NCBI GenBank assembly: GCA_025963725.1
Contig: JAOQAE010000002.1
Coordinates: forward strand, 1,668,411 to 1,732,410
DNA from: Bacteroidota bacterium
GTDB lineage: Bacteria; Bacteroidota; Bacteroidia; 2-12-FULL-35-15
Reading direction: 5' to 3'
Length of the DNA stretch: 64,000 nt
Part shown: positions 1 to 64,000 of the stretch, piece after piece
Layout of the letters: each line of letters begins with the position of its first letter
How positions within the stretch are numbered: position 1 is the stretch's first letter
The notes under the pieces: model-generated
Databases searched by the model: none
Told to the model about the DNA's origin: nothing
The model's input: only the letters and a program-made list of their open reading frames with translations
Translations under genes and position numbers: made by a program

Positions 1-377
1 GTTGCGAGCAGGTCATCGTGGATCAGTACATTCCAGCCGGGCTGGATCTCCTCTTCGTGCATCTCCACTTTTGCGCTGCCATATTCAAGCGTGTACTCGT
101 GGGAGATCTTTTTATAGGGCAGCTTCCCTGCTTTCCTCACAAGGATAAAAGGCACATTCATTTTAGTTGCCAGCGCAAAGCCGAACAGGAAACCCCGGCT
201 TTCAATGCCTACGATCGCATCTATCTTCTGGCCGGAAAGCCGCTGCGCAAACTCATCAACGATCGCCCTGCATAATTTCTGATCATGCAAAATGGGAGTA
301 ATGTCCTTGAAAAGGATTCCGGGCTTCGGGAAATCCGGGACATCGCGAATAACGGATTTTATTTTTTCTTCTAACAT
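1..377 (-). CDS. apt: Adenine phosphoribosyltransferase, C-terminus beyond window
   Basis: Purine salvage enzyme that makes AMP from adenine and PRPP in the cytoplasm. Read from the ATG at 377, the protein opens MLEEKIKSVIRDVPDFPKPG and continues with GILFKDITPIL and GIESRGFLFG, all typical of Apt. The last visible residues (VLIHDDLLA) are the start of the PRPP-binding loop, so the gene is cut by the window edge at about residue 125 of an expected 170-175. The nearest upstream neighbour on the same strand is the HhH protein, 118 bp away. Family call is firm. Confidence 0.93.
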   Translation of the reverse strand, partial: MLEEKIKSVIRDVPDFPKPGILFKDITPILHDQKLCRAIVDEFAQRLSGQKIDAIVGIESRGFLFGFALATKMNVPFILVRKAGKLPYKKISHEYTLEYGSAKVEMHEEEIQPGWNVLIHDDLLA

Positions 378-416
378 ATTTATGAGCTTAATGATCAATA
401 CTTATTTTCTCCGCGC

Positions 417-461
417 TTTCTCGATACATCCTTCCCGAAAGGGGGAAGGACACTCGAAATG
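417..461. repeat. Dispersed hairpin repeat, copy a
   Basis: Begins TTTCTCGATAC and ends CACTCGAAATGAC. Between them an 8-9 bp stem (ATCCTTCCC pairing with GGGGGAAGGA) closes on a GAAA loop. The same outer boxes recur at 13769, 30932, 31006 and 35790 with different stems. It lies between two minus-strand genes. Confidence 0.6.
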
Positions 462-495
462 ACCACCGCACCTAGCACTCAACAACACAACAAAT

Positions 496-1431
496 TTACA
501 ACTCACCAATTGTCAGGTACGGTGCAATTTTACGGAGTGTTTCGTCATCCACCAAATCTGTTCTCTGAATCTCCTCAATAGTTTTGAACTTTCCGTGCTG
601 CTTCCTGTAATTCACGATCGCATTCGCTACATTCCAGCTTACATACGGGCTTCTCAGGGCTTCGGCCTCGCAGGTATTGATGTTGACCTTCCTCACAGCT
701 GCCGCATCCACTGAAATGTATTTCTCAACCATATCAAATTTTTCTTTATCAAATTTCCAGATCTCCATCAGCTGCTCCTTTGCATAAAATCCGCCCAGCG
801 AATTTCTGTATTTGATGATACTTTTTGCAAAGAACGGCCCGATTCCTTTGATGGTGGTGAGCATAGCAGAATCGGCGCTATTCAGCTCGAGCAGCATTGG
901 CTGAGCCGCTGCGCTATTAACATTCGCGCTTTTAGGGCTTTCCACTTTCCCATTCTCGAAAACAGCCGGCGCAGGCTGGATCCTGATGTATGGCTCCAGC
1001 ATTTCATACTGCGCTTCCTTGATGCAATACATTTTTTTGAGGTCTTCCTTCTTCCGGAACTTCCCTCCTTTCGACTCGTAATTCTTGATCATCCTGACCT
1101 GCTTATCGCTGAATCCCAAACGCTTCCAGTCGGCCTCAGGCAAGCCGTTGGGATCAAATTCGAACAGGCTGACCTTTGCTTTCTTCTGTTCCGCCATTCG
1201 CGGAAGCACGGTAACGCGGTCCTGCAAATCCTCGCCTGAGTCCTGCAACGCAAGGGCATTCAGCGAATCGAGCTCGCGCATAAAACGGCTGATGTCCACT
1301 TTTTTTGTTTCATGGAACTTATCCGAAATAGTTAACCAAACCAATAAAAGGGTTATGATGCCTAACAGCACAACCACTCCATTCCTCTCACGCTTGTTGA
1401 AGGTGAGGTAATCACGAAAAACTTGTTTCAT
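496..1431 (-). CDS. Membrane-anchored helix-hairpin-helix protein (ComEA-like)
   Basis: Predicted DNA-binding protein, 311 aa. A single transmembrane helix (about residues 18-35) follows a short basic N-terminus, and the rest is built of helix-hairpin-helix units at about 90-150, 180-240 and 245-310 (for example LNSADSAMLTTIKGIGPFFA and VNINTCEAEALRSPYVSWNV). The repeated 'LNxAdxxxLxxIkGIGpxxA' pattern is the ComEA-type HhH signature. ComEA proteins bind DNA during natural transformation. Bacteroidota proteins of this architecture are widespread but their role is not established, so competence is only an inference. The ATG at 1431 is well supported. Confidence 0.82.
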   Translation of the reverse strand: MKQVFRDYLTFNKRERNGVVVLLGIITLLLVWLTISDKFHETKKVDISRFMRELDSLNALALQDSGEDLQDRVTVLPRMAEQKKAKVSLFEFDPNGLPEADWKRLGFSDKQVRMIKNYESKGGKFRKKEDLKKMYCIKEAQYEMLEPYIRIQPAPAVFENGKVESPKSANVNSAAAQPMLLELNSADSAMLTTIKGIGPFFAKSIIKYRNSLGGFYAKEQLMEIWKFDKEKFDMVEKYISVDAAAVRKVNINTCEAEALRSPYVSWNVANAIVNYRKQHGKFKTIEEIQRTDLVDDETLRKIAPYLTIGEL

Positions 1432-1583
1432 ACAGATACGAATTAATTATGCGACATTGATCTCAATGCGCGGGTTAAACAATTACGCTGAGAGAAGATG
1501 CTCTCCACCGCCCCGGAGTGCGGGCAGTGCTGACTGAGTAATGGAGTAGTATTAAGCGGAGCTGTTCGTGTTTCCTTTCGTGT

Positions 1584-3032
1584 TTAGTCTGCCGGCTGGC
1601 GTTTCTGGGTGAGGTAATAAACCGGGATGCCGATCGCAACGATCAGCAATCCCAGCCCGGTGCTTATCGGGCTGTAAATTAACAGGTCGATGCAGATCGC
1701 AGTGGTTACGATAATATACAAAGCGGGGATCAGCGGATAACCGAAAGCCTTATACGGGCGTTCTGTATCCGGCTCTTTTTTCCGGAGGATAAAGATCCCG
1801 GCAATGGTTAAAATATAAAACAGCAGGGAAGCGAATGTGGCATATTCGAGCAAGGCGCCATATTGCCCCGACAAGCAAAGCACGCACGCCCAGATGCACT
1901 GAAGCCATAATGCCTTTGCAGGAACCTGCTTTTCATTTAACACAGCCGCCTTCTTAAAGAACAAGCCGTCTTTTGCCATTGCATAGAACAAGCGGGCACC
2001 GGCCAATACCAATCCGTTATTACATCCGAAAGTGGAAACCATGATGAGCGCCGCCATAATGTAAACGGCAGGGTCGCCGAAGATCACGGAGGCCGCCGCC
2101 GCCCCTACCCTGTCGTTGCTCGGGAACATGATCCCCTGGCCGATCACATCAGCGGCATTCGGATCGCCTTTCATCGGCAGCAAAGCGAGGTACGCAACGT
2201 TTGCAAGAATATAGATGATGGTTACAATGAAGGTCCCGAGGAAAAGGCTGCGTGGAATATTTTTTTTCGGATCCTTGATCTCCGCTGCGATAAAGGTAAC
2301 GTTGTTCCATGCATCGCTGGAAAAGAGCGAATTGATGATGGTGGCGCCCATCGCACCCGCAAGGGCATATCCAGTAAGAGGCACAACTACGGCAACCCCA
2401 TCCTTAACCGTGGTGCTGCTTGCATCCCACATGTTCTTAAAATTCTCAACGATCACTTCTCCCCTGAAGCCTACCGCGAGGCCCAGGATGATGAGCGCAA
2501 ACAAAGCAAATAATTTTGCGGAAGTAAAAACAAGCTGGATCGTTTTTCCTTTCTGAACGCCCCTGCTGTTTATGAACGTAAGGAACACAACGCTGATCAT
2601 CCCGACCAATTGCGCATAAGTGATCTTAAAGGATCCTATCGCAAGGAGCGTGTTATTTAATTCAGGAAAGAAAACCGAAGTGTATTTTGCGAATGCAACC
2701 GCCACGGCTGCAATCACGCCTGTCTGGATCACCGTGAAAACGGTCCAGCCGTAAAGAAAGGAGATCATCCTGCCATACGCACGCTGGATGTACACATATT
2801 GTCCGCCGGCATTCGGCATCATGCCCGCAAGCTCCCCGTAGCTTAACGCAGCAAACACAGTAATCAACCCCGTAAGCAGCCAGAGCACAAGCATCCAGCC
2901 GGCAGAGCCGACATCGCGCGACATCTGCGAGGTAACAATAAAGATCCCGGAGCCGATCATTGAACCCGCTACAATGCTGGTTGCGTCAATAAGTCCGAGT
3001 GTGCGCTTTAATTCTGTTTTTTCTTCTGACAT
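1584..3032 (-). CDS. APC-superfamily amino acid permease
   Basis: Inner-membrane amino acid transporter of about 482 aa with roughly 12 hydrophobic segments. The first helix carries the glycine-rich substrate-site motif SMIGSGIF, and the consensus region GLITVFAALSYGELAGMMPN follows; both are typical of the APC family (closest in feel to the LAT/SteT exchanger branch). The frame is open to 3074, but I start at the ATG at 3032 because MSEEKTELKRTLGLIDAT matches the usual hydrophilic N-terminus and the extra 14 residues do not. Substrate cannot be told from the sequence. A second permease gene lies directly upstream. Confidence 0.85.
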   Translation of the reverse strand: MSEEKTELKRTLGLIDATSIVAGSMIGSGIFIVTSQMSRDVGSAGWMLVLWLLTGLITVFAALSYGELAGMMPNAGGQYVYIQRAYGRMISFLYGWTVFTVIQTGVIAAVAVAFAKYTSVFFPELNNTLLAIGSFKITYAQLVGMISVVFLTFINSRGVQKGKTIQLVFTSAKLFALFALIILGLAVGFRGEVIVENFKNMWDASSTTVKDGVAVVVPLTGYALAGAMGATIINSLFSSDAWNNVTFIAAEIKDPKKNIPRSLFLGTFIVTIIYILANVAYLALLPMKGDPNAADVIGQGIMFPSNDRVGAAAASVIFGDPAVYIMAALIMVSTFGCNNGLVLAGARLFYAMAKDGLFFKKAAVLNEKQVPAKALWLQCIWACVLCLSGQYGALLEYATFASLLFYILTIAGIFILRKKEPDTERPYKAFGYPLIPALYIIVTTAICIDLLIYSPISTGLGLLIVAIGIPVYYLTQKRQPAD

Positions 3033-3077
3033 ATATGGAGCCCGCAGGCGCTGGGCCGCAGGGAAGTTTATCAATTA

Positions 3078-3104
3078 AAAGGGACGGCTTTAAACCGTCC
3101 CTTT
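3078..3104 (-). terminator. Terminator after the second permease gene
   Basis: GGGACGG and CCGTCCC pair around a 7-nt loop, with AAA/TTT flanks extending the stem. It lies 19 bp past the stop of the gene ending at 3123 and upstream of the next permease, so that the two permeases may be transcribed separately. Confidence 0.65.
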
Positions 3105-3122
3105 ATGATTTCTGAATAAATA

Positions 3123-4619
3123 TTAATCTTTTTTATTCGGATTGTTCAGCTTGCTGTTCTTAACGCTGTATCCGAAATAAATGATAAAGCCGATCGCGAG
3201 CCAGATGATGAGGCGCAGCCATGTATCACCCGGTAATGCCACCATCATTGCAAGGCATGACAGGATCCCGAGGATCGGAACCAATGGCACTAAAGGCGTT
3301 TTAAATGAGCGCGGCAGGTCGGGCTGTTTTTTCCTCAGCACGATCACACCAATACATACCAGCACGAAGGCAAGCAATGTACCGATGCTCGTCATTTCAC
3401 CCACAACACGTGCCGGAACAAATGCAGCGAACAAGCTTACAAACACCATGAATAATAAATTGGATTTGGAAGGGGTTCCGAATTTAGGATGTACCTGTGA
3501 AAATATTTTCGGGAGCAATCCGTCTTTCGACATGGAAAAGAAAACGCGTGACTGGCCCATGAGCATTACCATGATCACGGAGGAATATCCTGCGAGGATC
3601 GCGATGATAATTGCCTTGTTGAGCCATGGATAAGCCGGAACAATAACACCGTCGGCGCCTGCTGTTCCCATGTGATCGATGGCAACGGCAACCGGCGCGA
3701 TTCCATCGGCGCCCTGGAAGCTTGTGTAATTGGCAACACCCGTCATAACGTGTGCAAATAAAATATACAATACGGTACAGATCGCCAGTGATACTAAGAT
3801 CCCGATCGGCATATCGCGCTTAGGATTTTTCGCTTCCTGCGCGGCAGTGGAAACTGCATCGAAACCGATGTAGGCAAAGAAGATGATCCCTGCTGCCCTC
3901 ACTATCCCGCTCCAGCCAAAGCTTCCGAACTCACCTGTATTTGCAGGAATGTACGGCTGATAGTTTTCGGAATGAATGAATCCCCATCCGAGGGCAATGA
4001 AAATAAGAACAACCGTTACTTTTAAAAGCACAATGATCCCGTTCACGGTTGCCGATTCTTTTGTGCCCTTGATGAGCAGCAGCGACATCAGCACCACGAT
4101 GAAGATCGCAGGGAAGTTGATCATGCCGTGCACTACGGTGCCGTCTGCCAGTGTAGCCGTATCAAAGGGCGACATGGTCATGGAGGCGGGAAGGTGAATA
4201 TCATAATAGCCTAAAAATTTCACGAAGTAGCGCGACCAGCTGATGGACACGGTTGCCGCTCCAACGGCATATTCCAGCACAAGGTCCCAGCCGATGATCC
4301 AGGCGATGAACTCGCCCATGGTTGCATACGAGTAGGTGTATGCACTTCCTGCAACTGGGATCATGGATGCAAACTCAGCATAGCACAATCCGGCAAATCC
4401 GCAGGCTACGGCAGCAATGATAAAGGAAATAGTAACGGCAGGCCCTGCATTATTACCCGCAGCACCGCCTGTAATGGAAAACAATCCGGCCCCGATGATC
4501 GCGCCTATTCCAAGGGCAACCAGTGAGCGCGCACCGAGTGTCCGCTTTAATCCAGCCTTTTCTCCTTCTGCTTCGCCCTGCAAAGAGCTAATTGATTTCT
4601 TGATCCAAAGATTTGCCAT
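3123..4619 (-). CDS. APC-superfamily permease, cationic amino acid transporter-like
   Basis: 498-aa inner-membrane transporter with about 12-13 hydrophobic helices. After a hydrophilic N-terminus (LKRTLGARSLVALGIGAIIG) the first helix has the APC motif GAIIGAGLF, followed by GLCYAEFASMIPVAGSAYTY, and a later FFAYIGFDAVSTAAQEAKNP, a stretch characteristic of the CAT/YfnA branch. Substrate is probably cationic or broad-range amino acids (inference). It is divergent from nhaD with a 111-bp shared promoter region. Paralogous at family level to the permease downstream but from a different branch. Confidence 0.87.
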   Translation of the reverse strand: MANLWIKKSISSLQGEAEGEKAGLKRTLGARSLVALGIGAIIGAGLFSITGGAAGNNAGPAVTISFIIAAVACGFAGLCYAEFASMIPVAGSAYTYSYATMGEFIAWIIGWDLVLEYAVGAATVSISWSRYFVKFLGYYDIHLPASMTMSPFDTATLADGTVVHGMINFPAIFIVVLMSLLLIKGTKESATVNGIIVLLKVTVVLIFIALGWGFIHSENYQPYIPANTGEFGSFGWSGIVRAAGIIFFAYIGFDAVSTAAQEAKNPKRDMPIGILVSLAICTVLYILFAHVMTGVANYTSFQGADGIAPVAVAIDHMGTAGADGVIVPAYPWLNKAIIIAILAGYSSVIMVMLMGQSRVFFSMSKDGLLPKIFSQVHPKFGTPSKSNLLFMVFVSLFAAFVPARVVGEMTSIGTLLAFVLVCIGVIVLRKKQPDLPRSFKTPLVPLVPILGILSCLAMMVALPGDTWLRLIIWLAIGFIIYFGYSVKNSKLNNPNKKD

Positions 4620-4650
4620 ACTGTTATTTTGTTTGTGTGTGAATGAATTC

Positions 4651-4695
4651 CAAATATATATAACATTTACTTACAAATCCAAATATATAGTTTTG
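4651..4695. promoter_or_regulatory. Divergent promoter elements between permease and nhaD
   Basis: On the minus strand TATATTTG (4651-4658) matches the Bacteroidota -7 element TAnnTTTG and has a TTTG 21 nt upstream (4680-4683). On the plus strand TAGTTTTG (4688-4695) is a second perfect -7 match without a clear -33 box. Expected starts fall 25-30 nt before each ATG. Confidence 0.4.
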
Positions 4696-4730
4696 GTTTT
4701 GCTATTTTTACAAACAAAGCTTTCAGCGGT

Positions 4731-6014
4731 ATGAATATTCTGATCACATGCATTTTTATAGCGGGTTATATCCTTATCGCATTTGAGCATGCAGTGAAGA
4801 TCAACAAAGCGGCGAGCGCTATCCTTACCGGTGTATTATGCTGGGCTGCGTATGCCATTTTCAGCAACGATCCGCATGCCATTCCGGATGAGCTCAGCAT
4901 GCATGTGTCGGGACTTGCGGGAATTTTATTTTTCCTGATGGGCGCCATGACGATCGTGGAGCTGATCGATGCGCACGATGGCTTTGACGTGATCACATCG
5001 CGGATCAAAACAACAAACAAGCGCAGCCTGCTGTACATCATCTGCTTCATAACTTTTTTCCTCTCAGCAGTGCTCGACAACCTTACAACAGCAATTGTAA
5101 TGGTATCGCTCCTGCGGAAATTAATTGACGACCGCGAAGACCGCCTGCTATTTACCGGCATGGTGGTGATCGCCGCAAATGCAGGCGGCGCATGGAGCCC
5201 GATCGGTGATGTAACCACTACGATGCTGTGGATCGGCGGACAGATCACACCGCTCAATATCATCCTGAAGCTGTTCCTTCCAAGCCTTATCTGCCTGCTT
5301 GTACCGCTGCTCATTGTTTCTATGCGCATGAAAGGAGAGATGATCCGCCCCACAGCGCCACTGAAAGCTTCCGGCCATGTTACATCCGCCTACGAGCGCA
5401 ACATTGTTTTTCTTTCAGGGCTCGGCGCTTTATTGTTTGTCCCCGTTTTTAAAGCGATCACGGGCCTGCCTCCATTCATGGGCGTTTTGTTCGGGCTTGG
5501 CGTGTTGTGGATCATCACCGAATTCATTCATGGAAATAAGGAAGAGGAAGAAAAAGATTCCTTATCAGTGGTGCGTGCATTGCAGAAAATAGATGTTCCA
5601 AGCATCCTTTTTTTCCTCGGCATCCTCGTGGCCGTTGCCGCACTGGAATCCACCGGCATCCTCGGGCAGCTGGCGCAGGGCATGACCAACCGCATCGGCA
5701 ACCTGAACATTATCATTCCGGCAACCGGGCTGCTTTCGGCGATCATCGACAATGTTCCTTTAGTGGCTGCTTCCATGGGCATGTACGATATTTCCATGTA
5801 TCCTCCCGATTCCTACCTCTGGGAATTTTTAGCCTACTGCTCGGGAACAGGCGGCAGCATTCTCATCATCGGTTCCGCTGCAGGCGTTGCCGCGATGGGG
5901 ATGGAAAAAATCAGCTTCACCTGGTACCTGAGAAAGATCGCCTTGCTGGCACTGGCCGGATATGCGGCAGGCGCTGCTTTCTATATGTCATCCGCTTATT
6001 TTTTTCATTCCTGA
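4731..6014 (+). CDS. nhaD: NhaD-type Na+/H+ antiporter
   Basis: Inner-membrane sodium/proton antiporter of the ion-transporter superfamily, 427 aa with about 12 hydrophobic segments. The region SAVLDNLTTAIVMVSLLRKL, then NAGGAWSPIGDVTTTMLWI, and late SAIIDNVPLVAASMGMYDI, show the duplicated 'DN-P/T' and 'NaGGawSPiGDVTTtMLW' motifs that define NhaD. It likely exports Na+ at the expense of the proton gradient and helps pH and salt balance. The next gene begins 21 bp downstream but is unrelated in function, so co-transcription is uncertain. Family call is firm. Confidence 0.92.
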   Translation: MNILITCIFIAGYILIAFEHAVKINKAASAILTGVLCWAAYAIFSNDPHAIPDELSMHVSGLAGILFFLMGAMTIVELIDAHDGFDVITSRIKTTNKRSLLYIICFITFFLSAVLDNLTTAIVMVSLLRKLIDDREDRLLFTGMVVIAANAGGAWSPIGDVTTTMLWIGGQITPLNIILKLFLPSLICLLVPLLIVSMRMKGEMIRPTAPLKASGHVTSAYERNIVFLSGLGALLFVPVFKAITGLPPFMGVLFGLGVLWIITEFIHGNKEEEEKDSLSVVRALQKIDVPSILFFLGILVAVAALESTGILGQLAQGMTNRIGNLNIIIPATGLLSAIIDNVPLVAASMGMYDISMYPPDSYLWEFLAYCSGTGGSILIIGSAAGVAAMGMEKISFTWYLRKIALLALAGYAAGAAFYMSSAYFFHS

Positions 6015-6023
6015 TTATTGTGC

Positions 6024-6031
6024 TATATTTG
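6024..6031 (+). promoter_or_regulatory. Possible -7 element before the phosphatase operon
   Basis: TATATTTG is a perfect TAnnTTTG match only 4 nt before the ATG at 6036. If used, the transcript would be nearly leaderless. No good -33 box is seen, so it may be chance. Confidence 0.25.
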
Positions 6032-6035
6032 ATTG

Positions 6036-8213
6036 ATGAGAAGAACCGCTTGTTTGTTATTCCTTTTACTGCTCTCTGTTTTTTCTTACGGGCAAAGCGA
6101 TTCCCTGTTTCATCTCGACTCTTTGCCGGCTCCCGAACAAAATGGCTCGTACAATGAGCCGGGCATACTCCTGAACACCTGCTGGAAATACCATAAAGGC
6201 GACGACCTGCACTGGGCTGACCCGGCATTTAACGATATGGGCTGGATCTATGCCAATCCTTCCCTCGACCTTGCTGTGCTGCCTGAAAATACATTTGAAG
6301 GCATTGCCTGGATGAGGCTTCATCTCGCTGCAGACAGCAGCCTGCTCGATCAAACGCTGGCGCTCATGATGACCCACAGCGGCGCATCGGAAATTTACCT
6401 CGATGGGCGGCTGATCCACAGCTTCGGAAAGATCGATGTGCAGCACCCGGAGCTCGAGGAGCGCAGCGATCCGCAGGAAGTGCCGGTGGGCATCCGCTTC
6501 GAAAAAACAACAAGGCATGTGATCGCCGTAAGGTATGCAAATGCAAAAGCCCTGGAAGCTTTCAAAAAAAACATTGGCTCCACCTGCGGATTTGATATGA
6601 AGATAGGGCAGCTCCGCGACAGCAGCTTTTATAAGTTCAGCAACTCCAACATCACTACCGCGATCTTCGTTTTTTACTTCACGTTTTTCATTGCGCTCAG
6701 CTTCCTGCACTTCATGTTCTTTGTGTTTTACAGGGCCAAGCGCTCCAACCTGTACTACAGCATTTTTGCAGGGGCATTCGGAACGGTGTTCTTATTTATC
6801 ACCATCCAGAAAAATTTTATGCTGCCGGATTTCACGCTGATCATCACGCAGCTCTTCGCCTTTCTTCCCGATTTTTACATTCCCGCATTGCTGGCGATGC
6901 TCTACTCGATCTTTTGCCCGAAGCTTCCAAAGATCATGTGGCTCTGGCTCGCGATCTTCGCATTCGATTTTATGCTCAACATCTTTCATGTGGACGTCCC
7001 TTATTTCGGCTGGCTGCTCAACGGCCTTTTTGCAATTGAATCACTGCGCATTATTATTGCAGCGATCATAAAGAAACGTGAAGGCTCATGGATCATCGGC
7101 TCAGGAGTTATCGCCACCGTGATTTTCTTCATGATCTTCTTCGTGCTTGCATCCTTCGGGAAGGTAAACTTTTCCGCAGGCGGCAGCTGGACAGGATTAC
7201 TGTTTGGCCTCGTGGTGATCTACGCTACGCTGAGTATCCCGCTTTCCATGACCGTGTATCTTGCCCGCGATTTCGCAAAGACCAGCCGCGACCTTGGCAA
7301 AAAACTGATCGAGGTGGAAACGCTTTCCGCGAAAACCATCGAGCAGGAAAAAGAAAAGCAGCGCATTCTCGAAACGCAGAAAGAAATGCTGGAAGCGCAG
7401 GTGCTGGAACGGACCTTCGAGATCGTGGAGCAGAAAAAAGTGATCGAAGAAAAGAACAAGGACATCACCGACAGCATCAATTATGCAAAGCGGATCCAGG
7501 ATGCGATCCTTCCTGCAAAGGAATTAAAATACAGGATCTTCCCGGAAGCATTTGTGCTCTTCAGGCCGAAAGACATTGTGAGCGGCGACTTTTACTGGTT
7601 CGCCGAAAAGGACGGCAAGCGCCTGATCGCCTGCTGCGACTGCACGGGGCATGGTGTTCCGGGCGCACTCATGAGCATGATCGGGAACAATATCCTGAAC
7701 CAGCTGGTGAACGAGAACGGGATCACTTCGCCGGAACAAATACTCGGGATGCTCGACAAGGAGATCCGCAAAGCGCTGAAGCAGGGCGGACAGGAAGCCA
7801 CGAAGGACGGAATGGACATTGCGCTGCTTTGCTTCCATTCGGAGCATGAGCTCGAATATGCAGGTGCGCAGCGGCCACTCTGGATCATCCGCAACAATGA
7901 GCTTTCGGAAATAAAAGCCGACAAGCATTCCATCGGCGGCCTGCAGGAAGAAGCAGAAAAAATCTTTACAAAGCACCGCGTAAGCTTATCGCCCGGCGAT
8001 TGCATCTATATTTTTTCCGACGGGTTCGTGGACCAGTTCGGCGGGGCGGATGGAAAAAAATTCATGAGCAAACAGTTTAAAAGCCTGCTGCTGGCCAATT
8101 ACCGGAAGCCGGTGATGGAGCAGGAAAAAGTGCTGGATGAAACAATAGAAGCCTGGAAAGGCATGCGTGAACAAATTGATGATATCTTAGTGATCGGAAT
8201 AAAAATAACATGA
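6036..8213 (+). CDS. 7TM sensor with SpoIIE/PP2C-type serine phosphatase domain
   Basis: Predicted membrane signalling phosphatase, 725 aa. Signal peptide (about 1-20, ending FSYGQ), a beta-sandwich-like extracellular region (about 40-190), seven hydrophobic helices (about 205-410), a coiled coil (about 415-475), then the motif KDITDSINYAKRIQDAILPA that precedes SpoIIE domains in Bacteroidota. The catalytic part (about 495-720) keeps the PP2C metal-binding aspartates in VSGDFYWF, CDCTGHGVPGA, DGMDIAL and FSDGFVDQ. The start is the ATG at 6036, not the TTG just before it. Its stop overlaps the next ATG by 4 bp (ATGA), so the genes are translationally coupled. Likely substrate is a phospho-serine regulator (inference); none is encoded nearby. 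Confidence 0.88.
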   Translation: MRRTACLLFLLLLSVFSYGQSDSLFHLDSLPAPEQNGSYNEPGILLNTCWKYHKGDDLHWADPAFNDMGWIYANPSLDLAVLPENTFEGIAWMRLHLAADSSLLDQTLALMMTHSGASEIYLDGRLIHSFGKIDVQHPELEERSDPQEVPVGIRFEKTTRHVIAVRYANAKALEAFKKNIGSTCGFDMKIGQLRDSSFYKFSNSNITTAIFVFYFTFFIALSFLHFMFFVFYRAKRSNLYYSIFAGAFGTVFLFITIQKNFMLPDFTLIITQLFAFLPDFYIPALLAMLYSIFCPKLPKIMWLWLAIFAFDFMLNIFHVDVPYFGWLLNGLFAIESLRIIIAAIIKKREGSWIIGSGVIATVIFFMIFFVLASFGKVNFSAGGSWTGLLFGLVVIYATLSIPLSMTVYLARDFAKTSRDLGKKLIEVETLSAKTIEQEKEKQRILETQKEMLEAQVLERTFEIVEQKKVIEEKNKDITDSINYAKRIQDAILPAKELKYRIFPEAFVLFRPKDIVSGDFYWFAEKDGKRLIACCDCTGHGVPGALMSMIGNNILNQLVNENGITSPEQILGMLDKEIRKALKQGGQEATKDGMDIALLCFHSEHELEYAGAQRPLWIIRNNELSEIKADKHSIGGLQEEAEKIFTKHRVSLSPGDCIYIFSDGFVDQFGGADGKKFMSKQFKSLLLANYRKPVMEQEKVLDETIEAWKGMREQIDDILVIGIKIT

Positions 8214-10186
8214 GAAACTATTTCTTCAGCTGTTTATGTTCAACCCTTCTCGCGCTCAGCTTATCCGGCTTAAGCGCGCAGAACCAGCGCAGCTGTGATT
8301 CGCTGCAGCAGCTGCTCGCGCTCGATCCGCCCGACAGCAGCCGCGTTCTGCTGCTGATGGAGCTGTCTACAGCCTACAAGGAATTTAGCCGGCAGAAAGC
8401 CTTTGAATTTGCGAACGAAGCGCTTGCCGTAGCGGAAAAAAGCGGCTTTAAAAAAGGCGAAGGGAAAGCGCATAATGTGATCGGCGACCTGTATTGGTTC
8501 GCAGGCGATTACTCCACCTGCTCCGATCATTATTTCAAGGCGCTGAAGATCTTTGAAGCCCTGCGTGATAAGGATGGCATGGCCGAATGCTACCGCAACA
8601 TCGGCTGGATCTACCAGGGACAGCAGAATTATCCGCTCACGCTCGAGTATTATAAAAAATCGCTTGCGCTGAACAGGGAGATGGGCAACCAGCGAAGGCT
8701 TGTTTCCAACTACGATGACCTCAGCATTGTCTATAAATTCATGAAGCGCTATGATGAGGCGCTGGAATATTCGCGCCGCACCATCCAGCTGGCAGATTCT
8801 ATCGGGGAGCGCAAAGGCGTGGCCACCAGCTATGGGAACCTCGGCGGCATTTATGTGGAGATGGGCAATTACGACCTTGCCATTGAAGCATTGAAAAGAT
8901 CAACAGAGCTGCACGAGCAGGTGAACGACCATTACAACATGGGCGAATGCTACAATGCCCTTTCAACAGCTTACCTGAAGCGGCATAAAACGGCGGAAGC
9001 GATAAAGTACGGGGAAAAGGGGTTGCAGATCGGCCGCAGCTTTCACTTCAAAACAATTATTGCAGAAGCTTACGTGGTGCTGGCAGATGCGTATTCCGCC
9101 GCCAGGGATTATGCCGCCTCCAACCAATGCCTGCGCTCTTTCATTGAGCTGAAGGACTCCATTTACAATGAGAACAACAGCGAACAGATCAATGAAATGT
9201 CGGCCAAATACGAATCGGAGAAAAAGGAGCTGATGATCAGCTCGCTGGAAAAGAACAAGGCTTTGTCGGACGAGAAGCTGGAACAGGAAAAGAATTTTAA
9301 GATCTTCCTCATCCTTTTCTGCCTTCTTATTGCAGCCTTCGCTTTCTTCCTCTTCCGCGGCAACGTCGCGAAGAAGAAGGCCAATGAAGAATTATCCAAA
9401 GCCTACGGCGAGATCGAGCTCAGGAACAAGGACATTACCGACAGCATTAATTATTCGAAGCGCATCCAGGAGGCAAGCCTTCCGCCGAAAGAGCTGAAAT
9501 ACCGGCTGTTCCCCGATGCGTTTGTTTTCTTCCGGCCCAAGGATATTGTAAGCGGCGATTTTTACTGGTATGCCGAAAAGAACGGACTGCGGCTCATAGC
9601 TGCCTGCGACTGTACAGGCCACGGTGTGCCCGGTGCGCTCATGAGCATGATCGGCAACAACATCCTGAACCAGATCGTTTCCGAAAAGGAGATCACTTCC
9701 GCAGGAGCGATCCTCGACCAGCTCCACATGGAGATCAGGAAAGCGCTGAAGCAGGATGAGCATCATGAGAACCGCGATGGGATGGACATTGCGCTTGTGG
9801 TGTTCAGGAGCGAAACGGAAATTGAATTTGCCGGTGCGCAGCGCCCGCTCTGGCTCATCCGCAGCAAGGATTCACAGCTGGAAGAAATTAAAGGGAATAA
9901 ATTTTCGATCGGCGGCATCCAGTCCGAAGAGCGAAGGACATTCGATACGCAACGGCGGATGCTTGAAAAGAACGACTGCATCTATATTTTTTCCGACGGG
10001 ATAGTAGATCAGTTTGGCGGCGAGCATGGAAAGAAATTCATGACAAAAAACCTGAAGGTGCTTTTAACAAACATCCATGAAGAACCCATGGCGATCCAGG
10101 AAACCATTGTTGAAAAAACGCTGGAGAAATGGAAAACAGGCCGCGAGCAGGTGGATGATATATTAGTGATCGGGATAAAGATCTAA
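8210..10186 (+). CDS. TPR sensor with SpoIIE/PP2C-type serine phosphatase domain
   Basis: 658-aa protein: signal peptide (ending GLSAQ), about six tetratricopeptide repeats (40-320, e.g. AECYRNIGWIYQGQQNYPLT), a coiled coil, one transmembrane helix (IFLILFCLLIAAFAFFLF, about 365-383), and a SpoIIE phosphatase domain (about 425-655). The linker KDITDSINYSKRIQEASLPP and the aspartates in VSGDFYWY, CDCTGHGVPGA, DGMDIAL and FSDGIVDQ match the neighbouring genes. The TPR part is therefore periplasmic and the phosphatase cytoplasmic. Second gene of an operon of three phosphatases; starts within the stop of the first. Confidence 0.9.
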   Translation: MRNYFFSCLCSTLLALSLSGLSAQNQRSCDSLQQLLALDPPDSSRVLLLMELSTAYKEFSRQKAFEFANEALAVAEKSGFKKGEGKAHNVIGDLYWFAGDYSTCSDHYFKALKIFEALRDKDGMAECYRNIGWIYQGQQNYPLTLEYYKKSLALNREMGNQRRLVSNYDDLSIVYKFMKRYDEALEYSRRTIQLADSIGERKGVATSYGNLGGIYVEMGNYDLAIEALKRSTELHEQVNDHYNMGECYNALSTAYLKRHKTAEAIKYGEKGLQIGRSFHFKTIIAEAYVVLADAYSAARDYAASNQCLRSFIELKDSIYNENNSEQINEMSAKYESEKKELMISSLEKNKALSDEKLEQEKNFKIFLILFCLLIAAFAFFLFRGNVAKKKANEELSKAYGEIELRNKDITDSINYSKRIQEASLPPKELKYRLFPDAFVFFRPKDIVSGDFYWYAEKNGLRLIAACDCTGHGVPGALMSMIGNNILNQIVSEKEITSAGAILDQLHMEIRKALKQDEHHENRDGMDIALVVFRSETEIEFAGAQRPLWLIRSKDSQLEEIKGNKFSIGGIQSEERRTFDTQRRMLEKNDCIYIFSDGIVDQFGGEHGKKFMTKNLKVLLTNIHEEPMAIQETIVEKTLEKWKTGREQVDDILVIGIKI

Positions 10187-10200
10187 CCAAGGGAACATTT

Positions 10201-12168
10201 ATGCAAAGGATCTTTCGCCTTCTTTTTATTTTTACTTTTTTGCTGCACGTTCATACGTGTCCGGCGCAGGATAAGCATGTGCGAGACTCGCTGCTTACCC
10301 GTATAAAGTCGCTGCCGGAAGACACCACTCTTGTAAAGGACCTGATCCGCATTTCGCATGAGTATACCGGTGCGGATAACGACAGCGCATACAGCTATGG
10401 CATCAAAGGCTTTGAGCTCGCAAAAAAACTCGGCCACAAACAGCTGCTTGGAGATGCGTATAACAACATGGGCGACCTGTATTGGTACAAGACCGATTAC
10501 GCCGCCGCCTCCCTCAATTACATACAGGCGCTCCGCATTTTCGAGTCGCTGGGCAGCAAGTACGACATGGCGGTATGCTACAGGAATATCGGATGGATCT
10601 ACGTCAACAAAAATGATTTCACCACAGCTCTCGGCTATTATGAAAAAGCGATGGCCATTAACCTGCAGCTGGATAAAAAAATAGAGCTGAGCCAGAACTA
10701 CAATGATATTGCCATTGTGTATTCGAGCATCAAGGAATATGAAAAGGCGATCACCTATTTTCAGAAGGCCATACAGATCTCCATTTCGGTAAAGGATTCG
10801 GAAGGCGAGCTTGTAACGTATGGGAATATGTCTGTGGCGTACGACAGAATCGGTAAGGGTGATCTCGCTGTTGAATACACAAAGAAAGCGCTGAAGCTTG
10901 CTTCGGGACAGGGAAATCTCGAGCACATCAGCTTCGAATATGCCATGCTCGCGAATTATTATACAAAGCAGGGAAAAACGGAAGAGGCCCTGGACGCGCT
11001 AAGCAAAGGCATTCCCATAGCTAAACAGGCGCGCTTACTTCCAGTGCTGAAGGATTGCTATGAGACCTGCGCGGATATCTATGCAAAGCAAAAGAATTAC
11101 CTGCAGGCATACAGGTATACCGATTCCGCTTCGTGGCTGAAGGACTCGATCTATAATGAGAACAATAGCAGGCAGGTGAACGAGATGACCGCCAAATACG
11201 AATCGGAGAAAAAGGAGCTGATGATCAACTCGCTCGAAAAGGATAAAGTGCTTGCCGGCGACAAGCTGCAACGAGAGCAAACATTCAAGATCTTCCTGAT
11301 GATTTTCTGCCTGCTGGTAGCAGCGCTGGCCTTTGTGCTGTTCAGGGGAAATATCCAGAAAAAGAAGGTCAATGAAGAGCTTTCGGGGGCTTACCGGCAG
11401 ATCGAGGTAAAGAATAAGGATATTACCGACAGCATCAATTACTCGAAGCGGATCCAGGATGCAACGCTGCCTTCGAGAAGCCTTTTGCACAAGCTGTTCC
11501 CACACTCGTTCATACTTTTTGAGCCGAAGGATATTGTAAGCGGGGATTTTTTCTGGTACACCGAAAAAGAAGGCAGGCGCCTGATCGCAGCCTGCGATTG
11601 CACGGGGCATGGCGTTCCGGGCGCGCTCATGAGCATGATCGGGAACAATTTACTGAACCAGATCGTGAATGAGAGCGGCATTACTTCGCCGGATGAAGTG
11701 CTGAACCACCTGCATGAAGAGGTACGGAAAGCGCTCAAGCAAAATGAGCAGCATGAAAGCCGTGACGGAATGGACATTGCATTTCTCTGCTTTACGGATG
11801 ACGGCTTTATGGAATGTGCCGCTGCGCAGAGGCCTGTGTGGATCGTGAGGGACGGCGGGCTCACGGAAATAAAAGGCGATAAGTTCTCTATCGGCGGATT
11901 GCAGACGGAAGAGAAAAGAAGGTTCACAAAGCATCGCATCCAGCTGCTTCCGGAAGATGCAATTTATATTTCATCGGATGGATATGCCGACCAGAGCGGC
12001 GGGCCTAATGGTAAAAAATTCCTCTCCAAGCAATTGAAAAATCTGCTTGTTGAAATCTCAGGCAAGCCTGCAGCAGAGCAGGAAAAAAATCTTCAGCAAA
12101 CGCTGCACAGCTGGCAAGGCAACGCCGAGCAGGTAGATGATATATTAGTGATCGGGATAAAAATATGA
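10201..12168 (+). CDS. TPR sensor with SpoIIE/PP2C-type serine phosphatase domain, paralogue
   Basis: 655 aa, same design as the gene before it: signal peptide ending CPAQ, TPRs (about 40-320), a KYESEKKELMINSLEKDK coiled coil, one transmembrane helix (about 363-381) and a SpoIIE domain (about 420-653) with VSGDFFWY, CDCTGHGVPGA, DGMDIAF and a final motif SSDGYADQ. The residue before the last aspartate motif is serine where the paralogues have phenylalanine. The gap to the previous gene is 14 bp, and the stop overlaps the next start (ATGA). The pair clearly arose by tandem duplication. Confidence 0.9.
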   Translation: MQRIFRLLFIFTFLLHVHTCPAQDKHVRDSLLTRIKSLPEDTTLVKDLIRISHEYTGADNDSAYSYGIKGFELAKKLGHKQLLGDAYNNMGDLYWYKTDYAAASLNYIQALRIFESLGSKYDMAVCYRNIGWIYVNKNDFTTALGYYEKAMAINLQLDKKIELSQNYNDIAIVYSSIKEYEKAITYFQKAIQISISVKDSEGELVTYGNMSVAYDRIGKGDLAVEYTKKALKLASGQGNLEHISFEYAMLANYYTKQGKTEEALDALSKGIPIAKQARLLPVLKDCYETCADIYAKQKNYLQAYRYTDSASWLKDSIYNENNSRQVNEMTAKYESEKKELMINSLEKDKVLAGDKLQREQTFKIFLMIFCLLVAALAFVLFRGNIQKKKVNEELSGAYRQIEVKNKDITDSINYSKRIQDATLPSRSLLHKLFPHSFILFEPKDIVSGDFFWYTEKEGRRLIAACDCTGHGVPGALMSMIGNNLLNQIVNESGITSPDEVLNHLHEEVRKALKQNEQHESRDGMDIAFLCFTDDGFMECAAAQRPVWIVRDGGLTEIKGDKFSIGGLQTEEKRRFTKHRIQLLPEDAIYISSDGYADQSGGPNGKKFLSKQLKNLLVEISGKPAAEQEKNLQQTLHSWQGNAEQVDDILVIGIKI

Positions 12169-12755
12169 GCCGCAACGTACGCCTGCTATTAATGCTTACA
12201 GCCTTGCTGTGCAGCGCTTCCTGCTTTTCGCAGAATACAATTCACATGAAGTACGTTTCCACCTCAAAGCCGGTGTACTTCAACACGGGTACACACATCA
12301 TTGTTATCGACATGCGCGAGTTCCTGTCGGAATACGAACGTGTTGTTACGAATACATTGTACTGGGACCCCGAAAAACAAGTGGACTACAAGGAAGACGG
12401 AAAGCCTTACAGGAACGAGCTGAATTACCTGCTCGACAGCCTCGCGCTGACGAATGATTCGGTATTCATTAACGAGATCGCACAAATGCCTCATGCGGAC
12501 CTTCGCAATAATAAAACGGAATACCTTGTTCAAAAAAATGAATTTGAAGCTGCCATCATAGAGATCTTAAAAAAAGGAAGCGCGAAGATCACTGAGCGGA
12601 CAAGCCGGAACGAAGTGCAGGTCATTTCAGTGAAAAAGAAAAAGTACAGGCATGGCTTAACCCTCACAAGCGCTTTCTGGGTGGTGAAGGATAAACGCAC
12701 ACAAAAACAGATCTTTGAAAAGCTGATCTTTAAAAAAGTGTACGATGCCTTGTAA
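12165..12755 (+). CDS. Secreted protein of unknown function, last gene of phosphatase operon
   Basis: 196 aa with a signal peptide (about 1-23, ending SCFSQ). I do not recognise a domain. The mature part is charged and mixed alpha/beta in pattern, with no lipobox after the signal region and no T9SS C-terminal signal, so it is probably periplasmic. It overlaps the upstream phosphatase gene by 4 bp (ATGA), which argues for co-expression with the phosphatases. The next gene converges and its stop abuts directly at 12756. Confidence 0.8.
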   Translation: MSRNVRLLLMLTALLCSASCFSQNTIHMKYVSTSKPVYFNTGTHIIVIDMREFLSEYERVVTNTLYWDPEKQVDYKEDGKPYRNELNYLLDSLALTNDSVFINEIAQMPHADLRNNKTEYLVQKNEFEAAIIEILKKGSAKITERTSRNEVQVISVKKKKYRHGLTLTSAFWVVKDKRTQKQIFEKLIFKKVYDAL

Positions 12756-13673
12756 TTATTTCAGCTGCTGATCCAATATTTTCAGCCCTTCTTCAAACGA
12801 ATGCGGGGCATAACCCAAATCCTTTCTTGCCTTATCAATAATAAAACCTGTATACGGCGGGCGTTTCGCGGCCTGGTTCAATGTATCGGATTTGGAGGGT
12901 GTAATGAGCGACCTGTCGAGCTTCCAGAAATCAGCGACCTTGTACACGAGCTCGAGGATGCTGAATGTATCGGGACCCGACAAATGATAGATCCCGGTAG
13001 CACCTTTATCCGCGATAAGGATGCAGCCTTCGGCAAGGTCTTCGGCAAGCGTTGGCGCGCGGAACTGGTCATCCACCACATTTATGGATTGTCCTTTAGT
13101 TAATGCATCCTTTGCCCAGAGCACAATGTTGGAGCGGCTCATATTGTCGACAATGCCGTAAACGATAATAGTACGCGCGATCGCCCAGTTGATCTTGCTT
13201 TTCTGCACCACCTTTTCCGATTCCGCTTTTGAAAATGCATAATAGCTCAAAGGATTCGGCTGGTCGGTTTCAACATACGGGGAGCCCTTCGTTCCGTCGA
13301 ATACAAAGTCGGTCGACAGGTGAACAAGGTGCGGCCTTCTTTCACCGGCTGCCATTTGCTCAAGCACTTCCACAATATGCTGCACGCCTATCACATTGAT
13401 CTCGTAGCATTCCCCCTTTTTTGATTCGCAGGCATCCACGTTGGTCATGGCAGCGGTGTTGATCACCACATCCGGCCGGTGTTTCATGAACACCTGTTCA
13501 ACCTCTGCTTTTTTTGTGATGTCCATGGTTTCATACGCATAGCCATCCGTTATCACAAGCCGGTTCGCTCCCGATGAAGTGGCAACAATATGTATATCTT
13601 TTCTTTTCAGCAGGGCATACACGAGCTTTTGTCCTAACAAGCCGTTGCTCCCGGTAATGAGAATTGTTTTCAT
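12756..13673 (-). CDS. RmlD-like NAD(P)-dependent sugar-nucleotide reductase
   Basis: 305-aa extended short-chain dehydrogenase. The Rossmann motif is TGSNGLLGQKL at residues 7-17, DVVINTAAMTNVDACE matches the RmlD substrate region, the STDFVFDG motif supplies the catalytic Ser/Thr, and YAFSKAESE holds the YxxxK pair. These fit dTDP-4-dehydrorhamnose reductase (RmlD). No other rhamnose genes are near, so it may act on another sugar nucleotide. Starts with ATG at 13673. Confidence 0.82.
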   Translation of the reverse strand: MKTILITGSNGLLGQKLVYALLKRKDIHIVATSSGANRLVITDGYAYETMDITKKAEVEQVFMKHRPDVVINTAAMTNVDACESKKGECYEINVIGVQHIVEVLEQMAAGERRPHLVHLSTDFVFDGTKGSPYVETDQPNPLSYYAFSKAESEKVVQKSKINWAIARTIIVYGIVDNMSRSNIVLWAKDALTKGQSINVVDDQFRAPTLAEDLAEGCILIADKGATGIYHLSGPDTFSILELVYKVADFWKLDRSLITPSKSDTLNQAAKRPPYTGFIIDKARKDLGYAPHSFEEGLKILDQQLK

Positions 13674-13768
13674 TAAGTAATGTTATTAAGCGATATTGTA
13701 AAAAATGTTTTATTAATACTTCTTTGGAAGGTCACTTCATTGCGGAGCATATCCAGAAGCAGGCAAGG

Positions 13769-13810
13769 TTCTCGATACTTTCGCCCCAAAAGGCGAAAAC
13801 TCGAACTGAC
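13769..13810. repeat. Dispersed hairpin repeat, copy b
   Basis: TTCTCGATAC, then TTTCGCC pairing with GGCGAAA, then ACTCGAACTGAC. The outer boxes match copies at 417, 30932, 31006 and 35790 while the stem is different. Located between rmlD-like and the K+ channel gene. Confidence 0.6.
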
Positions 13811-13839
13811 ATAAATACTCAAACATTCCAGTGTTTTTA

Positions 13840-14847
13840 TTACACGAATAATTCCTTCAGCTTATTGATCTGCTCGGTGGTGCCCAGCACAAACAGCTTG
13901 GCATCTGGAATGAGCTTGGTATCGGCGCTTGGATTAATGATATACTCGCCGCGTGCCGTTTTAAAGCCGATGATGTTCGCGCCGGAGCGGTTCCTTATTT
14001 CCAGCTCGCGGATGGTCTTATTCTGAAATTCGTGGCTGAGGTTTTCGAATTTAATTTCCTCGAGGCGGATGTTATCGCCACCCTGCCCGGTGATAAAATC
14101 AACAAACTCCATCACATCCGGCTTCATCACGAGGGAAGCCATGTGAGCCCCGCCGATCTTATCCGGCATGATCACATTATCGGCTCCAGCCAGCTTTAAT
14201 TTCTTATCAGAGTTATCTTCCGATGCGCGGGAAATGATATTCAGCTTTGGGTTGAGCGTACGTGCGGAAAGCACGATGAATAAATTATCCGCATCGATCG
14301 GCAGCGTGGTGATAAGCGCGCTGGCTCTTGCAATGCCGGCCCGTTCCAGCACTTCATCGTGCGTTCCGTCCCCATGCAATACCAGGTCGGAATAGCGGTG
14401 CGTTATCGTGTCGATCACTTCTTTCTTTTCCTCGATCACCACAAAGCGGGTATTGTGCTTTTTCAGCACATGCGCTGCCTGCTTGCCGTTCCTTCCGAAA
14501 CCGCAGATGATCACATGCCCTTCTAATTTTTCTATTGCTGCACTCACTTTATAATATTTAAAATACCGGTTAAATTCTCCATCGGCGATGTATTTCGAAA
14601 TGGATGTGACCGCATAAGCAAATGTACCAAAACTTGTGATAATTAAAAATGCGGTGAACAGGCGCCCTGCCTCCGTTAAGGGATGCACCTCCTGGAACCC
14701 GACCGTGGCCACGGTGATCACCGTCATGTAAAAAGCATCCAGGAAGCCATAGCCTTCAATGAGGATAAAGCCGATGATCCCGGCGCAGACGATCAGCGCG
14801 ATCAACGCTATGGAAATATAGATCTGGGAAAAATGACGGATGCCCAC
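13840..14847 (-). CDS. K+ channel with TrkA-N (RCK) and TrkA-C domains
   Basis: 335-aa inner-membrane channel. Two transmembrane helices (about 9-30 and 60-85) flank a pore loop with TVITVATVGFQEVHPLT as filter. A cytoplasmic RCK/TrkA-N domain follows (HVIICGFGRNGKQAAHVLKK, about 110-125, with a GxGxxG nucleotide motif), then a TrkA-C domain from about 250. The layout is that of MthK/Kch-type channels. The filter reads TVGFQE rather than the classical TVGYGD. The start codon is GTG at 14847; no better start is present. It may be gated by nucleotides or ions via the RCK domain. Confidence 0.85.
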   Translation of the reverse strand: MGIRHFSQIYISIALIALIVCAGIIGFILIEGYGFLDAFYMTVITVATVGFQEVHPLTEAGRLFTAFLIITSFGTFAYAVTSISKYIADGEFNRYFKYYKVSAAIEKLEGHVIICGFGRNGKQAAHVLKKHNTRFVVIEEKKEVIDTITHRYSDLVLHGDGTHDEVLERAGIARASALITTLPIDADNLFIVLSARTLNPKLNIISRASEDNSDKKLKLAGADNVIMPDKIGGAHMASLVMKPDVMEFVDFITGQGGDNIRLEEIKFENLSHEFQNKTIRELEIRNRSGANIIGFKTARGEYIINPSADTKLIPDAKLFVLGTTEQINKLKELFV

Positions 14848-14897
14848 AGCGATTGTTAAAGGTTAGAACAGTTAAAATTTAAGGAGGACGTTATGAA

Positions 14898-15128
14898 TTA
14901 AAGATCCCACACGCTTCTCCGCTTGCTTTTCAGCGGCTTGAAATATTCTTTGTGCTCGAGGATGAAGGCCATTATGAAATACATGATGACCGGGGAGCCC
15001 ACGGTAAAAAATGACAGGTAGATAAAATACATCCTGATCCTCGTGGTGTTGATGCCAAGTTTTTTTCCCCACCAGGTGCAAACGCCGAATGCCCTTGATT
15101 CGAACCAGTTCTGAATGTGCTTGATCAT
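14898..15128 (-). CDS. PspC-domain small membrane protein
   Basis: 76-aa protein with the PspC layout: an N-terminal amphipathic part, then FGVCTWWGKKLGINTTRIR followed by one long hydrophobic stretch (MYFIYLSFFTVGSPVIMYFI) and a basic tail. Related to phage-shock-protein C, which senses envelope stress with PspB/PspA in proteobacteria; no psp partners are near, so its role here is unknown. Starts with ATG at 15128, 31 bp before the next gene's end. Confidence 0.75.
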   Translation of the reverse strand: MIKHIQNWFESRAFGVCTWWGKKLGINTTRIRMYFIYLSFFTVGSPVIMYFIMAFILEHKEYFKPLKSKRRSVWDL

Positions 15129-15159
15129 TGAATGTGTTTTGATTTTTTCCAGCTCTAAA

Positions 15160-16434
15160 TTAGGAATTTTTGATCAGATAAGTGCCAATGCTGCAGCTTA
15201 AACATTTTTTTTGATTGCAGTATTCGGTTTTAAGCTGTAGCAGCGACTGCGTGAAATACGCATTTTTAACAGGCAGCCCCAGCTCTTCCCATGCAGCGGT
15301 TACCGCATTGTGCTCGCCGGGGATGCCTTCCAGGAACAACAATGCGCGATCCACGTAACGCTCATCCGCTTTTTGCTTCCCATACACAAAAAGGAAAGGC
15401 ACAATGGTGTTGATGAGGATATTATTCACGCCATCATCGCCCAGGCGCTTCGGCCTTTTTGCGGTTTGCCTGCCGAAGGTATAATGCGTTTCCCAGTATT
15501 CCGAAACGGAAACATCGAGCAGCGGCCTTAATTCGGCGAGGGAGGCCGCTTCCAGCATTTTCGAGAACAGGTGCGAGGAATTGAAAACAAGGCTGGCAAA
15601 CTGCGCAATGCGGATGCTCGGGAAATTCAGCGGGCGCAATCTTAAAAATTTCCAGAGGTGGCGCTCGATAGGCTGCAGCCTGAATTTCTGCCGCAGGAAA
15701 ACATATTCATTCTGAAGGGTGATGGCATATTTATCAGCGAGGTGCTCATCCAGCATGCCGGCCTGTCCGAACAGCAGCGCTTCCACCTGCAGCAGGCTGT
15801 TCTTATGCTTTGCAAGCACTGTTGAAGGCAATGATTTTGCCAGCAGCGCAAAAGGCTCGGCATTGGTTTTAAACCCGAAATTGCGCGCCAGCAGCTGGTA
15901 GAAGGTTTCCTCCCAGTTGTTATTGTTCAGCTCCAGGCTGCTGATCACCGCCTGCGATTTCCGCGCGAGGCGCTCCAGCAATAATTTATCGATGGTATTG
16001 TTAACGATGAGCGGGGGAACGCCGGATATTTGTTTTGCGCAAGGGATCCAGTCAGGGGCGGTTTTAAAATACCGGTAGTTGTCGTACAGCCTTCCGCTTA
16101 CGCGATGCTTTATTTCAACGGTTGGAATTTCTTCGCCCGAGCTGCGGAACAGCTTTTCATCGGCATTGTTCACCACGTGAAGGATGATGTTGTCGTAGGC
16201 TTTATCGCGCTGGTGATTGTGTTTCTTCCAGTCGCTGGCATTGATGTGCACTTCCACATTGCCTGCCCAGAGGGTTTCTCCGACCTTGATCCTGGCGTTG
16301 AAAAAATCGGGGCCGGCATCGAAATTATGCTCTCCCGCTTTTACGATCTCGATCTTTTCATTGTTGGTGGTTACGAGTTCCAGCTGATCAAACAAACGGA
16401 ACTTCCAGATATGATGTAGGAATTCTTCTGTCAT
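15160..16434 (-). CDS. DUF2851 family protein
   Basis: 424 aa. The opening MTEEFLHHIWKFRLFD, then AGEHNFDAGPDFFNARI and GNVEVHINASDWKKHNHQ, are the signature of the DUF2851 family, which is common in Bacteroidota. No function is established. The C-terminus holds three cysteines in CNQKKCLSC, a possible metal or redox site. No signal peptide, so probably cytoplasmic. Confidence 0.85.
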   Translation of the reverse strand: MTEEFLHHIWKFRLFDQLELVTTNNEKIEIVKAGEHNFDAGPDFFNARIKVGETLWAGNVEVHINASDWKKHNHQRDKAYDNIILHVVNNADEKLFRSSGEEIPTVEIKHRVSGRLYDNYRYFKTAPDWIPCAKQISGVPPLIVNNTIDKLLLERLARKSQAVISSLELNNNNWEETFYQLLARNFGFKTNAEPFALLAKSLPSTVLAKHKNSLLQVEALLFGQAGMLDEHLADKYAITLQNEYVFLRQKFRLQPIERHLWKFLRLRPLNFPSIRIAQFASLVFNSSHLFSKMLEAASLAELRPLLDVSVSEYWETHYTFGRQTAKRPKRLGDDGVNNILINTIVPFLFVYGKQKADERYVDRALLFLEGIPGEHNAVTAAWEELGLPVKNAYFTQSLLQLKTEYCNQKKCLSCSIGTYLIKNS

Positions 16435-16520
16435 AAGACAGCGAAAATAGTGATAAACACAAAATGCGGGAAGGTCAATTTAAAGTTAAACGAAATTAAC
16501 CGGATAGGCCGGAAATGGTC

Positions 16521-16566
16521 AAAAAAATCAATTAGCTGAATGCCAATTAATTGACATTCAGCTAAT
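16521..16566 (-). terminator. Terminator overlapping the stop of the small gene at 16562
   Basis: A perfect 12-bp inverted repeat (ATTAGCTGAATG / CATTCAGCTAAT) around a 12-nt loop, followed on the minus strand by a run of seven T. The stem includes the stop codon of the small gene. Confidence 0.75.
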
Positions 16567-16798
16567 TTGCTTCTTTATAAAGCAGCAGGCGTTCAGGATC
16601 CTGCACAACAGTTATTTTTTCGATACGGCTTTTCGATACAGAATAGTACATTTCCACATACTGATCGTTCAGCGAATACAGGGAAACATCAAAATCATTC
16701 AGTTCCATCGCTTCTATAAATTTTCCATCCTGCCACAGCATCTCAGCTTTCTCATTTATCGGGAGCAGGTTGTAATCGGGGTTGATCATAATTCTCAT
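16562..16798 (-). CDS. Small conserved-looking protein of unknown function
   Basis: 78 aa from the ATG at 16798. The frame remains open to 16870, but the extra 24 residues (rich in Ile, Tyr, Lys from the leader) look like untranslated DNA, and a TACTTTTA promoter-like box (16818-16825) lies inside that stretch. No signal peptide or membrane segment; the sequence is acidic with MLWQDGKFIEAMELNDFDV in the middle. Unrecognised, perhaps a cytoplasmic regulatory or adaptor protein. A perfect terminator overlaps its stop, supporting a real transcript. Confidence 0.6.
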   Translation of the reverse strand: MRIMINPDYNLLPINEKAEMLWQDGKFIEAMELNDFDVSLYSLNDQYVEMYYSVSKSRIEKITVVQDPERLLLYKEAN

Positions 16799-16891
16799 TA
16801 TTTTTAAGATTATGATGTAAAAGTACTTTGAAGAACCCCCTGGCTGCGGCTGAATTCGGTAAACGATCATTTAAGATCGCCCTCTGCATCT

Positions 16892-17293
16892 TTATGACGG
16901 CTTGCCGGTATCGGAAGCATAAGAGGAAATGGCATTACGGAGCGTGTCCACCGTATCCTCGAACAATACAGGCTTTTCGATGCATGCCCTGGCGCCCAGC
17001 GCAGTTACTTTGCCTCTTTCAATGGAAGTGGCATGCGTGGAATACACGATCACCGGGATCTGGTTGTAGGGAGTGATGGCTTTTATCTTTGTAAGGAATT
17101 CCATTCCGTTCATACGCGGCATATTCATATCCAGGAAGATCAGGTCGGGCTTGAACACTTTCAGCCTCTCAAAAGCAAAAACACCGTCCTTTGCTATGGA
17201 AAGCACGATCGATTTATCTACCACTTTGAGGGCATTGTTAAATATGTACTGATCATCCAGATCATCGTCGACTAAAAGTATGGTTGTTAGCAT
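16892..17293 (-). CDS. Single-domain response regulator (CheY-like)
   Basis: 133-aa receiver domain with no output domain. Acidic pocket in ILLVDDDLDDQYIF (residues 5-18), phospho-acceptor Asp in DLIFLDMNMPRMNG (about 56), switch Ser/Thr in PVIVYSTHA (about 86) and the conserved Lys in ACIEKPV (about 108). Such stand-alone receivers relay phosphate or bind partner proteins. No histidine kinase is encoded in the window. The upstream leader resembles that of the neighbouring small gene, suggesting shared control. Confidence 0.88.
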   Translation of the reverse strand: MLTTILLVDDDLDDQYIFNNALKVVDKSIVLSIAKDGVFAFERLKVFKPDLIFLDMNMPRMNGMEFLTKIKAITPYNQIPVIVYSTHATSIERGKVTALGARACIEKPVLFEDTVDTLRNAISSYASDTGKPS

Positions 17294-17414
17294 ATTTTCT
17301 ACACTTTAAGATTATATCGTAAAGTTATCAACTGCTGCCGGTTAAAGGAATCCAAATCGGTAAGGACGGAAAAAAGGAGGCTGAAAAGGGAAAATTAAAA
17401 GGTGGGTGTACTTT

Positions 17415-17762
17415 TTAAATGCCCCCGGGATAAAAATCATAGCTCAGCACAAATTCAAAATCGAAATTCTTCAGTTCGCGCAGCTTCATGAACACCTCGC
17501 TGGCGCCGCCGGGAATGGCGAACACCGCGCCGTTGCCCTGGTAGAAATGCAGCGCAGACTGCTTCGGGTCCCTGATCGCAGCAATGTTTGCGAAGGAAAG
17601 GGTATAGCTCAGCTGAAGAGTGGGAAATGACAGATCGAGGCTGAGGCTGTCGCTATGCATAAAACCCTTACTGAAAAGCGCGTTTACGATCCGGATAGTG
17701 CTTTTATTCCTAATGTGGATGCTGGTTTCCTTTTGTGTATTTGTAAATTTTAAAATTGGCAT
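17415..17762 (-). CDS. Small protein of unknown function, divergent from Crp/Fnr regulator
   Basis: 115 aa, no signal peptide or transmembrane helix, composed mostly of beta-like stretches. I do not recognise it. It is divergent from the Crp/Fnr regulator gene; a perfect TAnnTTTG box lies at 17834-17841 and the FNR-type palindrome sits upstream of it, so it may be a target of that regulator. Confidence 0.6.
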   Translation of the reverse strand: MPILKFTNTQKETSIHIRNKSTIRIVNALFSKGFMHSDSLSLDLSFPTLQLSYTLSFANIAAIRDPKQSALHFYQGNGAVFAIPGGASEVFMKLRELKNFDFEFVLSYDFYPGGI

Positions 17763-17833
17763 GTTCTTTTAAAATGGTTTAATAAAGGATGAACTCTGAT
17801 GAATCTTCCTTTATAACCATGAAGGAAATCAAA

Positions 17834-17841
17834 CAAATTTA
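17834..17841 (-). promoter_or_regulatory. Possible -7 element of the 17415-17762 gene
   Basis: Minus strand TAAATTTG matches TAnnTTTG; no convincing -33 box. It would start transcription near 17827, putting the TTGAT palindrome centre about 66 bp upstream, a distance typical of class I activators. Confidence 0.35.
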
Positions 17842-17871
17842 CCACGATTCCATCATAGTTCATTTGAGGCA

Positions 17872-17899
17872 AATCAATCTTTACATTGATTAAAATCAA
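17872..17899. promoter_or_regulatory. FNR-type operator overlapping a second palindrome
   Basis: TTGAT-TAAA-ATCAA at 17886-17899 is a perfect match to the FNR box TTGAT-N4-ATCAA. It overlaps a second inverted repeat, AATCAAT-N6-ATTGATT (17872-17891). The site lies 36 bp before the ATG of a Crp/Fnr-family gene and within a divergent promoter region, so autoregulation is likely. Confidence 0.65.
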
Positions 17900-17934
17900 A
17901 TTTTAAAAACCAATATTCAGCTATTTTTGTTGTC

Positions 17935-18642
17935 ATGCCTAGCTCAGCAGGATTTCCACTAGAAAAGTATCATTTAAGAAGCGAGACTGTTATGACAGGC
18001 TTGCCTAAATCTGATATGAAGTTCCTCGAAGCAAAGATGGTGAAGAACAAGATCAAAAAGGGGAAGACCATTTTCAGCGAGGGCTCCTATCCTTCCGGGA
18101 TCTTTTACCTGATCAAGGGAAGGATCAAAAAATTCAAATCGGATAAGAACGGCAAAGAGCACATCATTTACCTATGCAACAGCGGGGAGATCCTCGGTTA
18201 CCCCGCACTGTTAAGCGATGGCCCTTTCACCGATTCGGCAACAACGCTGGAAGATTCTATTGTTGCATTTATTCCAAAGGCCGATTTCCTGAAGCTGATC
18301 GAGGAATCTGCCGTATTATCAGCCCGTCTTTTAAAGAACCTCAGCCATAAATTCGGAGTGCTTGAAAATATCATTGTGGCTTTTTCGCAAAAGTCCGTGC
18401 GTGAGCGCCTTGCCCTGAGCCTCCTGATCCTGATAGAAAAATTCAAGGAAAAGGGAAAGGACAATAAGAAGACGGAGATCGTATTATCGAGAGAAGACCT
18501 TTCCAACTTTGTGGGCACGGCCGTGGAAACGCTTGTAAGGCTGCTGAGGGAGTTCAAGGAAGACGGGCTGATAGAAACGGAAGGAAAAAAGATCCGCGTG
18601 ATCAATATTAAAAAGATGGTGCAGATAGCGAATGTGTATTAA
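17935..18642 (+). CDS. Crp/Fnr-family transcriptional regulator
   Basis: 235 aa. Cyclic-nucleotide-binding-like beta-roll at about 40-140 (KGKTIFSEGSYPSGIFYLI, then SGEILGYPALL), dimer helix about 145-175, winged HTH at about 185-230. The recognition helix reads GTAVETLVRLLREF, keeping the Glu and Arg with which FNR contacts TTGAT. Only one cysteine (in YLCNSGE) is present, so there is no Fe-S cluster like that of FNR, and the cAMP phosphate-binding Arg-Ser motif is not evident. The effector is thus unknown. A perfect TTGAT-N4-ATCAA site lies just upstream. Confidence 0.9.
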   Translation: MPSSAGFPLEKYHLRSETVMTGLPKSDMKFLEAKMVKNKIKKGKTIFSEGSYPSGIFYLIKGRIKKFKSDKNGKEHIIYLCNSGEILGYPALLSDGPFTDSATTLEDSIVAFIPKADFLKLIEESAVLSARLLKNLSHKFGVLENIIVAFSQKSVRERLALSLLILIEKFKEKGKDNKKTEIVLSREDLSNFVGTAVETLVRLLREFKEDGLIETEGKKIRVINIKKMVQIANVY

Positions 18643-18679
18643 AAAAGAACGGAGCGAATAATTCGCTCCGTTCTTTTTC
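18641..18679. terminator. Bidirectional terminator
   Basis: AAAAAGAACGGAGCGAA and TTCGCTCCGTTCTTTTT form a 17-bp perfect stem with a 3-nt loop between two convergent genes; A and T runs on both sides allow use from both strands. Confidence 0.9.
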
Positions 18680-18698
18680 TCTGTCCGGCCAATCAAAA

Positions 18699-19133
18699 TC
18701 AAATTTTATCGAAGGTCAGGTAATCAACGCTTCCATCGCCACCACTGGTATGCTGCAACTGGATAGACCCGGTACCGCCGCTCTTGATCACCCAATCGTC
18801 GTTCAGCTCGTTTAACGGCGCCGTGGCGAAATTAATATTCATCTTTGTTTTGCTGCCATCGCTGTTAGTAGCCCAGGTGCCTTTTACAGCATTATTTCCG
18901 TTGGTTGCAGTCACTGTTCCATCGGTATTGAACTGGAACACATAGCCGCTGAAATGGCCTGTTTCATCTTTACCGTCCTCCTCGAACCTGCCTACTTTCC
19001 ATTTACCTTTATTGATATAGGAAGTTGCAAGATTATATGCGATATCCTCCTGCTTTTCTTTTGTACATGATTCCACTCCTGCCGTACCGGCAAGAAATGC
19101 CACTGCTAATAAAATTCTGATTCCCCGTTTCAT
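18699..19133 (-). CDS. Small predicted lipoprotein, lipocalin-like
   Basis: 144 aa. Hydrophobic signal (about 5-20) and a Cys at about 23 in GVESC, a loose lipobox. The mature part alternates beta strands with GYVFQFNTDGTVTATNG and VKGTWATNSDGSKTKMNI, the pattern of the lipocalin-like (lipocalin_4/5) proteins common in Bacteroidota. Probably sits in the envelope facing the periplasm. Convergent with the Crp/Fnr gene across a shared terminator. Function unknown. Confidence 0.7.
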   Translation of the reverse strand: MKRGIRILLAVAFLAGTAGVESCTKEKQEDIAYNLATSYINKGKWKVGRFEEDGKDETGHFSGYVFQFNTDGTVTATNGNNAVKGTWATNSDGSKTKMNINFATAPLNELNDDWVIKSGGTGSIQLQHTSGGDGSVDYLTFDKI

Positions 19134-19293
19134 CTTGTTTCGTTTTATGGTTTACCTTACAAAGGTAGCCCGGGATCACGCCCTCACAGGCCGATAATCG
19201 CTGAAACGCCTTTTATGTTATTTTAAGCCGTTATAAAGTGTTTTTATATCACTGCGCAATTTGTAACTTTACAAAAAACAACACATAAAAGCC

Positions 19294-19800
19294 ATGTATA
19301 AAAAACACTTGATTGAAAATATTGAAAGAGAGATCACACTCCTGAAAGAACTTGCCGTCCATGTCGAGGAAAAAGACCTTGAGTTCAGGCCGGTTGAAAA
19401 GGTACGCAGTACGCTGGAGCTGATGCAATATTTATCGAGCATCGGCGGCGTAATCTTCCGCTGGATGATCAAGAACGACATTACGCCGGAAGACCGTAAA
19501 AAGATCGCCGAGCACCGCAGCACATTGACCCTGGCGAACTTTCAGGAGCGGCTGGATGAAGACCTGCGCGTGATGAAAATGTATTTAAGCGGGATCAGTG
19601 AAGAAGAGCTGCTTACAAAAGAAGTGGAGCTTCCATGGAAAGAAAAGATGGTGCTTGGAAATGCGATCATCAACTGCCCGATCAAATGGCTGGCGACGTA
19701 CCGCATGGAGCTGTTCCTCTACCTGAAAATGAACGGACATTCCGAACTGGGAACAAAAGATGCCTGGGTGCCGAAAGAACTGCAATTGCAGACGAATTAA
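19294..19800 (+). CDS. DinB-like four-helix protein
   Basis: 168 aa, all-alpha pattern with no signal peptide. The order of helices and the late segment WLATYRMELFLYLKMNGHSELG resemble the DinB/YfiT family, whose members bind a metal with three His; here those positions are not His, so a metal site may be missing. A TAACTTTA box (19264-19271) with TTTT exactly 19 nt upstream could be its promoter. A strong terminator follows. Confidence 0.6.
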   Translation: MYKKHLIENIEREITLLKELAVHVEEKDLEFRPVEKVRSTLELMQYLSSIGGVIFRWMIKNDITPEDRKKIAEHRSTLTLANFQERLDEDLRVMKMYLSGISEEELLTKEVELPWKEKMVLGNAIINCPIKWLATYRMELFLYLKMNGHSELGTKDAWVPKELQLQTN

Positions 19801-19806
19801 AATAAA

Positions 19807-19834
19807 AAAAGCTCCGTAGAAATACGGAGCTTTT
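19807..19834. terminator. Terminator at left edge of the AT-rich block
   Basis: AAAAGCTCCGTA and TACGGAGCTTTT pair perfectly around GAAA. The core GCTCCGTA/TACGGAGC is the same as in the terminator at 26824-26870 at the other side of the block. Serves the convergent genes at 19294 and 19836. Confidence 0.85.
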
Positions 19835-19835
19835 A

Positions 19836-22424
19836 CTATTGCTTGGCCAGCTTTTCAATTCTTATTTCTCCCATTTCATCAATTACACGAACGTAATATA
19901 TTCCTTGTGAATATCCTGTAATGTCCACATTGAATGTACTATTCGGAGATGGCCCTTGGGTCCACACTATCTTCCCTAAAAAGTCATATATCTTTATTTC
20001 TTTGATTCCAATTCCAGAATTGTCCTTCATAACTGACACTTGAAATGTTCCATCATTTGGATTTGGCAAAATGCTGATATTCGTGGTGAATTTCAAATCT
20101 TTCTTTTCAACATCATTACTTTTATGCATAATCGGGTTTTCAGCCGAGTTTGTGTAAGAATAGTTTAGACTATTTTGTGTTGTCGTGTTTGTAGGGACGG
20201 TTTCCGCCATTCTGAAAGAATTACAGTCCACGTTTTCCGTAAAATACTCGCCGGCTTCCAATACGGAGTTTGGCAAGACTGTAACCTGGTATGACGCTAC
20301 AACTTGTACATCATTTGAAACAGTTGTATTCTCCAGAGTAATATCATTTATCGCATAAATGTTATTGCTGACTGTGCTATTGGAAACAGTTAACGAGTAT
20401 GGTAGAACGTAAATAACCTGGCTGGAGGAATACCAACTTCCCGACACGATGTTTCCAACTGTAATTCTATAAAATTTACCCGCAACAAAAGAATGTCCTA
20501 AAATATAAGGAACACTAATAGTAAAATGGTTAACACCATGCAGACCCGCAGTCCACGTATGATATTCCATAGTTTTTACAGCGGGCCAGCCTATCGCATT
20601 GAGAGAATTATCCAACTCGCTTATGGAAACCGAATACGAATAGTAATTACACATGCACTTACCAGTTGGAATGCCTAATATAGTTACCGGGTCACATCCC
20701 CCCACAAGGCCAAACGAATTAGTAACAGTTGAACAGTCCACTTTTCTTGAATAACCATCAACATAAAACTGAGTTCCAGAAACCGGAGTAGCAACTAAAT
20801 TATTATAGTCGTCAGTTGAACACAAAGTTGTTATATCCCCGGCGTGACCACTAATCTTTATACCCTGGTTCAAATCCTGAAAGGTATTAACCACAGGAGG
20901 ATCAATAACCTGTGCGGACGGATTTGGGCAATAGGTACTGGGACCGTCATAAAAAGAGCTGTAGCTTGGGCTGGCAGGGTCCAATAAATTGGTAGGGTCT
21001 AGCCAAGTAGAAAAATAACCTAATGCCCAATCTCGATCAAACCTTCCAAAGTACTGACCTTGATATGTTGAATTATCGCACGCATCATAAACAATACTTG
21101 AATATGGAATGTAGGCAGACGCCATACCAATTATTTTGTGACTGCTGTTGTAGAGCGGGCTTCCGGATGAGCCGACTTCAGTAGCTCCTCCATAGATAAT
21201 ATCTGTCATATAGTGGTCACTTGAGGAAAAAGGAGGTGTGGTACGCGCTGATGTCCGTAAGTTATTGCCTTTCGATATTTTTTTCACATCTCCATTTGGA
21301 TGATGAATAAGTACAAATTCGTTTGTTGAAGAGAAGGATGGGGTAGAAAGCGGCGCATTTTTACTCCAGCCCGAATAGCAAATACCTTTTGCATTTAAAT
21401 ACGCTGGAGTTGTATTTAATAGTAGCAAAAGATAATCACTTGAATATGGATAACCAGTTGATGAAACGTTATCCTGAGCCAAAAGAGTTGCACCCGTTAC
21501 TAGCTGATGCATGAATGGATCTGAGCCGGCGAAGGAGGGCAAACAAGTTAGATTTTCATAATCAAATCCAAATTCCCATGTTGATAAATCATACGGCGGT
21601 GCAATATTGTGCAAATTATGAGCTGCGGTTAAGAAATATGGCGTGCCATCCTGTGCAGTATTGTTTAATAATGCCCCTGATGCTTCTGCTTGCATAATAG
21701 AGTAAGGATCATAAATAAAAACCTTTGCGACTGAATTTGCCTCTTCTCCCCAACCTGATAAACAAGCCACATCTTCTTGGCAAGGGAACGAGGCTTCCCG
21801 GGTGCTCGTATTACTATCAAAAGGGCTTCTGAAAATATGGATAATATTATCAATTTCAATTGTTCCCGGAAATTCAGATGAATCATTTTCATAATATTCT
21901 AAATAAATTTCATTCCCCATAATAGGCTGGGTTTGAAACTGAATTTGCTTTAAAGTATCATCAGGAGTGTTTGCGGAACTAAAAGGCCCAAGGATTCTAC
22001 TAGTATCGGCAGTATATATGTGAAGGAACGCTCCTTCAGGGAGGTTGAACTTACTAAAATAAAGTTGGAAGCCTAAAGCCGTAGAAGAGCTTATTTTCAA
22101 GATCCAAAGTTTTCCATTGTCAATATTGGAATTATAGTATTGAGCGCTGCTTTTGAGGTTTACAGGATTCCTTATACCTTGCCCATAATAGTGCAAACCT
22201 CCTTGGTTATACTGCTCTATAGAATCTGCCCGCAAAGTTAATGAAGCATTATTAAACACCGGCAGTGCCATAGCGGTCATTGAAGACCTAAAACTGGAGC
22301 TAAAGGTAATATGATGGACAAAGCTGGTTGGAATGCCCAAAGGGTGAATAAGAGAATCTACAGACTGAGACCAAGAGGTTATGTTTAGTATCAAAAAAAT
22401 ACTCAGGACAATTATTTTTCTCAT
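19836..22424 (-). CDS. Secreted trypsin-like (lysyl endopeptidase-type) serine protease with T9SS type A signal
   Basis: 862 aa. Signal peptide (1-20). The protease domain (about 215-480) holds the triad: His in PYFLTAAHNLHN, Asp in YSSDYLLLLL and Ser in VGSSGSPLYN. Cysteines at CQEDVACLSG fit the lysyl endopeptidase group. A beta-rich middle part (about 500-770) with NNIYAINDITLENTTV is followed by a T9SS type A sorting domain (ISILPNPNDGTFQVSV to the end, with GIYYVRV). It should be exported by Sec, then across the outer membrane by T9SS. The coding DNA is AT-richer than the flanking genes. Confidence 0.85.
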   Translation of the reverse strand: MRKIIVLSIFLILNITSWSQSVDSLIHPLGIPTSFVHHITFSSSFRSSMTAMALPVFNNASLTLRADSIEQYNQGGLHYYGQGIRNPVNLKSSAQYYNSNIDNGKLWILKISSSTALGFQLYFSKFNLPEGAFLHIYTADTSRILGPFSSANTPDDTLKQIQFQTQPIMGNEIYLEYYENDSSEFPGTIEIDNIIHIFRSPFDSNTSTREASFPCQEDVACLSGWGEEANSVAKVFIYDPYSIMQAEASGALLNNTAQDGTPYFLTAAHNLHNIAPPYDLSTWEFGFDYENLTCLPSFAGSDPFMHQLVTGATLLAQDNVSSTGYPYSSDYLLLLLNTTPAYLNAKGICYSGWSKNAPLSTPSFSSTNEFVLIHHPNGDVKKISKGNNLRTSARTTPPFSSSDHYMTDIIYGGATEVGSSGSPLYNSSHKIIGMASAYIPYSSIVYDACDNSTYQGQYFGRFDRDWALGYFSTWLDPTNLLDPASPSYSSFYDGPSTYCPNPSAQVIDPPVVNTFQDLNQGIKISGHAGDITTLCSTDDYNNLVATPVSGTQFYVDGYSRKVDCSTVTNSFGLVGGCDPVTILGIPTGKCMCNYYSYSVSISELDNSLNAIGWPAVKTMEYHTWTAGLHGVNHFTISVPYILGHSFVAGKFYRITVGNIVSGSWYSSSQVIYVLPYSLTVSNSTVSNNIYAINDITLENTTVSNDVQVVASYQVTVLPNSVLEAGEYFTENVDCNSFRMAETVPTNTTTQNSLNYSYTNSAENPIMHKSNDVEKKDLKFTTNISILPNPNDGTFQVSVMKDNSGIGIKEIKIYDFLGKIVWTQGPSPNSTFNVDITGYSQGIYYVRVIDEMGEIRIEKLAKQ

Positions 22425-22430
22425 TTTTTG

Positions 22431-22937
22431 CTATTTAGCTGAAACATTACAAATTGTTAATTCAGGAACCTTTGATTTTTTTTTAGGTAATAATAGATAC
22501 CTGAAGAATATATTCTTCTCTGCACAGACTATTTCTTGGGAATAGAAATTTAAATAAATCTGATAACTTGTTTTTGTCTCAACAACTTCACAGCTGTATT
22601 TCGGCAACCCACATCCAGCGATACTAATTCGAATAAGAGCAACGTCATATTTATTGAAATCAAAAGTCATTTCCGACGTATCACCGCATTTTCCTTTTGT
22701 GCTTTTTTCTTCACGTGTATAATTTTCAAACTCTTCTTTTTTTGTAAAATAGACCATCTGATCTGCTCCCGGATCTTGAATACATCGTAAATTACCGATC
22801 TGCGTTTTTACGCGCTTCTTATGTTTTATTATTGTATCACATTTTGAGCTAATTGTCAAAGGAATTATCTCTTGAGAAAATAAACCGTGTGCAACAAATA
22901 GAATACACAGTATTAATAGATATCGAACGTTCCCCAT
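22431..22937 (-). CDS. Secreted protein of unknown function
   Basis: 168 aa from the ATG at 22937; the frame is open to 22982, but the later start gives a clean signal peptide (MGNVRYLLILCILFVAHGLF) and avoids overlap with the gene upstream. The mature protein has six cysteines or so, including GKCGDTS and IAGCGLPKYSC, which suggests disulfides in the periplasm or outside. Unrecognised. It lies 6 bp upstream of the protease gene and is probably co-transcribed. Confidence 0.65.
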   Translation of the reverse strand: MGNVRYLLILCILFVAHGLFSQEIIPLTISSKCDTIIKHKKRVKTQIGNLRCIQDPGADQMVYFTKKEEFENYTREEKSTKGKCGDTSEMTFDFNKYDVALIRISIAGCGLPKYSCEVVETKTSYQIYLNFYSQEIVCAEKNIFFRYLLLPKKKSKVPELTICNVSAK

Positions 22938-22959
22938 AGATAGAGTTATATTAAAAAAC

Positions 22960-23514
22960 TTAAATTGAATATCCAAAGCCAATCCCAGCTATAGGTAAAA
23001 CAAAAAATGGCACAGATATTTTCCCATATTCTTTAATCCTAAAAAACGGTGTAAAGCCGGCCTTCCAGAAAAACCCACCATTCGCCTTCTGGTACCTATA
23101 TCCAATCCGTATTACACCAAAAAGTGTCTTTGAATAATCATGTCCAACACCGTACATTCCTTTTTGATAAGTTGCGCCAACTCCCAGTTCTGCGTGATGC
23201 CTTTTCTTACCAAAAGATATATTGCAAGAAACCGGCAATCCGTAAACCTGTATCCCTTTTTCTTGTGGGACATTTAATCCCCTCCTAATAAGATTAGCAG
23301 GCACCATCCCCGCACCAATACAAGCCGAAACAATAAATTTTTTTTCATAGATTATTCTATCATAGTTTACGGAAAGTCCCGCTGCATTTCCCAACAATTC
23401 CATGTAAATGCTGGTTTTTGAACTAATATTTTCCTGTGATCTTATCATATTACCAAGCAGAGAAAAAATAATCAATAAAAAAAATCTCCCTTCTAAACTT
23501 GCATTTTTTATCAT
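22960..23514 (-). CDS. Predicted outer-membrane beta-barrel protein
   Basis: 184 aa, signal peptide (about 1-26), then alternating amphipathic strands with aromatic residues (VIRIGYRYQKANGGFFWKAG, VLPIAGIGFGYSI at the C-terminus), the pattern of a small outer-membrane barrel. Its ATG overlaps the stop of the adhesin gene (TCAT on the + strand = ATGA), so it is translationally coupled to it. It may help place or modify the adhesin (inference). Confidence 0.7.
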   Translation of the reverse strand: MIKNASLEGRFFLLIIFSLLGNMIRSQENISSKTSIYMELLGNAAGLSVNYDRIIYEKKFIVSACIGAGMVPANLIRRGLNVPQEKGIQVYGLPVSCNISFGKKRHHAELGVGATYQKGMYGVGHDYSKTLFGVIRIGYRYQKANGGFFWKAGFTPFFRIKEYGKISVPFFVLPIAGIGFGYSI

Positions 23515-26500
23515 CTTTGGCTTTCTAACAATTCTATTCTCTTATTTTGTTCAATAATATAAAGTGTAAGTTCTTCTATTTTTTGCATTTGTAATTTAAG
23601 CAATTCTCCTAAGTCTGCACCATTTGTTTCTATTTCCTTGGCGGTTGGAAACTCTGGCAAATGGCCATTTTTACTGATAAAACTTTCTACTTCCTTTAAA
23701 GATTTTAATTTGTAATCTTTATAAAAAACGAAATCTCCCCACCCAACAAGATCTACCACTACCTTTTTCGCATGAATATCTCCGTTAACAGCAAGTTGAT
23801 AAGCTCCAATATTTCTTGTATTTACACCAACACCACCTGCACTGGCAATGTATAACTTGGTATTATCCCGGATCGTAGCATCAGGTATTCCTGTTTGAAT
23901 AGCACCACCCGAAACAACTGGAATAGTTGAAAAGGCAATGCCTCCGGAAACATCTCCTATAATAACCGAACCGCCGTTATTGTACGTATCTGTACCGGTC
24001 GACCAGGTAGAACTCTGTCTAGAAGCATTCAATCCAATATAACTAGTTCCGTAACCAAGATCTGCACCATAAGCTGAACCCATTACTACTTTTGTTAAAT
24101 CTTTCCCTACCTGGAGCAAATCTTCTGGCGAATTTGTTCCAACACCTGAATTTCCATTTTTTAATACAATAAAGGCGTCCGACAAAGAACTGGGAGAACC
24201 GTTACCTACAATAAAAATTGGATCTGTTGCGATCCAGGAACTGGCATTATATGAACTGGAGGTTTTATTATACCGCCCAATTACAAATGAGGCATAAGAT
24301 TGCGCGATAGCTGATTGTCCAAAAGCGCATGAATAATTCCCACTGGCGGTATTTGCATAGCCCCCAACAATAGCTCCTGCGCCCGACGCGGTATTATAAG
24401 TACCTATAGCAAAAGAGGCCCCACCACTAGCCTTAACTCCATAGCCGAAGGCTGCAGAGTGTGAACCAATTTCCGCATCATCCCATTCTATTCCGACTGC
24501 TTCCCCCGCCCTAAAAGCATTTTTTGAAGGTATCCACATCATTCTGGTTCCAGGGCCCTCTGTAGGAGTTGTCCCCGTTCCATGAAAAAGAATACTTCCG
24601 TCTTTCACTTCTAACTTCGCAATGGGCGGCGTAATACCCGTTCCAATCCCGATGTTTCCCGAATTGTCCCAGAACAAAGCGGTTTTTTCTCCAGCGCCTG
24701 TAGTGCCTAAGGCTCCGTTTGAATAACCAAACAATACAGGACCATCCATTGTGGGGCCTGTCGAACTGGAAAACGAAGTTGAGTATTTCAAGCCGTGATA
24801 AGTATCATTTTTCAAATAAATAGTGTTACTGTTTAATTTAACATTTCCACCTAAATCAAGCTTTTCTGTTGGATTATCGACTCCAACTCCAACATTTCCG
24901 GTTGTCGGTGTAGTCAAATGAATGTTTCCGCCATTACTTCCTGTACAAATATCAACATCTTTACCGCACTGATAATTCAGTCGAAGAATTGGTGAGCTAC
25001 CATTACTTGTTCCTGCAACATCAATGACTCCATTTTCACCATCAAATCCCATATTTAAAACATTCATCATGCCACCGTCAGAATTTGTACCGAAGGATTG
25101 CAACAAACCTGCAAACTGATTAACAGAAAGTGTGGGTGAAAAACAAGGACTGAGAGTCGGGCCTGGATACGGTATCAATCCTCCAAATCTCAAAACAGCT
25201 GGTGTACTCCCTGTAGCAGGAATATAGCTGATTCGTTGACTGCCGCCAAAAAATACGTCTCCTGTAGCACGTAAATCTCCATTTACATCGAGTTTGGCTA
25301 TTGGTGTGTTGGTTCCAATTCCCACATCTCCATCAGTTGTAATCCGCATGCGGGTAGTTCCAGCGGTTTTAAGGATGAGCGGTGTAGAATTCGTTGTTCC
25401 TAAGAAATTGGTTGAATCTGCGGCACTTCCTGTCTTGCTCCAGTCATTGGGAGCTGGTTCCGTAAGAGTTATAGTCTTAACTGCTGTACAACTACGTGAG
25501 TCTGTCGCCGTCAACGTATATATACCTGCACCGATATTTGAAAGCAAATTGCCAGCCGTCCCGCCTGTCCATAAGTAAGTGTAAGGATGCACGCCACCAC
25601 TTACACTCGCAACTTCTGCTGAACCATCAGAGCACCCGTTACAGGCTGTATTATGCCCGTTTCCAAATGTTGGTGAGGAAAGTGTTACTGTAAAAGCCGG
25701 TGGTTGTGTAAGAGTAATCAAAGAGTCCTTATAGGCGCCCAAATTATCTGAAACACTAATATAATAGTCTCCTGCAGGAAGATTATGCAGATAATCGTTT
25801 TGATTATCTTCCCCGTTTCCTGTTCCGTAGTCATAATAGTATGGAGGAACACCGCCACTTACCGTAAGATTTATTTCACCATCGCTTCCACTGTAACAGT
25901 TTAAATTGTAGGAATCGTGATGTGAAAGGCTGATACTTACCTGAAGTGCGGCTGGCTCAGTCAGTGTTGTGCTTTGAGTGGAAGTACAGGCATTTTCATC
26001 GGTAACAGTTACCGAATACGTTCCAACATAGAGGTTATTGATATGAGATTGAGTTGAGCCAGTATTCCAAGAATACGTATACGGCGGCGCCCCTCCGGTT
26101 ATATCTGTGGTGATGTTACCGTTATTATGCCCATGAATGCTGATGTTATAACCGCCGTAACTGGACGGACTCAGCGTCGTACTCATTGTATTCGGCTGAT
26201 ATAAAGTGATGGATTTGGTATCGGTTTGCCCTAATGAATCCGTTACTGTTAATGTATAGGAACCCGCAGGAATAGCCGAAAGATCTTGTGTGGTAGCACC
26301 ATTGCTCCAGCTATAAGTATAGGGGGCTGTTCCGCCCACAATTGTTGCATCAATGTGACCGTTGGACAAACCATGACAAGAAATATTATAACCTCCTTTA
26401 TACTGAAGGACATCAAATGTAATATCTTGTGCAAACACATGAGAAGCTAAAATTGTAAAAAGGAAAAGAAATGAGATTCTTATCGGCGAGTTTAGCGTTC

Positions 26501-26549
26501 TGCCAGAACTTAACAAATGCGTCATTTTTTTAGATTTAGGGTTTAACAT
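23511..26549 (-). CDS. Chimeric surface adhesin: SprB-like repeats, YadA-type head repeats and tail-fibre-like C-terminus
   Basis: 1012 aa. Signal peptide ends ASHVFAQ. Four to five SprB-like repeats (about 45-365; e.g. ISCHGLSNGHIDATIVGGTA, PYTYSW), then WSKTGSAADSTNFLGTTNST and VGIGTNTPIAKLDVNGDL units typical of Bacteroidota tail-fibre-like proteins, a YadA/Hia-like head section (ASFAIGTYNTASGAGAIVGG, about 700-760), and a C-terminal coiled coil (LKLQMQKIEELTLYIIEQNK). This implies a trimeric fibre. No clear T9SS C-terminal signal is seen. ATG at 26549 and 26525 are both possible starts. AT-richer than flanks. Confidence 0.82.
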   Translation of the reverse strand: MLNPKSKKMTHLLSSGRTLNSPIRISFLFLFTILASHVFAQDITFDVLQYKGGYNISCHGLSNGHIDATIVGGTAPYTYSWSNGATTQDLSAIPAGSYTLTVTDSLGQTDTKSITLYQPNTMSTTLSPSSYGGYNISIHGHNNGNITTDITGGAPPYTYSWNTGSTQSHINNLYVGTYSVTVTDENACTSTQSTTLTEPAALQVSISLSHHDSYNLNCYSGSDGEINLTVSGGVPPYYYDYGTGNGEDNQNDYLHNLPAGDYYISVSDNLGAYKDSLITLTQPPAFTVTLSSPTFGNGHNTACNGCSDGSAEVASVSGGVHPYTYLWTGGTAGNLLSNIGAGIYTLTATDSRSCTAVKTITLTEPAPNDWSKTGSAADSTNFLGTTNSTPLILKTAGTTRMRITTDGDVGIGTNTPIAKLDVNGDLRATGDVFFGGSQRISYIPATGSTPAVLRFGGLIPYPGPTLSPCFSPTLSVNQFAGLLQSFGTNSDGGMMNVLNMGFDGENGVIDVAGTSNGSSPILRLNYQCGKDVDICTGSNGGNIHLTTPTTGNVGVGVDNPTEKLDLGGNVKLNSNTIYLKNDTYHGLKYSTSFSSSTGPTMDGPVLFGYSNGALGTTGAGEKTALFWDNSGNIGIGTGITPPIAKLEVKDGSILFHGTGTTPTEGPGTRMMWIPSKNAFRAGEAVGIEWDDAEIGSHSAAFGYGVKASGGASFAIGTYNTASGAGAIVGGYANTASGNYSCAFGQSAIAQSYASFVIGRYNKTSSSYNASSWIATDPIFIVGNGSPSSLSDAFIVLKNGNSGVGTNSPEDLLQVGKDLTKVVMGSAYGADLGYGTSYIGLNASRQSSTWSTGTDTYNNGGSVIIGDVSGGIAFSTIPVVSGGAIQTGIPDATIRDNTKLYIASAGGVGVNTRNIGAYQLAVNGDIHAKKVVVDLVGWGDFVFYKDYKLKSLKEVESFISKNGHLPEFPTAKEIETNGADLGELLKLQMQKIEELTLYIIEQNKRIELLESQR

Positions 26550-26823
26550 TACAAATATTAGCTACTATTATTAAATTTCCTTGGACACTTTTAAGCCTCT
26601 GTGACATGTATTGGCCGAAAAACTACTGCTCATCAGCATAGAAAGATGATCGAACTGCTGTTAAATTCACAACAAAGCTAAACTCTCTCGCGGACAAATT
26701 TTGGCCGCAGATCGCCTGTATACATTACTGCAAAGTGTCTCAGAATTCTAAAATGCTTAGACGGTTTCTGGAAAGGTAGATTATGGAGTATACATGCTTA
26801 TGCAACTTTCGAAAATCAATAAA
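26550..26823. other. AT-rich gap without a recognised gene
   Basis: About 270 bp between the adhesin start and a strong terminator. No ORF of note, no tRNA-like fold and no clear promoter box was found; it probably holds the adhesin promoter and leftover sequence at the edge of the AT-rich block. Confidence 0.4.
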
Positions 26824-26870
26824 TATAGAAAAGAGAGGCTCCGTAAAATACGGAGCCTCTCTTTTCTATA
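26824..26870. terminator. Very strong terminator at right edge of the AT-rich block
   Basis: TATAGAAAAGAGAGGCTCCGTA pairs perfectly over 22 bp with its complement around a 3-nt AAA loop. On the minus strand it follows the gene ending at 26889 after 18 bp. The core GCTCCGTA/TACGGAGC matches the terminator at 19807. Confidence 0.9.
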
Positions 26871-26888
26871 TATTATTTTCTAATGCCC

Positions 26889-27545
26889 TTATCCCGGCAG
26901 CCTCGCAATGTGCTTGTCCATCTGCTGGATCTGCTTCACGATCTCTGCCGTTTTAGGCTTCAGGGCTTTTGCTTTCCTGAAGTATTCCTTTCCAACTTTA
27001 TTCTGCTTGCGCTGGATCTCGATGGACGACAGCTGCAGGTAACACGCCGCAAGGCTCTCTTTATCGGGAATTCCCGCTTTTACCGCTGCAATTAAATTCT
27101 GGCGCGCTTCCTTCATCTCGCCTTTTTTCAGCTGGATAAACGCCAGCTGCATCAGGTTGGTGCCTTCCATATCCCCCACGATCTTCGATTTTGTGCTGAG
27201 GCTTTTGCGGATGTTCCTTTCGGCCGCATTCAGGTCGTCCGTTGCAAGGAACAAATTGCTCTGGATCATGTAATAGGCAGAGCGGATGGGCTTGAACAGC
27301 AGGCGCGGAAAGCGGATCATCTTAATATACTTCATTGCCAGCTCGGGATCGCCTTCGGTAACAGCTTCCTGCACAAGGCGCATGGTGCCCATCATGAAAT
27401 ACAGCAGCAGGGAAATACCAGCGGCAATGTAAAGCAGGATGGGCGTAACAATATCATCGTCGTATACCTGTAATAAAACCCCTCCGAGGATCAATACGAA
27501 AATGATTGGTAAGCGGTACATAATGTAAAAACGTAAAACTTTCAT
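26889..27545 (-). CDS. Membrane protein with TPR-like repeats
   Basis: 218 aa. Two transmembrane helices near the N-terminus (about 12-27 and 34-53), then helical repeats with the TPR spacing (MEGTNLMQLAFIQLKKGEMK, ESLAACYLQLSSIEIQRKQN). The repeats probably face the cytoplasm and bind a partner protein. Function unknown. 23 bp downstream of pyrF, likely the same transcript. Confidence 0.7.
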   Translation of the reverse strand: MKVLRFYIMYRLPIIFVLILGGVLLQVYDDDIVTPILLYIAAGISLLLYFMMGTMRLVQEAVTEGDPELAMKYIKMIRFPRLLFKPIRSAYYMIQSNLFLATDDLNAAERNIRKSLSTKSKIVGDMEGTNLMQLAFIQLKKGEMKEARQNLIAAVKAGIPDKESLAACYLQLSSIEIQRKQNKVGKEYFRKAKALKPKTAEIVKQIQQMDKHIARLPG

Positions 27546-27568
27546 AGTGAGAATAAATTAAATGTTTG

Positions 27569-28387
27569 TTAAATGCTTTGTAATAATACGCTCATTTCCT
27601 TCTGCAGCTTCTGCGCCTCTTCACGTGCTTTCGCAGCGAAATCCTCTCCCGTGCCGGCATAGATAATGCCCCTCGAGGAATTTACCAGCAGTCCGCATTG
27701 CTTGTTCATCCCGTATTTTGCCACTTCCTCAAGGCTTCCGCCCTGTGCGCCTACACCCGGTACCAGCAAAAAGCTTTCAGGAATTATTTGACGGATGCCT
27801 GTAAGCATCTCCGCTCTTGTTGCTCCCACTACGTACATCATGTTATCCGGGCTACCCCACTTTTTGGAGCTTTCCAGCACCTGCTCATACAGGTGGCTTG
27901 CACCGGAAGGGCTTACCTGGAAATCCATGGAGCCTGAATTGGAAGTGAGCGCCAATAAGATCACCCATTTATCCTTGTATTCAAGAAAAGGTGAAACGCT
28001 GTCTTCACCCATGTACGGCGCAACCGTAATGGAATCAAAGCCAAGTTTTTCAAGAAATGCCTTTGCGTACATTTTTGACGTGTTGCCGATATCCCCGCGC
28101 TTTGCATCCGCGATGGTAAACTGGTCGGGATATTTTTCGCTGATGTAATTAATTGTCTTTTCAAGACTGGTCCAGCCCTTTACGCCTTCTGTTTCATAAA
28201 AGGCCATGTTCGGCTTGTAGGAAACACAAAGGTCGTGCGTTGCATCAATGATCTGCTTATTGAACTCAAAGGCAGGGTCTTCCTCCTTTAATAAATGCGC
28301 AGGGATCTTTGTCAGGTCGGTATCGAGGCCGATGCACAGGAAGCTCTGCTTGCGTTTTATATTATTGAATAGTTGTTCTCTTGTCAT
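27569..28387 (-). CDS. pyrF: Orotidine 5'-phosphate decarboxylase, type 2
   Basis: Cytoplasmic enzyme for the last step of UMP synthesis (OMP to UMP and CO2). 272 aa. The catalytic Lys/Asp tetrad lies in [20 protein letters not shown] (about 91-110); the opening [12 protein letters not shown] and [13 protein letters not shown] are typical of the longer type 2 (PyrF group found in Bacteroidota, Actinobacteria and others). Lies downstream of prfA and purM on the same strand. Confidence 0.95.
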
Positions 28388-28420
28388 AAATAAATCTTTC
28401 TACGATTCTCCTTTTACACA

Positions 28421-28446
28421 CCCCTAACCCCTCTCAAGAGGGGAAT
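28421..28446. repeat. Short hairpin of a common Bacteroidota intergenic type
   Basis: CCCCTC-TCAA-GAGGGG, preceded by CACCCCTAA. I have seen similar 'CCCCTAAnCCCC...GGGG' strings between Bacteroidota genes, but only one copy is present here. It lies between prfA and pyrF. Confidence 0.35.
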
Positions 28447-28494
28447 TGATCCTGCTAATAACAGCCTCCAACCTCCGGACTAAACACTCCAACC

Positions 28495-29568
28495 TTAAAC
28501 CATTCCCCCTTCTTTCAACCGCTCCGTATTTTCGGCCAGCTGCAGCGCATCTATCATGTTCTGGATCTTGCCGTCCATAAAGTCGGTGAGGTTGTACAGC
28601 GTTAAATTGATGCGGTGATCGGTGATGCGGTTTTGAGGATAATTGTAGGTCCTGATCTTTTCGGAACGGTCGCCCGTTGCCACAATTGTTTTTCTTCTTT
28701 TTGAAATAGCATCGAGGTGCTTCTGCATTTCAATATCATACAGCTTCGTACGCAGCATCTGCATGGCCAGCTCGCGGTTACCAAGCTGGGAGCGATCCTG
28801 CTGGCACACTACCACAATGCCCGTAGGCTTGTGCGTGAGCTGCACCTTTGTTTCTACCTTATTTACGTTCTGTCCGCCGGCACCGCCTGAGCGCGATGTC
28901 TGCATCTCAATATCACCCGGATTCAGCACCACGTCCACCTCATCGGCCTCCGGCATTACCAGTACCGATGCAGCCGACGTATGCACGCGGCCCATTGTTT
29001 CGGTAAGGGGCACACGCTGCACCCTGTGCACGCCCGCTTCAAACTTCAGCATGCCGTAAGCGCCATCCGAATTTACATTGATGATCACTTCCTTGTAGCC
29101 GCCCATTGTGCCGGCATTGGAATCCACCACTTCGTATTTCAATCCTTTTTCTTCGAGGTAACGGGTGTACATGCGGAACAGGTCGCCTGCAAAGATACTT
29201 GCCTCATCCCCGCCTGTACCGGCACGGATCTCCAGCACTGCATTCCGTGCATCCTCCGGATCTTTCGGCACCAGCATCTGGCGGATGTCATCCTCCATCT
29301 TTTCTTTCTTCGGGAGCAGCTCATCCAGGTCCATCTTCGCCATCTCGCGCATCTCGTCATCCTTCTCATTGGAAAGGATCGATTTGTTGTACTCGATGTT
29401 CTCCACCACGTTCTTATATTCGTGGTAAGCATTCACCACATGCGTAAGGTCCTTATATTCCTTGTTGAATTTTTTAAATTCCTTCATATCGCCAATCACT
29501 TTCGGATCCGAAAGCTTTTGCTCCACCTCTTCCCAACGTCTTTTTATGGCTGCTAATTTTTCTAACAC
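28495..29568 (-). CDS. prfA: Peptide chain release factor 1
   Basis: Cytoplasmic factor that releases peptides at UAA and UAG. 357 aa. The GGQ catalytic tripeptide is in [18 protein letters not shown] (about 228-245) and the stop-codon-reading tip reads [17 protein letters not shown], the P-x-T form of RF1. The frame stays open to 29661, but the family start ([11 protein letters not shown]) is reached from a GTG at 29568, and a promoter box lies upstream of it at 29622, so I use the GTG. Confidence 0.93.
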
Positions 29569-29621
29569 GTATAAATTTTTTTGAATTGTTGAATTCCTGA
29601 TTTTCAGAATTAAATCGTTCG

Positions 29622-29629
29622 CAAAAGTA
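29622..29629 (-). promoter_or_regulatory. Likely -7 element of prfA
   Basis: Minus strand TACTTTTG, followed by C, is a perfect TAnnTTTG match placed 54 bp before the GTG start. It abuts the T-run of the purM terminator; no clear TTTG at -33. Confidence 0.5.
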
Positions 29630-29630
29630 C

Positions 29631-29680
29631 AAAAAAAATTGGTAGCCGCCTCCCGTCGCACCGGTGCATACTACCAATTT
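29631..29680 (-). terminator. Terminator after purM
   Basis: AAATTGGTAG and CTACCAATTT form a 10-bp stem around a 25-nt loop that itself contains GCACCGGTGC; on the minus strand it is followed by a run of T. It starts 15 bp past the purM stop. Confidence 0.75.
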
Positions 29681-29694
29681 ATAAGGCATTTCCG

Positions 29695-30867
29695 CTAATA
29701 TTCGAAGGTTCCGTATTCCGAGTGTATCGTCAGCTTATTTTTATCCGAAGCTTCCACCCTTCCAACGATCTGCGCATCCACGCCAAAGCTCTTTGAGATG
29801 GCGATCAGCTCTGCGGAGATCTCTTTCGGAACATACAGCTCCATCCGGTGGCCCATATTGAACACCTTGTACATTTCTTTCCAGTCGGTGCCGCTTTGCC
29901 CGTGAATGAGCTTAAACAAAGGCGGGACCGGGAACAGCTGATCCTTGATCACGTGCACATTCTCCACAAAGTGCATTACCTTGGTTTGTGCGCCCCCGCT
30001 GCAATGCACCATCCCGTGGATCTGTCCGCGGTAAGTATCCAGGATTTTTTTAATGATGGGCGCATAGGTCCTTGTGGGTGACAGCACCAGCTTGCCGGCA
30101 GCCACCTCTTCAGTTCCTACATTGATCTTTTCTGTGAGTGAAATTTTTCCGCTGTAAACAAGCGCTTCGGGAACAGCCGCATCAAAGCTCTCCGGGAACT
30201 TTTTTGCAAGCATCTTTTCAAATACATCATGCCGTGCAGAGGTAAGGCCGTTGCTGCCCATTCCGCCGTTGTATTCTGTTTCGTAGCTGGCTTGTCCGCT
30301 CGAGGCAAGCCCCACGATCACATCGCCTGCCTGTATGTTCGCGTTATCGATCACCTCGCTGCGCTTCATGCGGCAAACCACTGTGGAATCAACGATCAGC
30401 GTACGCACCAGGTCACCCACATCGGCTGTTTCGCCGCCGGTGGAATAAATGCCGATGCCGTAGCTTCTCAGCTGCTCCAGGACCTCTTCCGTTCCGTTGA
30501 TGATGCCGGAGATTATCTCCGCAGGGATCAGGTTCTTGTTTCTCCCGATGGTGGAAGAAAGCAAAATATTATCAATTGCACCTACACATAAAAGGTCATC
30601 GGTATTCATGATGATGGCATCCTGCGCAATGCCCTTCCACACGGAAAGGTCGCCGGTTTCCTTCCAGTACATATAGGCCAGCGACGATTTTGTGCCTGCG
30701 CCGTCGGCATGCATCACGATGCAGTACTCTTCATCGCCGCCCAGGTGATCGGGAACGATCTTGCAGAATGCTTTTGGAAAAAGCCCTTTGTCTATTTTGG
30801 AGATCGCGGCATGAACATCTTCCTTGGAAGCGGAAACGCCGCGCTGGTTGTATCGGTTGTCTGACAT
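29695..30867 (-). CDS. purM: Phosphoribosylformylglycinamidine cyclo-ligase (AIR synthase)
   Basis: Purine biosynthesis, closing the imidazole ring with ATP. 390 aa from the ATG at 30867 (MSDNRYNQRGVSASKEDVH), where the family begins; the frame is open to 30960 but the extra part runs through repeat DNA. Motifs: MHADGAGTKSSLAYMYW, GIAQDAIIMNTDDLLCVGA and STGGETADVGDLVRT, with HGMVHCSGGAQTKV near the middle. The form is the longer Bacteroidota type (E. coli PurM is about 345 aa). Confidence 0.93.
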   Translation of the reverse strand: MSDNRYNQRGVSASKEDVHAAISKIDKGLFPKAFCKIVPDHLGGDEEYCIVMHADGAGTKSSLAYMYWKETGDLSVWKGIAQDAIIMNTDDLLCVGAIDNILLSSTIGRNKNLIPAEIISGIINGTEEVLEQLRSYGIGIYSTGGETADVGDLVRTLIVDSTVVCRMKRSEVIDNANIQAGDVIVGLASSGQASYETEYNGGMGSNGLTSARHDVFEKMLAKKFPESFDAAVPEALVYSGKISLTEKINVGTEEVAAGKLVLSPTRTYAPIIKKILDTYRGQIHGMVHCSGGAQTKVMHFVENVHVIKDQLFPVPPLFKLIHGQSGTDWKEMYKVFNMGHRMELYVPKEISAELIAISKSFGVDAQIVGRVEASDKNKLTIHSEYGTFEY

Positions 30868-30931
30868 ATTATGTATAATTAAAAAAGAGATGCTTCGTTC
30901 CTCAGCACGACAACATAGCTTAGCTCCCCCG

Positions 30932-30970
30932 CTTTCTCGATACGCTCCCTGCGGTCGCACTCGAAATGAC
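30932..30970. repeat. Dispersed hairpin repeat, copy c
   Basis: CTTTCTCGATACGCTCCCTG then CACTCGAAATGAC; outer boxes as in copies a and b, inner stem weak. It faces copy d in inverted orientation 36 bp away. Confidence 0.55.
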
Positions 30971-31005
30971 AGCGCACTATCAACATAATCGAGCCTGTTT
31001 TTTTA

Positions 31006-31053
31006 GCGTCATTTCGGGTCCCCCGCTTCTTCAGCGGGGTGTATCGAGAAAGG
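31006..31053. repeat. Dispersed hairpin repeat, copy d (inverted)
   Basis: On the minus strand: TTTCTCGATAC, a 7-bp stem CCCCGCT...AGCGGGG, then CGAAATGACGC. Same outer boxes, new stem. Lies upstream of purM and past the end of the PorE-like gene. Confidence 0.55.
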
Positions 31054-31069
31054 CGCCGGGGCTGTAAAC

Positions 31070-31102
31070 AAAAACATCCCGCACAAATGTCGGGATGTTT
31101 TT
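31070..31102 (-). terminator. Terminator after the PorE-like gene
   Basis: AAAAACATCCCG / CGGGATGTTTTT, 12-bp perfect stem with a 9-nt loop, 36 bp past the stop codon. Confidence 0.85.
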
Positions 31103-31137
31103 GATTTATTTCCTTGGAAGAAATCAGTTTTTATTCA

Positions 31138-33246
31138 CTATTCCTCTTCGTCTTCTGTTTTTGGCTTAGGCTGCTCTTTCGGCAATTCCTTTGGTGCATT
31201 CGGGTCAACGAAATCTTTGCTCAATACAGAGAACACTGTACGGCGGTTTTTCTGCATCATCGCTTCATAAACCTGCTTAGGCTGGCCTTTGGTCGTTTTG
31301 TTGATGTATGCCTCAGTAAGTGTGTACATTACTTTACCGTCGGCATCCTTCACCTCAAGCGGTGCTTTTTCACCGTATCCTTTTGCTTTCAAACGCGCAG
31401 GGTTGATTCCTTTGGAGATCAGGTAATCCACGCAGGATTTAGCACGCGCTTCAGATAATTTCTGGTTGGCAGCATCGCTACCGCGGTAATCGGTGTGGGA
31501 ACTTAACTCGATAACGAATGTAGGGTTATCCAGCAAGGTCTGGTATAAGTAATCCAATGAATCTTTTGATTCAGGACGCAGGTCTGCTTTACCTAAGTCA
31601 TATAACACATCCGGGAAACGGATAAAGCGCTCGATCGGCACAAGGCAGAAATCATGCTTGAATGTTTTTGCTTCCTCAACGCCAACAGTTGTTTCTTTTG
31701 GCTTCTCGGAGCTGCTCAGGAACCCTTGCGGAGCCTGTGCTGTTTTTACATCGTTGGCAACGCTTACCGTGATCACATAAGAAGTGTTAGGGTTTACGTA
31801 ACGCGCTGTTCCGTTCTCAGCAAATTTGTAGTGTCCTGCAGCATCTGTCTTGGTTTCTACGGAAGAACCGTCAGAACCAACTAATTTAACAGTTACACCT
31901 GCAATTGTTTCCTTGAATTTACAGTCGGTTACATCACCTTCAATTGCAAACAACAATGGCGGCAATACGAATGACCAGATATCATCAGCGCCTTTTGTGT
32001 TTTCACGGTTAGATGAAAGGTAGCCTCTTTCTTTTTTACCTTCGAATACAATTCCGAAATCATCTCCTGCAGAGTTGATCGGGTATTTCATGTTTGTAAC
32101 GTTAGCCCACTGGTCTTCCCCTTTTTTCTCGGCACGGAAGATATCCAGTCCGCCCATACCTAAATGGCCGGTTGAAGAGAAATATAAGGTTCCGTCATCA
32201 TGGATAAAAGGGAACACATCATTACCCGGTGTGTTGATACCAGGCCCTAAGTTCACAGGTGTACCCCATTTAGCGCCTTTTTTATCGTATTTGGAATACC
32301 AGATATCGTTTGTTGTGTTATCTGACCCCTGTCCGCCAGGCATGTTTGAAGAGAAGAATAAAGTTGTTCCGTCAGAAGAAAGTGACGGGGAAGCGTATTT
32401 TAATGTATCGATGCAAAATGCGATCTTCACAGGATCACCCCATGAATTTCCTTTTTTGGTAGCCATCCACAGCTGGTTGTACATCTGCTTGTTCTTTTCA
32501 ACAAGGCAGCGTGTAAAGATAAGCATGTCGCCTTTTTTGCTGATGGTTGATAAACCTTCATTGTCTTTTGTATTGATCGGTGCAGGCAGCGCAACAGGTG
32601 TGCTCCATTTACCGTTCTTATCCATCGATGTTTCGAAGATATCGCTGTACAGCTCACCATTCGTAGGATCGGTTACGCTTCCGGTTACGCCGGGACGCAT
32701 GGAGGTGAAATAGATCTTGTTGTATTTCTTATCAGCATACATCGGGCTGAAATCAGGATCCTTTGTGTTGATCTGCGCCATGTTCTCCACTTTGTAACGT
32801 GTAGGGGCATCTTTCCACTTCTGGGCCAGCTCACATGCTTTTGCACCGTCTTCACCGCGGGGATCGGAAGGAACCAGCTTTTTGTAGTTGTTGTATTCGA
32901 TCAGCGCTTCGTTGTATTTTTCCTGCGCTTTTTTAGCATCCGCCAGGTACAGGGTAGCTTTCGGGTCAGTGTAGTTCGCCTTGATCGCCTTGATATACCA
33001 TGCTTCCGCCTGCTTGTTATCATTGATCATACGGTAACACTCAGCCGTCATGAAAATGTTACGGGCCTTCTCATCTTTCTTTTTGATCTTCGTGTAAGCC
33101 TTCTTGTAAAGCTCGATAGCATTGAAATACTCCTGGTTATCGTATGCTTTGTCAGCATCCTTGGAGAAGTTTTTTTGCGCCACAACAGTGGTTGAGAAGA
33201 AAAGGATAATTGCTAATCCCGCAGTTAATTTTGTAAATATCTTCAT
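31138..33246 (-). CDS. PorE-like T9SS outer-membrane-associated protein (TPR, PD40, regulatory-like, OmpA)
   Basis: 702 aa. Signal peptide ends TTVVAQ. Order of domains: TPRs (about 25-150), PD40/WD40-like beta-propeller (about 155-430, e.g. FTSMRPG, LFFSSNMPGGQG, YLSSNRENTKGADDIW), a carboxypeptidase-regulatory-like beta domain (about 435-530, IEGDVTDCKFKETIAGVTVK), and an OmpA peptidoglycan-binding domain (about 545-680, ELSSHTDYRGSDAANQKLSE). This order is that of PorE, which ties the T9SS to the cell wall. The C-terminus is acidic and proline-rich. Several paralogues exist in most Bacteroidota, so the exact role is uncertain. Confidence 0.82.
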   Translation of the reverse strand: MKIFTKLTAGLAIILFFSTTVVAQKNFSKDADKAYDNQEYFNAIELYKKAYTKIKKKDEKARNIFMTAECYRMINDNKQAEAWYIKAIKANYTDPKATLYLADAKKAQEKYNEALIEYNNYKKLVPSDPRGEDGAKACELAQKWKDAPTRYKVENMAQINTKDPDFSPMYADKKYNKIYFTSMRPGVTGSVTDPTNGELYSDIFETSMDKNGKWSTPVALPAPINTKDNEGLSTISKKGDMLIFTRCLVEKNKQMYNQLWMATKKGNSWGDPVKIAFCIDTLKYASPSLSSDGTTLFFSSNMPGGQGSDNTTNDIWYSKYDKKGAKWGTPVNLGPGINTPGNDVFPFIHDDGTLYFSSTGHLGMGGLDIFRAEKKGEDQWANVTNMKYPINSAGDDFGIVFEGKKERGYLSSNRENTKGADDIWSFVLPPLLFAIEGDVTDCKFKETIAGVTVKLVGSDGSSVETKTDAAGHYKFAENGTARYVNPNTSYVITVSVANDVKTAQAPQGFLSSSEKPKETTVGVEEAKTFKHDFCLVPIERFIRFPDVLYDLGKADLRPESKDSLDYLYQTLLDNPTFVIELSSHTDYRGSDAANQKLSEARAKSCVDYLISKGINPARLKAKGYGEKAPLEVKDADGKVMYTLTEAYINKTTKGQPKQVYEAMMQKNRRTVFSVLSKDFVDPNAPKELPKEQPKPKTEDEEE

Positions 33247-33353
33247 ATCTGTGTTTGTGTTTATTAATGGGTGCTAAAATAAAGAAATATTTGAAACAAA
33301 AAAATCTTTATGTTTTTTTTATTTCGCCCTGACAAGCGCCTTTTAAAGCCAAA

Positions 33354-33384
33354 AATCCCCGAAATTTAATACATTTCGGGGATT
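33354..33384 (-). terminator. Terminator after glnN
   Basis: AATCCCCGAAAT and ATTTCGGGGATT form a 12-bp perfect stem with a 7-nt loop, followed by T on the minus strand, 20 bp beyond the glutamine synthetase stop. Confidence 0.85.
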
Positions 33385-33403
33385 CCGGCGCATCTCTGCA
33401 ATT

Positions 33404-35596
33404 TTATTTTGTGAACAGCAATTCCCTGTATTTCGGCAATGGCCAGCTTTCATCATCCACCAGCAGCTCCAGCTTATCCACATTGTAGCGGATATCATCG
33501 AAATAAGCCTTTACCTTTTCGCAATAGTCAACCGACTGCTTTTTCACATCCGTAAGGGCATTTGCCTTTTTACGGGCCTCTGTCATCTGGTCAACCTTTG
33601 TTTTGATCACATTGATGTGATCGGAGATCGCGGTGATCATTTCCAGCTGGATATTCGCCGCTTTTTTGAAATCGGCTCCCGAAAGGATCTCTTTGAGGCC
33701 TCTCACGTTCTCCACAAGCGAGCTCTGGTATTTGATCGCCGTAGGAATGATATGGTTCAGCACCAGGTCGCCCATTACGCGCGATTCGATCTGGATCTTT
33801 TTCGTGTAGGTCTCCAGGTAAATATCATAGCGGGCATGCTGCTCGCGGTCGGTCATGATGTTGTTCCTGCGGAACAGGTCCATTGTTTGCTTGGATACGA
33901 ATGCCCCAAGCGCCAGCGGCGTGGTCTTGATGTTTGAAAGCCCGCGCTTTGCAGCTTCCTTCACCCATTCTTCGCCATAGCCATTGCCTTCGAAGCGGAT
34001 CTTTTTAGATTCCACGATGTATTTTCTCAGCACCTGGAAGATCGCCTCATCCTTGTCTACATTTTTGGAGGTCAGCCCATCCACATCCTGCTTGAATTTG
34101 ATCAGCTGGTCGGCCATGATGGCATTAAGCACCGTCATAGGGCCTGCGCAGTTCTGGGAGGAGCCCACAGCGCGGAACTCGAATTTGTTCCCTGTGAACG
34201 CGAACGGGGAAGTACGGTTCCGGTCGGTATTATCGAGAAGGATATCAGGAATTTTTCCAACACCTAATTTAAGGGCTGTTTTCTCATCTGGGCTCATTTT
34301 TCCGGATGATTTCACCTTCGCTTCCAGCTCATCGAGCACATTGGAAAGCTGGGTTCCGAGGAACACCGACATGATCGCAGGAGGCGCTTCATTGGCACCC
34401 AGGCGGTGATCATTATTAGCCGTTGCAATCGAAGCCCTCAGCAGATCGGCATTGTCGTGAACAGCTTTTACGGTGTTGATAAAAAAGGTAAGGAACTGGA
34501 GGTTGGTTTTCGGGGTCTTACCCGGACTGAGCAGGTTTTTACCCGTGTTGGTGCTCATGCTCCAGTTATTGTGCTTTCCGCTTCCGTTTACCCCCGCAAA
34601 CGGCTTTTCATGAAGCAGCACGCGGAAGTTATGCCTGCGGGCTACTTTTTCCATTACATCCATCAGCAGCTGGTTGTGATCCACGGCAAGGTTACATTCC
34701 TCGAATACGGGAGCGCACTCGAACTGGTTGGGAGCCACCTCGTTGTGACGGGTTTTGATAGGGATCCCCAGTTTCAGCGACTCGATCTCGAAATCGCGCA
34801 TAAAAGAGGTTGCACGATCGGGAATAGAGCCGAAATAATGATCTTCAAGCTGCTGCCCTTTTGCTGGCGTATGCCCGAACAGGGTGCGGCCGGTCATCGC
34901 CAGGTCGGGACGCGCATTGTACAATGCCTCATCCACGAGGAAATATTCCTGCTCCCAGCCTAAGGTGGAAGTTACTTTGGTTACGTTCTTATCGAAATAC
35001 TGGCAAACATCCACCGCCGCTTTATCGAGGGAGTGCAATGCTTTTAAAAGCGGGGTTTTAAAATCGAGCGCTTCACCTGTGTATGCCACAAAGATGGTAG
35101 GGATGCACAGCGTTTTCCCCATTACGAATGCCGGGGAAGTAGGGTCCCAGGCGGTGTAGCCGCGGGCCTCAAAGGTGTTACGGATGCCGCCGTTCGGGAA
35201 GGAAGATGCATCCGGCTCCTGCTGCACCAATTGTCCGCCCCCGAAACGCTCTATCGCCCTTCCGCCTTCGGTAGGCTCGAAGAATGCATCGTGCTTTTCA
35301 GCCGTAGTTCCTGTAAGCGGCTGGAACCAGTGTGTATAATGTGTCGCACCTTTTGAATTTGCCCATGCCTTCATGCTGGAAGCTACCTGGTCGGCCATCT
35401 TGCGGTCGATCTGCGTTCCCTGCTGCATGGCAGCCATTACGCTACTGAATGCTTCTTCCGAAAGATATTCACGCATCGCATCAATGCCGAATACGTTCTC
35501 CCCGAAAAATTCGGATACTTTGTTACTTGGTAAGGTAACATTAACAGGAGTTCTCGTGAGAACCGCCTCCAGTGCTTTGAATCTGTGAAAGGCCAT
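33404..35596 (-). CDS. glnN: Glutamine synthetase type III
   Basis: Ammonia assimilation: glutamate, ammonia and ATP to glutamine. 730 aa, the length of the GSIII group rather than the 450-470 aa GSI. Motifs: STLGWEQEYFLVDEALYNAR, the ATP-site loop VNGSGKHNNWSMSTNTG, and NRTSPFAFTGNKFEFRAVGS. The N-terminus (VSEFFGENVFGIDAMREYL) is GSIII-specific. A perfect -33/-7 promoter lies upstream. No PII or transporter gene is adjacent. Call is firm. Confidence 0.96.
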   Translation of the reverse strand: MAFHRFKALEAVLTRTPVNVTLPSNKVSEFFGENVFGIDAMREYLSEEAFSSVMAAMQQGTQIDRKMADQVASSMKAWANSKGATHYTHWFQPLTGTTAEKHDAFFEPTEGGRAIERFGGGQLVQQEPDASSFPNGGIRNTFEARGYTAWDPTSPAFVMGKTLCIPTIFVAYTGEALDFKTPLLKALHSLDKAAVDVCQYFDKNVTKVTSTLGWEQEYFLVDEALYNARPDLAMTGRTLFGHTPAKGQQLEDHYFGSIPDRATSFMRDFEIESLKLGIPIKTRHNEVAPNQFECAPVFEECNLAVDHNQLLMDVMEKVARRHNFRVLLHEKPFAGVNGSGKHNNWSMSTNTGKNLLSPGKTPKTNLQFLTFFINTVKAVHDNADLLRASIATANNDHRLGANEAPPAIMSVFLGTQLSNVLDELEAKVKSSGKMSPDEKTALKLGVGKIPDILLDNTDRNRTSPFAFTGNKFEFRAVGSSQNCAGPMTVLNAIMADQLIKFKQDVDGLTSKNVDKDEAIFQVLRKYIVESKKIRFEGNGYGEEWVKEAAKRGLSNIKTTPLALGAFVSKQTMDLFRRNNIMTDREQHARYDIYLETYTKKIQIESRVMGDLVLNHIIPTAIKYQSSLVENVRGLKEILSGADFKKAANIQLEMITAISDHINVIKTKVDQMTEARKKANALTDVKKQSVDYCEKVKAYFDDIRYNVDKLELLVDDESWPLPKYRELLFTK

Positions 35597-35675
35597 TTTT
35601 TGTTTTGGGATTAAGGATTTATGAATTACGCGGTTTTTGTTCTGTGCTTTTTGAAATAAATCAATTATTTCGGCA

Positions 35676-35706
35676 CAAAAGTAAAAAAAGAGGGGGGTGC
35701 GTCAAA
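35676..35706 (-). promoter_or_regulatory. Bacteroidota-type promoter of glnN
   Basis: Minus strand TTTG, exactly 19 nt, then TACTTTTG: a perfect match to the phylum consensus TTTG-N19-TAnnTTTG. The spacer holds CCCCCC. A start near 35668 would give a leader of about 70 nt. Confidence 0.8.
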
Positions 35707-35789
35707 AAAAAGTGATTATTTTTTATTAACACCCCCTTGAAAAGGAAGAAATCTGGAAATAAAAGAGGAAATAGGATTTGGAAGGCTTG

Positions 35790-35932
35790 TTCTCGATACG
35801 TTTTCTTCCTTTCGTCAGAAAACACTCGAACTGACGCTAATAACATTGCGGAAACACTCGAACTGACGCCAATGGGCATGTCACTTCGTCCCGATGGCTA
35901 TCGGGATCAACCGAAGGGAGAGTATCGAGAAG
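35790..35932. repeat. Cluster of dispersed hairpin repeats (copies e, f, g)
   Basis: Copy e (35790-35835) is TTCTCGATAC, stem GTTTTCT/AGAAAAC, ACTCGAACTGACG. Copy f (35851-35869) keeps only the right box. Copy g (35881-35932) is inverted, ending in TATCGAGAA, with a CCCGATGGCTATCGGG palindrome. Fills most of the 347-bp gap before glnN; no gene seen there. Confidence 0.55.
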
Positions 35933-35943
35933 TGGTGGTTACG

Positions 35944-36468
35944 CTACTCAATTCCGTAAGCAAGGCGGTCGTTGATGATGCGGGCGGGACTGGTATAGGT
36001 ATGAGGAGTTCCTTTCCCTTTGTCCATGATGTGTATCACATTCCAGCCGCGGAACTTGAGGTAATCGGATACAAGGGCGCGGTGGCAGCTCCACCAGAGC
36101 GCTTCGGAGCACATATACGCCACGGGAGCCTTCTTCCCCAGCTTTTCGAGCTGCTTGATGGCTTCCTTGAAAGGCGATGTTTCCATATAATCGGCGTAGC
36201 CCCTGAACGCGGCCACACGCCATGCGGTATTGCGGGAATCGGGCAGCGGCTTCCTGCGGCCGCCCAGCTCCTTGAGGTGCACATATTTAATTCCGTTCTG
36301 GGGAAGGGCTTCTTCGAGGTATTCCTTATTAAAATGGGAAAACATGCGGGAGCCGGGATAGTTGCGGATGTCCACCAGCACTTTAATGCCGAACGACTGC
36401 AGCATGAGCACCAGCTCTTCGAAGCTGCGGGTAGAATGCCCAATGGTGTATATCTTCTGTTTTTCCAT
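35944..36468 (-). CDS. DUF488 family protein
   Basis: 174 aa from the ATG at 36468 (MEKQKIYTIGHSTRSFEEL); the longer open frame overlaps gldJ and is not used. YTIGHS, VLVDIRNYPGSRM, and the late CSEALWWSCHRALVSDYL with Cys and His are the DUF488 hallmarks. Family function is not settled. It follows gldJ by 49 bp on the same strand and may be co-transcribed. Confidence 0.85.
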   Translation of the reverse strand: MEKQKIYTIGHSTRSFEELVLMLQSFGIKVLVDIRNYPGSRMFSHFNKEYLEEALPQNGIKYVHLKELGGRRKPLPDSRNTAWRVAAFRGYADYMETSPFKEAIKQLEKLGKKAPVAYMCSEALWWSCHRALVSDYLKFRGWNVIHIMDKGKGTPHTYTSPARIINDRLAYGIE

Positions 36469-36517
36469 GATCTTATGATCAGGAACAAAAAAAATGCGCC
36501 AGCCCTCTTTCCCGGAT

Positions 36518-38074
36518 TTATCTTCTTCCCAATCCAACCGGGCTGCCCACCCTTGTCATGGCACAGCGGAACCCGATCCAGGCCGTTGCCTGCCTTTGGT
36601 CGAGATACCTTCTTGTTCCCGGGGCCATCCAGTAGGCGCGGTCTTTCCAGGAGCCGCCCTTGTACACCCTTGCCTTATCGTTGATGAGCGAGGTAAGCGA
36701 AGGGTCTTTATCCCCGGGCTTCACCGGCGCATTGTACATGCCGCTGCTCTCCGGCTTTCCGCTTGCAGGATCATACGGGTCGATCCAGGCTGAGCCGGAA
36801 AGCACGTCGATCTGCGACTGCACATCGCCGTCCTGGTAATTGATATTATCGGCAATGTTATAATTCCTCCGCTCATCGAGCTTATCATCGGCATAAGCAA
36901 GGCTCACGTCGCGCCATGCTACTTTTCCCGGGATGCTGATGATGTTGCCGTCGGCATCGTAGCGCACATCACTGTCGATCTCCACGCCGTTCGGGCCGGT
37001 TTGCTTTGCCTGGAAATTGTTTCCGCGGTACGGATTAAAATCCGATTTATCTTCCGGCGATAAAGGCCGGTATACATCCATCACCCACTCGCTTACATTG
37101 CCGCTCATGTTGTACAATCCATAATCGTTCGGCCAGTAAGAATATACGGGTGTGGTAATGTCACCGGCATCGTTAAGGCTTCCGGCAACACCCATCATGT
37201 CGCCGTTGCTGCGCTGGAAGTTCGCCATCATTTGTCCCATGTACTTCGAATCCGGATTGCGCGTGCCATGGCCGTTCCATGCATAAATGCGCCTTTCAGG
37301 GATCCGCTCGCCAATCGTATTGCCGATGAGGCCGTATGCTGCGTATTCCCACTCAGCTTCGGTAGGCAGGCGGTAGCGCGGCAGGAAGATCCCGTCGATC
37401 ATTGCTACCTGCCTCCCCGATTTATTGCTTGCGCTTGGTATGGATTGCTTTGTGGCTCCCTGCCATTTTCCTTCGAGGTACTGATCGGTATTAAAATAAT
37501 CTTCTTCTGTAGGCGATGAGTTCCAGTCGATGATGCCTTCGCGCACCAAAATATATTCATTCACCCTGTCGGTGCGCCATGAGCAAAAATCTGAGGCCTG
37601 CAGCCAGTTTACGCCCACCACCGGGTAATCGCGGTACGAAGGATGGCGCAGGTACATTTCCACGTAGGGCTCATTGTATGCCATGCGGTCGCGCCATACA
37701 TTGGTATCGGGAAGCGCTTTCTTCACCACATCGGGAAAGTTGGCGCCAAACACACGCGCGGTCCAGTGCAGGTATTCAAGGTAATCGAGGTTGCGGATCT
37801 CGGTAAGGTCCATGTAAAAGGAAGCTACGGTAACGCGGTGCGGAATGTTGTTCCATTCGTAAGTAACATCCTGCTCGGCCCTCCCCATGGTGAAGGTGCC
37901 GCCCTGTATGAACGCAAGCCCGGGGCCTGTTTCCTGGCCTTCGTAAGGCGACACGTCCATAGTGGCATTTTGCGGATTGTTGTAGGACCAGCCTGTAACC
38001 GGCGAGACTGGTGTGTTGCAGGATGCCATCGCTATAGCGAGAAAACCGGCAGGCAAAAAGAAAATTGTTCTCAT
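36518..38074 (-). CDS. gldJ: GldJ-like gliding motility/T9SS lipoprotein (SUMF1 fold)
   Basis: 518 aa. Lipoprotein signal with Cys19 in AIAMASCNTP. The fold is the formylglycine-generating-enzyme (SUMF1) type: GLAFIQGGTFTMGRAEQDV, YRLPTEAEWEYAAYGL, YNMSGNVSEWVMDVYR and WIGFRCAM. The early GWSYNNPQNATMDVSPYEGQ and 'EWNNIPHRVTVASFYMDLTE' are closer to GldJ than GldK as I know them. GldJ is needed for gliding and for stable GldK in Flavobacterium; both are linked to T9SS. Assignment to GldJ rather than a paralogue is moderately sure. Confidence 0.75.
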   Translation of the reverse strand: MRTIFFLPAGFLAIAMASCNTPVSPVTGWSYNNPQNATMDVSPYEGQETGPGLAFIQGGTFTMGRAEQDVTYEWNNIPHRVTVASFYMDLTEIRNLDYLEYLHWTARVFGANFPDVVKKALPDTNVWRDRMAYNEPYVEMYLRHPSYRDYPVVGVNWLQASDFCSWRTDRVNEYILVREGIIDWNSSPTEEDYFNTDQYLEGKWQGATKQSIPSASNKSGRQVAMIDGIFLPRYRLPTEAEWEYAAYGLIGNTIGERIPERRIYAWNGHGTRNPDSKYMGQMMANFQRSNGDMMGVAGSLNDAGDITTPVYSYWPNDYGLYNMSGNVSEWVMDVYRPLSPEDKSDFNPYRGNNFQAKQTGPNGVEIDSDVRYDADGNIISIPGKVAWRDVSLAYADDKLDERRNYNIADNINYQDGDVQSQIDVLSGSAWIDPYDPASGKPESSGMYNAPVKPGDKDPSLTSLINDKARVYKGGSWKDRAYWMAPGTRRYLDQRQATAWIGFRCAMTRVGSPVGLGRR

Positions 38075-38152
38075 GGGGCCTGAGCTTTAGTTTGTACCGT
38101 AATGCGTTTATAACGAAGGCAGAACTAAAAGATACAGGCGCTCAGAAAATTA

Positions 38153-39382
38153 TCAGTGAAGCGCCCTGGGCGAATGGATCCCGAAGGCATCGATGAAGAT
38201 GGCGGAATCGTAATAGGGATCGGCATAATCGGCGATCGCAAACTTGATATGATATTTCTGGTTGGGCTTTACTTTGATCTTTGCGGTAAGCACTTTCGTA
38301 AAGCCGTCGTACTGCCAGGCCTTGAATAATTTGAGATCGGTATCCACATAGCCGTTTGAAATGTAGTACTCTTTATTCGCGAGGTGATTGATCGCGGAGA
38401 CCGACACCGGCGTTTTTTTATCGGGCAGCGTTGCAAGATTATAGGTGGTATCCTTATTTTTATCATTCAGCCCAATGCCGGAAATGAAGAGCCCGAACAC
38501 ATCATTGTACTGAAGGAACTCAGGATACTCCTCCGAGGCAAATGCATACTGGAACACCAGTGAATCTGCATCGATCTGGATTTCGAACTCGATCACAGCA
38601 GCATCGAACAGCGAACCTGAATTGCCAACAAGCGAAGAAAGGTTTTTATCGGGCGTAACACCCTGCTTGTTCACGCTGCTCACCGAAGGCGAATTGTTGG
38701 GCCCTATTGCACCCTGCGGAGTGCCTGTGCAAAGGAATAAACCGTTCACTATCGACAGCCCCGGATCTTTCTGCTTGAATAATTTTACCGAAGCGCTCTT
38801 CTCGGGGTACTTTACATCCTTAATTTTCATTTCCTTCGGCAACAGGAATTTTGAGAGGTCGTCGGCCGACTTTATATCAAAGAACTCCACGGAAGAATTT
38901 ATCTTCTCAAGCTTCTTCAGCACATCCTTCGGAATGGCTACCGTGGAATTCGGCGCAGGGCCGCTTTTGTAAGTGATGATAAAGCCGTGAAACATTGCTG
39001 AAGCTTCGGAAGCATTCGCGCAGGCGGTTTGCTTTACAATCTCCCACTCCACCCAGGCCTTGTTGAACACATCCGGCATCAGCACATACAATGCTGCAAA
39101 GCGCTGGAAGTTGAGCTCGGTGTAATCAAAATCCTTCGGGTAATCGGTATACACATACTGCACTTTTTTTACGATCCTGTTCTCAAATTTTTTCTTTTCG
39201 GAAGCGCTCTCGTGCAGCTCGTGATCGCCGAAATGCATTTGCAGGTACTGCACATCGGGAGAACTTTCCTTTGTGATCTTCGGCACTTCCGTGGTTTTCA
39301 CCTTCGACACATCAAACCTGATCTGCGAGCTGGCGGTTTGGAACAGGAACATGCTCAAAAAAAGAATAGTAAAGTATTTCAT
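38153..39382 (-). CDS. Choice-of-anchor L domain protein
   Basis: 409 aa. Signal peptide ends TASSQ. The C-terminal half (about 210-405) carries the choice-of-anchor L pattern: GSLFDAAVIEFEIQ, FQYAFASEEYPEFLQYNDVF, GLFISGIG, and the terminal IADYADPYYDSAIFID. Such domains normally sit before a surface anchor (T9SS or PEP-CTERM); here the protein stops right after it, so no anchor is present. The N-terminal half has no known domain. Lies 78 bp upstream of gldJ on the same strand. Confidence 0.8.
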   Translation of the reverse strand: MKYFTILFLSMFLFQTASSQIRFDVSKVKTTEVPKITKESSPDVQYLQMHFGDHELHESASEKKKFENRIVKKVQYVYTDYPKDFDYTELNFQRFAALYVLMPDVFNKAWVEWEIVKQTACANASEASAMFHGFIITYKSGPAPNSTVAIPKDVLKKLEKINSSVEFFDIKSADDLSKFLLPKEMKIKDVKYPEKSASVKLFKQKDPGLSIVNGLFLCTGTPQGAIGPNNSPSVSSVNKQGVTPDKNLSSLVGNSGSLFDAAVIEFEIQIDADSLVFQYAFASEEYPEFLQYNDVFGLFISGIGLNDKNKDTTYNLATLPDKKTPVSVSAINHLANKEYYISNGYVDTDLKLFKAWQYDGFTKVLTAKIKVKPNQKYHIKFAIADYADPYYDSAIFIDAFGIHSPRALH

Positions 39383-39476
39383 ATTACTGCGTCTGATTAA
39401 CGGATCCCGTGTAGAAGAGATCTGTCTCGTTTGTACTTATAATTCAGCCTGCCGGAAAAAGATACAGAATGAAGAT

Positions 39477-40010
39477 CTAATACATGGATACAGACACCCT
39501 TTTCAGGATATGGTTGCCATCAAATACAAAATCAGCACGCACATCCTGGTGCTGGCAGCTGAGGTCGTAGCTGAGCGTATATTCTATGTCCTCGTTTACC
39601 TCAGAAGCATCAACAGGCGCCCCGAAAGCTCCGCGTACCCTATTTACAGTGGATTCGCCGATCTGTAAAAAATCAGCAGGTGCAAATACGGTCCCTTTCT
39701 GCAGGGTGATCTCCCGCAAGGGCTGCGCGTTTCTGTCTTCTTCGCCGTACGAGCGGAAGAACAGCTGGCAATCCGGCGCGGTATACGTATACCTCGCAGT
39801 GTATGAGCGCTGGCAATAACCGCCGGAAAACAAGGCATACATTTTCGAATGGAATTTTTTTGAAGGACGCCCAAGTATCTTTCTTGCCTCTTTAACGGTT
39901 GTGGAATCGAAGCGAAAATTTTCAAACTCCTGCGGAAGGCGGATAAATGGCTTTTGAGAGAACACAGGGCAGCTGAATGCCAAAAGAAGAAAGAGCAGTG
40001 CATGTTTCAT
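39477..40010 (-). CDS. Secreted protein of unknown function
   Basis: 177 aa from the ATG at 40010 (MKHALLFLLLAFSCPVFSQ is a clean signal peptide); the 15-residue upstream extension is not used. The body has SKMYALFSGGYCQRSYTARY and later SYDLSCQHQDVRADFVFDGN, with beta-rich pattern and three cysteines in the mature part. Not recognised. Located between tatA and the choice-of-anchor L gene. Confidence 0.6.
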   Translation of the reverse strand: MKHALLFLLLAFSCPVFSQKPFIRLPQEFENFRFDSTTVKEARKILGRPSKKFHSKMYALFSGGYCQRSYTARYTYTAPDCQLFFRSYGEEDRNAQPLREITLQKGTVFAPADFLQIGESTVNRVRGAFGAPVDASEVNEDIEYTLSYDLSCQHQDVRADFVFDGNHILKRVSVSMY

Positions 40011-40030
40011 GGTTATGTTATTGAAACGAA

Positions 40031-40056
40031 AATGCCCCCGCATCTGCAGGGGCATT
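40031..40056 (-). terminator. Terminator after tatA
   Basis: AATGCCCC / GGGGCATT, 8-bp stem, 10-nt loop, short T run on the minus strand, 7 bp past the tatA stop. Confidence 0.6.
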
Positions 40057-40062
40057 CTTCTG

Positions 40063-40392
40063 TTATTTCATAGTGTCTTCAATATTCTTTCCTTCATCTT
40101 CCAGCGTTTTATTCACATCTGCGATCTGCCGCTTCATGCTTTGTCCGGCTTTTTCGATCTCTGACTGGATCTCTGAAGTATGCTTTTTTATTTCGTCGGC
40201 AAAGCCTTCGGTGCTTTTCGTGATCTCCTTCTGGATCTGCTCTTTTGCATCGTTGATCTCCCTCAGCCCCTTGCCCAATCCTTTTGCGATCTCGGGCAAT
40301 TTATCGGAACCGAAGAACATGAGAAGCACGATCACGATCATGAACACTTCACCTCCACCAAGATTCAGAAAAAGAAATACAGCGCTTAACAT
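40063..40392 (-). CDS. tatA: TatA/Hcf106-type twin-arginine translocase subunit
   Basis: 109 aa from the ATG at 40392. One transmembrane helix (GGGEVFMIVIVLLMFFG), the FGxxKLP hinge (FGSDKLPEIAKGLGKGLRE) and a long charged amphipathic/coiled tail. This fits TatA. It forms the protein-conducting part of the Tat system for folded proteins. tatC is not in the window. The frame is open 7 codons further up (MHRNSRL) but the shorter start is typical. Confidence 0.85.
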   Translation of the reverse strand: MLSAVFLFLNLGGGEVFMIVIVLLMFFGSDKLPEIAKGLGKGLREINDAKEQIQKEITKSTEGFADEIKKHTSEIQSEIEKAGQSMKRQIADVNKTLEDEGKNIEDTMK

Positions 40393-40490
40393 CAGTCGGG
40401 AATTACGATGCAAAGTTACGCAATATTCGGGAGGGAATGTATAAGGGAATAAATCTTATTCTAATGTGATGCGGTTTGTGGCAGGCTGTC

Positions 40491-40515
40491 AGTTCGAGCG
40501 GAGTCGAGAACGTGT
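40491..40515. repeat. Short hairpin repeat, copy h
   Basis: GTCAGTTCGAGCGGAGTCGAGAAC; its reverse complement occurs again at 40653-40676 and 40908-40931. A compact relative of the TCTCGATAC/ACTCGAACTGAC family with a tiny stem. Confidence 0.5.
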
Positions 40516-40640
40516 GATGGCTTTGAATGGAACGCAGATCATTATGATTTTTTATGATTTAAGAGGTTTGATCGTCTTCGACGAGTTATGATGGATTATG
40601 ATTGACGCACTGTGGTGCCCCCGAGCAAGTTCGGGAGGCA

Positions 40641-40799
40641 GGCCAACGCACGTTCTCGACTCCGCTCGAACTGACAACCCGCAGGATAACAATCACGAAG
40701 TGATGCACATCCGCCACCCATAACCTCTGCATTCTTTGCGCCTTTGCGAGAAAAAGCAGACACGCAGAATGAGATTCCCTCGGCAAGCCCGGGATGACA
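40641..40799. repeat. Intergenic duplicated segment, copy A
   Basis: Starts GGCCAACGC, holds GTTCTCGACTCCGCTCGAAC, then CCTCTGCATTCTTTGCGCC, a run of A, CACGCAGAATG and ends CGGGATGAC. Copy B at 40896 has the same order of blocks with small changes. No coding potential is credible; the ORFs here are by chance. Confidence 0.6.
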
Positions 40800-40895
40800 A
40801 ATCAATCGCAAAGCGATGCAAATCTCCTGTAATATCACAGGTAAAAAATCTGTGAATCTGCGGCGAAATTACATTAGGAGCAGGTGCGGGCGACA

Positions 40896-41033
40896 GGCCA
40901 ACGCTCGTTCTCGACTCCGCTCGAACTGACAACGCACAACCTCTGCGTTCTTTGCACCTTGCGGGAAAGAAAGCAGGCACGCAGAATGCATCTTATGATT
41001 TTGCAGAGATCCCGTGTCGGAGCACGGGATGAC
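40896..41033. repeat. Intergenic duplicated segment, copy B
   Basis: Same blocks as copy A but missing about 35 bp in the middle and with a new hairpin CCCGTG-N5-GCACGGG before the final ATGAC. Together with copy A it fills the 716-bp gap between tatA and secDF, which holds no gene that I can see. Confidence 0.6.
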
Positions 41034-41052
41034 GATAAATACCGATAAAAAT

Positions 41053-41089
41053 AATGAAGCCCGGTATTCAGAGAACACCGGGCTTCATT
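41053..41089 (-). terminator. Terminator after secDF
   Basis: AATGAAGCCCGGT / ACCGGGCTTCATT, 13-bp perfect stem with an 11-nt loop and T-rich tail, 20 bp past the secDF stop. Confidence 0.85.
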
Positions 41090-41108
41090 TATTAATTTAA
41101 GCTGTTAA

Positions 41109-44100
41109 TTATTGCTTGTGCTCCTTATCAGCTTTTTCCTTTTCAAGGTCAATTACGATCGGAGTTGCAATGCAGATCGAAGAATAGGTACCGATAACGA
41201 TACCGATCAGCAATGCGAAGGAGAATCCTTTGATGGTTTCGCCACCGAAGATAAAGATCGCAAGTAATACGAAGAAGATGGTTAAGGATGTATTGATAGT
41301 ACGGCTTAATGTACTGTTCAATGCAAAGTTGATCACTCGTTCACGCTCGTTCTTATCAAGGTCGGATTTGTTGCGCTCCGTAAGGTATTCACGGATCCTG
41401 TCGAACACAACCACCGTATCCGTCATCGAGTAGCTCATTACGGTTAAGATCGCCGCGATGAAATCCTGCGTGATCTCCAATGAGAATGGCAGGATGCCGT
41501 CGAAGATCAGGTAGAAGGAAAGAACGATGGCAACGTCGTGGAATAAAGCCACAACCGCACCAAGACCGTACTGCCATTTCTTAAAGCGGACGAAGATGAA
41601 CACGAACATCACGAGGCAGGACAACAATACCGCCCAGATCGCTTTTGCCTTAATGTCGCGGGAAACTGTTTCACCCACCTTATCGGATGACATGATGTGT
41701 CCGTTTCCGCCAACCTGCTGCAGCCCTTCCTTCAGCTTTGTCTCCACTTTTGCTTCCGCATCATCCGAAGCATCCTCGATCAGGTAAGTGGTGGTGATCC
41801 TCATACGTGTGTTTGAGCCGTATGTTTTTACTTCAGGGGCTTCACCGAAAGAGGTGGTAAGCGCTTTGTTCACGTCTTCGGTAGACCTGAGCTCGTCAAA
41901 CTGCACCACATAGGAGCGGCCTCCTTTAAAGTCGACACCCAGGCTGAACCCGCCTTTTTTCACATAGCAGAAGATCCCTGCAACAATGATCAGTCCGGAG
42001 AACAGGTAGTACATTTTACGTTTTCCAACGAAGTTGATGTTGATCTTTTTAAATGCATTCTCTGTCATTGAGTTGGAGAATGTGATCACTTTATTCTTGT
42101 TCAGCCAGCGGTCAAACACCAGTCGCGTGATGAAGATCGCGCAGAACAGGGAGGAAATGATACCGATGATGAGCGTGGTTGCAAAGCCCTGGATAGGCCC
42201 TGTACCGAATACAAAAAGGATGATACCTAATAATAAGCCGGTAACGTGTGAATCGATCACCGATGACATTGCATTTTTATAACCTTCCTTGATGGCCATG
42301 GCAGTTGTTTTGCCAAGCGCCAGCTCCTCTCGCACGCGCTCGAAGATCAGGATGTTCGCATCCACCGACATCGCAATGGTAAGTACGATACCGGCAATAC
42401 CCGGTAATGTTAATACAGCCTGGAAGGATGCAAGGATCCCGATCACGAAGAAGTTGTTGATGATCATGGCAAGATCGGCAACCCAGCCGGCCTTGTTATA
42501 ATAGAAGCCCATGAACAGGAACACGAGGATCACCGCTATAACAGTAGAGAGCAATCCTTTGCTTACCGCTTCAGCTCCCAATACAGGGCCTACAACAGTT
42601 TCCTGTACGATGTGAGCGGTAGCAGGCAGTTTACCTGCTTTCAGGATGTTCACTAAATCGTCTGCTTCTTCATTCGAGAAATTACCGGTGATGGAAGAAA
42701 CGCCGCCGGCGATCTCATTCTGAACGGTAGGGAATGAATACACGCTGTTATCAAGAACGATGGCGATCGATTTGCCGATATTTTCCCTTGTAAGGCGCTT
42801 CCACTCCTGTCCGGCCTCAGCCGTCATCGACATGGAGATCTGCGGAGATCCGCCGCCGGCCTGGTCAAATACTTTACGTGCATCTGTAATGATATCGCCC
42901 GACAATGGAGCTTTGCCTTCCCTGTTTGTTACGCGGATCGCGATCAGCTGAACAGTGGTTTCTTCCTTATCAAATGCTTTAAATGTCCATAAGAACTTAG
43001 TGCCTTTTTTGAAGATCGCTTTTACTTTCGGATTGCTCAGGTACTCATTTACTTTTCCTGTATCGCTGATCGCAGAGTAACCTACAACCGGGCCGCGTCC
43101 GAGAACCGGCTGTCCTTTTTCATCACGTCCGATCGCTGCGCTTAACACTGCGAACAACGGATTTTCCTTACGAAGGCGTGCAATAGTATCGGCTTTTGTT
43201 TCGCCTGCTTTGTTTGAATCGCCCTTCACCGTTTCTTTACCCAACTGTGCGGATAATGATTTGGCTGAATCGGTTGGTGATTTCAGCGTGTCGGTTTTCG
43301 CCAGCTTCGGATCAACAACCAATGGCTTTATTAAAGAATCTCCTTTGCCTGCAACGGTATTGGTATCGGCCGGTGAAAGGATTTCTTTTAAACGTGTATT
43401 CGCCTTATCGAGCAAAGGATAGATCTCCTCGTTGTCGTAAGTTTCCCAGAACTCGAGGTTAGCGGTTCCCTGTAACAATTTACGTACGCGCTCCTTGTCG
43501 GTTACACCCGGCAATTCAATAAGGATACGGCCGGAAGAAGCAAGGCGCTGGATGTTTGGCTGTGTTACACCAAATTTATCGATACGTGCGCGCAATGTGT
43601 TTTCGGAAGTTGCAATGGCATCCTCGATGCGCTCGCGTAAGAACTTCAACACATCCTCGTTGGAAGTGTTAAAATCAACCTTGCCTTTTAATTCAATGGT
43701 CTGGAAGTTAATTGCCAGCTTTCCGCCCGGGTTCAGCTTATTGAACTCTTCGCCGAAAATGGTCACGAAATCCTTGGTGGATGTTCTCTGAACTTCTTTC
43801 GCTTTTGCGAGTGCCGCTAAAAATGAAGGCTCGTTGCTGTTGTTGGATAATCCCTTGATGATCTCGGCAACGGAAACTTCAAGCGTTACGTTCATACCGC
43901 CTTTTAAGTCGAGGCCAAGGTTCAGCTGGCGCTTTTTAACGTCATCGTACGTGTATTGGGCAATGCCAAGGTCGATCACCGTTTTTCTTTTCAGGGAATC
44001 GAGGTAGTAATTACGCCTTAAGTTCTTTACCGAGTCGAGGTAAGTGTTCTTAGAACTTGATTTCTGGGCTGCTTCAACCACATCTCCCTGTGCAATATAG

Positions 44101-44222
44101 TTATCGGCAAATGCATCCGCATCCTTCTCGATACCGTTTGCCACCCAGGTAAACATTAAATAATAAGCACAAGCGAGTGCCAGTAAGATCGCAAACAGCC
44201 TGATAACGCCTTTGTTCTGCAT
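41109..44222 (-). CDS. secDF: Protein translocase subunit SecDF (fused)
   Basis: 1037 aa, the SecD-SecF fusion usual in Bacteroidota. Inner-membrane accessory of SecYEG that uses the proton gradient to pull proteins out. SecD part: QLNLGLDLKGGMNVTLEV (about 100-118), a long periplasmic insertion (about 300-400) and SMSVDANILIFERVREELA; SecF part: LGVDFKGGRSYVVQFDELRS (about 755) and SYSMTDTVVVFDRIREYL. About 12 transmembrane helices. It supports the heavy export load implied by the many secreted proteins in the window. Confidence 0.96.
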   Translation of the reverse strand: MQNKGVIRLFAILLALACAYYLMFTWVANGIEKDADAFADNYIAQGDVVEAAQKSSSKNTYLDSVKNLRRNYYLDSLKRKTVIDLGIAQYTYDDVKKRQLNLGLDLKGGMNVTLEVSVAEIIKGLSNNSNEPSFLAALAKAKEVQRTSTKDFVTIFGEEFNKLNPGGKLAINFQTIELKGKVDFNTSNEDVLKFLRERIEDAIATSENTLRARIDKFGVTQPNIQRLASSGRILIELPGVTDKERVRKLLQGTANLEFWETYDNEEIYPLLDKANTRLKEILSPADTNTVAGKGDSLIKPLVVDPKLAKTDTLKSPTDSAKSLSAQLGKETVKGDSNKAGETKADTIARLRKENPLFAVLSAAIGRDEKGQPVLGRGPVVGYSAISDTGKVNEYLSNPKVKAIFKKGTKFLWTFKAFDKEETTVQLIAIRVTNREGKAPLSGDIITDARKVFDQAGGGSPQISMSMTAEAGQEWKRLTRENIGKSIAIVLDNSVYSFPTVQNEIAGGVSSITGNFSNEEADDLVNILKAGKLPATAHIVQETVVGPVLGAEAVSKGLLSTVIAVILVFLFMGFYYNKAGWVADLAMIINNFFVIGILASFQAVLTLPGIAGIVLTIAMSVDANILIFERVREELALGKTTAMAIKEGYKNAMSSVIDSHVTGLLLGIILFVFGTGPIQGFATTLIIGIISSLFCAIFITRLVFDRWLNKNKVITFSNSMTENAFKKININFVGKRKMYYLFSGLIIVAGIFCYVKKGGFSLGVDFKGGRSYVVQFDELRSTEDVNKALTTSFGEAPEVKTYGSNTRMRITTTYLIEDASDDAEAKVETKLKEGLQQVGGNGHIMSSDKVGETVSRDIKAKAIWAVLLSCLVMFVFIFVRFKKWQYGLGAVVALFHDVAIVLSFYLIFDGILPFSLEITQDFIAAILTVMSYSMTDTVVVFDRIREYLTERNKSDLDKNERERVINFALNSTLSRTINTSLTIFFVLLAIFIFGGETIKGFSFALLIGIVIGTYSSICIATPIVIDLEKEKADKEHKQ

Positions 44223-44309
44223 AATTGTGATTAATTAAAATTTGTATTGGTTCCAGGTTAACAAGCAGCTGATCTGCTTATTTAACACTCTGATTTTTAA
44301 ATAAGGGTG

Positions 44310-44341
44310 CAAATATAGAATAACAATTATTATTTACCAAT
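44310..44341 (-). promoter_or_regulatory. Likely promoter of secDF
   Basis: Minus strand -7 element TATATTTG (44310-44317), perfect, with ATTG 20 nt upstream (44338-44341). Expected start about 80 nt before the ATG. Confidence 0.5.
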
Positions 44342-44407
44342 TTTATCCGCTTTTTGGCTCATTATAACAAAACGGGGCTGATTTTAGGCACAATCATACC
44401 AATTGCT

Positions 44408-44415
44408 TAGCTTTG
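44408..44415 (+). promoter_or_regulatory. -7 element of the VCBS/P-domain gene
   Basis: TAGCTTTG matches TAnnTTTG perfectly; expected start about 13 nt before the ATG at 44435. The -33 position reads TAGG, not TTTG. Confidence 0.45.
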
Positions 44416-44434
44416 TAATACTTATCAGCACGCC

Positions 44435-47230
44435 ATGAAACGGATCCTTTACTTTTTCGCCCTTCTCCCCGCCTTCATTCTTTCGGAGAAAATAACTGCA
44501 CAGCCTTTTTTCCAGCGGTACGACAGCGTAGACGTGAAGATCAACTCAAATTTTGTGGACAATCCCTGGGCAGGCGGACTTAATTTCGCACAGAACTCAC
44601 AGATCGACCTGAACATGGACGGCATCAAGGACCTTTTTACCTTCGACCGTACCGGCAACAAGATCCGCACCTTCATTAACCGCGGAACGGCAGGCATGGT
44701 GGATTATAAATACGATGCATCCTACGAAAGCAAATTCCCGAAGCTCCAGGAATGGGCATTGCTGTACGATTATAACAACGACGGGCTCGAGGACATTTTC
44801 TCCTACTCCTGGGCAAGCGGCGGATTCGATGTATATAAGAACATATCTACCGTGGCGGGCGGACTCCAGTTCCAGCTGATCGTTACACAGCAGAAATCAC
44901 TTTTTAACCCGAGCAGGTTCAACAATTCGGCGGCATCCATTCCCGATGGCGGCGTAAGCGCGGGCTGGGACGGCGTTTCGGGAAGCTCCGGAAGCTTTGC
45001 AAGCCGCGTGATCAACGTAACCAGCCTTGTTGTAAGCAACTGGCACCTCACCTCTGTTTGCCTCAACATCAATCATCCGAATGATGATGACCTGATCGTT
45101 TACCTCGTGAACCCCTGCGGAAATAAATTGCGCCTGATCAAAAATGCAGGCGGCGGCGGAAGCAATTTTACCAATACCTGCTTCGAGCCCGGAGCTACCA
45201 ATGTGATCGGCTCTGCCGGATCGAACACCGCGCCTTTTTCCGCATCCTATGCACCCGAAGCAGGCCCCGGCGCATGGGCAGCATTCCTTGCCTGCGGCAG
45301 TCCGAACGGATTATGGTACCTCAACGTTGGCGACCAGACTCCCGGCGGTACCGGAACGCTTGCCAACTGGGCGATCACCTTTTATTCCCCGATCCCTTCC
45401 GGCCCCATCGGCCTCACCAACTTATATGTTAGCTCGGTCGACCTTCCCGCCTTATCGGATATCGATAACGACGGCGACATGGACGTAGTGACCTTTGTAA
45501 GCACCGGTACTTTCCTCGAATACCACCAGAACATGAGCATGGAGTTTTACGGTGTGCCGGACAGCCTTGTGTTCATGTCGAAAAGCCACTGCTGGGGAAA
45601 TGCCATGGAAGACCCCCTGAACAACGATTACACACTGCATTCGAGCTGCGCCAATGTTTCCAACCCCGGGATCATCGAGCACAGCGACGGCCACCGCTCC
45701 TACGAACGGCATTCGGGCTCCTGCCAGCTGTGTATCGATCTGGATAACGATGGCGACAAGGAATTCATCGTTGGCGATGTTTCATTCTCCAACCTTACAA
45801 TGCTTACCAATGGCGGAACTCCGAAGGCTGCCAATTTCACGGCAGTGGATACGCAGTTCCCCGAGAACAATACAAGCACCCTGCCGGTAGAGCTGACGCT
45901 TTTCCCCTGCGCTTATTATTTCGATGTGAATAACGACAGCCTCAAAGACCTGATCGTAACTCCCAACTCGCCCAGCCTCGCGGAAAATTTTAACTCGGAA
46001 GTGTATTACCAGAATATCGGGAGCAATGAAGTTCCGGTGTTCGATTACCAGCAATCCAACTTTTTACAGGATAACATGATCGAGGTAGGCGAAGGCGCAT
46101 ACCCTGTATTCTTCGATTATGACAACGACGGACTGAAAGATCTTTTCATCGGGAACTACGGTTATTTTGTGGCTCCTTCCTCTTATACGCATAAGATCGC
46201 GCAGTTCAAAAACATCGGCACTTCCACTGTTCCGAAGTTCGAGCTCATCAGCCGCGATTATGACGGCTTCGACGGGACACTCGCTCCGCTCAGCACCCTT
46301 GGCCTCATCAACATGATCCCGACCTTTGGCGATATGGATGGTGATGGCGATTCCGACATGTTCATCGGCGGACATAACGGAAGGGTTCATTATTTCCGGA
46401 ATGTTGCCGCTGCGGGAGCCCTTGCCAAATTTGTACTGGTGCAGCCTAATTTCAGGGATTCATCCAACGACTCGATCGATGTTGGCGACTTCGCAGCCCC
46501 GCAGATCTTTGATGTGGATAACGATGGAAAGAACGACCTTGTGATCGGCGGAAGAAACGGAAAATTCAGCTACTTCCATCATTCCGGAAGTGCAACAGCA
46601 GCAATTCCGGTGCTGGACTCTGCCAGCAACTTTTTCGGGCATGTGAAAGTGAACCAGCCTTCGTATTTTACGGGATACAGCCATCCTTTCATGTTCAGGC
46701 AGGCAGGCGTCACCAAATTATTATCAGGCTCGGAGCTTGGATACCTGAAGCTGTTCGACCATATCGACGGCAACCTCAATGGTACCTTCGGACTTGCGGA
46801 TTCTGCAGTGATGGGCGTACGCGAAGGTGAGCGCACCTCCGTATGCGGCACCGACCTTAACAACGACGGCTATCTTGATCTTGTGGTAGGGAATTACCAG
46901 GGCGGCGTTGCTTTCTTTAAAGGAGTAAGCGCACTCAGCACTTCCGACAATATAGGCAGCAACAGCCACTGGAACATGGAAGCATTCCCGAACCCGGCCA
47001 ACAACATGCTGAACATTGTGATCCGTAATGATAACCACAGCAATTACCGCGTTGAGCTTTTCAATGTAATGGGACAATTGGTATTTTCAGAGCAGACAGC
47101 AAGCACCTCTTTTGCGCTCAGCACAGAGCATTTCGAACCGGGAGTGTACATCTGCAAAGTTACAGAAACCGGCACTGAAGGAAAGATAAAAGCGGGAGCG
47201 ATTGCAAAACGCATTATCATTCAGCACTAA
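44435..47230 (+). CDS. Secreted VCBS/FG-GAP beta-propeller protein with nested P-domain and T9SS type A signal
   Basis: 931 aa. Signal peptide (about 1-22, ending KITAQ). FG-GAP/VCBS calcium-binding repeats (DLNMDGIKDLFTFD, DIDNDGDMDVV, DNDGLKDLFIGNYG, DVDNDGKNDLVIGGRNG, DLNNDGYLDLVVGNY). Between the early repeats lies a proprotein-convertase P-type domain (about 160-325: DDDLIVYLVNPCGNKLRLI, NGLWYLNVGDQTPGGTGTLA). C-terminus is a T9SS type A domain from MEAFPNPANNMLNIVI, with PGVYICKV. Probably displayed or released at the cell surface. No catalytic motif is seen. Confidence 0.82.
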   Translation: MKRILYFFALLPAFILSEKITAQPFFQRYDSVDVKINSNFVDNPWAGGLNFAQNSQIDLNMDGIKDLFTFDRTGNKIRTFINRGTAGMVDYKYDASYESKFPKLQEWALLYDYNNDGLEDIFSYSWASGGFDVYKNISTVAGGLQFQLIVTQQKSLFNPSRFNNSAASIPDGGVSAGWDGVSGSSGSFASRVINVTSLVVSNWHLTSVCLNINHPNDDDLIVYLVNPCGNKLRLIKNAGGGGSNFTNTCFEPGATNVIGSAGSNTAPFSASYAPEAGPGAWAAFLACGSPNGLWYLNVGDQTPGGTGTLANWAITFYSPIPSGPIGLTNLYVSSVDLPALSDIDNDGDMDVVTFVSTGTFLEYHQNMSMEFYGVPDSLVFMSKSHCWGNAMEDPLNNDYTLHSSCANVSNPGIIEHSDGHRSYERHSGSCQLCIDLDNDGDKEFIVGDVSFSNLTMLTNGGTPKAANFTAVDTQFPENNTSTLPVELTLFPCAYYFDVNNDSLKDLIVTPNSPSLAENFNSEVYYQNIGSNEVPVFDYQQSNFLQDNMIEVGEGAYPVFFDYDNDGLKDLFIGNYGYFVAPSSYTHKIAQFKNIGTSTVPKFELISRDYDGFDGTLAPLSTLGLINMIPTFGDMDGDGDSDMFIGGHNGRVHYFRNVAAAGALAKFVLVQPNFRDSSNDSIDVGDFAAPQIFDVDNDGKNDLVIGGRNGKFSYFHHSGSATAAIPVLDSASNFFGHVKVNQPSYFTGYSHPFMFRQAGVTKLLSGSELGYLKLFDHIDGNLNGTFGLADSAVMGVREGERTSVCGTDLNNDGYLDLVVGNYQGGVAFFKGVSALSTSDNIGSNSHWNMEAFPNPANNMLNIVIRNDNHSNYRVELFNVMGQLVFSEQTASTSFALSTEHFEPGVYICKVTETGTEGKIKAGAIAKRIIIQH

Positions 47231-47260
47231 AAATTTGCCGTTGCTCAGGCGATTTTAATA

Positions 47261-47477
47261 ATTCGCTCCTCCGGAGCTCTCCGGGTGTTTGCGAATTTCA
47301 TGCAATTAATAAGATACTCCTCCGGAGTATTTGCCGCTATCCTGTAATGTTTACAGGCCGCTCCTATGGAGCTTGAAAAAATGCACTCTATTGTTTCTAT
47401 AAACAGAGCGCTCCTACGGAGCTGCCCGACCGTCGGATTGATTATTGCTAAGGCTTACGAACCGACCTTGTAAAACA
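47261..47477 (+). repeat. Direct repeat unit 1 (217 bp)
   Basis: Contains GCTCCTCCGGAGC, ACTCCTCCGGAGT, GCTCCTATGGAGC and GCTCCTACGGAGC in that order, with TTTCTATAAACAGAG between the last two. Nearly identical to unit 2. Confidence 0.8.
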
Positions 47478-47696
47478 ATTCGCTCCTCCGGAGCCTCTCC
47501 TGGTGTTTGCGGATTTCATGCAATTAATAATATACTCCTCCGGAGTATTTGCCGCTATCCTGTAATGTTTACAGGCCGCTCCTATGGAGCTTGAAAAAAA
47601 CGCACTCTATTGTTTCTATAAACAGAGCGCTCCTACGGAGCTGCCCGCCCGTCGGATTGATTATTGCTAAGGCTTACGAACCGACCCTGTAAAACA
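47478..47696 (+). repeat. Direct repeat unit 2 (219 bp)
   Basis: Same four hairpins as unit 1; differs at a handful of bases and by small length changes (for example one A in the AAAAAA run). Confidence 0.8.
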
Positions 47697-47821
47697 ATTC
47701 GCTCCTCCCGGAGCCTCTCCGGGTGTTTGCGGATCTCATGCAATTAATAAGATACTCCTCCGGAGCATTTGCCGCTATCCTGTAATGTTTACAGGTCGCT
47801 CCTATGGAGCTGCCCGCCCGT
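47697..47821 (+). repeat. Direct repeat unit 3, internally deleted
   Basis: Matches units 1-2 to GCTCCTATGGAGCT, then jumps straight to GCCCGCCCGT. The missing part lies exactly between the TAT and TAC hairpins, as expected for recombination or slippage between the two GGAGCT arms. Confidence 0.75.
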
Positions 47822-47876
47822 GAAATTAAATTATAATGCTTGTATTAACACCGGTATTAAGCCCTGTAGGGGCGGC

Positions 47877-48024
47877 CTGTTTGTTGCATCATTATGCCCT
47901 GATGCCTCTCAAGCTCCATAGGAGCGGCCTGTTGCCGAATATATTCTATTGCTCCGGAGGAGCATATTATTAATAACAAAAACCTCCATTAATTCAAGAG
48001 CTCCGGAGGAGCGAATTATTAATC
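47877..48024 (-). repeat. Inverted, diverged copy of the repeat
   Basis: Read on the minus strand it gives ATTCGCTCCTCCGGAGCT, GCTCCTCCGGAGC, AACAGGCCGCTCCTATGGAG, CTTGA: the same order as in the direct units with different spacers. Forms the right arm of the element. Confidence 0.6.
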
Positions 48025-48051
48025 CCGGATTATTTCTACCTTTACATCGTA

Positions 48052-48366
48052 ATGCAAAAGCAGCTGAAAAAATATTTTCCTTTTCTTTTTTTGTTCCTCT
48101 TCCTGTTCCCGGTGGTGGAAAAGCAATTGCATGCTTTTGAGCACCGCGATGAAGCGCATTGCTCAGCTACCGACAAACATTTTCATGAGCAGGAGCACAA
48201 TTGTTCGATCTGTGATTTCACTGCAACAGATTCGGCCACGGGAGCAGAGAACCGCTTTTCATTTGTCATCGCAGAAACCAACCACGCTTACAATCCTTTC
48301 ACTGACTATGTAAGCAGCATTTCCACGCTATTACATTTACCTTCCAGGGCTCCTCCTGTTGCCTGA
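48052..48366 (+). CDS. Small exported Cys/His-rich protein, possible metal binder
   Basis: 104 aa. N-terminal hydrophobic segment (about 8-24) acts as signal or anchor. The following part (about 28-60) has a dense His/Cys array, HRDEAHC, HFHEQEHNCSICDF, which could bind a transition metal. The rest is not recognised. It lies 68 bp upstream of the TonB receptor. Small proteins with such motifs often precede TonB receptors in Bacteroidota, so a shared metal-related role is inferred. Start is the ATG at 48052; TACCTTTA (48037-48044) is a near-match to a -7 box. Confidence 0.65.
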   Translation: MQKQLKKYFPFLFLFLFLFPVVEKQLHAFEHRDEAHCSATDKHFHEQEHNCSICDFTATDSATGAENRFSFVIAETNHAYNPFTDYVSSISTLLHLPSRAPPVA

Positions 48367-48434
48367 TCTGATTTTTATTCCCTGATGAGATCCTCATCGG
48401 AACATTCTTTATCTGATCAGTCAACATTTATTTC

Positions 48435-50873
48435 ATGAAAAAATTATTTTATCTGCCGGCAGCAGCATTGCTGTTTTTGCCCTTTATTATCTTTTCCGCG
48501 CCCTTCCCGGGCAATGGAAAAACTTCGCTGTCGGGAAAAGTTACCGATAAGCAAACCGGGGCAACAATACCGGGCGTTGCTATTTATTTCCCCGATATGA
48601 AAACCGGTGCGGTTACAAACGCAGAGGGAATTTACCTCGTCGATAATCTCCCTCAGAAAAAGCTGCTCGTGCAGGTAAGCTTTCTCGGCTACAAAACCAT
48701 TATTGAAACCATCGATCTTTCCATTACTACCTTAAAGGATTTCGCGATGGAGGTCTCCGTAAAGGAAATCAATGAAGTGGTGATCACGGGCCATTCGCAG
48801 GCCGGCGAAAGGAACAGGACGCCAACGCCCGTAAGCAGCATTTCAAAAGTTGAGCTGCTCCAGAATTCTTCCGCCAACATCATCGATGCCATTGCGAAAC
48901 AGCCCGGCATTTCACAGATCACCACCGGCTCCGGAATTTCCAAGCCGGTGATCCGCGGGCTTGGCTATAACCGCGTGGTGGTGGTGAACGACGGCATCCG
49001 GCAGGAAGGACAGCAATGGGGCGACGAGCATGGAATTGAGATTGACGAGTTCACGGTGAATAAGATCGAGATCCTGAAAGGGCCGGCCAGCTTATCATAC
49101 GGCTCGGATGCAATTGCAGGCGTGATCAACATGCTGTCTGAAACCACCATACCGCAGGGAAAGATCGGCGCGGGACTGATCGCGAATTACCAGAGCAACA
49201 ACGGCGCAGTCGGCTATTCCGCGAACATCGCGGGGAACTTAAAAGGAGTGATCTGGAATATACGCTACAGCAACAAGCTTGCACACGCTTACAAGAACAG
49301 GTACGACGGCTATGTGTACAATTCGGGCTTTAAGGAAAACACGGTCAGCGGCGTGTTCGGGCTGAACAAGGCATGGGGCTATTCGCACCTGCATTTCAGC
49401 GTTTATGATTTTAATCCCGGCCTCGTGGAAGGTGCACGTGACAGCGCTACCGGGAAGTTCATAAGGCCTGTTGCCGTAAATGACAGCACGGAAGGTACTG
49501 AGATCGTTGACAACGAAGGCCTCCGCTCTTACGACATTGGTATTCCTTACCAAAAGATCTCCCACTACAAGGCCACGCTGAACAACAGCTTTTTTGTGGG
49601 CAACGGAAGCATCAAGGCCATTGTAGGATTTCAGCAGAACCACCGCAAGGAGTATGGCAATGTGCTGAAGCCGGATGCATTCGGACTGTATTTCTTAATG
49701 AATACGATCAACTACGACCTTCGTTACATCCTGCCGGAGAGGAATGGCTGGGATATTTCATTCGGTGCAAACGGCATGCAGCAGAATTCACAGAACAAAG
49801 GCACTGAGTTCCTTGTTCCCGAATACAGCCTCTTTGATATCGGCGCTTTCGGGATCATAAAAAAATCGTTCAGCAAGCTCGATATCAGCGGCGGATTGCG
49901 TTACGATACACGCAGCGAAAAAACAAAAGACCTTTACCTGGATGCCAATGGTGAAAAAACAAACACGCCCGACACCAGCTCCTACCGCCAATTCTCAGCC
50001 ATCAGCGAAATGTTTTCCGGCGTTTCGGGAAGCATTGGCGCCACGTACCAATTCTCAGAAAAGCTATTTGTAAAGCTGAATGCGGCACGCGGATACCGTG
50101 CCCCGAACATCGGGGAGCTGGGCAGCAACGGCGTGCATGAAGGCACCATGCGCTACGAGATGGGAAATGCGCAGCTGAAGCCGGAAACCAGCTTCCAGGC
50201 CGATCTTTCACTGGGGCTGAACACGGAGCATATCACAGCCGAGATCGACCTGTTTAATAATTCGATCGACCACTTTATTTTTTCGCGCAAGCTGAACAGC
50301 GCGTTTGGCGGCGATTCCATACGTGATGGCATGAGGGCGTTCCAGTTTGTTTCGGGCAATGCAAATTTATCGGGCGGCGAGATCATGGTCGACATTCATC
50401 CGCACCCGCTCGACTGGCTGCACTTCGAGAACTCATTTTCGTATGTGCTGGCGATCCAGCACGGGCAGCCGGACTCCACAAAATACTTACCCTTCACACC
50501 TGCCCCCAAGCTGGAATCGGAGCTGCGCGCCGATATTAAAAAGGCTGGAAAACACATGAGCAATGCATTTATTAAGATCGGGCTGGAGAATTATTTTGCA
50601 CAGAATAATTTTTATTCCGCATACGGAACCGAAACCGCAACACCTGCATACATGTTGCTGAATGCGGGAATCGGGACAACTTTTATTTCCGGTGATAAAA
50701 CCATCTGCTCCTTTTTTATCAATGTGAACAACCTTACGGATGTTGCTTATCAGAGCCATTTAAGCCGACTGAAATACGGGGAGATGAACTATGCCACCGG
50801 GAGGACAGGCATTTACAACATGGGAAGGAATTTCAGCTTTAAGCTGCTGATCCCGCTCGACCTGAAAAAATAA
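48435..50873 (+). CDS. TonB-dependent outer-membrane receptor
   Basis: 812 aa. Signal peptide (about 1-26), carboxypeptidase-regulatory-like domain (about 32-115, SLSGKVTDKQTGATIPGVAI), plug domain (about 125-235: VSSISKVELLQNSSANIIDA, VIRGLGYNRVVVVNDGIRQE, IEILKGPASLSYGSDAIAGV), and a 22-strand-type barrel ending in NFSFKLLIPLDLKK. It imports a bound substrate across the outer membrane with energy from TonB. No SusD partner follows, which speaks against a glycan role; the neighbours suggest a metal or metallophore (inference). A weak terminator follows. Confidence 0.93.
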   Translation: MKKLFYLPAAALLFLPFIIFSAPFPGNGKTSLSGKVTDKQTGATIPGVAIYFPDMKTGAVTNAEGIYLVDNLPQKKLLVQVSFLGYKTIIETIDLSITTLKDFAMEVSVKEINEVVITGHSQAGERNRTPTPVSSISKVELLQNSSANIIDAIAKQPGISQITTGSGISKPVIRGLGYNRVVVVNDGIRQEGQQWGDEHGIEIDEFTVNKIEILKGPASLSYGSDAIAGVINMLSETTIPQGKIGAGLIANYQSNNGAVGYSANIAGNLKGVIWNIRYSNKLAHAYKNRYDGYVYNSGFKENTVSGVFGLNKAWGYSHLHFSVYDFNPGLVEGARDSATGKFIRPVAVNDSTEGTEIVDNEGLRSYDIGIPYQKISHYKATLNNSFFVGNGSIKAIVGFQQNHRKEYGNVLKPDAFGLYFLMNTINYDLRYILPERNGWDISFGANGMQQNSQNKGTEFLVPEYSLFDIGAFGIIKKSFSKLDISGGLRYDTRSEKTKDLYLDANGEKTNTPDTSSYRQFSAISEMFSGVSGSIGATYQFSEKLFVKLNAARGYRAPNIGELGSNGVHEGTMRYEMGNAQLKPETSFQADLSLGLNTEHITAEIDLFNNSIDHFIFSRKLNSAFGGDSIRDGMRAFQFVSGNANLSGGEIMVDIHPHPLDWLHFENSFSYVLAIQHGQPDSTKYLPFTPAPKLESELRADIKKAGKHMSNAFIKIGLENYFAQNNFYSAYGTETATPAYMLLNAGIGTTFISGDKTICSFFINVNNLTDVAYQSHLSRLKYGEMNYATGRTGIYNMGRNFSFKLLIPLDLKK

Positions 50874-50876
50874 GAA

Positions 50877-50912
50877 TAACGGCACGAAGCAACTGTGCCC
50901 GTTTTATTTTTC
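50877..50912 (+). terminator. Terminator after the TonB receptor gene
   Basis: ACGGCAC / GTGCC(C)GT stem with one bulge and a 9-nt loop, followed by TTTTATTTTT. Confidence 0.65.
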
Positions 50913-50914
50913 CA

Positions 50915-50922
50915 TACTTTTG
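50915..50922 (+). promoter_or_regulatory. -7 element before the degenerate small gene and transporter gene
   Basis: TACTTTTG followed by CA, a perfect TAnnTTTG match just past the terminator; -33 box weak. May start the transcript for the 51157 gene. Confidence 0.45.
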
Positions 50923-50941
50923 CATCTATAAAACGAAACGA

Positions 50942-51160
50942 TTGAGATCATTCATCATCCTGTTGCTCGCTTCTGCATTCCTGCTGCAATCAGCCTCTTC
51001 CCTGCTGATCGTGGCAAATTACACTATTAACCGTGATTACATTTCAAAAAACCTTTGCGAGAACAGGGCAAAGGGCAAAGCTCCAAACTGGTTTCCATCC
51101 GCCGCAAGCATAAGGTTACGGGCATATTTTTTTCATCATCCTCAAACCTTATTACTATGA
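50942..51160 (+). pseudogene. Decayed or divergent member of the small 'CNGKC' exported-protein family
   Basis: TTG start, then MRSFIILLLASAFLLQSASS and the conserved start LLIVANYTINRDYISKNLCE of a small Bacteroidota family that normally goes on to ENxxKPxxxCNGKCHLxKQL. Here, after ENRAK, the frame reads GKAPNWFPSAASIRL with no CNGKC motif. The DNA at the break has a 7-bp tandem copy (GGGCAAA GGGCAAA), which would shift the frame. The family memory is mine and was not checked by search. It ends 4 bp into the next gene. Confidence 0.45.
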
Positions 51161-52194
51161 AATTATCAATAACACTTTTTTGTGTTATGATAATGAACAT
51201 GGCTATTGCCTGCGATTTCTGCGGCTGCTACATGGGCATTACGCCTTATGATAACCAGAGCGGGATCAGCTTTCTGTACCGTTATAAAAGCTATAACGGC
51301 TACAACATTCCCCAGCAGGAACATCACCTGTTCCCGGGGAAGTCGGCAATCAGCGATCGTTCATTACCAGGCACACGTTCCGGCTCAGCGGCAAATCCGC
51401 AGCTGAAGCACGGAAGCACCGCTGCTGCAGGCACACCTGCGCAGAAGGATTACGAAATTTATTCAACCTTCGAGCTTCGCGCCAGGTATTTTATTCAGAA
51501 GCGCACCGAATTAAATGTGATCCTTCCCTACATCAGCAACAGGAGCCGCACAGGCAATGAGCTCCAGGAGGCGAATGCGCCGGGCGATATTACATTGCTT
51601 GCATCGTACAGGCTGCTGGAACGCACGCTCACGGAAAAATTTCAGAGCCGCCTGATCCTTGGAGGAGGCATAAAGCTGCCGTCAGGAAACTACGCGATCC
51701 GCGATAATGCCGGCGGGCGCATCGACTGCATGCTGCAGCCCGGAACGGGCACAACGGATTTCCTTCTCTATGTAAATTATATTTTCAGCTACAGGAAGAT
51801 CGGACTGAACTTTAATTCCACCTATAAAATAAACGGGGAGAACCGCTTCAATGAAAGGATCGGCAACAGCAGCACCAACTATCTGAACCTCTTTGTAAAG
51901 CTGAGAAGCGGCAAAAAGCTGAAGATCTTTCCTTCGCTCCAGGCATATTACGAATATAGCAACGGCCTGTTTGTTGAAGGGCGCTACCAGAACGGAACTA
52001 CCATGAACATTGCAATGGCGGGCCCCGGACTGGATCTTTTCTATAAGAACATTTCACTGAATGCTTCTCTCCAGCTGCCCGTTTATGAAGAAACAATGCC
52101 CATCAACCTCTCAAGCGCCGGGAGATTCATGATCGGCATTTCGTATAATTTCAACCAGGTGAACTACCTGCTGAAATCAAAAAAATCAAATTAA
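51157..52194 (+). CDS. Outer-membrane beta-barrel transporter-like protein with N-terminal CDFCGC motif
   Basis: 345 aa from the ATG at 51157 (MKLSITLFCVMIMNMAIA is the signal peptide); the frame is open further up to 51055 through the decayed gene. The mature N-terminus CDFCGCYMGITPYDNQSGIS carries a tight cysteine cluster. The rest is a chain of amphipathic strands (LRARYFIQKRTELNVILPYI, GGIKLPSGNY, FMIGISYNFNQ) like the 'phenol MetA/transporter' barrels. In Bacteroidota such CDxCGC barrels occur near copper-related genes, from which I infer a metal role. Confidence 0.72.
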   Translation: MKLSITLFCVMIMNMAIACDFCGCYMGITPYDNQSGISFLYRYKSYNGYNIPQQEHHLFPGKSAISDRSLPGTRSGSAANPQLKHGSTAAAGTPAQKDYEIYSTFELRARYFIQKRTELNVILPYISNRSRTGNELQEANAPGDITLLASYRLLERTLTEKFQSRLILGGGIKLPSGNYAIRDNAGGRIDCMLQPGTGTTDFLLYVNYIFSYRKIGLNFNSTYKINGENRFNERIGNSSTNYLNLFVKLRSGKKLKIFPSLQAYYEYSNGLFVEGRYQNGTTMNIAMAGPGLDLFYKNISLNASLQLPVYEETMPINLSSAGRFMIGISYNFNQVNYLLKSKKSN

Positions 52195-52270
52195 TTAATG
52201 TAATTTTATAAAAGCAACCTATCGTTATTATTATCTAATAGCCCTTTTTTACCAAACATACACTATCACT

Positions 52271-52660
52271 ATGAAACCGATCCTGAATTTTCACAAAGTC
52301 ATTTTACTTGTTGCTGCTATTTGTTTATCCACTGCGCTTTCATCCTGCCACAAGGAAGGAACAGGCGGAAAATCCTCCATCAGCGGAAGCGTGAAGCACC
52401 ACGATGCATCCATCCCGAACAGCATTGTTTACATTAAATACGGAACAAAGGAATTTCCCGGAACCGACGTTTCCAGGTACGATGCATCCGTTACCGCCGA
52501 TGCAAATGCGCATTACGAATTCAAAGATCTGCGCAAGGGAGATTATTACCTCTATGGCGTTGGATACGACAACACCATAATGGAAGCCGTAACCGGCGGC
52601 ATTTCGGTAAAGCTGAAATATAACAAGGAAACAGAAACGGATGTGCCGGTAACCGAATAG
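52271..52660 (+). CDS. Small lipoprotein with carboxypeptidase-regulatory-like fold
   Basis: 129 aa. Lipobox LSSC at about residue 26. The body (KSSISGSVKHHDASIPNSIV, then AHYEFKDLRKGDYYLYGVGY) has the beta-sandwich pattern of CarboxypepD_reg/SpaA-like domains. Envelope-located and likely an accessory of the locus; function unknown. Followed by a clear terminator. Confidence 0.7.
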   Translation: MKPILNFHKVILLVAAICLSTALSSCHKEGTGGKSSISGSVKHHDASIPNSIVYIKYGTKEFPGTDVSRYDASVTADANAHYEFKDLRKGDYYLYGVGYDNTIMEAVTGGISVKLKYNKETETDVPVTE

Positions 52661-52676
52661 AAGAACAAAACAGTAT

Positions 52677-52717
52677 AACACTCTTTCCGGCCAGGGTTGG
52701 GAAGAGTGTTTTTTATT
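52677..52717 (+). terminator. Terminator after the small lipoprotein gene
   Basis: AACACTCTTTCC / GGGAAGAGTGTT (one G-T pair) with a 10-nt loop, followed by TTTTTATTTT. Confidence 0.8.
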
Positions 52718-52728
52718 TTGTAACTTTG
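52697..52728 (+). promoter_or_regulatory. Promoter of the cytochrome/beta-propeller gene
   Basis: TAACTTTG (52721-52728) matches the -7 element; TTG ends 21 nt upstream at 52699. Overlaps the right arm of the terminator. Expected start about 11 nt before the ATG. Confidence 0.55.
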
Positions 52729-52745
52729 GTATTCAATCATTTTCC

Positions 52746-54209
52746 ATGAAAAAGACTTCGTCCGGACTCCTGCTTCTGCTCTTATTAAGCAGCTGCCTGC
52801 TCATTACCTGTACCAATGATAAGGGTATTCCCGACTATAATGATTATCCCGAGGACATCGGCAAGCTGATCTTTACGAAATGCGCCACAGCCGGCTGCCA
52901 TACCGATGCAAGCAAGGATGCGGCAGGCGGATTATCCCTTCAAAGCTTCGATGCCCTCTTCAAAGGCGGCCGCGGTGGTGCCGTCGTGATCCCGTACAGG
53001 AGCGATTACAGCACAATGTTTTATTTTACCAATACATATTCCGATCTCGGTGTAATGCTCCGCCCTACAATGCCGTACAACAAACCGCCTTTGTCGCGCG
53101 AGGAAGTGACCATGCTGAAGAACTGGATAGATGCAGGTGCGCCCAGCAGAGACGGCCTCGTGAAATTCTCCGACAATCCCAACCGTAAAAAATATTATGT
53201 GACCAACCAGGGATGTGATGTGGTGACTGTGTTTGACCAGGCAAGCGGATTGGAGATGCGCTGTATCAATGTAGGCCAGAGCGCTGCCAATGATGCGCCG
53301 CACATGCTTCGCGTTTCACCGGATAAGCAGTACTGGTATGTGATCTCGCTCACAGGGCTTTATCTTGAAAAATACCGCGCTTCCGACGACAGCTACGTGG
53401 GCGGGGCGTTCATCGGCCCCGGCTACTGGAATGCGTTCACCATCTCCTCCAATTCACAAACGGCGTATTGCACCGACATGAGCTCGAACCATGGAAAGAT
53501 CGCAACTGTCGACCTTTCCGGCATGATCACTTCAGACACCTCGCGGCCGTTCAACTATCCGCATGGCGTTGCGCTGGATGCGTCCAACAGCACCATGTAT
53601 GTAACACAGCAGCTCGGCGGCATCGACCTGTACAAAATACCGGTGGCCGATTATTCCGGCACTTCAACTATTCCATTGTATACGGGAACAGCGGGCATTC
53701 CTATGAACCCGCATGAAGTTGTATTTTCTCCCGATGGCTCGAAATATTTTGTGACCTGCCAGGGAACATCGGATGTGCGCGTTTTTCAAACCTCGGACGA
53801 TGCGCTCATCACCATCATCCCGGTTGGGGCGTCGCCCACGGAGATGGCCTTCTCCACCAACACACCGTATATGTTTGTTTCCTGCACCGAAGACACATTG
53901 AACTTCCCGGGAAGAAGAGGATCTGTGGCTGTGATCAACTACCAGACGAATTCACTTGTGAAATACCTGTACACCGGCTGGCAGCCGCATGGCATTGCGG
54001 TGGATGATGCAAAAAAGCTGGTGGTTGTTGCGAACAGGAATTATGCAACCGACGGCCCCGCACCTCATCATGCGAGCGCATGCGGCGGAAGGAACGGTAA
54101 TGTTTCCTTTATCAATATCAATACGCTGAGTGTGGTCACGCAGGAGGGAAGCTCCACCACCAAAAAGATAGAGGTCTCCGTCGACCCTTATTCGGTGAGT
54201 ATCCGGTAA
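52746..54209 (+). CDS. Lipoprotein with N-terminal cytochrome c-like domain and YVTN beta-propeller
   Basis: 487 aa. Lipoprotein signal (Cys in SSCLLITC, about 22). N-terminal part (about 35-140) looks like a planctomycete-type cytochrome c domain: FTKCATAGCHTD gives a CX4CH haem motif, and LRPTMPYNKPPLSREEVTML a possible axial Met, ending NWIDAGA. The remainder is a 7-bladed YVTN/lactonase-like propeller (YYVTNQGCDVVTVFDQASGL, VVFSPDGSKYFVTCQGTSDV, HGIAVDDAKKLVVVANRNYA). Probably anchored in the periplasm or at the surface and electron-transferring or binding; substrate unknown. Confidence 0.8.
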   Translation: MKKTSSGLLLLLLLSSCLLITCTNDKGIPDYNDYPEDIGKLIFTKCATAGCHTDASKDAAGGLSLQSFDALFKGGRGGAVVIPYRSDYSTMFYFTNTYSDLGVMLRPTMPYNKPPLSREEVTMLKNWIDAGAPSRDGLVKFSDNPNRKKYYVTNQGCDVVTVFDQASGLEMRCINVGQSAANDAPHMLRVSPDKQYWYVISLTGLYLEKYRASDDSYVGGAFIGPGYWNAFTISSNSQTAYCTDMSSNHGKIATVDLSGMITSDTSRPFNYPHGVALDASNSTMYVTQQLGGIDLYKIPVADYSGTSTIPLYTGTAGIPMNPHEVVFSPDGSKYFVTCQGTSDVRVFQTSDDALITIIPVGASPTEMAFSTNTPYMFVSCTEDTLNFPGRRGSVAVINYQTNSLVKYLYTGWQPHGIAVDDAKKLVVVANRNYATDGPAPHHASACGGRNGNVSFININTLSVVTQEGSSTTKKIEVSVDPYSVSIR

Positions 54210-54213
54210 GCTC

Positions 54214-54657
54214 TTACTTCTTTTTGACCTTTGTGAATTTGAGCTTCAGAACCTTTTTTTCATAATCGATCACAGCTTTGTATTGCATCAGTATATCGCT
54301 GCCCAACACACCTTCCACCTGCTTCAGGCCGATCTGCTCGTAAGAGGCATTCACATGTGAAAGGTCGAGCAGAACGGTTGTGTAGTCTGTAATTTCCACC
54401 TCCCCGATCTTTAATTTTTTCAGTACGGTGGTCTGGCTTTCCATTGTATTTGTGCCCAGTCCGCTTGATAATTTATCATGCGTTTTAAAATCCGACTCCT
54501 TCACAAACTTTGCAACGCGGGTTTTGTCGAGGACTGTTTTGGAAGCGCCTGTATCCAGGATCAGGTTCGCGGCTTTGCCATTGATCTTTACCTTTATCAT
54601 CAGGTGATAGCCTTCTGAATCCAGCGACAGTATTTTAAACGGGATGGTGCTTGTCAT
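54214..54657 (-). CDS. Retropepsin-like aspartyl protease family protein
   Basis: 147 aa, single retroviral-type aspartyl protease domain. The catalytic motif is LILDTGASKTVLD (about 32-44), followed by flap-like residues and LKQVEGVLGSDILMQYKAVI, which are typical. Such proteins work as dimers. No signal peptide is evident, so it may be cytoplasmic. The gene converges on the cytochrome/propeller gene with a 4-bp gap. Confidence 0.85.
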   Translation of the reverse strand: MTSTIPFKILSLDSEGYHLMIKVKINGKAANLILDTGASKTVLDKTRVAKFVKESDFKTHDKLSSGLGTNTMESQTTVLKKLKIGEVEITDYTTVLLDLSHVNASYEQIGLKQVEGVLGSDILMQYKAVIDYEKKVLKLKFTKVKKK

Positions 54658-54676
54658 AGTAGCATGGGGTCAAAAA

Positions 54677-54700
54677 AAAGTCCCGCTGTTGCGGGACTTT
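54677..54700 (-). terminator. Terminator after mdh
   Basis: AAAGTCCCGC / GCGGGACTTT, 10-bp perfect stem, TGTT loop, followed by a run of T on the minus strand, 18 bp past the mdh stop. Confidence 0.85.
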
Positions 54701-54717
54701 CATACAGTTATTTTAGT

Positions 54718-55662
54718 TTATTTGGCAACAGATGCGTTCATGTTGTCGAGAACGTCCATCACTTCTTTTACTGCTTTCGCAGAATCGTTCAGTAATTTTT
54801 TCTCTTCGTCGTTCAGCTTCAGCTCGATGATCTGCTCGATGCCTTTCTTGCCTAATTTCACAGGCACGCCTAGGTAGATGTCTTTCAGGCCGTACTCGCC
54901 CTGCAGCCATGCGCACACAGGGAAAATGCGTTTCTGGTCGCGCACGATGGCTTCCACCATTTGCGCAGCAGCAGCTCCCGGAGCATACCATGCAGAAGTT
55001 CCTAAAAGGTTTACGATCTCTCCGCCCCCTTTTTTGGTGCGGTCGATGATCGCATCTAATTTTTCTTTGGAGATCAGCTCGGTTACAGGGATCCCGCCAA
55101 CGGTAGTGTAACGTGGCAATGGAACCATTGTATCGCCGTGTCCGCCCATCAGTACAGCCTGGATATCTTTCGGCGAGCAGTTCAGCTCTTCCGCAAGGAA
55201 AGCGCGGTAACGTGCAGTATCGAGGATCCCTGCCATTCCGAATACGCGGCTTGGGTCGATTTTGGCAGTCAGGTAAGCGCAGTAGGTCATTACATCCAGT
55301 GGATTGGAAACAATGATGATGATCGCATTCGGTGAATATTTCAGGATGTTCTCCGTAACACCTTTTACGATGCCTGCATTTGTTGAAATAAGGTCGTCGC
55401 GGCTCATGCCCGGCTTGCGCGGTAAGCCGGAAGTGATCACCACTACATCCGAATTTGCGGTTTTTGTATAATCGTTTGTAGATCCTGTGATGCGGGTATC
55501 ATACAGGTTCACGGGAGCAGTCTGCCATATATCAAGCGCTTTGCCTTCCGCAAAGTTCTCCTTGATGTCAAGAAGCACAACTTCATTTACCAATTCCTTA
55601 TGAGCAATAACATCTGCACAAGTTGCGCCTACATTACCGGCTCCTACTACAGTTACTTTCAT
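54718..55662 (-). CDS. mdh: Malate dehydrogenase (LDH-like type)
   Basis: TCA-cycle enzyme, malate to oxaloacetate with NAD+. 314 aa. Rossmann motif VGAGNVGATCADVI (6-19), the substrate arginines in SGLPRKPGMSRDDL (Arg where lactate dehydrogenase has Gln), Asp in GILDTARYR and catalytic His in MGGHGDTMV. This sets it as the type III/LDH-like MDH found in Bacteroidota. Call is firm. Confidence 0.96.
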   Translation of the reverse strand: MKVTVVGAGNVGATCADVIAHKELVNEVVLLDIKENFAEGKALDIWQTAPVNLYDTRITGSTNDYTKTANSDVVVITSGLPRKPGMSRDDLISTNAGIVKGVTENILKYSPNAIIIIVSNPLDVMTYCAYLTAKIDPSRVFGMAGILDTARYRAFLAEELNCSPKDIQAVLMGGHGDTMVPLPRYTTVGGIPVTELISKEKLDAIIDRTKKGGGEIVNLLGTSAWYAPGAAAAQMVEAIVRDQKRIFPVCAWLQGEYGLKDIYLGVPVKLGKKGIEQIIELKLNDEEKKLLNDSAKAVKEVMDVLDNMNASVAK

Positions 55663-55911
55663 TGTATTTAGATTTTAATGGTTTTACAATTTTTCGAGTG
55701 CTAAATTAGGAAAGAAACCCATACTAAGAAGGGATTTTTTCAACAGAATGCAGATTTACTAACAATTCAGGCAGGGAATGCAACCTAAAGTTATTTTTTT
55801 CATCTGAAATATGTTGTTAAACCCCGTAAAAAAATTATTTTTACACTAAACTAATAAAGCACTGACTTTTCCTTCACCAACGAACCTTAAACCTTTCTGA
55901 AAACGAAAGAA
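55663..55911. other. AT-rich gap between mdh and the first giant surface gene
   Basis: Divergent intergenic region. A near-match to the -7 element (TAATTTAG, minus strand 55701-55708) could serve mdh. Nothing else is recognised. Confidence 0.35.
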
Positions 55912-55919
55912 TATATTTG
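55912..55919 (+). promoter_or_regulatory. -7 element of the 55947 gene
   Basis: TATATTTG, a perfect TAnnTTTG match, giving a start about 20 nt before the ATG. A GGAGG follows at 55926-55930 but is too far from the ATG to be a usual ribosome site. Confidence 0.4.
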
Positions 55920-55946
55920 GGAAAAGGAGGCGCTCTCTTTTGAATT

Positions 55947-58118
55947 ATGAAAAGAATTGTACTCTTTACACTTTCGGTCTTTACATTTATAGTTGCTTCA
56001 TACGCACAGGGCTCCGACTGCTCTACCGCAGCGCCTTTCTGTTCGGGCTCCACCTCTACTTTCCCTGCCTCTACAGGCACCACTGCTGCCACAGGGCCCA
56101 ATTACGGCTGCCTTGGATCACAGCCTAACCCCGCCTGGTATTACCTGCAGGTCGATAATTCAGGCCCGATCACCATTACGATGAACAACTCTGCGGGGGT
56201 GGATATCGACTTTATCTGCTGGGGGCCATTCACATCGGCCGCGGCAGGATGTGCTTCCGGCCTGTCGGGCTCAGCCGTGGATTGCAGCTTTTCCACCGCG
56301 GCAGTTGAAACCTGCGATATTCCAAGCGCGATATCGGGCGAAGTGTATATATTATTGATCACTAACTATTCGGGGCTCCCTACAAACATTTCCGCATCAC
56401 AAACTGCGGGAACAGGCTCCACCAACTGCAGCATCCTCTGCACCATGACGGGCCTTACCGCTGTTCCCGGGGCCTGCAGCCCTTCCACAAACTCCTATTC
56501 TTTAACAGGGACCATCACCTATTCCACTCCGCCTTCCACGGGCACGCTCACCGTTACCAACAGCTGCAGCGGGGCCACACAGGTGTTCAACCCGCCTTTT
56601 CCGCCAACCAGCACCAGCTATACCTTAACCGGCCTGCCTGCCAACGGAGCGGGATGCACCGTCACAGCCGTTTTTTCGGATGACCCTTCCTGTACGCTTA
56701 CCACTAATTTTACCGCACCGCCTCCCTGTACCGTCACCTGCTCAGTTACAGGCATTACGGCAACTCCGGGCGCCTGCAATCCGCCAACACAGCAATACAG
56801 TGTGGCCGGCAATGTTACGTTTGTAAATCCCCCTTCATCGGGAACGCTTACCATCACCAATTCCTGCGGGGGCACACCGGTAGTTTTAACCGCCCCGTTT
56901 ACAAGCCCGGCCGCTTATAATTTCAGCGGGCTTTCAGCCAACGGGGCTGCCTGCAGCATTACGGCAGTATTCTCCGCCAATACTACCTGCACATTCACGC
57001 AAAGCTATACCGCACCTCCGGCCTGCACAACACCCTGCTCGATCACTTCTGTAACTGCAACGCCATCCGCCTGCGATCCTTTTACCGACACCTATTCCGT
57101 TTCAGGGGATGTAACGTTCTCCGATGCACCTGCCGGCGGAACACTCACTATTTCCAGCACCTGCGGAACCGGCACACAGGTATTCAACGCGCCTTTTGCA
57201 AGCCCGCTTTCGTATACGCTGAACGGGCTTCCGTCCGACGGCCTCTCCTGCGCAGTTACTGCCGTGTTCTCAGCAGATGCATCCTGCACGCTTTCACAAA
57301 GCTTCACTGCGCCGCCAACCTGCTCAGCATGCCCGGTAACGGCCAGCAATAACGGGCCTGTGTGTGTGAACGATACGTTTCAGCTGAATGCTACATTTAT
57401 TGCGGGAGCTACCTATAGCTGGACGGGCCCGGACGGCTTTTCCTCCAACCTGCAGAATCCTGTTGTTCCCGGCGTATCGGCAGCCGGTGAAGGCAATTAC
57501 ACCGTAACGATCACAACCACATCGCCGGCCTGCACCAGCGACGATGTCACCACCTTTTCACTGCTGCCCGGCCCTGTGCCCGTAGTAAGCTCCGATGTAA
57601 CCATTTACTTCGGGGGAAGCACAACTCTTATTGCCAGCGGCGGAAGCAGCTACAACTGGAGCCCTGCAACCGGGCTTAGCTGTGTGGCCTGTGACACCAC
57701 CATTGCAGCGCCATCGGCGACTACACGCTATTGCGCAACCGTAACCGACCTTGGATGTACCGACAGCGCCTGTGTGACTGTAACGGTGCATATTCCATGT
57801 CATTCGGACAGCAACCTGGAAGTGCCGAATGCCTTTACCCCGAATGGTGATACGTATAACGACGAGTTTTGCTTACAGGGATGGGATGAATGCGTGGCAT
57901 CGTTCCAGATCTATATTTTTGACCGCTGGGGCGAACGGATCTATCAAAGCCAGGACCCTGCCTTCTGCTGGGATGGCTATTACAATGGAAAGCTGCTGAA
58001 TGCAGGTGTTTATATCTATTTCATCAAGGCATCCTACACTGTGCAGGGCTCAACGGCTGCCGATCCTACATCAACGAAGGAGTTAACAAAAAAAGGGAAC
58101 ATTAGCCTTGTCCGGTAG
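55947..58118 (+). CDS. Secreted surface protein with repeats and T9SS type B C-terminal domain
   Basis: 723 aa. Signal peptide (about 1-21, ending SYAQG). N-terminal Cys-containing domain (about 22-165: DCSTAAPFCSGSTSTF, DFICWGPFTSAAAGC), three repeats of about 95 aa (about 168-455, each opening with CxxTxxTATPGAC and closing with FTAPPxC), an Ig-like part (about 460-545) and a gliding-motility-associated type B sorting domain (LEVPNAFTPNGDTYNDEFCL, IFDRWGERIYQS, NAGVYIYFIKA). It should be exported by T9SS and stay on the surface. Paralogous over its N-terminal half to the next gene. Confidence 0.85.
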   Translation: MKRIVLFTLSVFTFIVASYAQGSDCSTAAPFCSGSTSTFPASTGTTAATGPNYGCLGSQPNPAWYYLQVDNSGPITITMNNSAGVDIDFICWGPFTSAAAGCASGLSGSAVDCSFSTAAVETCDIPSAISGEVYILLITNYSGLPTNISASQTAGTGSTNCSILCTMTGLTAVPGACSPSTNSYSLTGTITYSTPPSTGTLTVTNSCSGATQVFNPPFPPTSTSYTLTGLPANGAGCTVTAVFSDDPSCTLTTNFTAPPPCTVTCSVTGITATPGACNPPTQQYSVAGNVTFVNPPSSGTLTITNSCGGTPVVLTAPFTSPAAYNFSGLSANGAACSITAVFSANTTCTFTQSYTAPPACTTPCSITSVTATPSACDPFTDTYSVSGDVTFSDAPAGGTLTISSTCGTGTQVFNAPFASPLSYTLNGLPSDGLSCAVTAVFSADASCTLSQSFTAPPTCSACPVTASNNGPVCVNDTFQLNATFIAGATYSWTGPDGFSSNLQNPVVPGVSAAGEGNYTVTITTTSPACTSDDVTTFSLLPGPVPVVSSDVTIYFGGSTTLIASGGSSYNWSPATGLSCVACDTTIAAPSATTRYCATVTDLGCTDSACVTVTVHIPCHSDSNLEVPNAFTPNGDTYNDEFCLQGWDECVASFQIYIFDRWGERIYQSQDPAFCWDGYYNGKLLNAGVYIYFIKASYTVQGSTAADPTSTKELTKKGNISLVR

Positions 58119-58204
58119 GATATGACTGTGCAACCATATCACATATTTATGCGTCTCTAATTTACTCTAAACCTATACAAAAACAAACTAACATATCAAA
58201 GTTA

Positions 58205-61200
58205 ATGAAAAGACTACTACTCCTATTTGTTTCCTTATTGCTTGCAGGCAGCTCAATGTATGCCCAGTCAGGTGATAATTGCGCAAATGCAGCTCCATTT
58301 TGTACGGGTACAACCTACACCTTTCCGAACAATACTACTACCCCATCGCTGGGAAGCGGCGGGCCATACGGATGCTTGGGCTCTACCCCGAACCCTGTAT
58401 GGTACTTCATGCAGATCCTGAACCCGGGAGCTCTGCACATTACCGTTAATCAAACGAGCGGCGGCGGATCGGGGATCGATGTGGATTTTGTTTGCTGGGG
58501 GCCATTTGCGAACCAGGCGGCAATGTGCAGCGGCTACAATGCAGGAAACATTGTGGACTGCAGCTACTCAACAGCTTCAACAGAGGTGATCGATATTACA
58601 GGAGCAACCACCGGGCAGTTCTATCTTGTGCTAATGACCAATTATTCCGGCCAGCCCGGAACCCTTTCCTTTTCTCAAACAAGCGGTGCCGGAACAACCA
58701 ACTGCGCCGTGCTTTGTAACATTACCAATGTAACAGCCACGCCGGGCGCTTGTAATGCAGGAACCGGACAGTACTCCGTTACCGGGCAGATAACGGTAAC
58801 AGCGCCACCGAGTACCGGAACCTTAACGGTTACCAGCTCATGCGGGGGCAGTGTAACTCTGAGCCCTCCTTTTACAAGCCCTATCAACTATACCATCCCG
58901 GGAATCACCGCAAATGGTGCCGGATGTACAGTTACAGCTTCGTTTTCTGCGGATGCCACCTGTACCTTTTCAAAACCATATACATCACCGGCGCCCTGCA
59001 ACACCTGTGCGGCTACGGCAAATAATGGCGGGCCTTATTGCGCAGGCGCAACCATCGGCCTTAGCGCTACTGGCGGTGGAACATACAGCTGGTCGGGACC
59101 GGGCGGTTATAGCGCCACAGGAGCCAGTCCTACTCGTCCGGGCGCAACTGCAGCCATGGCCGGAACTTATACCGTGACCGTAACAAACGGTGCAGCTACC
59201 TGTACCGCCACTACTACCGTTACCGTAAACCCACAACCGGTGATCACAGCGCCTGCTAACGTTACCGTTTGTGCAGGAGCAGGAATTGCGGCGCAAAGCT
59301 TTACGAGTACGCCGGCGGGAGCTACTTATGCATGGACCAACTCCAACCCGGCGATCGGGCTTGCAGGCAGCGGAACCGGGCCTGTATCAGGATTCACAGG
59401 CACCAATTCAGGTGCGGCACCGATCAGCGGAACCATTACGGTAACGCCAACAGTTGCAGGCTGCGTGGGAACCCCGATCACATATACCATCACGATCAAT
59501 CCCCAGCCTACCTCTACATTCACTCCATCAGCTAACCAGTGTTTGACGGGCAATTCATTCAACTTTACAAACACCGGGATCAACGGAGCATCACAAACCT
59601 GGACATTCACCGGCGGAACCCCGGGCAGTTCCACAGCAGTAAGCCCTACAGGAATTACCTACGCTGCAGCGGGCACCTATAACGTTACGCATGTTGTTAC
59701 GGGAACAGGCGGGTGTACCTCCACCACCAGCATGAACGTGGTTGTTTACCCAATGCCGACCGGCCTGACCGCTTCAACCGGCCCTGCAACCTGCGGAGCC
59801 AGCAACGGCACCATCACCATCACATCAGGCGTTGGCGGAACAGGCCCGTATACCTATTCTGTGAACGGCGGCGCATTTTCAGGAACGCTGAGCTATACAG
59901 GACAAGCTGCAGGCTCTCATACCATTGTAGTGAAAGATGCGAACGGCTGTACCTTCACCACTACGGTGAACGTGCCTACTTCTTCCGGCCCTACCGCACT
60001 GGCTGTTACAACGGTGAATTCCACCTGCGGAGCATCCAACGGGATCATTAACATCGGCGCTACAACAGGCGGCTCAGGCCCTTTCACCTACTCGGTGAAC
60101 GGAAGCCCTTTTACAGCGACAACCAGCTATACCGGCTTTGCGGCAGGAACATACACAGTAGTGGTAAAAGATGCGAGCGGATGTACCTTCAGCACAACAG
60201 CCACGGTTACCAACACACCGGGACCGACGGCACAACCCACAAGCACAGCTAATTCAACTTGCGGCGCGAGCAACGGTACTGTGACCATTGGCGCAACTAC
60301 CGGTGGTACTTCGCCTTATACGTATTCATTCAACGGAAGCGCATACACTTCCACTACCAATTATACCGGCCTTGCAGCAGGCACATACACGGTTATTGTT
60401 CACGATGCCAACGGCTGCGCCTTTACGGTGAACCCGGTAGTTGCCAACACACCAGGCCCTACAGCCATCGCAGTAAGCACAACCAACTCCACCTGCGGTA
60501 ACAGCAACGGCGTGATCACGCTTGGCGCGGTTACCGGCGGAACAGCAGCTTACACCTATTCGGTTGCAGGAAGCGCATTTACAGCAACCACCAGCTACAC
60601 AGGATTTGCAGCCGGCACTTATACCGTTGTTGTGAAAGATGCAAACGGATGTACATTCACTACTTCCGCTATTGTTGTAAACTCTCCCGGCCCGACAGCC
60701 ATCGTGGTAAACACGGGCAATTCAAGCTGCGGCGCAAGTAACGGAACCATTACCTTAGGCGGTGTAACAGGAGGCGTTCCTCCATACACATACTCCGTAA
60801 ATGCAAGTACCTTTACAGGAACTACAGCGTACAGTGGCTTTGCAGCCGGCTCGTACACGGTGATCGTAAAAGATGCGAACGGATGTACATTCACCACTAC
60901 CGCAAACGTTAACAATGCAACAGGCCCTACTGCACTGGCCGTAAGCTCAACTGCAGCAAACTGCGGCGCGAGCAACGGAACAGTAACCATCGGTGCTGTT
61001 ACAGGTGGAACAGGCCCTTATACCTATTCCTATAACGGCGGAACCTTCTCCGGCACTACCAGCTACACAAGTCAGCCGGCAGGCACTTACAATGTGGCGG
61101 TAAAAGATGCGAACGGATGTACATTTACAACTACCATAACCATTGCCAACACTCCCGGGCCAACAGCGCTTGCCACCACGCCTGTTAATTCAACCTGTGG

Positions 61201-64000
61201 CGCCGCAAACGGAACACTTACGATCGGTACCGTTACCGGCGGATCTCCGGCATACACCTATTCGATCAATGCCAGCGCGTTTACCGGAACTACCAATTAT
61301 ACCGGCCTTGCAGCGGGTACCTACACTGTTACCGTGAAGGATGCCAACGGATGTACATTCACAGTAAACCCTGTAGTTGGAAATAATCCGGGACCTACCG
61401 CACAAGCAACCGCTACAACCAACTCCACCTGCGGCGCAAGCAACGGAACTATTACCATCGGGACAACAACCGGCGGAACTTCACCTTATACATTCGCGTT
61501 TAACGGCGGAACATTCGGCTCAACAACCAGCTTCACCGGATTAACAGCAGGAACATATACTGTAACCGTTAAAGATGCAAACGGATGTACCTTCACCGTG
61601 AACCCGATCGTATCCAACACGCCCGGGCCTACAGCACAGGCAACCACTACTGTGAATGCCACCTGCGGAAATACCAACGGCGCTGTGAACATAGGTGCAA
61701 CAACCGGCGGAACACCCACCTATACCTATTCATTCGACGGTGGTGGATTTACCGCCACCACCAGCTATACCGGCCTCGCAACAGGAACACATACTGTTAC
61801 TGTAAAGGATGCGAATGGATGTACATTCACAGTGAACCCTGTTGTAGGGAACACACCAGGGCCTACTGCGATCATCAGGAACACCACCAGCTCCACCTGC
61901 GGAGGCGCGAACGGCGCCATCACGCTTGGCGCTGTTACCGGCGGAACTGCTCCGTATACCTATTCTGTAAATGGAAGTCCGTTTACAACTACAACCAGCT
62001 ACACCGGCCTTGCAGCCAACACTTACCCTGTGGTAGTGCAGGATGCTAACGGATGCCAGTTCACCACTTCAGCAGTAGTGACCGACCTCAGCGGCTTAAC
62101 GGCAAGCATCACGGCACAGGCCAATGTAAGCTGCAACGGCGGAACCAACGGCAGCGTAACAGTTACCGCTTCGGGATCCACCGCACCATACAGTTATTCA
62201 TTCAATGCAGGTGCATTTGGCGCAAGCGGCACCTTCAGCGGACTTGCAGCGGGCAGCTATACGATCACTGCAAAAGACGGGAACGGATGTACGATCGCTG
62301 TGCCTGTTACCATTACACAGCCATCTGTACTTACGGGTGTGATCGCAACGCAAACCAATGTGAGCTGCTTCGGCGGAACCAACGGCGCTGTTTCTGTAAC
62401 AGCCGGCGGCGGAACCACTCCTTATACATACTCTATCAACGGTGGCCCTTTCGGAGCGAGCGCGAGCTTTACCGGCCAGAATGCCGGATCACATCCGGTA
62501 GTGGTGAAAGATGCCAACGGATGTACCGTTACTGTTCCGGTAACGATCACACAGCCTACAGCATTAACGCTGGTAACCTCTTCCGTAAATGCGATCTGTA
62601 CTGCGGCTAACGGATCGGCTTCGGTTGTTGCTTCAGGAGCAACACCTACCTACACCTATTTATGGAATACAACTCCTGCCCAGTCAACGGCAACCGCCAA
62701 TAACGTCACCGCAGGAAATTACTCGGTGCTTGTAACCGATTTCAACGGATGTACCCAAACGGCAAACGTGAGCGTAGGCTCCACGCCGGGCGGAAGCGCT
62801 GTGATCTCTTCCACAAGCAACATTACCTGTAACGGTGCGAACAACGGAAGCGCAACAGTTTCAATGGGCGGCGCATCAACACCTCCGTTCACGTATGCAT
62901 GGACGCCTTCGAGCCAGACCACCGTTACTGCAACAGGATTAAGCGCAGGCGGATATACAGTTACGGTTACTGACGGCAACGGATGTATCGCATCGGCAAC
63001 TACCATAGTTACCGAGCCTGCGATCATCTCCAATTCATTTACAATAACCAATGTAAGCTGCAACGGCGGCTCCAACGGAACAGCCAAAGTGAACCCTACG
63101 GGCGGAACGGCAGGCTATTCTTATTTCTGGACACCGGGCGGACAAACCAGCCAGACAGCATCAGGCCTTGCGGCAGGAACATACACCTGCGTGATCACCG
63201 ATGCGAACGGCTGTACAAAAACAGTTTCAACAAGCATTACGCAGCCAACTGCTGTTGCTCTTTCTGAAACACACATCGATGCGAACTGCAACCAGTCGAA
63301 CGGAAGCGCTACAGTTACCGCAGCCGGCGGATTGGCTCCATACACCTATTCATGGAGCACAAGCCCGGTACAAACTACGGCTACGGCTACGGCATTAGCA
63401 GCAAACACATACGTCGTAACTGTTACGGATGCGAATACCTGTGTACAGAACTTATCGGTTACGGTAGGCAACCTCGCGGGGCCGACAGCTTCAATATTCA
63501 GCACGAACAACATTTCCTGCAACGGGCTGAACGATGGAAGCATCACCGCTACAACAAGCGGCGGAACAGCTCCATTCATCTATTCTTGGTCACCTTCAGG
63601 CGGAGTCCTTCCAACGGCAAGCAACCTGTATGCAGGCACTTACACCATGACTGCAACGGATGCGAACGGATGTACTGCAAGCACCTCTGCAACCATTACA
63701 GAGCCGCTGGTGCTGAACACATCATTTGCCGGAATCAACCCGAGCTGTGCAGGCCAATGTGATGCAAGCGTTACCACTTCAACAGTGGGCGGCACTGCAC
63801 CATACGCTTACCTGTGGACACCGAGCGGATTGACCACTGCCAACGTTACAGGATTATGCGCAGGCAGCTATACCTTACAGGTGACAGATGCACACGGATG
63901 CGTGGTATTCAAAAATGTGACCCTCACCGATCCTGTGGCCATCACTGCAAGCACCACCTCAACAAATGTGACCTGCAGCGGATTGTGCAATGGAAGCGCA
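58205..64000 (+). CDS. Giant SprB-like repetitive surface adhesin, 3' end beyond window
   Basis: From the ATG at 58205 the frame is open to the last base: 1932 codons and no stop. Signal peptide (about 1-24, SSMYAQ), the same Cys-rich N-terminal domain as the upstream gene (DNCANAAPFC, VDFVCWGPFANQAAMC), one 95-aa repeat, Ig- and PKD-like units (about 260-510), then twelve 78-aa repeats (about 528-1462, with STCGASNGTITIG, YTYSVNG, GTYTVVVKDANGCTF) and seven or more SprB repeats of 76-77 aa (VSCNGGSNGSA, PYTYSW, YTVTVTDANGC). Likely a T9SS-secreted filamentous adhesin as SprB of gliding bacteria. 86 bp after its paralogue, probably one operon. Confidence 0.88.
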   Translation, partial: MKRLLLLFVSLLLAGSSMYAQSGDNCANAAPFCTGTTYTFPNNTTTPSLGSGGPYGCLGSTPNPVWYFMQILNPGALHITVNQTSGGGSGIDVDFVCWGPFANQAAMCSGYNAGNIVDCSYSTASTEVIDITGATTGQFYLVLMTNYSGQPGTLSFSQTSGAGTTNCAVLCNITNVTATPGACNAGTGQYSVTGQITVTAPPSTGTLTVTSSCGGSVTLSPPFTSPINYTIPGITANGAGCTVTASFSADATCTFSKPYTSPAPCNTCAATANNGGPYCAGATIGLSATGGGTYSWSGPGGYSATGASPTRPGATAAMAGTYTVTVTNGAATCTATTTVTVNPQPVITAPANVTVCAGAGIAAQSFTSTPAGATYAWTNSNPAIGLAGSGTGPVSGFTGTNSGAAPISGTITVTPTVAGCVGTPITYTITINPQPTSTFTPSANQCLTGNSFNFTNTGINGASQTWTFTGGTPGSSTAVSPTGITYAAAGTYNVTHVVTGTGGCTSTTSMNVVVYPMPTGLTASTGPATCGASNGTITITSGVGGTGPYTYSVNGGAFSGTLSYTGQAAGSHTIVVKDANGCTFTTTVNVPTSSGPTALAVTTVNSTCGASNGIINIGATTGGSGPFTYSVNGSPFTATTSYTGFAAGTYTVVVKDASGCTFSTTATVTNTPGPTAQPTSTANSTCGASNGTVTIGATTGGTSPYTYSFNGSAYTSTTNYTGLAAGTYTVIVHDANGCAFTVNPVVANTPGPTAIAVSTTNSTCGNSNGVITLGAVTGGTAAYTYSVAGSAFTATTSYTGFAAGTYTVVVKDANGCTFTTSAIVVNSPGPTAIVVNTGNSSCGASNGTITLGGVTGGVPPYTYSVNASTFTGTTAYSGFAAGSYTVIVKDANGCTFTTTANVNNATGPTALAVSSTAANCGASNGTVTIGAVTGGTGPYTYSYNGGTFSGTTSYTSQPAGTYNVAVKDANGCTFTTTITIANTPGPTALATTPVNSTCGAANGTLTIGTVTGGSPAYTYSINASAFTGTTNYTGLAAGTYTVTVKDANGCTFTVNPVVGNNPGPTAQATATTNSTCGASNGTITIGTTTGGTSPYTFAFNGGTFGSTTSFTGLTAGTYTVTVKDANGCTFTVNPIVSNTPGPTAQATTTVNATCGNTNGAVNIGATTGGTPTYTYSFDGGGFTATTSYTGLATGTHTVTVKDANGCTFTVNPVVGNTPGPTAIIRNTTSSTCGGANGAITLGAVTGGTAPYTYSVNGSPFTTTTSYTGLAANTYPVVVQDANGCQFTTSAVVTDLSGLTASITAQANVSCNGGTNGSVTVTASGSTAPYSYSFNAGAFGASGTFSGLAAGSYTITAKDGNGCTIAVPVTITQPSVLTGVIATQTNVSCFGGTNGAVSVTAGGGTTPYTYSINGGPFGASASFTGQNAGSHPVVVKDANGCTVTVPVTITQPTALTLVTSSVNAICTAANGSASVVASGATPTYTYLWNTTPAQSTATANNVTAGNYSVLVTDFNGCTQTANVSVGSTPGGSAVISSTSNITCNGANNGSATVSMGGASTPPFTYAWTPSSQTTVTATGLSAGGYTVTVTDGNGCIASATTIVTEPAIISNSFTITNVSCNGGSNGTAKVNPTGGTAGYSYFWTPGGQTSQTASGLAAGTYTCVITDANGCTKTVSTSITQPTAVALSETHIDANCNQSNGSATVTAAGGLAPYTYSWSTSPVQTTATATALAANTYVVTVTDANTCVQNLSVTVGNLAGPTASIFSTNNISCNGLNDGSITATTSGGTAPFIYSWSPSGGVLPTASNLYAGTYTMTATDANGCTASTSATITEPLVLNTSFAGINPSCAGQCDASVTTSTVGGTAPYAYLWTPSGLTTANVTGLCAGSYTLQVTDAHGCVVFKNVTLTDPVAITASTTSTNVTCSGLCNGSA
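59786..62590 (+). repeat. Tandem in-frame repeat array, exact 234-bp period
   Basis: The codon before ACC/AGC-TGC in each unit starts at 59786, 60020, 60254, 60488, 60722, 60956, 61190, 61424, 61658, 61892, 62126 and 62360: twelve units with an unbroken 234-bp spacing (78 codons). Later units at 62591, 62822, 63053, 63281, 63512, 63740 and 63968 are 231 or 228 bp apart. Sequence differs between units, but length in the first block does not. Confidence 0.9.

Follow-up and report, generated by a model that had tools for sequence, protein, structure and literature searches.

A REP-like hairpin array in a Bacteroidota genome and its association with a single-copy Y1 transposase gene

The window analysed here is a 64-kb stretch of DNA (64,000 nucleotides) from a Bacteroidota bacterium, in which the genes for SecDF, a T9SS-type protein, a 104-aa His/Cys-rich small protein, and a TonB-dependent receptor follow one another (positions 41109-50873 of the window), an order that several species of the genus share. 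Between the T9SS-type protein gene, which ends at 47230, and the small protein gene, which starts at 48052, lies an array of 15 short REP-like hairpins that read GCTCC-N3-GGAGC or nearly so. All 10 exact matches to this pattern in the 64-kb window fall within the array, against an expectation of 0.08 and a maximum of one in dinucleotide shuffles. The loops differ from hairpin to hairpin (TCC, TAT, and TAC), just as the initial annotation of this DNA had remarked, and the hairpins carry one of two 5' flanks, AATAATnC (A-type) or AACAGGnC (B-type). They are grouped as same-direction doublets, either AA or BB, and the doublets make up arrays that are inverted and nested. Read along the window, the units are [AABB][AABB][AAB][bbaa], with lower case denoting inverted units (Table 1).

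Table 1. Components of the hairpin array, in window coordinates
Feature	Position	Strand
Whole REP-like array, AABB AABB AAB(-B) bbaa, 15 hairpins	47251..48024	
A doublet 1: A1 hairpin 47265-47277 (guide AATAATTC), A2 hairpin 47316-47328 (ACTCC..GGAGT), spacing 51	47257..47328	+
B doublet 1: 47360-47372 and 47410-47422 (with guides TACAGGCC / AACAGAGC), spacing 50	47352..47422	+
A doublet 2, a tandem copy with hairpins 47482-47494 and 47534-47546	47482..47546	+
B doublet 2, a tandem copy with hairpins 47578-47590 and 47629-47641	47578..47641	+
A doublet 3: hairpins 47701-47714 (4-nt loop, GCTCCTCCCGGAGC) and 47754-47766	47701..47766	+
Single B hairpin remaining after the hairpin-to-hairpin 51-bp deletion	47798..47810	+
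Inverted B doublet: 47861-47873 (GCCCTGTAGGGGC, altered stem) and 47913-47925	47861..47925	-
Inverted A doublet: 47951-47963 and 48000-48012, with the outer hairpin as the right "28-bp arm"	47951..48012	-

Direct repeats of 105-114 bp, spaced 218-220 bp apart, occur in the array, and the two full direct units of 217-219 bp reported initially were borne out as tandem copies (47265-47481 and 47482-47700) that are ~97% alike, inter-hairpin spacers included. The deletion said to run exactly from hairpin to hairpin in a third copy was likewise confirmed, one 51-bp hairpin-plus-spacer being absent such that 47798-47810 abuts TGCCCGCCC, the sequence located after the next hairpin in the remaining copies. 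The alleged inverted copy (47861-48012) held up only in its hairpin cores (~24 bp), which are the sole part in common with the direct units, whereas its spacers are unrelated to theirs. The spacers of different clusters in the genome are also mostly unrelated in sequence; given that the tandem units share theirs, the 217-219-bp units are best explained by local duplication. An AABB half would have been duplicated in tandem after insertion, and one 51-bp hairpin unit would have been deleted via hairpin-assisted slippage or recombination, as judged from spacer identity. The same tandem copies and the same deletion fit a repeat grown purely by slippage at palindromes or unequal recombination with no transposase involved, and growth of this kind, proposed in the initial annotation, does describe the local enlargement of the window copy. 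As a complete account it is most improbable, for it covers local growth only and leaves unexplained both the dispersal of some 25 clusters whose spacers are unrelated and the link to Y1 transposase genes described below.

The two ends of the array had been taken for the 28-bp inverted ends of a MITE-like element. Perfect inverted arms are indeed present (47255-47280 and 47997-48022, 26 nt, 100% identity), and together with the non-coding interior they are in line with a discrete MITE of ~770 bp, moved whole by a DDE-type transposase that acts on its terminal inverted repeats. These arms are, however, the first and last A-type hairpins with their flanks, a unit that recurs in ~38 copies in the genome, the interior of the array included, and is not specific to any one element. 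When the array was compared with the 4.79-Mb genome, 98 local matches were obtained, none exceeding ~180 bp except the array itself; no second full-length copy was found elsewhere in the genome, the best other match being ~170 bp at 77%. The 98 matches collapse to ~25 clusters, the window array among them, in which inverted pairs are frequent and the number and order of units vary.

A comparison with relatives, proposed in the initial annotation, provided an empty site. The gap that bears the array measures 824 bp here and 20, 49, 49, 96, and 357 bp in five syntenic relatives with the same gene order, the array being absent from all of them; as these relatives are different species, the comparison is one of presence and absence only and not of the exact junction. 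Neither precise excision nor a recent between-strain polymorphism was seen. No target duplication is visible at the two array ends, as expected for Y1 enzymes. The empty site would also suit a MITE, yet a single full-length copy, ends that recur inside the array, clusters of varying composition, and no visible target duplication together make that explanation scarcely credible.

Across the genome, 181 CTCCnnnGGAG sites were counted, compared to 24 for a control with the pattern reversed, and all 99 clustered hairpins checked lie outside ORFs (of at least 120 aa), often just past genes. The usual cluster forms are BBbb, AAaa, and AABBbbaa. A compact BBbb with a centre of just 7-10 nt was found at four of the sites read in two relatives (G002 and G011), while both AAaa and AABBbbaa are present in a third (G014), which would fit the insertion of B units into the middle of A units. 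Two clusters are rearranged, one with an A hairpin after a single B hairpin (L035, 978-1063) and the other with an additional A-type hairpin at a distance of 258 bp from its neighbour (L041, 864-1227), and these could display intermediate steps. Separately, two contigs of the present assembly break within REP arrays, G000:C5 at its end (369484-369688, AABB) and G000:C3 at its start (17-93, aa); the two may be adjacent, with the assembly broken by the repeat.

A single gene of the Y1_Tnp family (PF01797) was found in the genome (G000:C6:383920-384378), which is also the sole match to its own protein. It is an intact ORF of 152 aa that starts 9 bp from an array of nine B-type hairpins, hairpins being kept only on its upstream side. 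An AlphaFold model of the protein (pLDDT 82) gave structural matches to ISDra2, to IS608, and to RAYT (4er8). The alignment shows no variation at the HUH histidines, Tyr115, or Gln119, and among the NCBIfam models IS200 scored above and RAYT below cut-off. The protein carries the motifs YILNQAEHH and EWQHG, and Y---Q--HH is found in 75 of 80 relatives. These motifs (WQ and Y---Q--HH), the length of ~150 aa, and the low copy number, rather than the HMMs of PMC6006769, place it in TnpAY1 subclass 1.2. Members of this subclass were described by Quentin et al. 2018 (PMC6006769) as having no REPs and generally no terminal hairpins of the IS200 type. At 79 of the 80 related loci, by contrast, at least one flank carries a hairpin. 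A transposase with ends matching the 28-bp arm had been envisaged, and the sole Y1 gene does adjoin an array of these hairpins; they are nevertheless of the B-type, and the enzyme is a single-strand HUH protein, not a DDE enzyme that binds terminal inverted repeats. This Y1 protein groups with those of A-type loci yet adjoins B-type hairpins. The idea of a separate present-day transposase for each of the two types was not borne out in this genome, which has only one Y1 gene. In another genome, a decayed relative of the transposase (G012:C118:135-557), now only fragments interrupted by TGA and TAG stops, remains beside two B-type hairpins and is apparently a dying REP locus.

The association was followed through 80 homologous Y1 loci, which are the closest relatives and come from Bacteroidota, Ignavibacteriota, and a few other phyla. 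CTCCnnnGGAG was found within 250 bp upstream of the gene in 72 of the 80 and downstream in 69; 62 loci have it on both sides, and a single locus lacks it altogether. Hairpin density is 5.5 per kb near the gene and 0.042 per kb beyond 1 kb, a 130-fold difference. On both sides the hairpins point outward, i.e., are inverted with respect to each other, and often form doublets. Two further locus sets were checked since the 80 loci represent closest relatives. With family genomes added, 99 of 109 upstream flanks had a hairpin, where shuffles gave 4.9 of 109, as did 93 of 106 flanks downstream, and in a class-wide sample of 28 loci it was present in 19 and 20 of the 28 flanks, respectively (1.2 in shuffles). 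Diverged Y1 genes are accompanied by other stems, including ACCCC..GGGGT, GTCCC..GGGAC, GAGCC..GGCTC, and more, whose arms match across the two sides of the gene at a rate of 0.83 versus 0.14 when permuted (loci without GCTCC) and of 0.69 versus 0.28 in the class-wide sample. Neighbouring hairpins in these sets are 47-56 nt apart in 86% of cases. Matched arms and a spacing of ~51 nt in diverged members indicate that the layout is general and the stem sequence lineage-specific. At two Y1 loci (L150 and L160, in G018 and G008), a longer third hairpin (CAACGGATTAAAATCCGTTG) is situated between the two members of the doublet, upstream and downstream of the gene alike, and similar three-hairpin layouts occur at L152 and L161.

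Within the genus, at least 18 B-type hairpins (18-70 per genome) were found in five of the six species with a close Y1, a number reached in none of the 30 without one (36 species; Fisher p = 1.6e-5). A family pattern one base short (CAGNCNCTCC) matched almost nothing, and the corrected pattern was used in these genus counts. A-type hairpins are numerous only in the present genome (38) and in G014 (41), the two genomes that hold the Y1 clade of the query (tree support 100/87). The relatives carry one to five diverged Y1 copies. In a sample of 197 genomes of the class, the gene is present in 75, and more than two copies of the strict B pattern were found solely in the present genome; amplification on a large scale is exceptional even where the Y1 gene is present.

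The doublet itself is tightly dimensioned. The start-to-start distance inside doublets is 51.2 +/- 1.3 bp (n = 61), the distance from an A to a B doublet 41.2 +/- 4.2 bp, and that across the array centre 67.9 +/- 27.9 bp. The ends of the spacer are conserved (TTGA ... GYTAYAAACAGG in B and TCTG ... GYTATTAATAAT in A), and its middle of roughly 18 nt is freely variable. Changes in the stem are mostly two-sided: the third pair is C-G in place of T-A 19 times, as opposed to three one-sided changes (T-G twice and C-A once), in a set for which at least three of the five pairs were required, such that variants with one pair broken were not excluded. On sequence grounds, this pattern of stem, flank, and spacing points to constraint acting on the hairpin, the guide, and the distance rather than on the letters of the spacer. 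A GYTAY upstream of the second hairpin might, at a guess, be a cleavage signal, in view of its conservation and its likeness to the TTAC of IS608.

Stems conserved by two-sided changes while spacers decay, in hairpins that are all intergenic and often just past genes, might also be expected of regulatory or structural hairpins maintained by the host as RNA terminators, mRNA stabilisers, or protein-binding sites, which would be immobile and would neighbour the Y1 gene merely by sharing an intergenic location; REPs elsewhere have acquired such roles (PMC6006769). This explanation is unlikely, because the inverted association with Y1 is tight and phylum-wide, the stems change with the Y1 lineage, the hairpins are patchily distributed among close relatives with an empty site at the present locus, and an Rfam search of the window returned no RNA family match. 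A host role and mobility are not exclusive, and moved hairpins may have been co-opted.

The array is very probably of the REP/REPIN type, spread by a subclass-1.2 Y1 transposase that acts on single-stranded hairpins and then enlarged locally by tandem duplication. The basic unit comprises two hairpins of the same orientation at a distance of ~51 nt, both preceded by a short putative guide of type A or B; doublets are joined head to head in XXxx REPINs, and B-type REPINs are here nested centrally in A-type ones (AABBbbaa). The predicted substrates are single-stranded AACAGGCC-GCTCCTACGGAGC doublets. The transposase would bind hairpin and guide where the DNA is single-stranded, as in the lagging-strand template, its catalytic tyrosine would cut beside the bound hairpin, and REP units would be pasted into intergenic DNA with no duplication of the target. 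The initial suggestion of a non-autonomous mobile element survives in part, with ~25 dispersed clusters, an empty site, and a Y1 gene beside the same hairpins; what has to be given up is the classical MITE, the mobile unit being the REP doublet or REPIN and not the whole 774 bp.

Several known systems invite comparison. REP/BIME/REPIN sequences with their RAYT (TnpAREP), such as the E. coli REPtron (PMC6006769, PMC8266576, PMC3116915), are alike in that their hairpins are short, intergenic, and preceded by a guide-like flank, that the clusters are inverted, that intergenic copies are dispersed, and that a usually single-copy Y1 HUH gene lies between inverted hairpins; to this the fold match to RAYT 4er8 may be added. 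Canonical REPs, however, bear GT[AG]G at the 5' foot of the hairpin, where AACAGGnC or AATAATnC and no GTAG is found here, and their class 2 transposases bear Y---NP, where Y---Q--HH (YILNQ) is found; the unit also differs in being a same-direction doublet of ~51 nt. Given the departure in two tested features, the foot and the Y---NP motif, the most fitting name for the hairpins is REP-like, or else a REP system that belongs to another subclass of transposase. The traits of TnpAY1 subclass 1.2 (Quentin et al. 2018, PMC6006769) that recur here are WQ and Y---Q--HH, ~150 aa, low copy number, and richness in Bacteroidota. The IS200/IS605 family (IS608 and ISDra2) shares the HUH/Tyr fold, the Y---Q motif, and hairpins at both ends, but is recognised by multiple near-identical full-length transposase copies per genome; here, there is one copy, flanked in this group by outward inverted hairpin doublets on both sides, and many hairpin clusters are devoid of a gene. 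CGTC-tagged REPs (PMC3733652) are likewise short palindromes, mostly in inverted dimers, Bacteroidetes included, and were described as having no transposase association, but neither their 5' CGTC tag nor their CCA tail is present here. In the literature searched on REP/RAYT, the REPtron, subclass 1.2, Bacteroidetes/Flavobacterium, and the hairpin string itself, no description of these hairpins was found; one paper named a "RayT" near abeS in Chryseobacterium, with no mention of palindromes in its text.

Whether subclass 1.2 as a whole constitutes a separate REP system in Bacteroidota and their neighbours appears evenly balanced. The substrate of such a system would be a direct double hairpin with a fixed distance of ~51 nt, resembling the two ends of a minimal single-strand transposon that has a free cargo of ~18 nt; the stem and the guide would diversify along with the transposase, and guide types would nest within one genome. 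DNA partners are hereby assigned to a transposase subclass whose role had been open and for which an earlier phylogenomic survey had found none, and the enterobacterial and pseudomonad REP/RAYT systems would gain a widespread counterpart in Bacteroidota. The direct doublet of ~51 nt is a clear new constraint that can be tested in vitro, and the question of why REP hairpins stay tied to one single-copy HUH gene becomes testable in a group whose natural variation in stem, loop, and guide goes along with that of the enzyme.
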